Positions 1 to 64,000 of a DNA stretch of 64,000 bases are shown here, piece after piece (position 1 is the stretch's first letter; each line of letters starts with the position of its first letter). Source of the DNA: Polytrichum commune (Eukaryota; Streptophyta; Polytrichopsida; Polytrichales; Polytrichaceae). A program made the position numbers and the translations under genes. The notes beneath the pieces were generated by a model. The model made no database searches and was not told where the DNA came from. It saw only the letters and a list, made by a program, of their open reading frames with translations. The DNA lies in contig OX485809.1 of assembly GCA_950295325.1 (NCBI GenBank), forward strand, positions 29,760,001 through 29,824,000. Reading direction: 5' to 3'.

Positions 1-11
1 CACCACTACAA

Positions 12-895
12 TCCTACCTCTTTAATACAACACTCAGTAATACAACAACCTTGATATTAATTATGTTACAATATTGTAAACCAAACTTTCTAGTTAGAAT
101 ATACCTCTATAATATGACTATGACATTGTTAATACGACACTCATGGACCCCCAAAATGTCATATTACAGAGGTAATCAATGCATATATGGCAAGTCCTAC
201 ATTGATATAAGTACATACTTGATACTAAATATATGTAACTTTCACATATGAAATGTGGACACTATTCAAAATGCTATGTTTCTGAACATTTTGAACTCAA
301 TACTTGTTAGAATGCTTTGATTTGCATATTTTTGGAAAACTCTTGAAATGTCACTTCTTTTGGTGGTAGTTTTATCCAATTCCGAGTTGTGTTGGCAAAA
401 TTATGAGCATTTGAAGGCATGTTACAATTTCGCAGTTGACTTCTAGACAATGATTTAGTTATGCAAATTCTGAGGTAAAATATGATCTGCTCATCCTCAT
501 CTACACATTGTTGAAAAACTATTGGAATTGCACTACTTTTGGTGGTAGTTTTGCTAATTATGAGTTGTATTGGCAAACTTATAACCATTTGAAGGTTGGT
601 TGAGTTTTAGAAGTTGATTTCAAGTAGAAGCTTATATATATATTGCTAATACAAAGCGGCAACATCAATAGACTATTGATTCCTTCTTCAAGTTCACATA
701 GATTTCATGAGAGAAATTTGCATAATTGTAAAGACATTCAAAAGAATTTTTATTTTGTATATGTGGTAGAATATCTCATGTGTGTTCTTGTTGTTATGAC
801 AAAGAGGTCCAATTTGTCATATTATTGATTATGTGACACCTCCATAATATGACGGTTTTCTCATTTCCCAAATGTGTCATATTACAGAGGTAGGA
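12..895. mobile_element. pogo-like (Tc1/mariner) terminal-repeat cluster
   Basis: The block at 12-31 (TCCTACCTCTTTAATACAAC) is an inverted match, with three differences, of the block at 876-895. An inner pair, TACCTCTATAATATGAC at 102-118 and its near-perfect complement at 158-174, encloses only 73 bp. A further CCTCCATAATATGAC lies at 839-853. 'CCTCTATAATATGAC' type ends are typical of plant and animal pogo-like elements. No transposase frame is visible inside, so these are non-autonomous or nested copies. Exact borders and the TA target duplication are not certain. Confidence 0.55.
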
Positions 896-2857
896 CCATA
901 GAACATGGAGGCGCGTGCCATCATGAAATCTAAGTTAGGACTTCTTTTAGCTTTTTTTTGGGCTTGGTCGCATTCTTCTTTGGCACGACTTAGCACCACC
1001 TACGCCGTTTATGGTACTTACAGCCGCTTTACACCACAGTGGAGAAGTCCACCGGTCATGCATTCTAGAGGAATTCTTAAATTTGATTGGCCGAGAGTGA
1101 CACTCTTGTCCGGTGGTGGTTTACACTACGGCCAAGAGTCCTTTGGTGAAGAACTTTGTACATGGATGAAAAAATGACATGGCTGCCAACGTGGCGACAC
1201 TTTTTTGAAGGGAATTTATCCGGAGGTCAAGTTTCTTGGGCAACCTCAAATCCTCGGACAAGAAACTTGGCCTCCAAAGAACTCCAACTTGAATAAAATA
1301 TATTTTTCTTAGAGAAATTTGAAACTTTTGATTGAAAGCATGCCATGTTCAAAACCTATTGAGGCGGCCGGTTCTTCCTTTTTCATTTCGATGCTCTCTT
1401 GCTTGGTTGTAGAGGCAAGTTGGAGGTTCGTGTGTGAGAAATTTGTGTGTAGATTGTTTTTTGCAAGATGGCTAGTAACTCGCATCTTCTGTTTATTTTT
1501 AGCCAAGATGAGGACTACCTAGGTAGTGAGAATTTTTTCTAACATCCAAGTCAATTTCCAACTATTGCCTTTAGATCTTACAATCCGAATCCTTCTTCAA
1601 CTAGTAGAAACCTTGTTCGAGAGTTTGAACAATGTGAAGACCATATATATGCTGGAGGAAAAGAAGTAGATGAAGGGAGTGTCATGCAAAATTGTAGAAC
1701 CTTCAGCCAGATCTACACACAAAAAGAGAGATATAGTAGGAAAGAAGAAAGTCCCGATAAAGAAGAGAGCTATAAAGGTCAAGGTGGAAGAAGAAGAAGA
1801 AAAAAAGTAGTGGTTGAACGGCAAAGTTGAGCATTTGATTGCGCTTCGAGAGGAAATGCAACATAAGTTTAAGAAGAATGCAAAAAAACAAGGTATGTCT
1901 TCCATCTATTTGAAAAAAAATTCAAATATTGTTTTGCTATATAGTAGATGTTTTTAGCAAAAGGCATATACATTTTGATGCCTTTGCCTTTGCCTTTGCT
2001 TTTGCTCGTAGGTGAAGAAAGCCGGAGTTATGTGTCCTTTCTTTTTCCCCCCATTTGGTTTTCAAATCAAATGGAGTTTCAATTTGGCAAAACAACGCCA
2101 TTAAGCATCGTTCAAAGTTTTATCCCTATATTTGATCGACCAATTTTTCTTTTTTTTCTTTGATGCTAAAACATCCATGCATTGATTTTATATTCATCCT
2201 ACATTATCCAAGCATGAGCTCCCTTAAATATTTCAAGGCCATTTTCGAAGGTTTAGGACTTGTTTTTAAGCATTTTAACATGCTCCAACACATCATAATT
2301 CATAGTGCTTTAATGTTAGACTTTATTTTAAGCAATAATTTATATATGGGTTTGACTTCAAACATAAATGTTGACTGCAATTCCTAGATTTCATCGTATT
2401 GATGAAGTATGTTAAAAGTTGTTTATTATTATTTTCAAGTCGTAAAAGGATGTCAAACTTGCCAATTCGGCATCCAAAAATGATAAGCGTGAATATGAAT
2501 TTTATGATTATTTGGATTAGTGGTGACATCAAGTTGGCTCTGTAATGAAGCATGTAAATCAACTATAATGGATAGTACAAATGTTGATGCATAAGATAAT
2601 TGTAAGGATGCAAGTCAAAATATATTTTAGAATATACAAATAGAATGCATCTCTCAATCCAAACTATCATCAACTTCAATGAAAAACAAATTTCACAATC
2701 AAGCTTTATTATACTTTGAAAAGATAGTAGACAATAGAATTCCAATGTTGGACAACTTTGCTAACACCAATAAATTATTGCAGAAGGTAGATCATCAAAG
2801 AAATCGGCTCATTGACGAGCTCCAATCTTCTTCTAAATCAATGCTAGTGTATACTAG

Positions 2858-2895
<38 letters not shown>

Positions 2896-3339
2896 TATTC
2901 CATGTAATAGATTTTTGCCAACATCAGATGAATTTGGATAGCCTCTTTTAATATATTTTTTAATATTCTTGTCACAGTACTCTTGTTTCAACAACCTTTC
3001 GTTCGGACTGTAAAATGTTCTAATTATTTGTATTATTCTCTATAGTGTCATTGAATTCTATTTGCACCTCTTGATTTTGTATCATCCTAATCTCAACTAT
3101 GTCTGCTTTTAGAACACGTAATGTATCCACGTTCTTGAGGTTAATAAATGATTCTAATGATGTTCTTTTCATATTTTTTATCTGTTTTTTTCGTCCAATT
3201 CAAGTAAAAAAAGTTCATCATATATGATATACAAGTTGTAAAGGCATAAACAAGATGTAACAATACCTGAGATAGTTCATAATAACATATCAATCATCTT
3301 CAATAATATTTTTCATCTCCCCTTTAAGATGTCAAATGC
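896..3339. other. Intergenic, no supported gene
   Basis: Short open frames only, none with a recognisable domain. A (TA)n microsatellite of about 32 bp lies at 2860-2892. The frame at 905-1177 begins with a hydrophobic stretch but has no homologue I recognise. Confidence 0.6.
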
Positions 3340-4150
3340 ACGTTCAACTGCCATTTACGTGTGTCATTAAATAAAATTCTAGTATTATTTTAATGTTAAG
3401 AGACATGTTTTTTCTACCTTGAAAAGTGAATAAAACCATGGATGTATTGGATATGCAGCATCCCCCAATGAGTTTATGTGGTAAAAATATTTCATTCATA
3501 TATTTCCTTTCAATTTCTGATTTTTGGAATAATGACCAATTAGGTATACTTCTAGGCCAACCAAAATCGTAATTCCAAAATTTGCATTTAAAATCCACGA
3601 CACCTTGAAGTAAAATTGAATAGAATCTCTTTCTATAATAATATTAAGTAGGATCTATGTTTGGAGTAGTAATTGAAATGTGGCTACTATCTACTGCCCC
3701 TAGGATGTATAAAATTCCATACAATTTTTTAAATTTTGCAGCTATTTGCTTCATCCTTCATAATGTTGGTCTGTAAAAAACCAAGGGCGCCAACAACTTT
3801 TTAAAATCCCTCACAAGTATGTCTAACAATGATTAAAGCATTAGGCCTTGATATAGCATATAAATATGCAAATGACTGGAAAGTATCATTAGAACCCAAT
3901 CGATGCAATGAAATTGAAATTGAAATTTCTATTGGAATACGAGGTCTAAGCTTTGTATATTTTTTGTTCAAAATGAATCCAAGCAAATGACATAAATATA
4001 TAAGTGTAGGCCTACTTACCCATAGACGGTCTTGAAATAATATTTTATTAATAGATCCAAAAAGACATTGTGACACATATTTACATGGTCGATTAAATTT
4101 CCACACCACCCTCTCTTTGCTCCCAAATAAAAGAGATGTCATCATCATAA
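3340..4150 (-). pseudogene. Decayed PIF/Harbinger transposase
   Basis: Read on the minus strand from about 4148 downward, the frame gives the N-terminal part of a HARBI1/PIF transposase: a 'F-x-D-R-L-W-V-S-R-P-T' segment, 'R-I-P-I-E' and 'L-G-S-N-D-T-F-Q-S-F'. The first catalytic Asp motif is readable as G-A-V-D-S-S-H-I near 3680-3700. The block before the second Asp reads F-G-W-P-R-S-I-P-N, where the family has G-W-P-G-S-x-H-D, so the second catalytic Asp is lost. An extra G in a run near 3464-3470 shifts the frame, after which the third motif (G-D-A-A-Y-P) is readable in another frame. Broken by frameshift and substitution, hence a pseudogene. No terminal inverted repeats were located. Confidence 0.75.
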
Positions 4151-7100
4151 TTATATATTATGATGATAGATGACAATTTGTTAAACCGTCATAACTTAAA
4201 CAATAATGTCCTTAAGTACCATAAATATTCCAAGAGAAACTAGAATGTTCTATCTTTGATTGTCCATAATGAAAGATCAATGTACGAGAGAATTTAAGGA
4301 TGATGGTCAAGAATAATGTATGTATTATATAGTGGAGAAGAATAATGCTTCCTACAATGCATATGGGATTCTCTTTGTTCATACCTAAAAGACCAAAACT
4401 ATGTTCTCCAAAGATCCCTCAAAATTTGTCTTACAAGTATAAAGAGCAAAACCGGGAAAGAAAATACATGCCACTTAACTTCCATCTGCATGATCTTGTT
4501 TTGAATTTTTGAACACATCGATGGAATTTTTTTGGAATTTTTTAACCACATGGATTAGAAGATTATCACAATTAAAGTAAAGACAATTAAATTTTTGGAC
4601 CCTTTTTTACAAGATCATGAAAGAAATTCTAAAACATTGTCATATATATTTTATTTTGATCAATATAATTTTTTCAAATCTCAATACAATGGTCCTTTAG
4701 GGGGTAAGGTTTCTACTATGGTTGGCTATGACCATTTTGTAAAGTTGTCTAGTGGACTACTTCTCTTGGTGAAGTTGTCCAATACACTTCTCTTCTAGGT
4801 GGTTACACTACGACTGGTCAAGACTTCTTAAGGGATTTTTTAAAATTATCTTTTCATCTCCTCTGGCATGCCATCCCTCGCCTCAAATAACCATGTCTAG
4901 GGCTAAAATTCTTGACGGACTGGTTGAACTTCGCTCCTCCACCCTTAGTGTCACATGCATAATAGTGTCACTTACCCTATTTTGAGGCGTATGGTAAGCT
5001 ACACCAATGACCAACAACTTCAGCATTAGTGTCACCTCATGACACTTGACTTTCAAGTGCATATATTAACACGAGTATGTTCAATAATGCTATGAGGTGT
5101 ATGCATATGTTACACAATGGTGTACAAATTTGACTGAAAGTGTACACAAATGGCACTTGGCATTAGTATGCACAAGTATATTTTCCTCTTGCATACTAAG
5201 ATGTAAACACATGGCTCTTGCCATTAGTATGCTCAGAAATTGTTTTTTTCTTGCATACTAAATTGCAAAACTATCACCTCAAGTATCCCAATGTGCTATG
5301 CTAAAATTCATTATGTAAATAACTTTTCATATAATTTTCTTTCAATTTCGTTGATGAATAATATCATATCGACAACTAACAGAAGTGATATGTTATGACC
5401 TCTAGGCATCTAGTTTAGGCCCTTTGCAAATAGTGTACGTGACACTAAATACGATAAACGGTATAGAGCTTGAGGGGTTCTCACCAATCCAATCTAAAAG
5501 TTGGAGACTGTCCCGTCACCTTTCACACAAAACTTGGAGGGCCTAACTAACCAAGAGTATTTGAATGGATGAAAAGAAAAAGGATATTGCTAGGTTATAG
5601 TAGAACTAAGAAAACTTTTACACTTTTCTCAAACTAATTATTTTTCGCATTGCCATATGAGTTGACTGCGTATGATATGTCAAATCATCTTGGTAAACAT
5701 CATGATTCTCCAAGGATTCTTTCTAAATTAAAGACAAATTGTATAGGAATGATGCTACCTATATTTTTACACTTATTTATTATATTCAATATCATTTATT
5801 ATACGAAGTCATGAAGTGCTATACAATTTCTTTCTAGATTTTATTTTAACAAATCAAGCACAAATAGGTATCCAACAAAGCTCATGAAAGGGTGCGTTTA
5901 CATTAGGGTCTAGTCCTCATTCAAGAAACTTGGGTCCAAAGCACCCCGTAACAGACCCTATTTCCATATTCAAAATTTGGAACAAAGTTTGAAGATTGGT
6001 TTCTCAAACTAGTATGAGTATTTTCTTGAGTGAGGACTACCGAGATTCTTCATTTTAACAACATTATCATATTATATAATATGTTTGTACATATTAAAAA
6101 AAAAATGAGAAGTTAGGGCATGTCCTTTGCGTGCATTATATAGTGTTTTAAGTTTCACACCATCACAAGTACAACAACTTGGAGGAGCCAAATTACTTAC
6201 TTTTGAATGTTCATGTTATCATCTTTATTTCCAAGGAAACCCTATATCTTTGTAGTTTAGTGCTATATTTCTTTGAAATGTCAAAAGTTGTCTCTAAGTT
6301 TTTAATGCCAAGGATCCTTGCATATAATATGGGAGTTGCCATCCCAATGTAAGTTGGGCCATGGAAGTTGATGATTAATTTGGTCTATGATTTCCCACCT
6401 TGGTTTGTATTCTATTGCATGCCATGGAACCCTGTTTGCTTCAACAATAATAATATCAACAAATCATTTTATTTTTTTTGAATTTTATAAAAGTTGATTT
6501 GTCATTGGAATTAGCATCAAAGACATAGAATTAGTTCAAAGAAAATTAGTGGGGTAGAAGTAATTGTAAACCCAATAGAAGACATCTTTCTAGTTGGTAT
6601 GGACATCTTTTGTGGTTGTGTACACTTGTACACAAGAAGACCCCCTCGATCTACTACTAAGATAGGTTCTTATCGGCTTGGTAATGTGTTATACATTCAT
6701 GGCATTCTCAATCAAGAACTATTGGATGGTATCCGGATATCCACAAGGTATATCCTATGAAGATTTTTTTGTATTGTATCTTAGATTATTTCGATGCGGA
6801 TGGAATCTTCTAGTGCCGGTTTAGGATGTAGGCTCCGCATACTTGACTAGGTACAAGCTAGGGACGTACCCTAAACCCCAAATAAGTCCACCCCACACTA
6901 GTGATATAGGGTTAGGTTTTCCGGCACGGTTCATTTGACACATCGTCATCTAGGACCTATCAAAGACATAACTTTGTTGTTGATGTGACAGACATTCACT
7001 AGCAAGATAGATAAAAACTCCGGTCCTCTATCGAGGCCGGCGTGAATAGAGTGTTTGTTCGTCTTGGCAAAGAGCCAATGCCCATATTCACTAGCAACAT

Positions 7101-9459
7101 ATGAGTCTTAGGCAGTCATCCTACGTTGATGAAGAAATCATGCAAATCTACCATGTAGATATACTTGAATATTTTCCAGCAACGCAACACTAAGTTTTTT
7201 AATAATGCATGACAATTGCCCAAGATTCATATGTTTGTAGTGCTTCGACGTAAAATGCAATCTTGTTGATGGGTCAAGTAGGTTGTGTCGAAAATACCCC
7301 CCTTCTCATATTAGTGCCAATGAGCCACAAGAACATTATGTTAGGAGCTTTAGCAGTTGAATTCTAAGATGATGAGTGGGAAAAAGAGCTGTGTGATTGT
7401 TGGACTTCATTTTGCACTTGCATTATACGTACGAGGACCCACAAATTACATGGAGCTGCAATGGCATCCGATGGGTATTAATCATCCTCCATTGTTATAT
7501 GCCATACCATTACTAAGCCTCATGCTCCCTCACCCTTCTAAATAAAGAAGATTTCATGTTCCATGGGGACCTTGCCGCAACATAGACTTAGACCATCGTT
7601 TTTTAAGAATCAAAACATGTTTATTCCGGACCCTTGGTTGTATTGTTCTCTTGCATAGGGTAGGTTTAACAACGTTATCGCTAAGCTTGAGAGTCCTAAT
7701 TCATACACCATCCAAATCAATTGTCCCAATAAACTAGAACTAGTGACAATTGAACAACAATTTTAGATAGACTAAAATCCCAAAGTCAATAGAAATGATA
7801 TGGAATTCACAATGACATTTGAGGGGATAAAATTTGAAGTTCACTCTTATTAAGGTGTTGTGAGGTCTCCTCAAAGAGATGTACTACTAGCCTTATAAAA
7901 TCACCTGCTTTTGGGTGCAAAATGGTTCAATCTTCTCCTTAAACACATGTTGCTAGTGGTCATATCAGAATTGATACAACGGCTCATTGGTTGCGATAAC
8001 TAAAGAATTACCCTAGAAGTAATATAATGTTGAAATTTATATTGACATGTTTATTTTTTCTTACTACTAACCTCTCAAGAAGTTAACCCTTAACGTCCCA
8101 GAGTGTATTGTAGTTTCATTAGATCATCTAAAAAGTAAGCTTTGTGTAGCTCATTTTTTATTGTACTAAAAAAAAAAGTTGTTGCTAATGAAATCACATC
8201 AATACGGTAGCAATATTTAGTAAATTTTATGATTCATTTATAATCATTAAACTTCAATCAATTGCAATAAATACATGCAATAAAATTATAGTCCAAACTT
8301 TCAAGCTTATGTTAAGAATAACTATACACCTTCAGGTAAGAAAAAGACTCCCTAGAAAATTGATAATTTTCAATCAAATTAACATGAAGTCTCTATATAT
8401 AGCAATATATCAACAAAGGAACATGTTAATACATTCTTGACTTTAAAATTTTCTTGTGAATAATCATATTTTTTTATTGGAATGGGAACATCGCCATTGG
8501 CAAGAAATTTTCATGAGGAACACAACAACACCTATTGTGACCTTCCTAGCACCTTCCTTAAGCCATTCATAAGCCCAAAATGGGCCTCTTAGAAAGTTGA
8601 GGGTTAAGGGTTAATCACTGAATAGGAGAAATAAGAAGAGGACGGCAAACACTTTAAGAGGAGAACTGAGGTGATGTCAACTATAAGATGAATAATTTAC
8701 ACCTTTATATTTTGTTGCACCTACTTTTGTAGTTTTTGGGTATTGGTGTTAATCTGGATATACAGTAAAGTAGGAAATTATAATATTATTATAAGGGCCA
8801 GAAGGACTACAGTACTTGAACTCATTGCCTCACAGAGCTAATGTCAACCAACCAACATTATCCATATCGGGCCACCTCCATGACCAATCAAGGTCATGAA
8901 GAATCTTGATAACTAAATTGTAAGATGATAAAAGTTCATTAAATGCACTGCATTGGCCTCCTTCCTGGAATTTTACAATATTATAGTATAATTATCATGA
9001 ACTAAATGAATTTAATTCATGATATTCTACTGGGGCATATCCCAGGAGATATGCGTTATGGGTTTTGAGTGATTATTATTATGGCCACATCGAATTGCAT
9101 TTCACTTGTTAAAAAAAGAAAAATCAATAAGTCTTGGTGAGGGAACAGTTATCAACCTTTTGATGTTGAGCTAATGAGGATCCACTAAACTACCAAATTC
9201 TCTAAACCTTGAGAGTTTTCAACAAGCAGCCCCCATGCTAACTTGTAAAGTGAATCCTAGTGAATCTCTTAGGGCCAACAATATAATCTCCATCACTCCA
9301 CAAGCATAACCATTGCTCAGAGAATCAAATAGGAAACAAGCATAATTGCGTAGTGTAAAGGATAATATCCTTGTATATTAATTTTCTCCTGTAAGTTTAA
9401 TATTGTGTACTAATGAATACTTTAACTTCTACGGGTTCCGCAAATACAATGTAGAAGCT
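4151..9459. other. Intergenic, AT-rich, no supported gene
   Basis: About 5.3 kb with no long open frame and no recognisable domain. An inverted pair, around 5911-5930 and 6033-6052 (TAGTCCTCATTCAAGAAAC and a near complement), suggests a small degenerate foldback element. The 3' untranslated region of the minus-strand gene at 9460-17335 probably lies in the last few hundred bases. Confidence 0.5.
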
Positions 9460-12400
9460 TTACTGAAATACAAAGTCAGGAATGGCCAACTGCTCTCGTG
9501 GTACATATCTGAAAAGCTCTTGCAACCTTTCTACATAAACCACCTTCTTCCAGACCTGCAATGCAACACAGATCAAAACACTAGTTAAGAACCCCGTCTT
9601 GATTAATACCCCATACATGGACTAGTTAAGAACTCCATATGTCCATGTATGGGGTTAACCCCGCAGTTGTGTTTCACTAGGATCTAGTTTGTAAAATCAG
9701 AGCCAGAGTTGGAACTACTAACAAGCAAAACAACATTTAAAGCTCCGGTCTTGGTTTTACCTTCGGCAAATTTGAAGGAACATTCTGGTGTTTTGAAGTC
9801 AACCAATACTAGTTTGAGAGAAATTACTAAAAAAGGAAGAAAAAAAGATTAGAAGGAAGTTGCAGGTGTCCAACCTCAGGCTCCACCAGCAGCTGCAATG
9901 CAAAGACTGTGACCCTCAGACGAAGAGTTGGATGCAAAATGTAAATTGCCTGCCAACACAAAGTCATCTCAAGGGTCAGCATGTATGGTGAAAAATATTG
10001 TATAAAATTTCTGCAAAGAAAAAGTGTTACTGGGGGAGACCAAGACACCAACCTTAAACAATGGTTAGATATTCTCTTACAACTAAGACTACTACCAGTC
10101 ACTCTAAAGATCAAGGCGAGAGCTCATTGGTTGGGATAGCCAAAAAATGAATCCTCAACACCCACTCACCACTAACCACTTTGTGCACACCAAGAGTGCA
10201 CAGCTGCTCTATAAAAATCAATCACAATTTGATTTTTGTCACTTTGATCTCATTCTTATGGCATTGGACTTGTACAAGATTTGCTGATTAAGTGGATTTC
10301 TTCCCGGACTTTATTGCACATCAGAAGAGACCAAATATCCTGGAAGTAACTGTCATAGGCTTGGTCTACCGTAAAGTATTGGCAAGAAGATACCACTAAT
10401 TTAAGTCTTTGGCACAGATTTGGTCTTGATAACTTCCAACCAAAAAGCTGTGGAGTTGACAATATAAAGATTATGAAATCTACCAGATAACTTTTTTTGC
10501 ATTGCATCAGCATATCACAGGAAGAAAGCTACATCATGTAAAATAGTCAGCTGGATCTACTGTACATGACACTTGTGCTTTAAAAGATTTCTCAATCCAG
10601 GTCTTTTGTACAGCTGTACTCACATGAAGATTATGTTCATGCCTTCGGCCTAGAATTTGATGAATGCGCTTCACCAATCCCAAGTCAGGCTGCCTAGTAG
10701 CATACCAACACAACCAACAAATTGCTGTGAGTATAAACCCTCTTTATGAATTAAGATATTTAGAGAAGACCACTGAATGTCTTAGACCAAACATGAAAAA
10801 ATCAACAGAAGTTACTTGACAATCAGACAACACATTGCCAACCCATGCAACCTTAAAAACATGAAGCATCAGTGTTTCTTAATCTAACAAATGTAGAGGA
10901 GCCTTGGGAAGGTTGGTCTGAGGAACTCACAATTGAAGTGTAGCTGCTGAATGGAAATACACAATACTATAAGGTCTACTGATCAGAGGCTCAAACTCCT
11001 GCATTAAAGAGGACATCCACAGCAAAATAAGATAGTCAACATTCGGCAGTGACATATATGGCCTTGCCACATATGTTGAGGTATGTAGAAGTATGCAGAT
11101 TGCTTAACAATCAATAGTCCCAATTTGTTCCAATAAATGATAATCATACAAGACCAACATCTATTATAAGAAGAAAAAATCAAAGGATTGAGACCGACCT
11201 TCACAACATAAAGGACAAAGCGCTCCAAATCAAGACAACGAAGGAGAAAATGGGCCCCCACAACAACCATTACTGGCCGGCCATCTATATCAACCCCACC
11301 CCGATACCTGCACAGTGATGTACTTACTGCATCAATACACAAAAGAATAATAGTTCACTTTTATAAAAAAGCAATTAAAACACTTTAGAGATATAAGAAT
11401 AACCCAAACTCTCATTTTACGCTAAAACGAGTTTGGCCCTCAATGAACCAATAGGTTGCTCTTCATTCAAATTCAAAAACTGTCCCCGAGTATACACTAC
11501 AAGTGGAAAGAAAATACTGATATTGTATGCAAAACAACCACTGAAAAATCATCAGGGACAAACTCCAAACAAAAAGTCCCTTTCAGTTACACAATAACTC
11601 CTATTACCCATCACTCTACAATCACAGCATCATTCCACATCTGGTTAAAGCACAAAAGCTTTGATAGAAAGTTATTCGTGACATGTGAGGAGAAAAGGAC
11701 TCACAAGATTTTCATTTCCGCAATTTCAGTAAGATTCATAGCATTTGCTCGTGCAAGGAACCGCCCATGAAGTGAATTCTGCTCCGTGGCTGAAAGTGCA
11801 GGAGCACCTATACCACCAAGACCTAGAAATCTGCCCCAAGCCCAACCAGACTGCGCTTGTTCTGCTATTTCTCGCTGCTCTTTCCGTCTTTGGTCAGGAT
11901 CACGTGTCATTGACATGAAACCTGGATCAACTAACCCATTAAAAGACTCCCCCCTGCAATTGTAGGCATTGACATGACCCAGTGAGGATACTTAGGGGTT
12001 TTCTCGCTGGCAATAATACAAGCAAACATTTCAAAGTATGTAATCTGTAAAAATTATTTGACAAAGGGAATAACAAAACCTCAAATTCTACAAAGGTTAT
12101 ACCTAGACTGTCTGGAATCTTGATGATTATATAAGGTTTCAAAGCTAGGATTATTATATCAAAGATGAACCCTAAACCTTATGATAGTTTTCAAAGTTTG
12201 TTGAACTAGGTACTCTCCAGCAATATGGCAGCTTTGTCCATATGCATTTGAATTTAAGCAGATATATCATAAGAATAGGCTCTAACATTATAGAATCTCC
12301 GTATTAAAATTTGAGGAGGTCACTCACATGCCCCCAAAACATTGCAAGGACTGATATTTTGAAATCTCCTATACTTCACCTTTTGATGGATTTTACATGG

Positions 12401-15400
12401 TCAACAGGAGAAGTGTTTCCCAACATGTGGGGTGTGCCTGTTGGAGGTGTGCCTGTAGTCCCAGGCAAAGCTGCTATTCTGATCTTCCTCTCAGTAATGA
12501 CTGTTTCCCCGTTCTCATCTCCTACATCAACTGGCAGCTTTGTGGCAGCAGTCTCCTCCTCATACTTGTACCTTGGGAAATACAAAGGAAGTAACCTGCA
12601 AGACTTGGAAAGGTCAGCTCCTATTCCACCAAAGTCAAATAGAGTTATCTTATAACTCAAAGGGACTTTCATTCAGGAGTTGGTCCCTACAATTTTCCAT
12701 TGGTTGGTTTGCATAAAAGATCAGTAATTTCTTCTCACTTGTGGTGCATGCTCTGGAGGTACTGCTAGAAAGTGGATGAAGAGCAACCTATCAGTTTATT
12801 GAGGGCCAGACTTGATTCAGCACCTCTTGGCATGCTAAAACGAGTTCAACCCTCAATAAACCAATATAGAATGTTCTTTATTCAAACCTCCACACTACCT
12901 CCAAGTATACCCCACAAACTTACCGAACATGAAAGGTATTGTATATAAAACTACCAACTCCCAAACTAAAAGTCATGGTGAGTTAGAAGAGAACTCTAAT
13001 CTAATATAGTGATCTGGTGTCCTTCACTGGAATCATGAAGAGGGTTAATGTGCATGTCAAATAAATGAAAGAGGTCCTTTCAGGAAGACTCATTACTGAA
13101 TTTTCCATCAGGGCTCTGTTTCAAAATTTCCTGCTGTTTGGTGAATTTGCAGGACAGTTGCAAAATGGAAGTCACATAGCAGTCAAATAACATCAGCACA
13201 TTGGAGAGTGGCTGAAATAGCAGGTACCCATAACGTTTCAACCAAACAAATGAAAGACTGAAATTCCCCTTTCGCAATGCCTTGACCACCACTTTTCAAA
13301 CTTTAAAAGTGCCTGTGTCTGCTAAACTAACCTTTTATATATTTCTGTGTCTGTGGCAGATGATGAGCAAAAAACAACAGCATTAATCTTATCCTTGTGC
13401 TTCTCCAAGAAACGCCTCACTGTCCCTGATTTCCAAGTTGCAAGTAGCTTCAGAATCATGGACAAAATAAGTTGGTAAGAAACACACCAGACGTGAATAT
13501 AAATTCCATGACCAAGGAAAACCATTTCTATGGGGCACTTACGAATGGCCACATGTGCAGCAGGTTCTCTTGGATAGCCTTTGGATTCTGTGTAGATGCA
13601 CCCTAGTGCAATGCTGTAGACAAAAGGAAATCCACTCTTAAATGAACTGCATATCATTATAGAGCATTAAACATAGACAACAGAACCCTGATAGCACAAA
13701 TATTTCCATTTCTCTGAAAATGGGTGAATATTGTTAAGAGCTTTTGATATTTTGTCTAAGTACTTGCTATTGCAGTCTCCAAGATGTTGCAGATGATGCT
13801 CACAATTAAATCCTCACATTTCCATCCTCATTGTTCAAATTGTATGCACATGTGTGTGCATTTGTTGTCCCAAGACCAAGTTGTCAAGACGTACTGAAAG
13901 GGTTTAAATTGATCACATAGCTGATTTCCAAGTGTGGAAGTGGTTTCAAAACAGCCAAATTTTATCCAGTATCCCTACCTTTGCAGGCCATGCTCAACTA
14001 GAAGCTCCAAGCACGACCGGTAGCAATGACTCAGGGCATTCTCAGCAGCTGTGTGATACCGAACTGCATATCTGGGCCCAACCGTATGAATCACACGCCT
14101 GCACAGCATCATATTGTCACATTACCCCAGTGGCTTCAAAGAATATCAGGTTGCAAGAAACTGGATCATAGTTGAGAATCCATGTAATAACATACTTTGA
14201 CTGCCTATTTAGGTTCCAATGCAAATGGAATGATTCTTAGGTGATCCAGATAACCTAAGAATGATTCCATTGGAAGCTCACCTCATCAATTGAATCTTCA
14301 TAGACAGAAGACAACTTTGTGTGCGAAGATAGACAACAATGAGGTATTGACTAATGAGAGCTTGCCACTTGAATTTGTTCAGTATTCATGCATGTACTCA
14401 AGGACCTTGAACCTTGAAAATTTTATTCTTGGAGCTAGAATAGAAAGAGAATATACTCACACCTGCTTTAAAATGCTATTTTAGATGGTGCTAGTATTGA
14501 CAGGTGGTGTACCTTGCAGGTAAATCATAGCCATTTGTTACCTTTGCCATTCCAGTTCGGCATCCTCCCTGTATGGCAAGTAGGAATCATTCAGCCTTAA
14601 CATTCACCCCACACTTGATCAGCTGAAATAAAATTAGGTTCAACTATCATTGAATTTTACTTTGCTGAAATGCATACTGGAGACTGGTACTGGGAAGACT
14701 TCCAGGGAACAATGTAAACACTGATCATATCATCAGACTCCAAAATCACAAGTACTATTGAGAAAGTTCACAAATTAATAATCAAGGGGTAAGAGGTCCC
14801 TTTCACCATGGAATTCTTGAATCTAAAAGACTATTCAGATCAACTTTGAGAAGCCAGAGCATACCAGAGTTGCACACTCCTCTGCAAGCTCGGGTCCAGC
14901 AGCTGAGTGTAAGCCAGGACTACTGTGTGCTTCATCCAGATTCTGTAGACCAGGTTTTTAGTGTCAATACTGTCTTCAAAGTGGCAACGTCAATGCTTAG
15001 AGTGATGAAGTCACCAATTTAGGCTGGTTTCTAATAGCAACATCCCGCCAGTATATTGAAAGAACCAGAGTGAAAACAACAGACCTCATTGGAAGAGTTG
15101 ACGACAGCATCAACCTCTAAGGCCCATGGAGTTCCTCGCCACAAGTACAGTTTTGCATTGACGTCATGGTCAAGGGCAAACTTCGAGGTGTTTCCAACAT
15201 TTGTCTCTCCATTCTCGGATCCTGTCAGCAGCATTAACCCAACCATCACCAAGAAGAGTCATAAGGTATGGACCTCCCTTCTTGGCATAGAAGTGGTATG
15301 TACTTCATCTTAAGGGTGGAGTTCTAGTTCAGATAGCTAGAATTCTTAGTCTAGTCCCTTTCACACGGAACCTTACTCATTACATACCACTTCCAGGCAT

Positions 15401-17335
15401 TGTGGCTTAACCCCATTCACATGGAGGCTGTGCACATTAGAGAGAGACTGATTCCATGTAAGACAAAGTGGACAATGAGTATGCATAATTGTATATGTGG
15501 TTCTGGTGTCAAGAGAATAAACTTCTTCAGGGCAGGTTGCAATTTGAGCTTATTAAAAGTTCAACCTTCTTAGGATGACCTGGTATTCTGCAACCAATGA
15601 CACTTGCACGTCCAATGGAGGGATCAGATGCTTGATCGCCACCACTTAGATGTTTGAGAAATGGAAGGCAGTTGTGTGCAGTATATGCGAGTCCTTCTTC
15701 AAGAGGATTTCTCCTATGCACTAGTGCAATCCCAAGTTTGCACTTGAGACATGTGGTCAAGGAATCTTTCATTTTAATCAAGCCCTAAACCCTATTGCAA
15801 ATAATTTAGGCATGGAAGAGGGGTACTAGTGCTAATGAATCAAGTTCCTATGAAGACTGATGCCATCAAATGCCCCCATCATTCAATCAAATGGTGCATG
15901 AAAGACATAATTCGCAAACCTGGCGAACTGGTGCACTCAAATGTGGGGACAGAAACTCTTCATGTTTACCTACACAAAGCCAAGAGGAGAAAGAAAGCTC
16001 GGTCTCCATGTCACTCCCAATCGAAATCAATTAAATTAACCAAAAGCAGCTGACGGGGGCAGATTGCTACATAAATTGGTTGTGACAATTACCTGTAAAA
16101 ATATAATCTAGGGATGCTCAATCAGGGGACCCCTTGTTTTTTTCTTTCCTAATGCCAAATCTATTTGGCATCATGAAAGAGGGGTACTAGTGCTAATGAA
16201 TCAATTTCAACAAAGAATGATGCCGTCAATTGCACCCACCATTCATTCAAATAGTGCATAAAAGACAAAATTCACAAGCCTGGAGCACTCAGATGTGGGG
16301 ACAGAAACTCTTACTAGTTTTCTACGCAAGGCCAAGAGGAGAGAGAAAGTTGGGTGTCCATGTCACTCCAAATCTAAGTCAATTTTATAAACCAGAGGCA
16401 GCTAACGGAGGTGGATTGCTACATAAATTGGCTCTCACTTGGCAATTACCTGTGAGATGATCGTCGTCGAGAGCTCGATCAGGGGACCCCTTGTTATTTT
16501 CTTTCCTGTTGCTACAAATTTCTGGCATGGAAGAGGGGTACTCGTGCTAATGAATTAAGTTCCAATAAAGAACGATGTCATCAACTACCCCCACCATTCA
16601 CTGAATAGTGCACGAAAGACGAAATCCACGAACCTGGTGCTCTCAAATGTCGGGACAGAAACTCTTTCTGTTTTCCTACTCAAAGCCAAGAGGAGAGAGA
16701 AAGGTCCATCTCCCTGTCACTCCCAATCTAAGTCAATTCAATACACCAGAAGCAGCTAATATGGCTCTTGCCACCCAATCTAATTGCTACGCAAAACTGG
16801 CTGTTAGCTTAGCAATTACCTGCGAGAGGATCGTCGATGAACGCCCCATCAGAGGATCCCTTGATTTTTCTTTCCTAATGCTAAATATCTTTGACATGGA
16901 AGAGGGGTACTAGTGGTGATGAATCAAGTGCCAATAAAGAATGATGCCATCAAACGCCCCCACCATTCACTCAAACAGTGCGCGAATGACGAAATTCGTG
17001 AACCTAGTGCTCTCAAGTGTGACTACGCAAAGCCAAGAGAGAGGAAGAGCAAGGTCGATCTCCACGTCACTCCCAATCTAAGTCAATTCAACAAACCAGA
17101 AGCAACCTGATATGATGGCTCTTTGCTACCCAATCTAATTGCTTGTAACTGAGCAATCACCTGTGAGAGGATCGTCGATAAACGGGGGGTTTTCATCAGG
17201 GGATTTTGCCCCCCCATGGCAATTAGGTGATGGGGAGAGATGATTAGGCTCTTGCTCCACCCATCGAGGCACTTGTTCCAATCGCACTACATGCTGCTCA
17301 CCGTGCCCACTCCGAATGCTCAGGCTGCCATACAT
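9460..17335 (-). CDS. Macro-domain + CRAL-TRIO protein (GDAP2-like; Appr-1-p processing family)
   Basis: Fourteen minus-strand exons join in phase: 17335-17161, 15221-15085, 14942-14865, 14568-14513, 14098-13979, 13613-13543, 13425-13332, 12595-12380, 11953-11705, 11307-11199, 10998-10931, 10693-10624, 9949-9875, 9555-9460, encoding 537 residues. All introns are GT-AG. The start fits because M-Y and the downstream V-V-R-L-E-Q-V-P-R-W block match the plant family N-terminus. A macro domain covers about residues 85-250 (L-E-V-D-A-V-V-N-S-S-N-E, G-G-C-R-T-G-M-A-K, V-I-H-T-V-G-P, A-L-G-C-I-Y-T, Y-P-R-E-P-A-A). A linker has D-P-D-Q-R-R-K-E-Q. A SEC14/CRAL-TRIO-like half runs from about 395 (G-G-V-D-I-D-G-R-P-V-M-V-V-V-G-A-H-F). 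Macro domains bind ADP-ribose and CRAL-TRIO domains bind lipids; the true ligand in plants is unknown to me. It strongly resembles Arabidopsis At1g69340 as I recall it. The frame stops at TAA (9460-9462), about 25 residues before the family's usual end. Confidence 0.9.
9608..9655. repeat. Perfect 15-bp hairpin in last intron of the macro gene
   Basis: ACCCCATACATGGAC (9608-9622) and its exact complement (9641-9655) are separated by 18 bp. It sits in intron 13 (9556-9874). Possible remnant of a small foldback element or an intronic RNA hairpin; no function is claimed. Confidence 0.6.
11422..11606. mobile_element. Foldback MITE family, single-arm copy in intron 9
   Basis: The block beginning TTTGGCCCTCAATGAACC at about 11429 matches one arm of the complete elements at 12652-12987 and 54947-55308, including CTACAAGTGGAAAG and ATTGTATGCAAAACAACCA. 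The opposite arm is absent or too decayed to see. It lies in the macro-gene intron 11308-11704. Confidence 0.65.
12652..12987. mobile_element. Foldback MITE in intron 7 of the macro gene
   Basis: The two halves are inverted copies of one another. The left half ends in ...TTTATTGAGGGCCAGACT and the right half begins ...AACCCTCAATAAACCAAT, and both continue outward through related blocks (ACCTCCA..., ATGCAAA/TATAAAACTACC) to AACTCA-type ends. Length is about 335 bp and there is no coding capacity. Related copies are at 11422-11606 and 54947-55308. Confidence 0.75.
14224..14272. repeat. 19-bp near-perfect hairpin in intron 4
   Basis: AATGGAATGATTCTTAGGT is followed after 11 bp by its complement with one mismatch. 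It lies between exons 4 and 5 of the macro gene. A precursor-like short foldback; no evidence that it is expressed as a small RNA. Confidence 0.55.
15808..17210. repeat. Four-unit ~360-bp tandem array spanning exon 1 end and intron 1
   Basis: The marker GAGGGGTAC recurs at 15818, 16179, 16533 and 16902 (spacings 361, 354, 369). Each unit continues through CAATAAAGAATGATG-like, ATTCACTCAAA-like and CCAATCTAAGTCAATT-like blocks and ends in AATTACCTGTGAGAGGATCG. The unit nearest the gene start ends inside true exon 1, so each upstream copy holds a degenerate duplicate of the exon 1 3' end with its donor. On the minus strand CAG|GTAATT is kept at 16450/16449 and 16820/16819, while the used donor is CAG|GTGATT at 17161/17160. 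Confidence 0.85.
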
Positions 17336-19220
17336 CCTGGTATCCCCTCTTCCTCTTCACCTCACACCACATCTCCATTTGACCTTCGCCGATCCACTGC
17401 ACAGCTACTACTCCTCATCATCATCATCCCTACCAGGCCCATTTCCTATCGCCAATTCACCTCCCAAACCATGCGAACTTAACTTTCTGTCCGATCGCCC
17501 CAATCCAAGCGGGGCCTTGCACTCTGAAGGATCTCGTGGAAGATTGAGCTACGCTTGCACAATCCAAGCAAGCAACGATTGAAGCGGCAATAACAAAAAC
17601 CCTAACCCCGCTGTGGAGCCACTGTTGGCAAGGAATAATAAGTTAAAGAGATGCTTCACACCTATGGGTAAGTCCTAATTGTGATTGCTAAACTTACCAA
17701 TCCTAATGGTAAATTAACCCAATTTTAAGCTAACCTATATGTCATTTCATTCACACCTATACATAGGAAAATTTACCACAAACGTCACATATATAGAGTG
17801 GGTTACTACTCTTGTTCACACATGACCAACATTAAACTCACTTTGCTTGCCACGTGTCATGTTGATCACAATAGTTCACTGTCATTGTCTTTACCTTACC
17901 ACTTTTCTTAGGATGTGAAATACACATTTAATAGCAAATGATTATCAAATCCAAATCGTGCATGTCGTCATTTTTCTCATCATTTCTGGAGTTGATATGA
18001 ATATTCTATTCATTGTCAAAGTGAGGATTTTATGAGTTATTGAATGGTCATACAAGTCCCCCAATTATGTTGACTATTACATTTAAAATGGTTAACAACT
18101 TTTGAGTACATAGTCCAATCTTTTTTCAACGCACCATTTTTTGTTGCCCTTTCTTAAATTGTATCCAACCATATACCACTCAAATATATGTGTTTGTTCA
18201 TGGTCAACCACCAAATTAAGCACATATAATTTAGTGTTGGATCCATGAACCTCATGCAAATCAACAAGAGGGAATCCGAGATAAGCAAGTGTTAATTGAT
18301 CACTGTAACACCCGCTTCTCGTAGGTTGCGCAATCAATGTGAGATGGTTGTCAAAATGCCAAATCATGTCCATAGCCATCTGTTTCATAATATTCTAAGC
18401 TCGTATGCATGTCTTATGCATTGTCAAGAACGAAGATTCTCGGTGTGGTTAATGGTCATTTCGGTCCTTCCCCACTCATGCTAATTATCAAGCCTTCAAT
18501 AATTACCATATTTAGAGAAGCGTATACGTGATTACGTTTCATTTCCTATCTACCACTTCAAGACTTTGAAGCTCGTATTTTTCTACATACACATGCTACT
18601 GAAACACTTCTCTCCCTATCAGCCTCATGCTGCAAGAACACTTTAAAAAAAAGTTAACCTCAATATATGTTACAGGTGTCTTCATTAGTTATTGTTTTAT
18701 TAATCTCATCGTTTCATAAAGTTGTAACGTGGCAACCATCGCAAAACAACAAAATCCTCACCTGACCAGAACATTGCCAGTCCCATCAGGGTATGAACAT
18801 ACCAACAGCCATGTAGGTTCCACAACAGGGTATGAACTAAAACAGAAACCGGGTATTGTTTACCCTATCCCGGTGTGTTTAAATGGACTTTATCCGGGTA
18901 TGAAACTGGCAACAAGACCGTGTATTCTTAGGCCTCATCCGGATATATGGACCTGTGTATTTGCATGCCTCATTATTCAAATTGGAGGGTTCAACAAAAA
19001 TTGCGAAAACTGGATTCTTGCATCAAAGGATTTCTTGCTCATCTCTTCGGTAGCTCGAGCTTCCGCACCGCAACCGAGTTCACTCGTCGCGCAGTTCTTC
19101 ACCGTGGGTTAAGTTAGCTAACATAGAGCTTGCCTTAGTCATCCAAATCTTCCCTTTAATGTAACTTCGCAACCGATTTTCTTCGTAAGGTATCCGAGAG
19201 AGACATCGTTTGGTAATACG
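17336..19220. promoter_or_regulatory. Shared intergenic region of a divergent gene pair
   Basis: About 1.9 kb separates the starts of the minus-strand macro gene and the plus-strand PPR gene, so both promoters should lie here. The side next to the macro gene (17340-17480) is rich in CT and TCA runs, as in many plant leaders. Copies of a dispersed repeat, also seen at 56107-56257, lie at about 17990-18120 and 18390-18500. GGGTATGAA occurs three times around 18788-18903. No TATA box was assigned. Confidence 0.5.
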
Positions 19221-21607
19221 ATGCAAGCAGTTTCGCTCTGCGCGGCCGGGAATGTTGCACATTTTAAACAGAGTGCGGGGAGGGAAATTGTCGATGGAAA
19301 CAGCGCACAATTGAAGTTCACGGCGAAAGAATGGGAGAAAATGAGGCTGCGGTGGTGCGGAGGAATCCGTAATGGAAAATGGCGGGGATGCTGTAGCGCT
19401 GTGTATGGATATGTGGAGTTTAGGGCTTGTAGGGTTAGCGACGGAGATGGTAGACGGAGGAGTGTGATTACGAACGCAAGCTTAGGCAATAGCGAGAGAT
19501 CTACAAGAGAGCCACGTTTGAAAGGCAATTTGTCACGAAGGGCGATGCACGCGGTGAAATTTCTGCTTGGATGTAAGGAGAAAGAGCAAGGGAGAGATGT
19601 TATTGAGGCGGCATTGCGGCGTTGGGTGGTGAGCATGAGCCCCAAGCGAAAGGATTGGCTTGAAGTGTTGAAGCAATTCGAGAATGCGCCCGACCGGTCG
19701 CTTTATTTCATAGTGAGAGATTCTTTCCTTTTGCTTACGGTGATCTTGACATAAAGAAAGGTACCTTGGGGGTTTATGGCAGGTTCAGGGTTTAGTGTTT
19801 AGGATTATTCCATTCTAATTTCTCGCATACTCGGTAAGAAGACAAAATTTGTCCATTTATGAGAAGAATTGTCAGGGATGAGATTTTTCAGGAAGCGGTC
19901 ACATGTGTTGGTCACGTGGCTTCGCTGGATTCTCAACCTACAGAGCCTTCTGAACTGTCTTACTAAGCTGAAGTATTCAAGCAATTCGAGAATGTGGCCG
20001 ACCTGTCGTTTCATTTCATAGTTAGAGATTCTTTCCTTTTACTCGTGATTTTGACAGAAAGAAATGTACTTGGGGTTTGCAAAGGGTTTAGTGTTTATGC
20101 TTTTTACTACTTTAATTTCTCTCCTACTCGGTGAGAAGACAGATTTCTCCGTTTATGAGAAGAATCATCTGGGATAAGATGCTTTAGAAAGCGGTCACAT
20201 GTGTTGGTCGTGGACCTCGCCGTATCCTCAACCTAGAGAGCCTTCTCAATTGTCTCACTAAGAAGGTGTTGAAGCAACTGGAGAATGCGGCCGACCGTTC
20301 GTTTTATTTCATAGTGAGATCATTTTCTTTTGCTCACGGTGATTTTGAGAGAAATTAATGTAATTGAGGTTTGCGTAGGGTTTAGTGTTTAGGTCTATTC
20401 CATTCTAATTTCTCTCATACTCGGTGAGAAGACGAGATTTCTCTGTTTACACCAAGAGGCCTTCTGAGTCTTCTGATTTCTCTGTTTACACTTGTTGGTC
20501 ATGGACCTTATTGGATTCTTAACCTTAGAGGCCTTCTGAGTCGTCTCACTAAGCTGAACCTTGCAGATTGCCGAGTGGGGACTTCAAGAGAGCTGGTTTG
20601 AAGCCGGCATTCGGGACTACACCAAATTGATAGATAGGTATGGTAAAGAGGGCTATGTTGAGAAAGCTGAAAGCACATTCCACCTTATGGAGCAGTGTGG
20701 AATATGCGCGGATTTGGCGACACACACCGTAATGATAGGAGTTTATGGTCGGGCTAACATGCTGGAGAGGGCTAGGGAAGTGTTGCGAGAGACCTCGCTT
20801 GCAGGTTTTGCATTAGATGCAACTGCCTACAAGGCCATGATTGTTGCATACGGTTGTGCAGGGTTGCCTGTGGAGGCTGAGACTGTGCTAAACGAGATGG
20901 AGTCAGCTGGGGTGACAGGTGCAGCTGACACTTATCTTGCCCTTATGACTGCTTACGGAAGGTTAGGACAAGCCACCGAAGCACAGAGGATCTTCGATCG
21001 GATGCATTGGAATGGCTTTCGCGGAGATTTGAAAGCATTTACATCTCTTATGGAAGCCTACACCCATGCCAATGACTTCGAGAACGCCATTGTCATTTTC
21101 AGGAGCCTCAGAGCTGCAGGATTGAAACCGGACGACAGAGCATTGTCACGTGTTGTCAGCATATATGGCAAGGCAAACCTGCTCGACAAGGCTGTGGAGG
21201 TTGTTGCAGATTTAGAGGATGCTGGATTAAAGCTTGGTCCACTTACTTTGACAGCTCTCGTCAGGTGGTTTGCTAAATTTGGACTCGTCGAAGAAGCAAA
21301 TCAGGTGATTGAGAAGATGAGAGTTCTGCGGATGCCTGTGAGTTCGAAAACGTATGCAAATATGTATGCTGCATATGCATCAGCAAGGCAACTCGAAGAG
21401 GCTGACAGGGTTTGGGACTTGATGGTAGCAAATGGGATGAAACTCTATGAGGATGAGTCGAGTGCTATTGTTGAAGCTCTTATGGCTGCACAGTTTTATG
21501 AAAAGGCACAAACGGTATGTATGGAGTTGGAAACACAAGGTTGGGCCCCTTCTGTGGAGTTGAAGTCTGCCCTTGCTCAACACTTGCAACTTGCAGTTGG
21601 TAGCTGA
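19221..21607 (+). CDS. Pentatricopeptide/TPR-like repeat protein (At1g01970-like)
   Basis: Two exons, 19221-19712 and 20567-21607, join in phase 0 to give 510 residues. The donor is ATA|GTGAGA and the acceptor TTGCAG|ATT. The junction restores L-Y-F-I-I-A-E-W, matching the F-Y-L-Q-V-A-E region of the Arabidopsis At1g01970 family as I recall it. The N-terminus is basic, rich in Ala, Ser and Arg and poor in acids, as in organelle targeting peptides. The W-V-V-S-M-S-P-K-R-K-D-W-L-E-V-L-K segment precedes the repeats. From about residue 178 to 500 there are roughly nine degenerate 35-residue helical pairs (D-Y-T-K-L-I-D-R-Y-G-K, T-A-Y-K-A-M-I-V-A-Y-G, T-Y-L-A-L-M-T-A-Y-G-R-L-G). PPR proteins usually bind organelle RNA, but RNA targets cannot be read from these loose repeats. 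The next stop falls just after L-A-V-G-S. Confidence 0.88.
19661..20566 (+). repeat. ~300-bp tandem array of exon 1 tail plus intron in the PPR gene
   Basis: The block GAAGCAATTCGAGAATG with CGACC-GTCG-TT and TTTCATAGTGAGA is found at exon 1 and again in the intron. Its GCAA[T/C]T marker is at 19673, 19981 and 20274 (spacings 308, 293). Each copy continues through GGTTTAGTGTTTA, ACTCGGTGAGAAGAC, TCACATGTGTTGGTC and CTCACTAAG. Copies 2 and 3 keep a GT after TTTCATA (20021 and 20314). A partial 3' unit ends at the real acceptor. Reading on from exon 1 meets a stop at 19752-19754, so the copies are not extra coding repeats. Confidence 0.85.
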
Positions 21608-24600
21608 AGGGGTGTTTACACTCAACTACTCGAGTTATTTGTGGTTGTGGTTTGGGCCCACTTTCAACACACAACTACTGCTTGTAGTTAAAGAGTGTTT
21701 TTGCTTTCAATGATTGTCCCTCGTATTGGTGCATCCAAGGAGAGGAGACAGACACTTTATAGATTTTAGTGGAAAGTTTGTTGAAGAGTGATTGCCTATT
21801 ACAAATCCTCTCCTGGTACTTTGGCCCTGAAGTTCTCTCCTGGTGCCACATAGTAACTACAAACAAAATATAACAGAAGAAAGTGAACTACGGCCATCGC
21901 AACGACACCCAACTACACCTTGTATCATAGTTGGCCATGGTAGAGTTGCGAGTGGTTGTGCTTGTGCTTGTCATCAATGCACCTTATCTCTCCTTATCCC
22001 CTGAAATCCAAACCAGTGAAAGTAAACTAGAACCATCAACCACCTGAACTGTGGTTGTGTGAATGCCCCTTGGAAGAATGTGGTAATGCGACAGAGAAAA
22101 TTCAGTGCTTGTGATCTTGACAGAGCTTTGGCCATTTTGTGTGGCTGGCTTGTGTATTGTTTCGGAGCTGACAGGATGATGTATAGAGACTGCACATATT
22201 ACTTGTGGCAGGAGCCATCACAGGCTTACCGCGACTTAGAATTGCATCATTGGTGAGCAACAGACTTTCCTTATTCTGCACGAGCATGAACAGGAAGCCT
22301 TTTCAGCTGGGACATACAGACTTATCCTAATGTCAATTGTGTTTGTATGATGCTTTTGTTGCTGCACTGAGCCGATAGTCAAGGATCACCAAGACAGGAT
22401 TTACATGTTTCGCTATTTCTCTATAGTTCTAAGCAGGTATGAAGCTTTCTAACCAAACTTTCTCATTCTTGTAATTAGTGTTTGTCAGGAAGGGACCTTC
22501 CTCTCATGGTTTACTTAATGTATATCAGTTCTTTTAATTTTGTCTGGCATGCTTCTGGTCGATGAACAGCCCGAGCCCCATCTACCTAGAATGGTGTGCA
22601 CATCATCCTAATAAATATGCTAGTGCATGAGTTACCGATGGGCAGCTATTTACTTGGTATATCATATACCTCAGTTCTTATTATCTTTGCTTAAGCATCT
22701 AGCCTCTAATTGCAATTGCTAGCACTGGCCTAAATTGTTGTCAAATGCAGCCAATCTCATCATGCAATATGCTCACCTCATCCATATTCAAACTCCCTTG
22801 AGGAAGACAGTGATTGATTAGGAGGGATGGCACGTTAGACTTTCAATGGAAGGTGGATGTAAAGAGCAACACAGTGCTACCTCAAGTATAGTTGAATACA
22901 GGAGTAAGAGATCATGCTGTACGTTAGTATCAAAATCCTTGAAAGCATATGGGAAGATAGCCACATAGAGAAAGGATAGCATTTAATCCAGGAGCAAAAG
23001 AGACTGCAAGGTAGAATAACAATACTTGGATGGAAAATGGTCAAAACAACACATCCTACCTCCAAGATGGCGAAAAAAGGGTGGGTTATTTGAAAGGAAG
23101 ATGCAAAAACAAGAGCTGCAGTATTGGTATTCTCTTTCATTATTTCCTGATTTAAGATGAATTAATGAAAAGAGAATTCAACATGCCACCCTTGTGATCT
23201 CAAGTCAATGATGCAGAAAACATGGTCATGTGCTCTACCTTGTATATAGAGGATCAGCTTTATTAGAGAGGAATTTGAGTAAAGTCGTGATTAGGTAAAC
23301 CATGGTGGGAAAGGGTCCAAATTTTTTTGACAATTCAGATTTGTTTCCTTGACAAGGTCAATGACTCCGACTCAAGTGCCTGTTTGTAAACCTGAATTAT
23401 TTGCAAAGAATATTCAGTTAGTCTGGGCTCAAAATAACTTATGCCTTTTGGTCATCAACTTCTACAGTCCACCCTTGATATCTGTTAACACTTTGGAGGC
23501 TTGGAGCAAGGAAACTTGTAACACTTTTGTGGTGTTAACATTTTTTAACACTTATTGAGGATATCATAGACAATTTGTAACACTTACATGTAGAATTAAA
23601 AATGGTAACACTTATATAAATAAAAGATGAAAACACATACAATATGAATGTCATTATACCTCTAAGCGTAATGGAAGAACAAATCTAAAGTAATTTGATG
23701 ATATTCTTGTGGAATGTCAAGATCCTATTTCCTTATGAAGTGTTTGAATGCTTTGGATGAGAGGTGTAACATTAGTAGGTCTTTGTTCCAAAAATTGTTT
23801 CAAGATACTCATGCACTTTCAACATCCTTGAATCTTACTCTTTCCACCACCACATCAAAAAATTGCACATTGTCAACTTCTTCAATGGGTTCATTGTCAG
23901 TTGCATCACCTCTTTCATCAAGCATACTTATGAGTTCATCCTCAATACATATGTAGGAATTGTTTAGATCAAATTCTAGTTCATAATTGATGAATTCATG
24001 TGCATTCATAGTGGGTCCAATTTCACTCTTTGCATATACCAATGCCAATTGTTCTAATAAGGCAGTAAGCTTAGGGTTAGGGTTTTTTTCATTTTATCCA
24101 AGTTACAAGATTTCATAACCTTACTTTCCATCCAAAATAACACTTATTGAGGTGAATTCATTGAAGAGGGGAGCATATATAACTTTTACAAATTATGCTA
24201 ACATTTAACAATTAACACTTGCTAGTGTTTTTTTCTTTTTTTCTTTCAGGAGTGCAATTTTCCTTCACATATATGTGATTGTAACACTCATTGGGACAAC
24301 AAATAACAAGGGTGGACTGTAGAATGCTATCATGGAGGTGATCATCCCAAGGTTTTCAAGCCATTCGAACTTAGATGCATGTTGTGGTTTCTTGGTTATC
24401 CACCACATGTTTTTGTGCTCCTCTTCATCATGTAGGTGGTGAATTGGAGGTCTTGTTCCTGCCATTTTGCAAAGTAAGGTATGTGGGTGTAATTCGGTTC
24501 GTTTTTCATGTCCTCCAACTTTCACCAATTAGATGTACACAACGAAACTTGTGTTGCATTAGTAAATCTATATTGAAGCATTAGGAAAAATTGGACCTCC

Positions 24601-25946
24601 CTTTGTTTAATTATGGTTATGGTTATGGTTATGGTGAGCTCTTATAAGGGTTTGACTCTCTTCCTTCTCTGTGGAGGTGTGTTGTTTATGTGTGTTTTTG
24701 CCATGTTTTAGTTGTATTTGTTAGTGGTGGTTGGTACTCGAGCTTCAATGACACACGATTGCTATTTACACGACAACACACCAATCAAATTTACTAGATG
24801 TCCGATTAAGAAAAACGATTGAATAACCCCCGCTATCCTTACTGTACACATGTCTTCAAAGAAATCATCTATCGTGCACTATAACATATTGATGTCAACA
24901 TTCATCGTACCTCTTATGATTGGTTGAACAACGATTAAAATTTACACCAAGATCATGCAAAAGCACCTCTACACTTCTTTTTGGTCTCAGGCCCATGCTC
25001 TCCCATGGTCAAATCCAACAAAAGGGGTACCATTGAATTCAAGTGGTCCCTCATCTAGTTGTAAACATGTAAACCACCTCTCATTAAAAGATGTTTAGAG
25101 AGGCTTAAGTGAAATGCTTGGAAATAAGGGACTAAACTTATCAAGGTTTAGTCTAGCTAGTAAGATGTTGTTTTATTTCCTAGGATCAAAATCATGGGTG
25201 AGTTACACTAACTTATTTGTATGCAAGAGATGGATGGAATAACAGGCAGGAGCTTAATTCTAAGAGTAATAAATATATGAATATTGTAGCAATGAAGGGC
25301 ATTCCAACTAATTGGTTATCACTCGCCACTCAACCACGTTGCCATGGGCCGGCCAATTGAGTAACTAGATATGTTAATTTTCAAGTTCAAACTCAACCTC
25401 AAGAAGAGGATGAGACCAAACTCGAAACCCTAAACCTTGGATATTATGCTTGAGAAAAGTCAACTAGTCTCAAAAGACTAGACATAAGTATGACAAGGCC
25501 AAAATTCTCTCACCTTGGCCGCCCATGGAAACATGGGTCCAAACCAATGTTGGACTAGTATTGTCTTGTTTTATACCATCCGGATATTTATAATGAGAAT
25601 TTCACTTTTTTGATTTCAATAGGGTACGAGTATTTGAGATATTTCTATTTTCATGTCATTTGAGTTTGTATACCATTCAAGAACCTTCATACCTAGGTGA
25701 AATCACCCTAATAATAAAAAATGGTTTAGAATGGTATTGATCCAAACATTAACTAGGATACACAAAGATTCTCTCACTTTGAAATATCTACCAAATATTA
25801 ATTATTGACTTGCATTACAATTTTGATATCCACATGTTCAATATTTGATATCATTTAAGCTTATGCTTATTGAGTTGTTTATTGACAACCTAGCTACTAC
25901 CATGCATTTACCTGTATATACCGGTGCAACATTTGAACCTTATGGC
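21608..25946. other. Intergenic, no supported gene
   Basis: The first few hundred bases probably hold the 3' untranslated region of the PPR gene. The rest shows no domain-bearing frame. A (TTATGG)n run of four units lies at about 24612-24636 and a TAACACTT-rich stretch at about 23515-23625. Confidence 0.5.
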
Positions 25947-26251
25947 GGGACACCAGTGTCCCATAATACACCGATTAAACCCTAAAGCCCGTGTCGACGT
26001 CAAAAATGATTAGTTTAAGATGATCAAAACGGCGTTGAGATTATCTCGACGTCTTGTACACACTCTGATGTTTAAAGTTGGTTTCTATTTCGATCACTTC
26101 CAACCACAAAACCAATCACAAAGAAGGCTTCGATTTATTTTGGACACCGGTGTCCCACCATAATAAGGTACATTTGTCCGGACTCCGGGACCGGCGGCCA
26201 AATATTCAAGGCAAGCGCCATGTCATGCTTACGTGGCGTCTTACGTGGCGT
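25947..26251. promoter_or_regulatory. Candidate regulatory cluster upstream of the OXC/HACL gene
   Basis: Two related palindromes lie 195 bp apart: GGGACACCAGTGTCCC (25947-25962, one central mismatch) and GGACACCGGTGTCC (26142-26155, perfect). At 26228-26251 the 12-mer CTTACGTGGCGT is directly duplicated, giving two ACGTGGC cores (26231 and 26243). ACGTGGC is the core of plant ABA-responsive bZIP sites. CGACGTC occurs near 25994 and 26048. These sites are 0.4-0.7 kb before the start codon. Function is inferred from motif form and position only. Confidence 0.5.
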
Positions 26252-26651
26252 CTGTCCTGGTTCAATGAATCGCAAGCACTCAATCACACTCACATGGAGG
26301 ATGAGATCCTTCCATGCTTAAAGAGTTCGTCGTCCTCTCACGAGCATCATCCACCGTGCATATCATCCTCCATCAACTTTCTCATCCACTTCTTCTCCCT
26401 GCAGAAATTCTGCAACGCAGACACATGGAAAGCTCATGCGCACTCTACGAGCTCGTCACCAAATTTCTCCGAGAATGTCCCGGATCGCATCGGACACGAC
26501 TCATCATTGATCAATTTCCCCTCTCCTTCGGACCCCTATGATTTTTCTCTACACGGAGAATCGAATTTCACGAGCTGAGGTGGACTAAATTCCTTCTTCT
26601 TCTTCTTCTTAATAGAGAATCTGCTTGGGAATTGCGGTTTGCTTATTAGCG

Positions 26652-28969
26652 ATGGCGGGGCCTCCGCAAGACGGCAACAAATTGGATCGGAGAGTAGATG
26701 GAAACCTCCTGGCAGCTCGAGCGTTCGCAAAGGCAGGTGTGGAGCAGATGTTCGGAGTGGTAGGGATTCCGGTGACCTCGTTCGCAACGTCATGTGTGCG
26801 GGAAGGTGTTAGGTTTATCGCCTTTCACAACGAGCAATCAGCCGGTTATGCAGCCGGTGCAGCGGGTTACTTGACAGGGAAACCTGGCGTCTTGTTGACT
26901 GTCTCCGGGCCGGGATGCGTGCACGGCCTGGCGGGGCTGAGCAATGCATTTATCAACACATGGCCGTTCATTTTAGTTTCCGGCTCAAGTGTTCAGGCCG
27001 ACATCGGCAAAGGAGATTTCCAGGAGCTGGATCAAGTGGAGATCGTGAAACCGTTTGCGAAGTATGCTGGTAAGGCACACAACATTGCGGAGATTCCAGG
27101 AGTGGTTGCACAGGCGGTCGCCGCGGCAGTGAGCGGCAGGCCAGGTGGCACCTATGTGGACTTGCCTTCGGATGTGCTACATGAGGAGGTTAGCGAGGAG
27201 GAAGCTGCGAGATTGCTTGATGGATTGAAACCTTATGTGCCAGCATGGCAACGGGAGGGGTTGACTAAAGAATTAGGGGCAGGGGATAAGGAGATTCACG
27301 AGGCTGCTTCTTTGTTGCGGAATGCAAAGAATCCGTTGATTGTGTTTGGGAAAGGTGCAGCTTACGCGCATGCTGAAGGTAGTTTGAAGAAATTGGTGGA
27401 ATCGACAGGCATTCCGTTTTTAGCCACGCCCATGGGGAAGGGTTTACTACCGGACGCTCATCCTTTGTCAGCTGCAGCTGCCCGATCTTTAGCATTAGGC
27501 GAAACTGATGTTGCTCTGATTGTTGGAGCAAGATTGAACTGGTTGCTTCACTTCGGTGAGCCTCCTCGGTGGTCCAAGGATGTCAAATTTATATTGGTGG
27601 ATGTGTCACATGAGGAAGTGGAGTTTCGGAAACCTGCTCTTGGGTTGATTGGTGATGCGGATGTGGTTATTAAGCAATTGAATAAGGAGATCAAGGATGA
27701 ACCATTCTGCTTGGGGGAGAAGCATCCATGGGTGCAGAAAATTAAGGCCAAGGTACAAGCAAATGTGCAGAAGATGGCAGGATCATTGAACAAGGATGTA
27801 GTGCCTTTCAACTTCTTGACACCGATGCGTATCATCCGAGATGCCATTCTTGCGGAGGGTTCTCCAGCTCCAATCCTGGTTTCTGAAGGTGCAAATACTA
27901 TGGACGTAGGGAGGTCAGTGTTGGAGCAAACGGAGCCACGAACCAGATTAGATGCTGGGACTTGGGGAACCATGGGGGTTGGGTTGGGGTACGCCATTGC
28001 TGCTGCTGTGGTGTGTCCTGAAAAACTTGTTGTAGCTGTTGAAGGTGACTCTGGCTTTGGCTTTAGTGGCCTTGAAGTTGAGGTATGAGATTCAGCTTAG
28101 CACTCTTTGAATACGTGGTTGTCTGTGGCAGGATCCTGGTCTACCTCTCCATAATGACACAAAAAACTTCAGATCTACTCATGCAAGAGATTTCAGTATA
28201 TATCCAGCTGATGCATAGCTACATCTTGGAAAGAGTTGCAATTTAATGATACCTGTTTGTTTTAATGAGGCACTGTGAGGGAAACAGTCAGTCTACCATC
28301 AGACTATGTGTCTGGATGACCACTAAGTCCAATGAACTTAGCACTTCTTTGAATTTGTGAGTGTCTGTCGTAGAGTCCTGGTCTATCTCTGCATGATGAC
28401 ACAAAAAACCTGAGAGCTACTTGTGCAAGAAATTCAGTATAGATCCAGATGATGCATAGCTACACCTTAGTGACACTTGTTTGTTTTAATTAGGCACTAT
28501 GAGGAGAACAGTCAGTCTACCATTGAACTATATGTTTGGATGACCACGAGGTTTTGCAAGTAATATGGTTTTTAGACATGTTTCTTGAATGCAGCAATGT
28601 CAACTGATCAAATGTCCATCTTGGCCTTACTCTGGTGAGTGGATTTGTTTGCAGACTTTAGTCCGGTACAAGCTACCAGTAGTTGTGATCATTTTCAACA
28701 ATGGCGGTGTCTATGGTGGCGATCGTCGACCTCCTGAAGATTTAGTAGGCCCGCACAAAGATGATCCTGCCCCAACATCTTTTGTCCCAGGTGCTCGTTA
28801 CGACTTGGTCATGGAAGCTTTTGGTGGGAAAGGGTACCTAGTGGAAAACCCTGAGGAGCTCAAGGCTGCCTTGAAGGAATCATTTGCTGCCAGGAAACCT
28901 GCAGTAATCAATGTGACAATTGACCCATATGCTGGTTCTGAAAGTGGTCGCATGGGTCACAGAAATTAA
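26652..28969 (+). CDS. OXC: Oxalyl-CoA decarboxylase / 2-hydroxyacyl-CoA lyase (ThDP enzyme)
   Basis: Two exons, 26652-28082 and 28655-28969, join in phase 0 to give 581 residues. The donor is GAG|GTATGA and the acceptor TTTGCAG|ACT. An in-frame TTG at 26625 lies upstream, but ATG at 26652 (M-A-G-P-P) is the first Met of the frame and is chosen. The pyrimidine-binding half carries the activating Glu61 in F-H-N-E-Q-S-A-G-Y-A-A. The ThDP/Mg signature starts G-D-S-G-F-G-F-S (465-472) and closes with F-N-N (491-493), and the intron falls inside it. V-Y-G-G-D-R-R and G-P-H-K-D-D-P-A-P-T-S-F are typical of the plant enzyme. The family decarboxylates oxalyl-CoA or cleaves 2-hydroxyacyl-CoA; the plant protein is known for oxalate breakdown. 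It ends in H-R-N, not a standard peroxisomal PTS1. A TTC run (about 26592-26610) lies in the leader. Confidence 0.93.
28096..28547 (+). repeat. ~240-bp tandem duplication inside the OXC intron
   Basis: 28096-28322 and 28337-28547 are diverged copies. Both begin CTTAGCACT, pass through TCCTGGTCTA, ATGACACAAAAAAC, TCCAG-TGATGCATAGCTAC and CAGTCAGTCTACCAT, and end GGATGACCAC. The duplication is internal to the intron and includes neither splice site. Confidence 0.85.
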
Positions 28970-30665
28970 ACAGAACTTTGGTGTCTGTGAACAGAATGTG
29001 TGGCTTCAATTAGACTGGTTCTGAATCCAATGGCTTCTGACATTTTTGAGATCAATATGCCTTCATACTAAACAAACCTCTCACCAGGCACCTTGGGTAG
29101 GCTGCATTGAGTGGTGATTGTAGAGGTACCTAGCAAATTCTTCACAGAATGTATAATTCTAACATATGGAATCCTTCCACTAGTTGCCTATCAAGGCCGA
29201 TCAAAATAAGAAATTCAAACAAAATTGTGCTCTTTGCACCTGCTTGAAGTGCGTGTATCAGATGTGCCTCAACTGGAGGCAGCTCAGCTTGTTTCTTGTC
29301 ATGGATTATGGGCTGCCAACTGTGACTCAGCTACAGGATCTGCTACTTTTGTACTCAAATGTGAGGGGCGAATTAGTCCTGACAAGTTGGAGCAGGTGTG
29401 GCACTCATGTATTTCCACTCCAATGGGTTTTGTGGGTACGTGACAGTGGTTGAAGCTTGAAAATAGGTAGTGCATAAGGGGTATTCTGAACTGGTGTACT
29501 CAATTTTAAGCAATTTTCCCACATCTTTCAATTTGGAATATATGTGACACAGATAGCAAGTAGGTCCTTGGTCTTGACTTGTTTTTCGCTTTCGTGGATA
29601 ATTGCTGGCATTGTTTCTGTCAAGAGGTCTTTATGTATTGCATAGGAGTCATGATCCGGTGAAAACGGTAGTCGGTCCTACGATTTAAAAATGTGAAATT
29701 TATAAAATTTCATAAATTATATTTTTAGTTGATGAACCTTATTTTTCAAAAAATAAATAAATATTCGTTTCGAGGTGCACGAACCAGCTATGGTGCTACT
29801 GGCTTTGCTCAGTGCAGAATTAGGTGTAGTGTAGGTTCGAGACAAGTGTTGCAGGTGGTCACAAATTCAGATTGTGATATTGTGCTTTCACATATTGAAA
29901 TCAAGCTCTGAAAGAACTTATTAAGTGGGAAGTCAGGAGGAAAGTCAAGACGGAGAAGAAATTGGGGTTGTGAGTTCCGATTGTTCTGCTGTGGTGAGAT
30001 GCATCTTAAATATCTGCAAGTAGAGTTACTTGTCTTTTCCAGTATTGCATAACATGGTGGTGCTACAAGACCCCCTTTACACTACACTGTCTGTGCTAAA
30101 TACTATGGTTAAAAATGCTATGCACACTGTAAAAAATGAGGAAACTAACAGGGAAAAAGTCAGGGATACTATTGTCGAAGCAGACTATATTCCAACCCAC
30201 AACATACAACATCAGAGGTCTAATTTGTAGGTTACATTATTTCTATTTGGATGGAAAATAGTGTGCATTTGAAAGACTTTAAAACAAAGTGAGGTCCAAT
30301 ATTTGAAGAGATTGCTGCAAGAAGAATCCCTCGAAGCATAAGGTTCCATCCTATATGCGTGATGGTGTATATTGTGGATCACAATAGAATGCAACAAAGG
30401 GTAAGTTAGACTATAAGTTTGCCCACAATATATACCATAAACAAAGTAGAGAGGTTGAGAACTTGAAGAAGAGAGTATTGTCATTGGCAGGGAGCTTCTT
30501 ACTCACACTTGTTCACTCAAATCCACTGTACACTTGGGTTTTCAGCTTGAGAGCTTGAAATTTTACCGGTTCTATAATGATTGGATTGTGCCTTCAAATA
30601 TCCTTTGTGGGACAACTAGGACAAGCTCTTGGTTATTATTTACAAGCTCTCAATCAAAGTCCTAA
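28970..30665. other. 3' flank of OXC and intergenic DNA
   Basis: Overlapping short frames at 29184-29453 show no recognised domain. The stretch probably starts with the OXC 3' untranslated region. Nothing else is supported. Confidence 0.45.
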
Positions 30666-31059
30666 GAGCATCCTCAGTCGGTCTAGGTAAAGCTCACTGC
30701 AAACCAAGACCTATCTTGCTTAAAATTGCTCAAAATTTAGAGGGAGTGCACCAAATCTTGCTTAAAATGGACAGATCCTCCCACACTCCCTCTAAATGTC
30801 AAAAATTTGGAGGGAGTGTGGGAGGATCTTTCCATTTTTAAGCAAGATTTGGTGCACTCCCTCTAAATTTTGAAAATGTGGTGTTTTCAATGAGGGATTT
30901 CACCTACGTCAAATTTTTACAATTCTTTTTTCTTGAGAAATATCTCACGTTTATTTAGGTGTGCTTCTAATGATGGTAATTTCAGTTTCTAATTTTAGGT
31001 CAGTCAGAAGATAGGTTTTGGTTTGCAGTGAGCTTTACCTAGACCGACTGAGGATGCTC
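30666..31059. mobile_element. Tourist-like (PIF/Harbinger) MITE with TAA target duplication
   Basis: The left end GAGCATCCTCAGTCGGTCTA (30666 on) and the complement of the right end (to 31059) are identical for about 41 bases. TAA flanks both sides (30663-30665 and 31060-31062), the 3-bp duplication expected for PIF/Harbinger insertion. A second, inner palindrome at about 30731-30872 folds GCACCAAATCTTGCTTAAAA against its complement. Length is 394 bp and it is non-coding. The near-identical arms point to a recent or well-preserved insertion. Confidence 0.92.
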
Positions 31060-32472
31060 TAAGTTGTCTCATCGAATTCTTGCTAAGGAAAGTCGAGAGT
31101 TCAAGATTTTGTTTTTGAGCCCCAACCCAATGAACTCTCAAATATTCTTTGGTTTGTCACGACTTCCCTTTTGCTTAGTACCATTTCTCCCATTGATATC
31201 TTACTTCAACCCTTCATTGCCAGAGTGTGCATTCCAATGAACTTGGAACTTTCATACCATCCTTGATGTCAAGAGCAATTCGTCTCACTATCACCAACAC
31301 ATTTTATGATTGGCGACTTGTATGTGGAAACCAACTTCATTATGAAGATATGGGAAGACAAAACTCTCCATTTCAACAAAATATGAGAAGATCCCACAGT
31401 CGTAAGGTTCAAGTTCCCAAGTTGGGGTAGCTAGTGAAAATGTTGCATTCTAAATTTGGACATTGGGATAGATGAGGGAGTTTAGTTTGAATATATATCT
31501 ATATATAGAATACACATATGTGCATTTGAATTTCAAAATTTAGACTTCGTATGCCTATTCTAGAGGTGGTCAAAATTCTTTGACCAGATGATTAGTGTTT
31601 CTCATAATGAGCTTAAATGCCAATTTTAAGACATTTTTGGTTTTGGGTGTTGCCCACAAGGAAGGTTGATCCTTGCAATGGTCAACACCTCGGCAGGCAT
31701 GAAAATTTGCCTCCTCCTACGAGTTATATTAACCTTCTACAACCTTTCAAATAACTTTGGAACCTATGATCGGGGAGAACCGGCAGTTAGTTACATATGA
31801 ACCGGTTGAGTTTGAGAAATAACCGGATGAAGTTCAAGACTGCAGGAAAATTACCGATCATTTTAGAAGAATTTATAGAATATACCCCGATTTAATAAAG
31901 GAAAACCGAAGGATGTCAACATGTAACCGGTTGGACTTGCAAACACTAGGATCTCAACCGAATATGCCCAAAAATCTCCCCGATCACTGTTTGGAACATC
32001 ATTCTCCTTCAAATCATAACAAAATTAAATTGGACTTGCAACCAATCCATTCTTGACACATTAAAGAATCTCTATGTTGAGTGGGATCCCCATTGATGAC
32101 ATAAAGCGGCTCCGTGATGACTTCTCTTTCCAAGAGAGGGAGGCAAAAATCAAAACAAAACAAACAAAAAGTTAAGCAAGACCACTTTACACTTGTTCAA
32201 AGTGTTAAAAAGATCGGAGATTGGTCAAACTCTTCGTAGCTTGGGGTTTGGATGAAAGCTTGAAATCCAAGCACCAAACTCCCAAGAAAACTACACATTC
32301 ATGCTCTCCACTCGAATTGTAGTGTAAAAAGGGGACGTAAGTTAATGGGTCAAAGGTTGTTGTTACAAAGTTTTGGTCTTGAAGCAAGGTCGTTCCCAAT
32401 TACTTAAGGAACTTCTAGTCACTCCACGTAGAAGGGCTCCATGCAATACAACACTACCTCGCCCTATCCAAA
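31060..32472. other. Intergenic, no supported gene
   Basis: No domain-bearing frame. About 55 bp from 31797 (GAACCGGTTGAGTTTGAGAA...) matches the repeat unit inside the hAT element at 40971-41190, so this is probably a fragment of a related element. Confidence 0.45.
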
Positions 32473-33423
32473 CACTACACTAAATATTGTATTTAGTGTC
32501 ATCAAATATATTTGTCTTGCTCAATACTAATTGTAAACTGTCCATGTAGTGCCACCAACACTAAATGTTAACCTAACATTAATTGTCATTCCTTGTAAAA
32601 AACAATTGGGCATAATAGTTTTACAATGTTACAATTATTGTCGCTAACTGGGTGATTTTTCATCCAAACTTCGACCATTGATGACAATATTTCATCACAT
32701 AAATGTTAGGATGGAAAATATGTCAAAAGTGGATGAACTAAAGTAAGATGGGATGACAATATTTGTACACTTATTCATAAGACGTGTCATAAGAAAAGTT
32801 GCCACAATGACATAAATGCCATATTATGACACTAAATACAATATTTAGTGTATTATTTGTGTTGATCAATGTTCCATCTTCAAACTTTTCTTGCATTAGC
32901 AAAGCTATGATGAAGCATCAACAAAAACCAGATTGAAAGTTGGATCTCCCCTTGATAGTTATAAATATCACGAGTGCATGTTTGTTGATTCTTTAACTGA
33001 ATGTATAGGTCTTGCCAATTGTGTTCATTGTTGAGTGTGAAATACACTAAATTTAATTGATAGTTAGTGTCATATGATATTTAATGTCACCATGGTTACT
33101 TCTTGGATGACACTTCTTATAAATAAGTGAACAAATATTTTCATGGATGATGGATGTATTCATCCATTGGCCAAAACCCTACCTTCTCTCGTCAACGACA
33201 TGTGATGAAATATTGTCGTGGAGGATTGAAATTTGGATGAAAAACCACTTGGTAAGTGACAGTAAGTGCAACACTGTAAATCCATAATACCCAGAAATTT
33301 ACAAGGAATGACAAGTAATGTTGGGTTAACATTTAGTGTTGGTGACGCTACACCACGGTTCACAATTAGTATGGAGCAAGACAATGAGAATTGGTGACAC
33401 TATATATCATATTTAGTGTAGTT
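32473..33423. mobile_element. Long-terminal-inverted-repeat DNA element (foldback or CACTA-like)
   Basis: The left arm (about 32473-32705) begins CACTACACTAAATA. Its inverted partner (about 33170-33423) ends as the complement of CTACACTAAATA. The arms share GTCTTGCTC-ATACTAATTGT, CACCAACACTAAATGTTAAC, CATTCCTTGTAAA and TTTTTCATCCAAA over about 230 bp at roughly 80 percent identity by eye. The 465-bp centre has no coding frame. CACTAC ends suggest the CACTA group, while the long arms fit a foldback or MULE-type element. No clear target duplication was found. Confidence 0.75.
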
Positions 33424-34827
33424 ACTAAAATTTGAAGTCCTAGCCCAATCTCCTTTAAGCACATGCCTTTATGGTGTTTGTTTTTTTATCAAGAATTATC
33501 CACACATTGATCAAAGATAGGTGCTTGATTAAGAAAGGCATGGCAAAATAGCACATGCATAGCTTAATCACAATTAAACATGAACTAAGTGTATGGAACA
33601 CATAACCGGCAGCAAACTAGTGGATAACAAGTTTTGTAGGATTCATGGTTTAGGATCTTAATCCTTAACCATACGCCCTAAAACCCTAAACCCCTAGTTG
33701 TTTACATGACATAGCCAATCTACTCGTGGATTAAAAACGGGAGGTTCTTGATGAAATGCTCTATGCATGGATAGAAAAAACACACAATTAGTTGTTGGAA
33801 GTGCGACCCACTTATTTGTATTGAACACCATGGGTCCTCCCATACCCGTTGAGATTGCTCAAACACATGTTTGAGCAAATTTGATGGAAAAATATATGTG
33901 ACAGATTCTCACTAGAGAGCTAGAGGATTGCCGAGAAAAAATAAGAACAATAAAAAAGAAAACCCCATAAATATTACCAATACCTTCAGGGGATTGTTAA
34001 TTTGACCATGCACTAGTAATCCACCCACAAAGACACATCATGCTATTACATGTAACGTCAAAACTTGAACAAATCTAGTTGTGAGCTGAAATATAAAGAT
34101 AGAGGTAGCAGAGAGTTGATACCTTGCTCCTCTTCAAATGTAGTGTAAAGAACATATGTGACCAAGATGTCAATCAAATGCTTTTTCATTATCATTCTAT
34201 GAATGTGGACCCTTCTACATTACTAGTTAATAAATGATGGGGTTGTGATATTTGGAAGTGTCTTGGTCTCTTAGCTCATATTTAAGCAAATCTAGACATG
34301 TTTTCAAAACATGGACTTTTTGGTTGCTACAAAATGGGCGGATCCATCCATACACTTGTGATATACCAAAATTTCATGGGAGATATTTGCATCCTTAGTA
34401 ATTAATCGAGTGTTGTGCTCTTAACACATGATGATAAAACTAAATACTTCTCAATGTCAAATCTATGTAATTAAATGTTGCGTAGTGAAAATATGATCAA
34501 AACAAATTGCTATGATCTTATCATAATCAACATTGCACATTCTATCGTAAGATCTTACCATACAATCCTATCAAAGAATCTTATGATAAAATTCAACACC
34601 TTCTCACTGTGGACTCGGACTTAGTCCAATTTTACTTCGATATTAGTTTATCGGTTTTGTGTTGGACCCACCACCTTGAAACGTTCCTCATGAAACCTTA
34701 TCCATTGCATGCCATATAAGATTCCATGTACGTTTTCCATCCCTTAAAAGTTCCTTGGTTCCTTAAGCCCTCAAAGCTCAAATGTAAAGTCAAGTGGGAA
34801 CGGTTTATGGGTCCCCAAGCTCTAGTG
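33424..34827. other. Intergenic, no supported gene
   Basis: AT-rich with only short frames. An ACCCTAAACCCCT-like telomere-related stretch at about 33676-33697 is too short to mean anything. Confidence 0.45.
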
Positions 34828-34830
34828 TAA

Positions 34831-35384
34831 GGGCCACTTCACACATGAGCCAAGAGCCGTGACCTTGTAATGGTGAGGATCCAAAGGCCGTACCATGGGT
34901 GTTGGGAAAGCCATTTTATGTAGTCTTTGGCCCTCAAGCATAGTGTGAAGTGAGAATGAACCATGTTGCGGGACCATTGCATATTTTGTTGGCGGAAAAA
35001 AGAGGGGAGGATTTGGTTTAATATAATATGTCTCCAAGTTTATCAATTTAAGATAACTACTTGGTGGTGTTTGTCTGTCCTGGAATCTGTCCTGAAATCT
35101 GTCATGTTGGAAAAAATATTAAAAAAGTCATGGTCTCCCGGAATTTGTGTCAAGCCCGCCTCTTGGAGGTGGGTCTGACGCAAATTCCGGTAGACCATGC
35201 ACCCTTATCCACAACTAGCCATGTAGGACTCCATGTAGACTTTTCATCCACGAACTTTTCTTTGGGCATGTAGGCCTTCACCTCCTAGTGTGAAGTGAAC
35301 TTGGACGGTCTCCGCCTTTTCGACCAATGAGAGCTCTTACATTGCCACGGTCAAGGGCCTTCAGCCTTGTGTGTGAAGTGGCCC
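34831..35384. mobile_element. Tourist-like MITE with TAA target duplication
   Basis: Ends are GGGCCACTTCACACA (34831-34845) and its complement TGTGTGAAGTGGCCC (to 35384). TAA is found on both sides (34828-34830 and 35385-35387). Inner arms are also inverted in part (TAGTGTGAAGTGA-type blocks). A 72-bp hairpin at about 35129-35200 (CATGGTCT...AGACCATG) sits in the middle. Non-coding. Confidence 0.82.
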
Positions 35385-35695
35385 TAAAGTGTCCCTTTGC
35401 ATAATAGACTATAATCAAAGCTAAGCTTATAACCTTTGTAGTTCAAAGAAACACACAGACTTGCACCCTGTTCAATCACTCTAGTAGGTTCTAGGACACT
35501 TTATATTTCTTTGCAATTGAATCATGGACGTTCAACCAATGTTGTGTGGGTGTTGTTTTTTTCATGCACCAATGGGTAAGGATATTGACAAAAGAACTTA
35601 GAATTTTATACTCAACCAGGATAAATTGTTATAAAAATCTTCCTTTGATACCATTGATGTATCTACAATATATGAGGATTTTGATACTAGCTAGG

Positions 35696-36095
35696 TACAC
35701 TAATTATCCCCATTAGTGAGGGAAGACTAATAGTGCGTGTAGGAAATTAGTGAAGGTGATACTACATTTTTTTATGTTATGGCATTAGTGACACCAAAAG
35801 ATCTAGGAAGAATAGTTCATCCTGGCACTATTCAATAAAAATACTATTCATAGCAACATTATTCATCCTGGCAATGTTCATTGATAAGCATGAGTTTGGA
35901 TATTATTATTTTTATCGCTCTACAAGCACCTCAGAGCATGCACTAAATTTCTTGAAATGTATGCTAAACGAGCACGTAATGATGAATTTAGTATCACTCA
36001 ATAAAAATTTCAAGCCTCACTAATTTTGAGACTTGGCAAAGTAGTGTGTGTTTCGGGAATTAGTACCACACACACTAATCGGGATAGTTAGTGTA
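35696..36095. mobile_element. MITE with TACACTAA termini
   Basis: The left end TACACTAATTATCCCCATTA (35696 on) is matched by the complement of the right end, TACACTAACTATCCCGATTA (to 36095), 18 of 20 bases. Length is about 400 bp with no coding frame. The CTACACTAA-type tip resembles that of the element at 32473-33423. Confidence 0.7.
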
Positions 36096-36642
36096 GTAAC
36101 GTGTGGGTATTTTCAAATGTTTGTGTTATCAATACCTTTTTCGGTCTATATACCATGCAAGAACCTTCATACCTAGGTGAAAGTTTCCTAGTATCAATTT
36201 GGTTTGCAATGGTATTGACTTAGATAATAACTTTGTATTTGAGTGATATGTGGTTAAGTGTGACTCCAATAAAAAATACCAAAAAGACACGTGCTTAAAT
36301 GAGATTGGACTGTGTGTTTAAAATATGATTACCATCCTAGCCTCAATATCAACAAGCTCAAGAATCTTAACTCTAATAAGGAGATAGATATTCATATGAG
36401 CTCCAAAACTTATGAGGAGAGTGTCTACAACCTCAATTTGGGTTTCGCCAACCATCTTGTAGTAATCACATGTTTTGTATCCTAGGAGAAGTGGGCCAGT
36501 CGGGAATGCCAACCATTTAAGACACATTTACCTTAGACTAGAAACGAACGACTTCAGTAGTTGAGGTTTTAGAGGTTCCTTGTCAATACATACTTAAGCT
36601 AGAGAACCTTCGGTGAAAGGAGCGTCCATGAAGTGTCCACCC

Positions 36643-36643
36643 C

Positions 36644-36680
<37 letters not shown>
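36643..36680. repeat. (GA)n microsatellite
   Basis: About 38 bp of uninterrupted AG repeats. Confidence 0.95.
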
Positions 36681-36681
<1 letters not shown>

Positions 36682-39600
36682 CTCCCATTCATCCCAACAG
36701 AGTAGCCCTAAAATAGTATGCAGCTCGGAGATTACTTGTTTTAATTACCTTGACAACAAAACTTGTTTCAAAGACCCCAAATGACTCATCTAGATGTCAT
36801 TTAACCCTTAAAGGACATATGCTTTCCCAATACCACACCCAAAATATCTTTTAAAATTCATTTTAAGCATGATTACCCAATTAATTTACATAAGCTCTAT
36901 TCTAAAGAAGTATAGATCTTGCCAAGGTGCTCGATTTGGCATTCTAAAACCCCATTTGGTGCAATGGAGTAGAAATTTTGAACAAGATTCTCCCAAAATA
37001 ATACCAAGCCCGTGGGACAACATTGTCCTTTAAGGGTTAAAGAGATGAATTGGCCACAAAGCTATACGAGGTTGATAAGTTTGGATGTTGGATGGAGGAA
37101 TGGTACACTAATTCCCTTCAAGGGCCAATGCCTTATGCGACCACATACAATGAGCTGTGTGTGGGAAGGAAGGAGGGTAAGTATGTAGTACGAGTGATAA
37201 GAACGGCCTACTATTCTCTTTCCAAAAGAAGATCGAGCTTTCTGACTTTCCTTTCCCGAGGAGACTCGAGAATCTCCACACCTCCTCACCTCTAAGTTTA
37301 GCATCTAAGCTTAGACTTTGAGCAAAGCTCACAACATTATTCAGCTGCATGAGAGAGGTTTTGGGTGGGCCCATGAATATGTCATAAGATTTTTTTTGGA
37401 CAATTCCCATTTGTTGCTCTGCGTTCTAAAAGATCGAGGCTGAAAAATTCGAGTCTTCATTTGGTGATTTTGCCAACAATTCTGTGTAGTTGGTTAAAAG
37501 GCAGCCATGGTAACCGCATGGAGGATGTTTACGAGCTCCATCTCCCTAGCACGGTGTTGGCGATCTAACGTTCATGGTGTCCCTTGTGCGCAAGCTACTA
37601 TCAATCTTTTATATTTGATGCTTGCTTGGGCATGGTCCACGGTGACGCACATGTTGGATATGGTTGAATAGCGTGGCGGCTTCAGTTAACGATTTGGGGT
37701 TGCATGGATTAGCCTCCCCTGCTACCTACCAACCATGTGGCCCACACGAAGCTCTGTTTTGGTCATTCCCAATGAATATAACAAAAATCCTAGTCATACT
37801 ACTTTGAGGAAGCAATGTGGTCACATATCCGCTCTAGATGTGTGAGTTTTTGGAACTAACATAATGTGCGTGCAACGAGAACATGCTACAATGAGAGATA
37901 CATCTACTTCTAGTAACTATCATTTTTATCTTAAGGTCCACCACATTTGTACATTTCCGTTATGTCTGGAATTCATGAGTCAGTTGGCATTTACTTTGAA
38001 GTCTATTTTTGGACTGCATTCCTCAAATCAACCTAAATTCAATAAGGTAACCAACATAGTTGGAGGGACCTGTATGATCACACAAGAAGAGAAGGAAATC
38101 TTCACTTTCATAGTAGGGATGTTTCTATTACCATAGAGGGCTCTTCATTTTGACATGTTTTGATTCCTTCCCCCTCAAATTTTGCCAGATGCCAATCCTA
38201 CATTGGTTGAGAACCCTTGAATCCCACGTAGAAACTATATTCCAACACTCATAAAATCGAAATAGAGCAGCCTCTCGGGCAGCTCCGAAATTGTGAGGAA
38301 AATAAGCTAGGGCCCCGAATTGGAGTCGCCAATCGAATTGTACTAATTTTACTTTTTTGCTATCCTAGGAGAAGTGGACTCATTGGGAAAAGGGTAACCA
38401 TTCAAAGATCATCAACCTCAAGTTACTTTAAGGCCACCATTAGTTTTCCCCATTTGTTATAGACGGTTCAACTCCCTTTATGTGTCACTCTTCCATTTTG
38501 CCCAAACATCTTCACGCGCGTTTAATGTCTCCAAATTACTCGAGTTTTAGGGTTCCACACCTGGAGCTGCATCTTTCGTGTCCGAATCTCATATCAATTC
38601 TATTCAATTCACATAGGCCCCACACACTTTCTCCCAAAACCCATGCCACCGGTTAAAGCCGGTAAAAGTCACTTGCTACTAACATAGTGTCTACTCCCTG
38701 AAAAGGGTGAAGTAGTATTACATCCAACGCTACTACCCTGGGGTATGGCCAAGGATGTCCTATGAACATACACTCTATTCACTCCGGCCCCTCCTTTTGG
38801 GGTTGGAGTTCTTCTTCTTCTTCAATTCTATCCAGTGGATTTCTTGATAAGATTACGATCCTCGTAACATCATGAGCGAGGTGTTGGAATTCAATTGTTC
38901 ATGCTAAGTTTTGGACAAGTGCATATCTCTATATTCATCAAATAGCATTCGTGGTTCAACCTTCTTGAATAAGGGTTGGTACACACATGGTCCCAAACCC
39001 TAAGTTCCAATTCCACTTGAGTCAATCCTTGCAATCTCAGCCGTTGAGAGCATGGAAGGTGGGACCATACCATAATATTATATTCAGTTGATGAGTTGTG
39101 TTCAACAATCGTGACTTTCGATTCAGTATGAAATAGTGGGACTCCAACATCTGGAGTTTGTATTCTCGAATCTATTGTTGAGCCCATGAGTGTAACTCAT
39201 TAAATGAGTAATGTTATGACTTGCCACTTCACACGAGGTCCTTAGTCCTAGTTCCCGAATATGACATGAATGCCTACTGGACAACAATTTTGGGAGGCGA
39301 GGCTTGGGACTTGTGTTGAGAGCTGGGTCGAGAAAAAAACGAGATCCAACTCTCGACACAAGTCATGCGAGTGTTTATTTGCATAAAATAATGGAGATCC
39401 GATTTCTTGAGGGCTCCAAAGTTGGGACTTGGGGCTTGGGAACCCATGTGACCAACCCTAATTTCATGGCAACCCGGGGGCCTTAATTTGGAGCCTTAAA
39501 ACATCAATGGAGCGCTTTGAATTCTGGGTGCCATGTTTTGGACCAATCCAAGTCCATGGCAGGAGGTATCCACCAAATGAGGAAGGTCTTCCCACTTCGG

Positions 39601-39966
39601 CTGACTTCCCTTCTTCTTTACTGACTCATTGACTGAGTTCGCAATTCATTCATTCTCTTCTCTAAATTGAGGAAGTGTTTTGTGATTTGTTCTTTTAACT
39701 CACAAGCAAAAATAAACGTCATATACTATGTTGAAAAAATGTAGAGACCAGTTCACCCAATGCACTTTAAGGCACGCACTTACGGCCGGTTTACAGAGAG
39801 AAGAGAAGAAACGCTGACCATGTGATCAGCGTGATTGGAATGCCCGTTCAACCCACCCTTGGCATTAAACCCTCAGGGCATAATACCAGTGGTGTAGGAC
39901 TACTAACCCCTCTCGGGGTGGGCACTATAGTGACACACTATATTAGTTCCTAGCTAGCCACTAGTG
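36681..39966. other. Intergenic, no supported gene
   Basis: Several overlapping short frames (for example 37050-37410, 38891-39187) have no recognisable domain. The phrase TATCCTAGGAGAAGTGG occurs at about 36478 and again at about 38362, suggesting fragments of one dispersed repeat. Confidence 0.45.
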
Positions 39967-40388
39967 CCTGAGGACAGGGGTGTTTTTTCACAAGGTCCCT
40001 AACATTTCTAGGGACATGTTCATAAAAAAAAACATTTCCAGTGGACGGGTTCTTAGAAAATGAACCGGTTTTGGGACGTGTCAAATTAACTTTGGACGGG
40101 TTCTAAAAATAACATTTTTAAATTTTAAAAATGGTACAAATATCAATTACGTTATGTCATATATGACATGTGAATATAAGCATAATGCAATCAAACCACT
40201 AATACCCAATCAAACTATCAATCTTGAAGTGCTTGATTCACCTGCATACATTAATTCATCAACCACAAAATTTAGAACCTTTTTAACATAATGTCAAAGA
40301 TTGCAATTGAAGGTAAACTTAGTAATTGAATAAGAATTAGTATATACAAACATGTTAAAAAGTTTAAAAATAAAGAGCTACTTACCCT

Positions 40389-40665
40389 TCAAAGAAGTGG
40401 ATGAATTCTCCTATCCTTCATGTTTCTCCAAACAAGCATCACTGCATTCCAATCGACGTTTTCAACTGGAATATTTGCACATGAAATGTGCATCAAAGCA
40501 TCCAAAGTTTCCAACTTCAAACATGTACGTAGATGACTTTTGATTAGGTTTTGTTTAGAAAAACCCCTCTCACATATTGCAGTGCTCACTGGAATCACCA
40601 TAACTCTCCTCCACAAGTTACTCAAACCAGGCCAATTGATTGACCACTCTGGAGTGGTACATGCA
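40389..40665 (-). pseudogene. hAT transposase C-terminal (dimerisation) fragment
   Basis: The frame holds N-W-P-G-L-S-N-L-W-R-R-V-M-V-I-P-V-S-T-A followed by C-E-R-G-F-S-K-Q-N-L-I-K-S and L-E-T-L-D-A-L-M, the conserved block of hAT transposases. No catalytic DDE part is found upstream within the element, so it cannot be active. It belongs to the transposon at 39975-41593. Confidence 0.8.
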
Positions 40666-40970
40666 AACTAATAAATAGACAACGCTTGCACTATCCTTGC
40701 AAAGACAACGCTTCCACCATCTTAGCCACATGTAAGGCTCGAATATCTACTCATACATTGACCCAACAACTTACAAGCTCAACCCTGCAATTTGCTAGGG
40801 TTTAACTCGAATTGACAGAGATTTCCTGCACAACCCTTGAATTTGCACTCAACCCACAACAAAAGAGAGGAATAAGACTCTGAAGATTTAGGATGCTAAT
40901 GAATCAAACATATGCAACTGAAAGCTAAAGCAACTGAGAGACCGGTGAGAGATAACTTGATTGCAATCGT

Positions 40971-41195
40971 CAAATGAACCGGTTGAGTTTGAGAAAACAC
41001 TTGTTGAAGTTCAAGATAGCAGGAGAAGATTGTTCCAGCGGCATTCTTCAACTTCTTGAATTCGAGTTAGTTTCAAATGAACCGGTTGAGTTTGAGAAAA
41101 CACCTGTTGAAGTTCAAGATTGCAGGGGGAGATTGTTCCAGCGGCACTCTCCAACTTCTTGAATTCGAGTTAGTTTCAAATGAACCGGTTGAGTT
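40971..41195. repeat. ~104-bp tandem repeat inside the hAT element
   Basis: AATGAACCGGTTGAGTTTGA recurs at 40971, 41076 and 41179 (spacings 105 and 103). The first two units are complete and nearly identical, the third partial. A single related block lies at 31797. Confidence 0.85.
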
Positions 41196-41601
41196 TGAGT
41201 GACTGAGTCTAGTTCAATTTCTCTGAACTAGTCTGTGGACAAACAGACAAAATGGGGCAGTGGCAGGCTGGCAAATTGGTAATTATAATAGAAAAAACAG
41301 AAATGAACGAAGATAGTAAGATATTGTTGTTTCCAAGTGGCAAGTGCACCAATCACATGCCAACATCTTTCGGGTTATCTTTAATTTATCGATTTGTTTT
41401 TTCCTTTAACCTTTTCATGGACGGGTTGGTTTAGAAATTACCGGTTTTGGGACGGGTTGTTTTTTCTTCAACCTTTCCATGGACGGGTTGGTTTTGAAAT
41501 TACCGGTTTTGGGACGGGTTGCAATTTTTTTTGCCTTTCAATTCGAGGTTTTGGGATGTGGACGGGTAAAAACTTTGTGAAAAAACAGCCCTGCTTGAGG
41601 A

Positions 41602-44600
41602 TACCGGACATGGAATCCCCCCAAAGGGCTTTGAGGTACCCATACAACAAGGTCCAAGGACCCCCCATCATAGTTGGGTGGACTAAGGTGGTGAGCACCA
41701 CGCCGGCCGGTTTACACTATGGATCAATAAGTCGTCTTAGGGTGTTGTAAGAGTGTTGATTGGTTGTTGAACTCGTCCCGGGACCACTTTGGTTTACACC
41801 AAGGAAAAAATGGTAGAGTGATAATGAAGGTCGAGGTCCCCAAAATACATGATTAAGGCCTAATTAATACACTGACATGGTCCAACATGTTTTGCGGTGA
41901 GAGAGGCAAGAGAGGTGGTCTGGTAGGAAAAGGCCAAGGCCCATGGCAGAGAAACGCCGATATAATACATTTTTAATGAATTTCTTTTTGGGGGCTTTAT
42001 ATACAACCTTTCCCACTATGTAAGGCTCACAAGGACCATTTTTCAACATCTATATGATATAATGAATCTGGAGAAGCAAGTCCGCCCTCTATGTGCCTAG
42101 ATCATATCGTAGCCCATGAGACATACCATTTCTTTCATGCCCTACCCCTTAAACTTACTCCCACATGTTTCATCAAACGATGTGGGACATCTAGAACTCA
42201 AGAATTTGAGTACACATGGTGAAGCGGGTTGCAAATAATGCTCAATGTACAACACAAGGTACATGCCACGTGTAAATTACATTGAACATGTACAAATTAA
42301 ATTGCTCATTTTTATAATAAAAAAATGTTGTGAGAAGATTTGCAAACCACATCTTCGACACATTTAACAAGAAGTCAAGACAAGTAAAGCTCAAGAAAAG
42401 ACAAGAAAATGAGCAAACTTGATTTTTTTTTAAATGCCCTTTTTGGGTATACATCAAAAGAAAATCAGCACATTCACTTCTTTTGGTGCATGGTCATTCT
42501 TCTTGGTCAAATCATTCAACAATTTATAATTACCCATAGGGTGCCAATAATCACAACAACTTAGCATTATTTTGGAAATTAATATGCCTTATAATCCATT
42601 CCAATCGTAAATAAACCCCCCATACTATTATTGGGCATTTGTGAATATCATAACCGTAACATGCCCAAATCAAGTCACGTAAGTGCACAAGATCTACAAC
42701 CAATCAAAACATTTAGACCCATGTACTTGGACATGTTGAGAGCAAGCTACCATAGGAAGAGTTAACAATTTACTATATGTTCTCTCTTATGAAAACATGT
42801 TTCTATCATCCCCCTTAAGAATAGGTAATTAGCACACCCAATATGTGCTTTGGGATGGGAAAGATATGGGATGGAATCTCTCCCCACACATGCACCCGCA
42901 TATCATTAAAAAAAATCAATAATCCACAACAGTCTTTATTTTCAAGCATCTCCAAGTCTTCCCAAATACGGAACTAAAAACCCTTGATGTTGTGCTCGAG
43001 TATAAAACACTAAAACACCAATACATTGCAACATTGAAAGTGTTAATTATTGGGTCTATCTACTCAAGTTGACATGACATCCATGCAATGTTCAACAATG
43101 AAGTCTTCAACACTTATCAAATGCCATTTTGGCCGTTAGAAAAGTTTTTTTTTGGGCACTTCACAAAAATGTGCTATGCAAAGTTTCCACCAGTCACAAT
43201 GAAGGCCTCTCCAAAAATTGTTTGTCACAAAATTCTAGTAGGTACGACATCATAAATCTACACAATCAATCATATATAACTTTGGGAAATGATTATAGCT
43301 TTTGTACATAAGTCTAATCGTTATTTGTGTGGTTTGTGCACCTAATAGGAAAGAAATCGGAATTTTGATGAGACCTATGAGGAATGACACATGAGCATCA
43401 ATGCTATGAGGAAGGCATGTGCTACATACATTAATGTTCACCTTGTGTGGCCACTAACAAACAACTCTACTCCAAAGAAGACAAAGGGTTGGTAGTCGAG
43501 CCAAAGCCACAAACGATCTATAGGCATGACAACAACTCAACTCAACTTTGGGTGGCGGCAGAGACAATTTTTAAATTGTGTCAAGAAAGATCTTAAAGTC
43601 CCAAGCACATGACAACTTTGTGAAGTGATGAAAGCTTCTCTGAATCCTTAAGATGGGTGGGTAGATCATGTAATTAATTATATGATTCGATCACTATATT
43701 CCAAATGTTGAGAAAATTATAAGATTATAAGAACACATGCACAAACAACCTCAAACAGAGAGCAATTATAGAGTTGAACCCACCCATTGAACTATGACAT
43801 TCCGCCAATAACCCCAAAGTTGTATGGTTGGGATCCTACCCTCTCCATGTCATGTCCAATAGATACAAATGTCACTAGAAATTAGGAAGAGCAATCGATC
43901 ACAAAACCAAGTACATCAAACCATGAAACAACATTATCTAACACACTTGATAAGGAGACATATATAATTTAACTAATATTGATGAGAAAAGAACAAGTAT
44001 GGACCACTACAATGTTCTCCATGACCCATCCAAAAGAAGTGCCAAACTTGCGAATTGCTTGTGGACATCTTGCAAAATTAATGTATGCAAACCGCAATAG
44101 CATGCAACAATTGCAAACAAAGAGAGAATTCACTCACTTGTTGGGTGTCACCCCCCCCCCCACCCACCCACCACCTCACATACTCCCACTTGCCACCTTC
44201 CCAAATCGTCTCCCCTCACATGTGGGCACCAACCAACACCATAAGCATTGATGACATCAACCTGCCCACCTCACATCCACATGGCTTCTTGCTAGCCATT
44301 TTATCGCCCAAAACCTCACACCCTCCAAGAAAACCAATTTTTTTCCTCTCAATGTTATTCCACGGTGCTCCCCCCCCCCCCCCCCCGGCTAATGCACAAG
44401 GAGACACACTACCTACTTATTACCAAACACAAAACATACCTAAATAAAGGAGTCCAATGTGATGCCCTAACACTAACCCCACTCCTTGCAAAGCTCCTTA
44501 CTTTCTCAAGCCCCCCCCCTTGAAACCCTAGGGGACATCTCCCATGTGATTTCGTCTATCCTCAATTCTTTACAAAAGTCAACAATTATTCATTCATTCT

Positions 44601-45772
44601 CCATAATTGAGGTGCAAGATATTGTATATGATTTTTCATATCCAGCCCTTTATGTTCATAATATTTTATATGTATCACTATGGTAATCATATGATATGAT
44701 GTAAAATGCTATATTACATATAATCATGTTTTGTACACCCAAAGCACCTTATATTATATATAATTATTTTACAAAATTTATCGACGATTAAAATTTGAGA
44801 CCTTATATTTCATTGCACAAAGTTTTTATGTTTTTCGCCAATGCCCTCCACAAGGTGGGGTGTGGGGATGGTATCCTTTAGTTGAAGCCCACATTTTTTT
44901 TGGGTAACCCACGAACATATGCTAAAGTTTGTGAGAATGGACCATTGAATAACATTATGTTATGCATGCAATAATTAGAATGCAAATCTAAGAAAGAAAA
45001 AAGACATATTTAACTAGTCACATGCTTAGTACACCACCTTACTCTCTACATGATTTTGTTTTTGAAAAGTGCTAAACTATTTCATGTGGATAGTTTTTTT
45101 GACAAAAACCACAACAAACAAATTAAAAAAAATAACGCCTTTATTTAGGTACCAACATGAATGTGAGTCCGTTAGCCATATGTTGATTACGGTTAACCAT
45201 TATGCAGTATAGGGTGTTATGCCTCCTTCAAAAACCACAACAACTCTTATCCTTTGACATATAGAAACACTTCATGCTAAAGTGCCCAAAACTAAGGTAT
45301 GTGGGTGTCAATTGTTTCATTTTTCATGTTCTCCAACCTCTACCAAATAGATTTACACAATTCAATTTGTAGTAGCAATTCTACAATGAAGCATTAAGAA
45401 AGTATACCAGATTGTAAATCGGACCTTCCTTGACTTAGTTATGGTTATCAAAATTCTATGTTTGTTGAATTCTTAGTTGAAGACATAAGTCCTTTCAGTT
45501 GTGTTCACTGTTGAGGTGGAGTAGTTAATACATTATGAAGACGTAGTCCAATCTCTTTCAACCATGTGTCTTTACAATGTTTGTTCTTGGATCCTCACCT
45601 CATTGCATACCAATCAAATATATAGGTGTCCGATTAAGAATAATAACCGAATAACGTCCACATACCTTAGTATGGTAACTTCGCCAAATTCATATTTGTA
45701 GACCAAATGGATTTGCATAGAAGGTGGAAGTTCATCTTCCCAAGTTCATTGTCGTCCATTTAAAAAGCAATG
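41602..45772. other. Intergenic, no supported gene; poly-C runs
   Basis: No domain-bearing frame in about 4.2 kb. Homopolymer C runs are at about 44150-44161 and 44370-44386. The proline-rich frame at 44085-44447 is a product of these C-rich runs. Confidence 0.5.
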
Positions 45773-45996
45773 TCCAGCGGTCGCCTGCTTTACCTTCCGT
45801 GTACGCATGCCTTCGCCATTGTCCCGCGTGTCCCATCATAATTCCGAAGTTTTATCCAGCGGTCGCCCAACGCAGACACTGCTGCACTTCCCTCGCTAAG
45901 TTCAGAAAGTATCCAGCGGTCGCTGTGATTATCCCCAATATAATACCAATAACGTACATCCGACTGCGCTAAATTGAGCGGTTGTCCAGCGGTCGC
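45773..45996. promoter_or_regulatory. Four-copy TCCAGCGGTCGC motif in the E1 promoter region
   Basis: The 12-mer TCCAGCGGTCGC is present exactly four times, at 45773, 45855, 45912 and 45985 (spacings 82, 57, 73). The first and last copies are followed by GCT-TACCTTCCGTGTA. The cluster is about 1.1-1.3 kb before the E1 start codon and just upstream of a CT-rich, leader-like stretch (46018-46060). It may be a transcription-factor site cluster or a decayed minisatellite. Confidence 0.6.
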
Positions 45997-46303
45997 TTGC
46001 TGTACCTTCCGTGTAAAGAGAGTTCTCTTTCTTCGTCTTCTCTTTCAAAGTGTCTCGTCGCTTGTTGCTGTTGTTGGTGTCGTCGTCGTCGTTGTAAACA
46101 TTTGCTTCGCCTTCTTAGGCCTCGGAGGATTTCTTGTGCAAAAATTAGTTAAAGGAATTAGGCTTGCATACTAATCTGCTCGACCTCCATTTTTTTGAAG
46201 CTTCTTGTTCCCTTTTAAATTGCAACAATACTCGGGTAAGGTAAGGAAGATGATCCATCAAGCGAAGAAAGTGATGCAAGTTTTCTTGTTGTGCCTCTGT
46301 GCC

Positions 46304-46960
46304 GAGGATTAGCCCTAATTTCAAGTTCTGCACAGCTGCAGATTTGGTTTGGTTTGGTCTGGTTTGAAGTTGTGTGTGTGGTTATTTGTGGCTGGGGGCG
46401 ATTTGAAATGACGGGAATTGTGTTCTGAGGAATTTTGCCCTAGTTTTTGGTATTGCAGAGCTGCGGGAACTCACTCGGGTTTGAGTTGATTCGAAGCGCT
46501 TTTAAGTGTTGTGTGGTATTTTGGTCTCCGAAAAAGTGGTGGGTGAATGAATTGACGAGAATTCTTTTTTGGATTTTGCGTGAGGAATTTTTCCCTAGTT
46601 TATGGTGTTGCAGAGCTGCGGAAAACCGCTCGGGTTTGGTTTCATTTGATTGATACGGTTTGGTTTTGATTTGGAGTGTGGGCTGGTTGTTTGGAATCCG
46701 AGGAAGTGACGGGAATTTTGTTTAGGGTGTTTGTGGGAGGAATTTTGCCCTAGTTTGTGTTGCTGCAGAGCTGCGGGAAATCGCTCGGGTTTGATTTGGT
46801 TTGGTTTGGATTTATTTGAAGTGTCGGGTGGTTGTTTGGACTCCGAAGAAGTGGCGGGTGAATGAAATGACGGGAATTGCATTCTGGTTTTGTGTGAGGA
46901 ATTTTCCCTAGTTTTTGGTGTTGCAGAGCTCGGGTTTGATTTGGTTAGAATTTGAAGTGC
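46304..46960 (+). repeat. ~155-bp tandem array in the E1 5' leader region
   Basis: The block GAGGAATTTT-CCCTAGTTT...TTGCAGAGCTGCGG begins at 46427, 46582, 46737 and 46896 (spacings 155, 155, 159), with a weaker unit at 46304. Each carries CTCGGGTTTG, TTGGACTCCGAAGAAGTGG-like and GACGGGAATT blocks. Each unit includes a TTGCAG that could serve as a splice acceptor for a leader intron. Confidence 0.85.
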
Positions 46961-47077
46961 TGGGTGGTTCTTTGGACTGCCAGGGGGACTGGGGCAGGAA
47001 AGGAACGGAACGGAAAAGATTGTTGATTAGGCATTCGAAGGCGGATGTGAAGAATCATTAGCCCTACGGATTCGAGA

Positions 47078-50000
47078 ATGGTAACCATGGACGTGGACAA
47101 TGCGCCAGCGGACGGAGGAGGCATAATCAACGTGGCGACAGTGTCAGCTCCGTCCATGAAGGAGACGAACGAGCTGCGGTACTCGCGGCTAATCCACACA
47201 TTAGGCAGGGAGGCAGTTAGCTCGCTGCAGCACAGCCGAGTGCTGATTGTAGGTTGCAAGGGGGTGGGAGCTGAGGTGGCGAAGAATCTGGTGATGTCAG
47301 GTGTGCAAGGGTTAGGGTTGGTGGATGATGAACCAGTTGCCATAGCCGATCTCGGGGCACAGTTTCTCCTCAGTGGTGCTGACGTGGGACGAAACCGGGC
47401 AGTTGCCACAGCACACAAATTGAAGGAGAGCATCAGCCCATCCATTGAGATTGTGACCTTGACATCCGGCCATGCGTTGGAGAGTGCAGTGGGGAGCTAT
47501 GGTGCTATGGTGGCCACTGTGGGCACATTACCAGAGTTAATCAGATGGAACTCCATATGTCGCTCCTTGGGTGTTCCGTTTGTGGCAGCCATTTGTCGTG
47601 GTGTGTTTTCATCTGTGTTTGTGGATTTTGGAGATGATTTCTCCATTCTGGATGAAACAGGGGAGCCTCCGGGGGTGATTCTGGTGGAGGGCATTACACA
47701 GGACTTTCCTGCCACGGTGACAGTTGTCGAGGAGCAGAGGCATGGCCTTGAGGATGGAGACGAGGTGGTGTTTAATGGGATTAAGGGAATGGAGGACTTG
47801 AATCGGTCGACACCGTATGCAATTACAGTGGCAGGAGTGAATTCTTTCACCATACAGGAGGACACACGATCTTATGGCCGGTATTTGTCAGGTGGGTATT
47901 TCAGTAAGGTGAAGACATCCAAGAGAGTGGAATTTATGTCTCTGGAAAGGGCGCTGGTGGCTCCAAAGTTCTGTGTTAGTGACCCTGTGAAAGAATCCCG
48001 AGCATTACACCTGCATGTTGCCTTTCAAGCTGTGGATGAGTTTGAGAGACGACGACGACATCATCATCATAATGGGGAGAATAATCCATCACCATCATCA
48101 TCATCCTCAAGTGCTGCTGCTATTAGCTCTGACCAATTGCACGAGGTTGTAGCATTGGCTCGCGAAATTTGGACAAACTTAGATGTTGTGGGTGTTGGGA
48201 AGGGGAATGCTAGCAATGGTAGCTTCTCAATGGAAGAGTCAGCTGAAGCGGCGGAGGAAGAGGAGCCGGCTGAGGTTGTTTTGAAAACTCTTGGGGAAAG
48301 AGAACAGGGCCTGAATGAAGAGAGAGGAGCTGGATGTAGCGGTGTAAACAGTAGCATAGATGGCATGGCGGCAGCAGCAGCCGCCGCTACGGGGGTGATT
48401 TTGGGCAATTCACAGGCTGGACCATCATCATTTCGGAAGAAGATTGACATAGACGAGGAGTTTGTACGACTTCTTGCACAAGGTGCACATGTTGAACTGT
48501 GTCCTGTAGCTGCTGTAACTGGCGGCATTGCTGCCCAGGAGGCCATGAAGGTACCTTTTAAATTTTCCTATGTGCAACCTAGGGGAGCAGCCATCCATCT
48601 GTCGATCTCTGATGATGAAAGTTTGTTCTGGCCGACTGCTGGTGTGTCCAACATGTTCGTAGCAGTGATGATGGTTCTCACCAGCAATCAATCCTCCACT
48701 TCCATGGGCTTTTAAAATCTCTCAAGGGGAGTTGGATAGAACATCAATTATTGCACAGCAGACAAAACTTGATCACTATGGTTGGTTGGGTTTTAAACAC
48801 TTCTCTACGGAGCCTTCTCCCCTGTCACGTCATGCATAGGCAAGTCAGAAGGAGTTTCCACAACTCTCTTGCAATCTCTTTACATATTGAGGGCCACAAT
48901 CCATAAATTCAGGATTTTTGTTATGCCCCACTTCTCATTGTGTTTGATTTGGCATTGACAGGGACTGTCAAGGGTTTTCACCCCACTACAACAGTGGCTA
49001 TACTTTGATGCTGTGGAGTGCCTTCCGGCTGCACCACTTCCTTCAGAGGACACCGCCCCTTGTGGGTCTCGTTATGATGACCAGATATCCTTGCTAGGCC
49101 GAGCATTTCAGGAGAAGCTTGGGTCCCTTCAGGTGTGTGTGTCTTTGAAGAAGATGTCTCTTTGTTACAATAACAGTTTCCATTATGACAATTGCAGTCT
49201 ATATCTGAATACCTACTCTGACGGTCATTAGGCAACCTTCTCTGTGATGGAACATGGAGACTCAGACTTCAGATTTGTAGGAAGTTTTAGCATTCAAATG
49301 ATTGTGGTGGCCATTCATAGGGTTGGTTGCTGATTTAGTTTGAGTGTGTGCAGTGGCTTGTCGTGGGGGCAGGTGGACTTGGTTGTGAAGCGTTGAAGAA
49401 CTTGGTAATGATGGGTGTGGGCTGTAGCTCAAATGGCAGCATCACAATCACAGACATGGATGTAGTTTCCAAGCCCAACCTGGTTGATCAACTCCTTTAT
49501 CAGCTTGAGGATGTCGATCGTGCAAAGGCGCCGGCAGCTGCAAGAGCTTTGCGAACAATCAATCCTTCTGCTCAGATTCATGCACTGCAGGTAGTCTGTT
49601 CTTCCTCCCCATCACATCCCTTTTAAAGATTTCTCAGCTGTCTTCCAAGGTCTGGTTCTATTGGGTGGGAGACCATAATGTCCAACACTAGTGCAGGTTC
49701 CATCTAGTGTGATGTATTGTAGGTGTGAACACAGGCACATGCACTGTTAGGTGAGTCTACAGGCACTGATATTCTCATCAGAGGTTTTTTATCCGTGAGT
49801 GAACCTGCAAATGTGCAGGAAAGGTTTGACCCAGAGACGGAGACTATTTTTGACTCTTCATTCTTCAACTCAATAGCAGGTATATTAAGCACAGAAAGTC
49901 TGGTTAGCACATAAAGCTTGATGATGAATATCACTGAAAAGTCATTTAATGTCTGAGGCCACAGTTGCAATGTCTTGGGGATGATGGATATTTGGGTTGG

Positions 50001-53000
50001 AGTTGCAGGTGTGTTTTCAGCTGTAGATTCTTCATCATCAAGGCTTTATCTCGACACTCGATGTGTTTCCAATAGGAGGCCAATGATTGATGGTGGCAAG
50101 CATGGAACCAAAGGCAGTGTTCAGGTTGAGCTTTTAACCTAATCACGTGATAACATAATACTTGCAGTTTGCCATATATTCATGGTTTTACTGGCCAAGT
50201 TATGCCAAGTTCTCACAAGAGGTGGGCTAATAGAGAAGGAGAATCAGCTCATCATATGAAGAATCTGAATTCTTGTTTGTGGTAACCTCTTGATGATGCT
50301 ACCTCCAAGCATTGTATGTTTTCATCCAGGTGTTGAAGCATTCTTCTCCCAGTTTGCCAAATGTTGGAGATTTGTATTTCCTTCTAGACCATGTAATCCT
50401 AAAGTTTGAATGCCTCACCAGTTTTAGCTTCTACTACTGATTGCAGGGTCTTCATTGTAATGGCAGGTGTTTGTACCATTTTGTACTGAGATGTATGCAT
50501 CTACTCGGGACCCTCCAGAGCACAAGGAAATACCTATATGTACATTGAAAAATTTCCCTTATGCAACAGAGCATACTCTTAGGTGGGCTGTGGAGACCTT
50601 TGATGCTCTCTTCAAGAGTCGACCTGTTGATGTGAACGCCTATTTGTCTAGCCGTGACTTCCAGGACAGTATACGTAAATCACCAGCTTCATCACGGCTT
50701 CCCATCTTGGAAACTCTTCATGATGCACTTTTGCGACATCGGCCCTTGAGGTTGGTCTGTCAACCTAGAGCTAAGTCTAGTCAATACCTGCATAAGGTTT
50801 TCCCATGCAAGATGCATACTATTAAAATGAAATTATCTCCTCGTGAAGTTTCTTGAGGTTTTGCTTCATTATATTTTATTGGTGTTATAACTATCTAGCA
50901 AACTCTTTTAGGGCTTAATTAAAAAAAATTGGGGACTGCTAACTCATAATATTACTCAGAACTTAGTGCTCGTTCAGTGGGCCCTTGGATTATAACAGTC
51001 AGATGCTCAGAAAGCTTTGCAGGGAGACTCAGATTTTAACTGAGCTCCCAGCATCTGACTGCTGTATTCCGAGGGCCCACATCGCTGAGTAATGTTATGC
51101 TGCATCAGAGCGTTGATCTATTTATTTCTTTATTGATTTCACCTGAAAATGCATTTCATTTTAACCGAGAGAAATGCCACTTCCATATTCTGGATTTCTG
51201 ACAACATCTTCTGTTGCTCAACAAGTACTTGCCAACACTTGTAAGTTCGGGTAAGAACACTTGCAACTGCAGATAGTTGCAAAAGTGGAGTGTTTATGCT
51301 AGTGTGCCTTCTTGAATCAATATCTCTGCTATTATAAAAAGGCAGATAATGGAAGGTTCTTTGTTCTCTATGGAGGGCTTGGATGCTGATTGAAAGGTCA
51401 AGCCTTTCATGAGCATTTACAGATCTCAACATGAGGTTGTGCAATTTTGGTACTGTCTAGTTCTTGGGGTAGTATTATCCAGAGGTGGCAAATGGGCTGA
51501 TGAGAACTCAATTTGTGGTCCAGTTTGGACGCGTGTGTGCAATGGGCTCGTTTGCAATTTGAAGACTTATTTTCCAATAGCATCAAGCAGGTATGGTTCT
51601 GCTATGTGTGAAGACTACAATTAGGAGAATATCTCGCCCTCTGACAAGACATTGTGTCATTATGAGAATGGACGCTTATTTTACAATCACCCCCTATGAT
51701 GAGTTTATGAATGCCTTAGTTTGTTTGGCTAATCTGTTTTGTGCACAAGACTGTGAGCTTTATATTGAAGTGCAACATTCTGTAATCTGTACAGTGAGGT
51801 ATCAGCTGTTGAAAAGAGAAGTAAATATTAGAAGAGAAGAGTTTTTTTGTATACAAAATTCAAGTTGATTCTTAGAGACTGTCTTATTTTCTGCCCTATT
51901 CTATGCATAGCTGTATGATTTATCTTTTATGTTATTATTCACATTGGGATCTTAATCTTGGAGGTGGCCAATCTGATTCCACCTAGTAGACTACTATCTT
52001 ATTTAATATTTCCATCATGATAAATGATGGGCATTGTTTTGCTTATGTCTACATTGGCAGCTCTGTTTCAATTTTCCTGCTGGTATGACCACAACTGCGG
52101 GTGCCCCTTTCTGGAGTGGAACAAAAAGAACTCCAACACCGCTTGTCTTTGATACTTCTGATCCTCTCCACCTTGACTTCATAATGGCTGCTGCCAACCT
52201 TCAAGCCACTGTCTATGGTCTCAAAGGATGCCAGGACCGGGCTCTTTTTGTAGATCTTCTTCAGCGTGTTGTTGTTCCTCCATTTGAACCCAAAGTAAGT
52301 GTTTTTCTGACCTCTCTTTTCAAGGTGTATTACTTTCATGGTTATGCATCAAGGTGTTGAATGAAACTTGTGTACAAGTACGACAAGCACAAGTAGCATA
52401 CTTTGTTCATTGCCAGTAGATGCTTGTCTGCCAGAGAGGTGTGGTCTATTCCTAAAGGGCTCACCCTCAACATTTGGTCAAAGAAGGCCATCAAATGCAA
52501 TCACTGCTTTCCTGGTTTCATGTTTTATTTCAATGTTGTTCTTCAGTACTGCACTTTTCTAGATGATTGTTTTTAAACCTATATCTGAAATTTACACGAA
52601 AAATTAATATCCATACATGAGATTTTTTAGTGATTATTCCTAAATCCTCCTGAAGAGCTCGAGTTTCTCCAATAAAATGTGGATGTTGACATGAAAGAAA
52701 GGGGAGAATGGAGAATGGCATGGGCTATTGCTATTGGTGATGAGTTGTACTAAAGTGCATGAACACTGTTGTCTTATTGAGATTGAAACCAATAATTTGT
52801 TACCGATGGTCTTTTAAATACAATTCTGTTGCATTAACATTTTATATGGAGACAATGAGAAATACAAGGAGATACTAGATGTCTCATACTGGTGATGAAG
52901 GAAAGGCTTAACAACCATTTAGCCTTTAGGGGTTAGTATCTTGGTTTCAAGGGATGGAATTTGCAGACTTTGCTACACTGAATATCGCCATTATTGTGAG

Positions 53001-55700
53001 TTGATAATTAGTCTTACTATCTCGCATTGGCTGCTAATTCCTGAACTTATTGAGAATTAACGTCTCTTTTCAAATAATAAACAGGATGTTACATAAAATG
53101 AAATATTTGTCAAGTGTGTTATTATATCAACCTAATCTTATTAAATTACACACCAATTTTTATTTCACAAATAGCATGGACCACAATACCTGGTACATTC
53201 ATAGCTGGTGTAGTTATTTGTAATCAGCGCTATGTGAATTATTCATGAACTATTTGAGGTATTATGATATCGCACTGAATGTGGGCCACACTAATGGCTA
53301 TATCCAGTGTAGTGAATAGAAATATTTCAGTTCATTTTATGTATGGAGTTCCACTCAGACCTCTATATCTACAGTGCTCCAATATTTTAAACCATCTTCA
53401 AACCTCCTCTCTAATTTTGAGATTGTTTAGCCTCTTTTTAATTGACCACCAAAGCTTTGGTATAGGAAGGGGTGAAGATTGCAGTAACAGATAATGAGTT
53501 GCGAAATCAACCTAGTCAACAACGAAGGGGTCGACATGCAGAGGACACTGAGGCTGCTGAGTCATGTGAAAGAATTTTACGCGAGCTCCCCACCCCAGCT
53601 ACTCTTGCGGTTAGTACAGACCTACCATTTTTGAAGCATGGTTTCCTGTTGATTCAGCTACACTGATATGTGCAATTAGTTTGCCCCATATCAATATATC
53701 AACATTCCACACTATTTTTATACGTAACTACCACAGTAACAATATATGGTGATTATTACTATACTGTGGTTGCTGTACGAATGGATTAACAAAGTTGTAA
53801 GTTTTTGTTTTCTGATTTTGACCCAAGGTAATATGCATGTGTAAAGAGACAGCCTATTTGTGAAGGCAGCCTAATTGCACATATTGGCATACTTTGTTAT
53901 ACTTGGAATCGTCATTCACGAGTGTTGTATTTGATGTATGCGCAGCTAAATTGAAGTACGTTTGTAATTATTGTATACTTATAGAAACTTGGGATTCTAA
54001 TAGAGCTGTTCTATCATGGAGTTGATCTAATTTGCGTGGTGAAAGTCACCAGTTCAAGTTACTCAACCTGTGATTTTGGTTATGGTCACTTATTAACATC
54101 TTATGATTACAGGGATACAGATTGGTGCCCATTGAGTTTCAGAAGGACGATGAGCACAGTTTTCATGCCGAGTTTGTGGCTGCAGCTGCCAGTTTGAGGG
54201 CACAGAATTATGGCATTCCCAGTACAGATAAATTACAGGTGTGTGTTGGCCGGGTACTACAATAGAGGGCACTCTATTTCCATGTTTACTAGTGCCAGAA
54301 TGTAGTTTCCATGTGCGATTTAGAGAGGGGCTCAGCCAATGTAGGATTGACACATGGAAAATATCAGGGATTTTTAAATTAAAAAAGTCCGTTTGAAATA
54401 GAGAGTGGTATAGTCCATTTTGCACCTGTAGGGTAACACTGTTAAGTGGGTTGCAGGCAAGGCTTGTTGGTGGAAGAGTTATTCCCGCTATCGTGACAAC
54501 CACAGCGGTGGTGGGAGGTCTGATGTGTTTGGAGTTGTACAAGCTAATTCAGGGAAAGCCGCGATTCGATTATAAACATGCATACTTCAACTTGGCTGTA
54601 CCTCTCTTTGCTTTTGCACAACCTATTCAAGCTTTGGAGCACACGGTAATTTGCTACCCTTTTCAAACATATTAAATCAGAACCATTTGATTCAACTCTT
54701 GTCCAGATATATTTTGACTGGTACAGATAGGTCCTTGTTGTGTGCAAGTCCTTTGGTTTTTACTGACGAACATTATTTCTGTTGGTTCAGGTGGCAAGGA
54801 AGCATGGAACACCGTTAGTGTGGACATTGTGGGACAGGTTTGAGATGGACTGTCAGAACATGAACTTGGAAACATTTTTAGCTGAATTCCAGCGCCAACA
54901 GGGTCTTGAGGTATTTATCTCGTGTACAAGATTTCTCTTGAATATTAGAGTTATCCTCTAACTCAACATAACTTTTTGTCGGGAGTTCGTTGTTTTGCAT
55001 ACAACACCTTCCATGTTTGGTAATTTTATGTCTGCTTGGAGGTAGTGTAGAGGTTTGAGCGTAGAACATTCTATAGCGGTTCATTGAGGATCAGACTCAT
55101 TTTTTGCATGCCAATAAGTGCTAAAAGAAGTTTGGCCCTCAAATGAACCACCAAAATAGGTTGCTCTTCAATCCAATTCAAACACTACCTCTAAGCATGC
55201 ACCACAAGTGGAAAGGAATTACTTACTTTGCATGCAAAACTACCAAATGGAAAATCAGAGGGGACCAACTCCCAGCAAAAAGTCCCATCGAGGTAAAGGA
55301 TTACTCTATTGTGACTTGTGACAATTTCTTTATGCTGTGTCTTTTACTATTGGGATTCCAGAGTATCTCTTGTCAAGAAAAAGGTTTCACTTGCTGTTGT
55401 CCAACCTGAAATTTCATTATTTCCAACAAGACAAGAAGAAATCTAACTGAAGATTTTTTTCTGGGTGACATTGTGGTGCAGATTACTATGCTTTCATTTG
55501 GGAAGAGCTTGCTGTATGCCGAGTTTCTTCCTCGAAAAAAGCTTCAAGACAGGATGCCATTAAGTCTGATCGACCTTGTCACTACAGTGGGCAAGGTGAC
55601 ACTGCCACCCACAGAGAGCAATATCACTTTCTCCATTTCATGCACAGATGCAAATGATGAGGATGTTGAGGTTCCGGATGTTGTGGCCAAAGTGCGATAG
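47078..55700 (+). CDS. E1 activating enzyme, UBA1/UBA6-type, divergent
   Basis: Thirteen exons join in phase: 47078-48550, 48962-49132, 49354-49590, 49819-49879, 50009-50124, 50467-50750, 51524-51590, 52061-52294, 53466-53609, 54113-54238, 54457-54645, 54791-54910, 55482-55700, giving 1,146 residues (family about 1,050-1,080). The order is inactive adenylation fold (from about 31, G-C-K-G-V-G-A-E), FCCH-like part (about 187-285), a low-complexity His/Ser/Glu/Ala insert (about 325-455), and the active adenylation fold from 549 ([12 protein letters not shown]). Catalytic Cys711 lies in P-I-C-T-L-K-N-F-P, followed by the Cys domain ([15 protein letters not shown]). [17 protein letters not shown] and a C-terminal ubiquitin-fold domain end the protein. 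E1s adenylate ubiquitin or a relative and load it on the Cys. The ATP loop reads N-L-V-D-Q where N-L-[NS]-R-Q is usual. V-K-T-S-K and S-L-E-R-A-L recall UBA6. Confidence 0.9.
50945..51099. mobile_element. Palindromic MITE in E1 intron 6
   Basis: Inverted ends CATAATATTACTCAG (50945 on) and its near-complement CTGAGTAATGTTATG (to 51099). Inner matching blocks are GTGGGCCCT and CAGTCAGATGCT, and a central palindrome is GGGAG-CTCAG / CTGAGCTCCC. About 155 bp, non-coding. Confidence 0.8.
54947..55308. mobile_element. Foldback MITE in E1 intron 12
   Basis: The left arm (54947 to about 55090) and the right arm (about 55107-55308) are inverted relatives. Both carry ...CCTCAA(T/A)GAACC, an ACTACCTC block, TTGCATGCAAAAC/TTGTATGCAAAAC and CAAAAAGTCC or its variant. 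It is the same family as the elements in the macro gene at 12652-12987 and 11422-11606. Confidence 0.75.
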
Positions 55701-58700
55701 GAGGTAGCCAGATCCAATTTCTGAAAGCTCCTATAGATGTAAAGTACAGTGCAACAATTTCACATGCTGTTAAAAAAAAATCCTTGTATAGTCAATTTGC
55801 CACTAAGAATGGCTCTTTGTCCCCCCTTTGAGCACTGATTGATGTTGCATTAAGTGAGGAGCCTTTAGTCTGCAACTTACTTACCATATGTTCAAATTGC
55901 ATGTACTCTTTTGTCCTCTGGGAGCTTCATTGTACGCTTCAGTACTTTGAGCAAGTGGTGGCGGGATCCATTTGGAATATAAAGTAGATGGGTCTTAAAT
56001 GGTTACTTTTTTCCCGTCTAGCCCACTTCTAGGATATGAAACATGTGATTGGTATGAGACTCTCAGCAAATCCTAATTGACACTGTAGCCACTTTCCTCA
56101 TAATTATCGGAGCTCATGTGAATATCTCATTCACTAGCAAAGTGAAGATTCTCGTGCTCATTAAATGGTCATGTAGGTCCCTTCCAATTATATTTAATAT
56201 TTAGCCTAGAACGGTTATCATATTGAGCACGTGGTCCAATCTCAGCTAAGCATTAAACATAATAAACATGTTTAATTTGCATTACACTGAATATTTGTTG
56301 TAGCATGGCTCACACTACTCATATTGAGCCAAATTAATTGCCTTGCAATCATTAGGTGGCAAGTAAGGCGAATGTCACATGACACTTGGTGCTTTATGAC
56401 AAATCACAAACACCACATACAGAGACCATTCGGATGTTGCCACCGGATTAAAATAATGGTGTTGCTTCATTTTTGACTTGGTCTAAATTTATATGTAATC
56501 TCGTAAGAGGATTACAAGAATTAGAGAATCCTTGACGACTACTACATCCTTTTGAAGGTGAACACCTTGAATAGGCACGAACAAGTTGGTTGGCACTTGT
56601 AGTAGAGGCGTCTATTCTCGATCAAGACCCCATTTGCAATTTATAGGGTACCATAATTTTGATCATGTTGGGATGGAAATTTGATCAAGCTGGGTTTTAA
56701 TTAGAGTAATTACTTACCATAACCCCTAAATGCATGAGAAGCCAAAAAGTGGTTGAAAGATTTCAAGGATAGTTTTCTTAGTGTGGTTCTACATCAAACA
56801 CAAACAAATTGATGAAAATTATATATTAGACGTGTTCTATGGAGGATGTTAAAGTTATCCTTAAAGTCTTGGGATGCTTGGTCATACTCAAGTTTCACCT
56901 TCAGTTTAGGCTCTTGGGCTATATTTGGCATATTGAGGATCATGTGTTAGTAGGTTAAACATAACCACAATGTCAAAGTCTAGGCAACCCGCATTTAGGA
57001 TCGTCTCCTGGTTTTGCCCCATTTCCAGGGTTTCCACATGGACCTACCCTTTTATCCTTTCCATTCACTCCCTCATTCCTCCACCAACGCTTGAATCTCT
57101 GAGAGGTTGCCACATCGTTTGAGTCTCAACAACCTTCTTATAAGGTTGTGCTTTGTGCTTTGTGCACCTTGAACAAGGGCGACATAGTGTGAGAGGGCAC
57201 AACTATTGATGGGTTTGGGGTTGGGCAACATAAATTGAGGTGATCATTGAAGGCGAGTGCATACATGAACTAAGGTAATCATCAAGGTAGAGGACGTATA
57301 AGGGAGTGAGGTGATGAGCAAGGGCGGCATTGACAACAAGGTGAGTGGACCTTCAAACATGTGCTGGGTTGTTCAAATTGCACCTACATGCCTCTAGGGT
57401 TACCAAATGTTGGCAAAACCTCTCTTGAATTTGATGGATCACAATGCAACCCATTAGGGTTGCTAAATTTTCTAGGAACTAATTCCCGATTTTGGTGGAT
57501 CAAGTTTAGGCCTTGTAGGGTTGCCAAATTTCTTAGAATCTTCCTTGCAATTTGGTGAACCTCTGCAACTTTGGGTCTTAGATTTCCATGGATCCTAGTT
57601 GTAGCATGTAGTGTTGGTTTCTTTCCTCGCATGGTTACCTATTATCCCTATAGTGTCAGCTACTTTCCTGGTCATGGTTGATTATTGGATTATGGCTAGT
57701 GTTTCTAACGCTTTTCTTGCTCATGCCTTTTGCAAGTAGTGGTGACTGTAATTCCAACGGCCTTTTTCCCACGTTTATCCATTTTGTAGTAAGGCATTGA
57801 TGTCTAGCATATAAGCATAGAGTAGTAATTAGTAGTATATCGATAGACGTCATCACCCATGTACTAAGTTTCATGTGCAACTTTGATTAAAGATTGAATA
57901 CCAAGTGTGAATCATTCTACATTAAACACGGCAAGATGAATTGCATACATGTCCACATGCAACATTGATATGTGCATGTACATTCTGATTTGAATGCTTG
58001 ATTTCATATTGTACGTCTTCGCTCGGTTAAACACATCCATGTTGTTATGACTTCAATGTGTAGATGAATCTACTTGTGTGGAAAATGGATGATGTCTTGA
58101 CACACGCATGTTAGGATCGGGAACGTCTTGGAACTTTGACTTGCCCGTCTACACCCCTAAATGGGCATCCACCCTTGAGGGCTTTGATGTTGGTTACATT
58201 CTTGAACTACCGAACAACTTGGTGGTGCAACATATTCGCCCGCATCTATTGCAATCTTGCGATCCACTTGTTAAAGTCGTCATTGATGACATCATTCCCA
58301 AGTGTGTACTTTGTGGGTATTAAACATGAGTGGAGATGGTTTGTTTCCTCTACACCCAATTATGCAGTATTTCGTGCGGTCAAATATGCGTTGAGAGTTT
58401 TTAGGGGTTGTAGACACATGGGTTGATTTGAGAACAAAGTGAGGACAAAAATATAATCAATACCTTGAAATGTTCAAGGCAATAGTTATTTGTCCTTGTG
58501 TCCACTTGTCACCCATTTTCCCAACTTGAGCTTGAAGGAGTTGGTTGCACTCAAAGATACCCTAAAGGAGGCAAAATATGGTGATTTTGGCGTGAATGCT
58601 TAGGATGTGGTTCATAAGTACTTCCCACCAAAGGTGGGACTGTTTAGATCACTCGAGAGGCTTAGCATGATAGTTCAAGATGAGTAGAGTAAAATCGCCT

Positions 58701-60191
58701 ATTCTCGATCTTTAGAGTATCTATTTAATTACCAATAATATAGACCCCATCATGAATTTATAGGGTACCCGAATTTCAATTAGGTTGGGATTGATTTTAG
58801 TAATTTCTTTTCATGGGTGGTTAAAAATAAGGTTCCATGCTTCACGGCTTGGGCTTGTGTGCATAGTAGGACATGATTGCCAATTGTCACATTAATTAGA
58901 GCATGAACCAGTGAGAATGGTGGCCTATATTATTGGTAAACAAATGATTTGTACTAGTTTAAAAGCTTCTACAAGTTGATTTTGAGATTAATGGTGATTA
59001 TGTGTACACGTGGATGGTCATGAAGAATGTAGTTATGGCTTAGCGGATTCTAAAACCCGCCATAAGCGACTCACAATTCTGCACTCTCAAATTTATAGGC
59101 ATAAGTGCATGACTTTGAGATCTACAAACTTGCATTTGCAACTCTTTGACTACCAACTAACATTATGCCTTGTAAACTTTCTAGCTTCATGCAATAGCAA
59201 AAATCAAGTGGTGTAGGTGGCAATTTCATTCTCATTGAGGAATTTGAGGCAAGTGCACACCAATTTGCAGTCACATGGTAGAAGCAACAACGGGCGTCAT
59301 TGAAGAGCAACCGTATGATTATGTTGTACCAAATCAGTTGGTTGGCAAGGGTATGTTGAGTAGCAATGACGGGTCAAATAATAATGGTAACAAATCTCCA
59401 ACTAGTAAGTAGCTTGTTGACTACCGTAACTTGGAGGTGTTGCAAGAGAATTAGTCACGGAGGAGAAATGGCACTTGGAGGAGCAATCTACTAGCACCAT
59501 GAGTTATCAATCACCAATGTCCATCAACTGCAGCAAGACCATGTGAGGTTATTATGCTTGAATTCTTATTGATCCTACTCAAAGTGCATTCTCGGAAAGA
59601 CTTGGAGGCATAATATTCAACACATATTATGTCAATACTCTCTTTAAGTATTGACTAGGGATTGCAAGCAAGAAAATCAATGTACTTCAACCTAAACCAT
59701 GGTTTAAAACATGCCTGAACTAATCATGATTTGCAAAATAAATTTGCAAAAATAAAAAGTTCCTACCATCTTATTTTCCCTATTGTTGCACTAATCGGTC
59801 AGAGAATAATGAAGGTCAAAATTGAATCAGACACTTCTCTCTATTGTAACAACTATGAAAATATTTTATTCTAGCTATTGTCATCTAGTTGATATTCAAT
59901 ATGTTCAAATAAAAAAATTGAGAGATACTTGACAATTCATGAACAAGCTATGCTTACATGTGTATGACATTGGCAAGTCAAAGTGAGCTATTTGCTGGTG
60001 CGCACATGTCAATGAACCAACTAGGCATGGATTCTTGTAGCTTAACATGCCATAGAGCTTCTAGGAGGCAATTGGCTCATTGATCTCAATCCGTGGAGGA
60101 TATTACAACTACAAGTCCCCCACTGACCCTACATGTCTCAAAAACGTTAACCGAGACATCAACAACTCCCAATTCAACAATAGGCATGTGA
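55701..60191. other. 3' flank of E1 and intergenic DNA
   Basis: The E1 3' untranslated region probably fills the first 200-300 bp. A dispersed repeat at about 56107-56257 matches 17990-18120 and 18390-18500 (blocks such as TTCA-T-G-CAAAGTGA-GATT and ATGGTCAT-TAGGTCC). No other gene is supported. Confidence 0.5.
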
Positions 60192-61260
60192 TTGCGAGAG
60201 AACAAGGTTGCAAGAGACATAGGCCGATTGCGAGAAAGAATTATGAACACATGGAGTGATGAGCAACTTAAGGCAACTATGGCTGCAGTGGACATCAGAA
60301 CAAACACAATGAAAACATCATATAAGTTTCAGATACCTACTCTACTCTTCATGAATGGTGCTATGGGATGTGCATTTCCCGAAAGCACCCCCCCCCCAAT
60401 TGTTCTAAGTCCACAAGAAATAAAACATATAGTGGATTATTTGGTGAACATCTGTGACTTAGGATATTGTTTAATGCCCATTGCATTAAATCTTAAGGTT
60501 TATGAGATTACCAAAGGAAGGTGGGATCCATTATGTGATGGAATCTCAGGGAAACATTGGATAAATTGGTGGTGGAGAAGGCACCCCAAGGTGACCCTAT
60601 GAGTCATACATGTGTTAGAATTGCCAAGGGCTTAGGCTTGATTACAACAAATGCCAAAAATTTCTATGACAATCTTGGGACACTTTACAATTCACATTCC
60701 TACTCTCCATATAGAATTTGCAATTGCAACGAGTTGGGCATTCAAGGAGGGAGGAAATGATGGGCACTTGTTATCATCCGTAGAGGTACATGGAACATTC
60801 ATTTTGTTGTGCCCGACAAGAGAGAATGGATGTCCATTCTTGCTAACATGAATGCAGGCGGGGCGACCATTCCTTCATTTTGCAGTTTTGGTGGCAAATA
60901 CTTCCTCTAAAAGTACATTCAAAGGTGCGAGCCGGGACCCACTATGGCTATCCAAGAAAATGCATGCATGTCACATTTTATCCAAAGTGTTGAAAGACTA
61001 GGAGGCATCTCACTTGAGAGACAACATTTGTTGATAATGGATGGACATACTAGTCACATAACCCTTGAAGTGGTAGAAGAAGCGAAACTTGGAAGGTTGG
61101 ACTTGCTAACTCTCTTGTCCCACACATCCCACACTATACAACCACTGACTGTAGCGTCTTCAATCCATTCAAAGAATATTTCAAAGCATACCGTGACTAT
61201 TGGCAAGCCCAAAATTTGACAAAGACAACCACAAAAGAAACATTGGCTCACTGGATTTTA
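60192..61260 (+). pseudogene. Broken pogo/Tigger-type DDE transposase
   Basis: A psq-type helix-turn-helix starts near 60255 (W-S-D-E-Q-L-K-A-T-M-A-A-V). A CENP-B-like HTH follows (L-S-P-Q-E-I-K-H-I-V-D-Y-L, G-I-S-G-K-H-W). In a second frame the DDE domain begins with N-F-Y-D-N-L-G-T-L-Y and C-N-E-L-G-I-Q, where the family has C-D-E-T-G: the first catalytic Asp is Asn (codon 60728-60730). In a third frame come V-V-P-D-K-R-E-W-M-S-I-L, a TAA inside the frame (about 60908), E-P-G-P-T-M-A-I-Q-E-N-A, and M-D-G-H-T-S-H-I-T with the second Asp. At least two frameshifts, one stop and a catalytic substitution make it inactive. Confidence 0.85.
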
Positions 61261-61869
61261 CTAGCTTAGAGGAAGGCATAATCGGAAAAGAATATAAAAA
61301 ACGGATTCAAGGGCACCGAAAATTTTCCCCTCAATAAAGAGGCCATCCAATGACACTTGAAACCGTCTCAAACATTCTAGCAACCCTTTAAAGAAGAAAT
61401 GACAACGCGTACTCTCAACCTAAAGCATTGAAACAAACAACAAACATGATATTAAACGACCAAAGCAAACATGACAAAGAAGGTGGGGGGTGAAAGTGGT
61501 AGATGATGGTGAAGAATATTTACATGATTCTCAACAGAAGGCAACAAACACTACTAGAGATTGCGTACAATCTAGACATGTAACATGACATTTATTGAAG
61601 TAAACAAAGACGTGACTTAATATCATATATTACTAGAAATTGTGTTGTCTACGTCATGTCTTGGGGGACCATGCCCTACATCCCATGGATTGTTCATTTG
61701 GACATAGCCAATATGTTTAGGACCATTGCTTATGATGTCTGAATATACTAATTGTTTTACGGGCTCCACACTAAATTATTACTTAACGTTAAAACGTGCA
61801 TGCATGTGTAGGGCTATCATTGGTTGATATGTTGAATAATGAGTGGTCTTATTTTGAATAAAAAAGATA

Positions 61870-62046
61870 TTCATCATACGTAAGTCCAATCCTCACCTCC
61901 CGAGCCTTGCCATCTATAAGCACCTATAGTTCTATGTGCCTAGCCTAGTAGGCTAAGCCAAGGGGGGGGGGGCCAAGGGGTTTGATCCTTGAACCTCTTG
62001 GCTCTCACATAGAGGCCTTAGCCGCTAAGCCACCACTCCGCGCATG
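61870..62046 (-). mobile_element. Probable tRNA-derived SINE
   Basis: On the minus strand a head starting near 62045 has an A-box-like TGGCTTAGCGGCTAAGG (62032-62016) and a B-box-like GAGGTTCAAGGATC (61997-61984). The spacing is as in tRNA promoters, but there is no cloverleaf-competent tRNA. A poly-C/G tract (61963-61972) and a non-tRNA body follow. The element border on the tail side is a guess. Confidence 0.5.
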
Positions 62047-62076
62047 ATACATTTGAAGTATTTAAAACATTTGTAT

Positions 62077-62880
62077 ATAGAGGCCCCAAGTTACTATTTA
62101 TATTTTATTTACTATATACAATATAATATCAACTATATACGGCATATATTATTTACTATTTATTATTTACTGCTTATAATTTATTATCCAGTATTTGTTG
62201 TATAGTGCCTATTATTTACTATTAAGTGTCTCGTATTTGTTATTTACTGCCTTGTATTTACTATTTATATTATCATATTTACTATGTACTGCCTAATATT
62301 CATTCTTTATAATTTATAGTATTTTATATATAGTATTTTATAATTTCAGTATGTTATTATTATCTACTGTATATAGTATATTATTTACTATTTATGGTAT
62401 GATATTTACTATTTACTATTTATAGTATATTATTACTATTAATGGTCTGATGTTTCTTATTTTTATGATTTTATGATTTTATTTTATTTATTTTATTTAT
62501 TTAATTTATTTTTAGTAGGTTATTATTATATACTGTATATTATATATTGTTTACTATTTATAGTCTAATATTTAATATTTAATATTCATAGTATATTAGT
62601 ATTATTAATGGTCTTCTGTTTATTATTTCTATTATTTATATTATTATCTATTTTATATAGTTTATTATTTATTATTTTCAGTATGTTATTCTTATCTACT
62701 GTATATAGTATATTATTTACTATTTATGGTATGATATGTATTATTTTATTATTTTATTGTATTATTTCTATTTATGATGTGCTATTCTTATTTACTATTT
62801 ATAGTATAATATTTTGCTATTAACAGCCTTTTATTTATTATATACTGGAAACTGTCTACTATTTACTGTGTATATGATTT
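62077..62880. repeat. AT-rich array built on TATTTACTATTTAT units
   Basis: About 800 bp composed nearly only of TATTTACTATTTATAGTAT-like words in imperfect succession, with very few G or C. The hydrophobic frame at 62608-62823 is a product of this composition, not a gene. Confidence 0.9.
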
Positions 62881-64000
62881 TCCACATACGCCCTAAAAAT
62901 TACCGACCATAATTCAGACAATCTATTATGCAAATTGTCTAATGTTGATGTGAGTTGTCCTATAAACAATATCGGGCCGTCAATGTGTCAACAATGACTA
63001 TTTTCCAACACTTATACTAGGAACATGTCGATTTCCTTTTTTTCATGAAGTGTTGGTCCAATTAGCACATGCCTGCTAAAACACTGTACTAAAAACCATT
63101 GTTTCTCTTGTAGTGAAAATTTGCTAAGGAACGGGAACCTCGTGTGGAAAATTATTATGTCAATATGGATCCATCTAATTGTGATATGTTGGCGGAGATG
63201 GAAGGCTTGGACCTGGACATTAAAGTTGTCAATTCCATCCACACCTCTTAATCATGTTGTCAATCACCCTGTGCATGACAAGAAGCCTTGAGATTCACTA
63301 CTAGATTTCACAAAATCCATAGTGATTACTTCTAATGACTACTTGAAAGTTATAGTAGAACAAGAACAAATAAAAATCAATGGAGCAAACAAAAATGAAA
63401 GAACTTGTGCAAAAAAATTAGAAGTGAAAAATGAAAAGTTGTCAAACGACAAGAGGAGGAATAACAATAGGAGACATGAGCAACAAAATTTGCGGAGGCA
63501 TGGGCCTTGAGAACATGAGAGCGGAGAAAGCCAAGAAAATGGTATAGCGCCTCAAAGCGCAATGGTGGAAGATATTGGAGAATGTGGAGAGGGCATCGGG
63601 GTGACAAACAAATCACCTCAAACATGAATGCAATGAGAGCCAAATGCATAGTGTAAATGGGATGTCAGCAACAACGCCATTCCTGCCTTTCACTTCTTTT
63701 TTAAACCATACAAAAGCACACGAAAAGAAGAAGGAAGTGAGTAATTCTAGTCCTACAACTTCATGATTTGGTGTAGGGAGCCAATATATTTGGGGATGGT
63801 GCATGTTAGCATGGAATTTCTAAACAAATCTTTGCACAAAATACAATAGTGGCAATTACTCTCCATTTTTAAATATTTGTATAAAACCATTCATATCTAA
63901 TGCTTGTAGTTAATGATTTGTAAATTTACAAAGAGGAGGCATCAATTCATTCTTGGAAAGAGGGCATTGACAAGAATCCTTTGATACCAACCATTGCATT
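62881..64000. other. Intergenic, no supported gene
   Basis: A lysine- and asparagine-rich frame at 63322-63510 and its neighbours (AACAAAAATGAAAGAAC, GAGACATGAG) may be a decayed coding fragment, but no domain is recognised. Confidence 0.4.

Follow-up and report, generated by a model that had tools for sequence, protein, structure and literature searches.

Textbook E1s couple ATP-driven adenylation to thioester transfer, and a gene of Polytrichum commune whose product keeps the catalytic Cys while carrying Asp in place of an Arg of the ATP loop raises the question of what such an enzyme might do. The gene lies in a 64,000-nt stretch of the genome (C7:29760001-29824000; the window, in which all positions below are numbered unless a contig is named), and a first-pass annotation had offered three options for its product (hereafter the window E1), namely adenylation that works differently, a carrier of pre-activated cargo, or a pseudoenzyme.

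Splicing of 13 exons on the forward strand (nt. 47078-55700) yields a single open frame of 1146 a.a., in which the sole stop is the terminal codon and all 12 introns are of the GT..AG type. An earlier 12-exon model (1125 a.a.) was ~20 residues short near residue 780 when compared with solved E1s, and scanning of a 1.3-kb intron recovered a 67-nt exon (exon 7, nt. 51524-51590) that restores a Cys-domain helix, so 13 exons are needed. Exon 1 (nt. 47078-48550) encodes the IAD, including Arg37 (yeast Arg21), the FCCH, and the first part of the four-helix bundle with a low-complexity insert, and exon 2 (nt. 48962-49132) encodes the linker and the start of the active adenylation domain. The Gly-rich loop, the TDMD motif, and the altered ATP loop all fall in exon 3 (nt. 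49354-49590), which is followed by exon 4 (nt. 49819-49879), exon 5 (nt. 50009-50124), and exon 6 (nt. 50467-50750), the last of these carrying the catalytic Cys711 (PICTLKNFP) and the first part of the Cys domain. This domain continues through exons 7, 8 (nt. 52061-52294), and 9 (nt. 53466-53609) and ends in exon 10 (nt. 54113-54238), which leads back into the adenylation domain; the second part of the latter lies in exon 11 (nt. 54457-54645), the passage to the ubiquitin-fold domain (UFD) in exon 12 (nt. 54791-54910), and the UFD with the stop codon in exon 13 (nt. 55482-55700).

Pfam matches in the window E1 run ThiF (PF00899, twice), FCCH (PF16190), 4HB (PF16191), SCCH (PF10585), and UFD (PF09358), all above cut-off, although 4HB is matched no further than from position 2 to position 47 of its 70. 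In this part of exon 1 lie ~95-100 extra residues (nt. 48040-48440) within the four-helix-bundle region, largely of low complexity with runs of His, Ser, Glu, and Ala, for which an unrecognised intron may be an alternative reading. By homology, the protein is a UBA1-type single-chain E1, having both the domain order and the catalytic Cys in the crossover loop. The single stop, the Pfam matches, and the aligned residues agree with the first-pass annotation that Cys711, the T-D-x-D Asp, the Cys domain, and the UFD are intact in a 13-exon frame.

A search for a second, canonical E1 in the genome, as had been proposed, returned two. Family matches to SCCH and UFD were found at four loci in the 408-Mb assembly (64 contigs), comprising the window gene, the canonical plant UBA1 genes C1 and C3 (84% identical to one another; SNLSRQFLFR in the ATP loop and APMCTVHSFP around the Cys), and a copy on the 32,871-bp contig C41. 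All 15,001 bases that were compared between C41 and the window (nt. 44175-59175) are identical, and C41 is probably a duplicate contig of the assembly; as the copy is identical, it supplies no independent evidence, no evolutionary information, and no dN/dS. Among nine other ThiF-family places, the loop carries the Arg in four (NLHRQ, SNLNRQ twice, and NPLRQ) and reads NLNWQ in one short fragment, while the remaining four were not readable with the loop pattern used. That short fragment, L018 (C7:19224600-19225400), resembles L011 (by eye a UBA3-type gene) in its loop, has Trp for the same Arg (NLNWQFLFG), and is probably a remnant of a pseudogene. Neighbours of the E1 gene in the window include a PPR-repeat protein (nt. 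20558-21604) and a thiamine-pyrophosphate enzyme with N, M, and C domains (nt. 26616-28966).

The window E1 was aligned with C1, C3, human UBA1, UBA6, and UBA7, yeast Uba1, S. pombe Uba1 (partial), the 9qgg E1 (partial), and Arabidopsis UBA1. In frame, the exon 3 loop reads P589-N-L-V-D593-Q-L-L-Y-Q598, with Val before the Asp and Gln for the later Arg just as had been described, and the codon GAT (nt. 49486-49488, forward strand) places Asp593 in the column of yeast Arg481, where all nine other E1s, UBA1, UBA6, and UBA7 included, have Arg. Across yeast positions 474-486, the window E1 departs at 7 of the 11 columns that are invariant in the other E1s. That these differences stem from an error in the gene model, the sequencing, or the assembly is scarcely credible to us. 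While the 12-exon first model was indeed off by one exon, several loop codons differ in frame, the duplicate contig C41 is identical, and a change from Arg to GAT requires at least two base changes, so that a single-base error is no explanation. Moreover, when the two strands of the window were scanned with a loop pattern, no alternative canonical (mutually exclusive) exon 3 came up, the matches being exon 3 itself and one short, chance-like stretch far from the gene (nt. 14215, minus strand).

The ATP contacts of yeast Uba1 are given as R21, R481, K494, D470, D472 (Mg2), D544 (Mg1), and N545 (PMC9378703). Five of these seven are retained in the window E1 (R37, D582, D584, K606, and D654, equivalent to R21, D470, D472, K494, and D544, respectively), as are N590 and Q594 (yeast N478 and Q482), and two are altered, with R481 becoming Asp593 and the adenine contact N545 becoming Ser655. 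The exon 5 sequence (AVDSSSSR, with V-D654-S-S-S-S-R retaining the Mg-binding Asp) is as first annotated; part of its weight as an argument for inactivity is lost, since human UBA7 (ALDSFQAR) likewise carries Ser in place of Asn545. The exon 5 change alone is no proof of inactivity, and among the seven contacts only the loss of the Arg is without parallel in the nine E1s.

The same loop has Ser587 at the position of yeast Glu475, so that an acid has gone at 475 and an acid has been gained at 481. UBA6 Glu502 (yeast 475) is modelled as helping to bind a second Mg2+, and UBA6 Arg508 and Arg46 are modelled in the same role as their E1 equivalents (PMC9391358). This acid swap might fit an E1 that is still active, its ATP site having been remodelled such that Asp593 and Ser587 alter metal and phosphate coordination (e.g., Asp593 binding the second Mg2+). 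The enzyme would then activate ubiquitin, or some other ubiquitin-like protein, with kinetics or a nucleotide preference unlike those of the other E1s. The presence of all five equivalents of R21, D470, D472, K494, and D544, and the Ser shared with UBA7, fit such an enzyme, as does the retention of Q576 and D591 at the Ub-tail positions, where S589 has become Thr. Set against it are the reversed charge adjoining the gamma-phosphate, the changes at 7 of 11 invariant loop columns, and the related enzyme Tcd2, in which an Arg to Ala change (R128A, equivalent to MoeB Arg73) lowered the ct6A/t6A ratio by 91.0% (PMC13139853). We consider a remodelled but active site possible, if somewhat doubtful, and the main rival of the reading favoured below.

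Residues of the second step have fared differently from the loop. Cys711, Thr712, and Lys714 align with yeast C600, T601, and R603. For the thiolation state of UBA6, a newly gained hydrogen bond is described between Thr626 and the AMP phosphate, together with a water network that includes Asp569, Asn570, and Lys628 (PMC9391358). Among the equivalents of these four residues, the Asn alone is altered in the window E1, and as this exon 5 Asn belongs to the thiolation water network, the change reaches the thioester step to some extent.

The contrast extends to whole domains. We counted broken invariant columns by domain, using nine reference sequences and borders set from yeast numbering. The breaks are concentrated in the adenylation halves, with their greatest density in the ATP loop (7 of 11). 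The adenylation parts break 14/35 (IADa), 13/50 (AADa), and 4/20 (AADb) columns, compared to 1/26 in SCCH and 0/5 in UFD, where the count is limited to five columns because two references end early (0/8 with the seven full-length references). FCCH (1/11), 4HB (1/5), and the second IAD part with linker (3/17) make up the remainder. The difference holds for IADa and AADa (27/85) versus SCCH and UFD (1/31; Fisher's test, p = 0.001) and for IADa, AADa, and AADb together (31/105) versus the rest (6/64; p = 0.002). When each E1 was left out in turn, the window E1 broke 37/169 columns, UBA6 28/160, UBA7 16/147, and each of the other seven between 0 and 6. By this measure the opposite pattern is seen in UBA6 (SCCH 10/35, AADa 2/39) and not in UBA7 (SCCH 3/27, AADa 5/42). 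Branch lengths on one fixed tree (window E1 as sister to opisthokonts) were 1.60 for IADa, 1.28 for AADa, 0.71 for SCCH, and 0.80 for UFD in the window E1, with values for AADa and SCCH of 0.55 and 1.66 in UBA6 and of 0.98 and 1.36 in UBA7. Fast adenylation halves beside a conserved Cys domain and UFD are the pattern to be expected if constraint on the ATP step were eased or altered while the thioester/E2 step was retained.

A long branch overall with fast adenylation halves could also be left by a redundant third E1 that is drifting towards loss, its adenylation halves first, and beside two canonical E1s the gene may be dispensable. Such decay would, however, have spared 1146 open codons and 12 GT..AG introns, and SCCH and UFD break just one of 31 invariants. 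Against both C1 and C3, pN (0.43) is well below pS (0.79, saturated; dS is saturated likewise, and only pN and pS are therefore given), and GC3 (0.459) is like that of the canonical genes (0.455 and 0.463) and above the intron GC (0.380). Selective survival across so deep a split is also unlike drift, and we regard a gene heading for loss as very unlikely.

The three options of the first-pass annotation remain sensible, and the two canonical E1s and the uneven constraint shift the weight among them. At about an even chance, in our estimation, the window E1 is crippled in adenylation and still functions at the E1-E2 thioester step. We favour this reading because of the loss of the Arg, the Tcd2 precedent, and the reversibility of transthiolation. 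The Arg altered in Tcd2 (MoeB Arg73) corresponds to human UBA1 Arg515 (PMC12355090), and by analogy the charge reversal in the window E1 should be worse than the loss of the Arg in Tcd2. The partner of the latter, Tcd1, has Thr at the Arg position, and a part as regulatory subunit has been suggested for it (PMC13139853). Transthiolation is described as 'easily reversed', its forward drive normally coming from coupling to adenylation (PMC11374688).

The sequences show an intact gene that belongs to an old E1 lineage and is retained beside two canonical UBA1 genes. The active adenylation site of its product has lost the Arg that grips the ATP gamma-phosphate, with the charge reversed, within a loop that is near-invariant in the other E1s. 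Structures and the one mutagenesis precedent suggest that its adenylation of ubiquitin is most likely very weak or absent. The conserved Cys domain, Cys711 with Thr712 and Lys714, and the E2-binding UFD point to the E1-E2 interface as its most likely place of work, where it would bind E2s and perhaps, by transthiolation in reverse, accept the ubiquitin of an E2~Ub, serving to buffer, exchange, or regulate; ordinary activation could be left to C1 and C3. Against this reading, most other ATP-site residues are retained, and a site long out of use might be expected to have lost more; the altered Asn touches the thioester step as well; and UBA7 lacks the opposite pattern by invariant columns. A more specific proposal is that of an ATP-independent ubiquitin thioester exchanger, a non-adenylating protein that passes ubiquitin from one E2~Ub to Cys711 and on to a different E2, and so stores charged ubiquitin or levels its distribution. 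An E1 freed of the coupling between adenylation and transfer could run in both directions, and we consider this exchanger quite unlikely.

As to the age of the gene, the first-pass annotation had not considered a separate, old E1 lineage. The window E1 is 38-39% identical to C1 and C3, 37.4-39.0% across land-plant UBA1, and 42.5% to human UBA1, with the SCCH at 49% to human UBA1 and 38% to plant C3. None of the seven introns in C1/C3 coincides with any of the 12 in the window E1, the nearest being 11 alignment columns off. A placement as sister of C1 + C3 loses 141-162 log units and was rejected in all three sequence sets (AU p 1e-104 to 1e-4). On these sequences, a recent copy of plant UBA1 is rejected, and the window E1 would fall outside the land-plant UBA1 clade (as tested against C1 + C3), its lineage having split, by the same sequences, from land-plant UBA1 before the sampled plant UBA1s (Arabidopsis, C1, and C3) diverged.

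The deeper placements are closer to one another. With the adenylation domains removed, sister to all opisthokont UBA1 was best in each of four tests (AU p 0.92-0.95), and it was also best under LG; sister to the three animal-type E1s was best of five under LG+C20 (AU p 0.13-0.67 across tests), and the plant and opisthokont placements tie when UBA6 and UBA7 are left out; sister to plant UBA1 was rejected in no test (AU p 0.16-0.34). Among four constrained trees, the one with UBA7 as sister scored best (AU p 0.609 versus 0.556 for sister to opisthokonts), and the unconstrained whole-protein trees joined the two with 74-76% support, both branches being long. As this link is gone from unconstrained trees without the adenylation domains, it is read as probable long-branch attraction. 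Grouping with UBA6 never gave the best tree (AU p 0.044-0.129, <0.05 in one of six tests). The sequences show an old E1 lineage and do not decide between the deep placements.

Some of these features might also have been left by horizontal transfer, with an animal or a fungus as donor, an origin compatible with any function and one that would replace descent as an old plant paralogue. At 52 columns fixed differently in plants and opisthokonts, the window E1 agrees with the opisthokonts at 28, with the plants at 8, and with neither at 16; the SCCH is nearer to human UBA1, no intron is common with C1/C3, and the animal-type sister placement is not rejected. However, 18 of the 28 opisthokont-type residues are also found in UBA6 and may on that account be ancestral, probably so in our view, and a spot next to human UBA1 itself fares poorly (AU p 0.033-0.053, <0.05 in three of four tests). 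A fungal sister was never the best of the compared trees (AU p 0.028-0.19), despite one unconstrained SCCH+UFD tree with 18% support, and the plant UBA1 sister was never rejected. We consider transfer unlikely and vertical descent the more likely origin. With regard to viral sources, a scan of viral contigs for exon 3 (six short peptide patterns) gave 20 candidate stretches and one based on the three-protein alignment (two short peptide patterns) gave 105, none of them related by tblastn, though such short patterns may miss distant relatives; the sole locus from a prokaryote-genome scan was a bacterial ThiF/MoeB-type gene and was dropped. Titles and abstracts of open-licence literature on Physcomitrella/Physcomitrium, Marchantia, bryophyte E1s, plant UBA6, and inactive E1s contained no atypical third E1. 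Two E1s are reported for tomato, and plants are reported to lack UBA6 orthologues (PMC12477439).

Two non-coding elements accompany the gene. Upstream of the E1 frame, four exact copies of TCCAGCGGTCGC lie within 224 bp (nt. 45773-45996, forward strand). Across the assembly this 12-mer is matched 15 times; four of the matches are in the duplicate contig C41 and four of the other 11 are here, compared to 7 matches for the reversed control pattern, and a gene-specific promoter element is a possible function. A hairpin in intron 6 (nt. 50945-51110) has a minimum free energy of -84.6 kcal/mol, with a z-score of -9.9 for nt. 50940-51112. We rejected it as a microRNA precursor, as it is instead a repeat, a MITE-like element, with at least 42 matches (itself, the C41 copy, one opposite-strand self-match for each, and 38 others), a lower bound from 40 scored of 405 candidates; the copies are 80-88% identical among the matches listed. 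No Rfam family reached its gathering score within the window.

If the preferred reading is true, an old and conserved E1 without its ATP grip and with its thioester and E2-binding parts would mean that the two steps coupled in textbook E1s are separable in nature, and the protein would be a natural tool for studying that separation. Should the gene prove to be an old plant paralogue, UBA1 would not have been the only deep E1 lineage of green plants, this one being the second.

The closest known systems are the UBA1/Uba1 enzymes of human, yeast, and S. pombe (38.8-42.5% identity), which share with the window E1 the domain order, the catalytic Cys with its T and K/R neighbours, and the UFD; human UBA1 is also the best solved-structure match (819.6 bits, with the 12-exon model). 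The window E1 differs from them in the Asp for Arg481 and six further broken invariants at yeast 474-486, in its accelerated adenylation halves, and in the extra residues of the four-helix bundle. Land-plant UBA1 (C1, C3, and the Arabidopsis sequence) has the same fold and domain order but is only 37.4-39.0% identical, and C1 and C3 keep SNLSRQFLFR and APMCTVHSFP and share no introns with the window gene. Human UBA6 and UBA7 are, like the window E1, divergent second and third E1s beside UBA1, and UBA7 has the Ser at Asn545 in common with it. Unlike the window E1, both retain Arg481, and by branch length AADa is their slowest or second slowest domain and SCCH their fastest. A further likeness is offered by yeast Tcd1, a ThiF superfamily subunit and tRNA-modifying enzyme that is not known to have a Cys domain or a UFD. 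Its equivalent Arg is missing as well (Thr116), and a regulatory role is suggested for it (PMC13139853).
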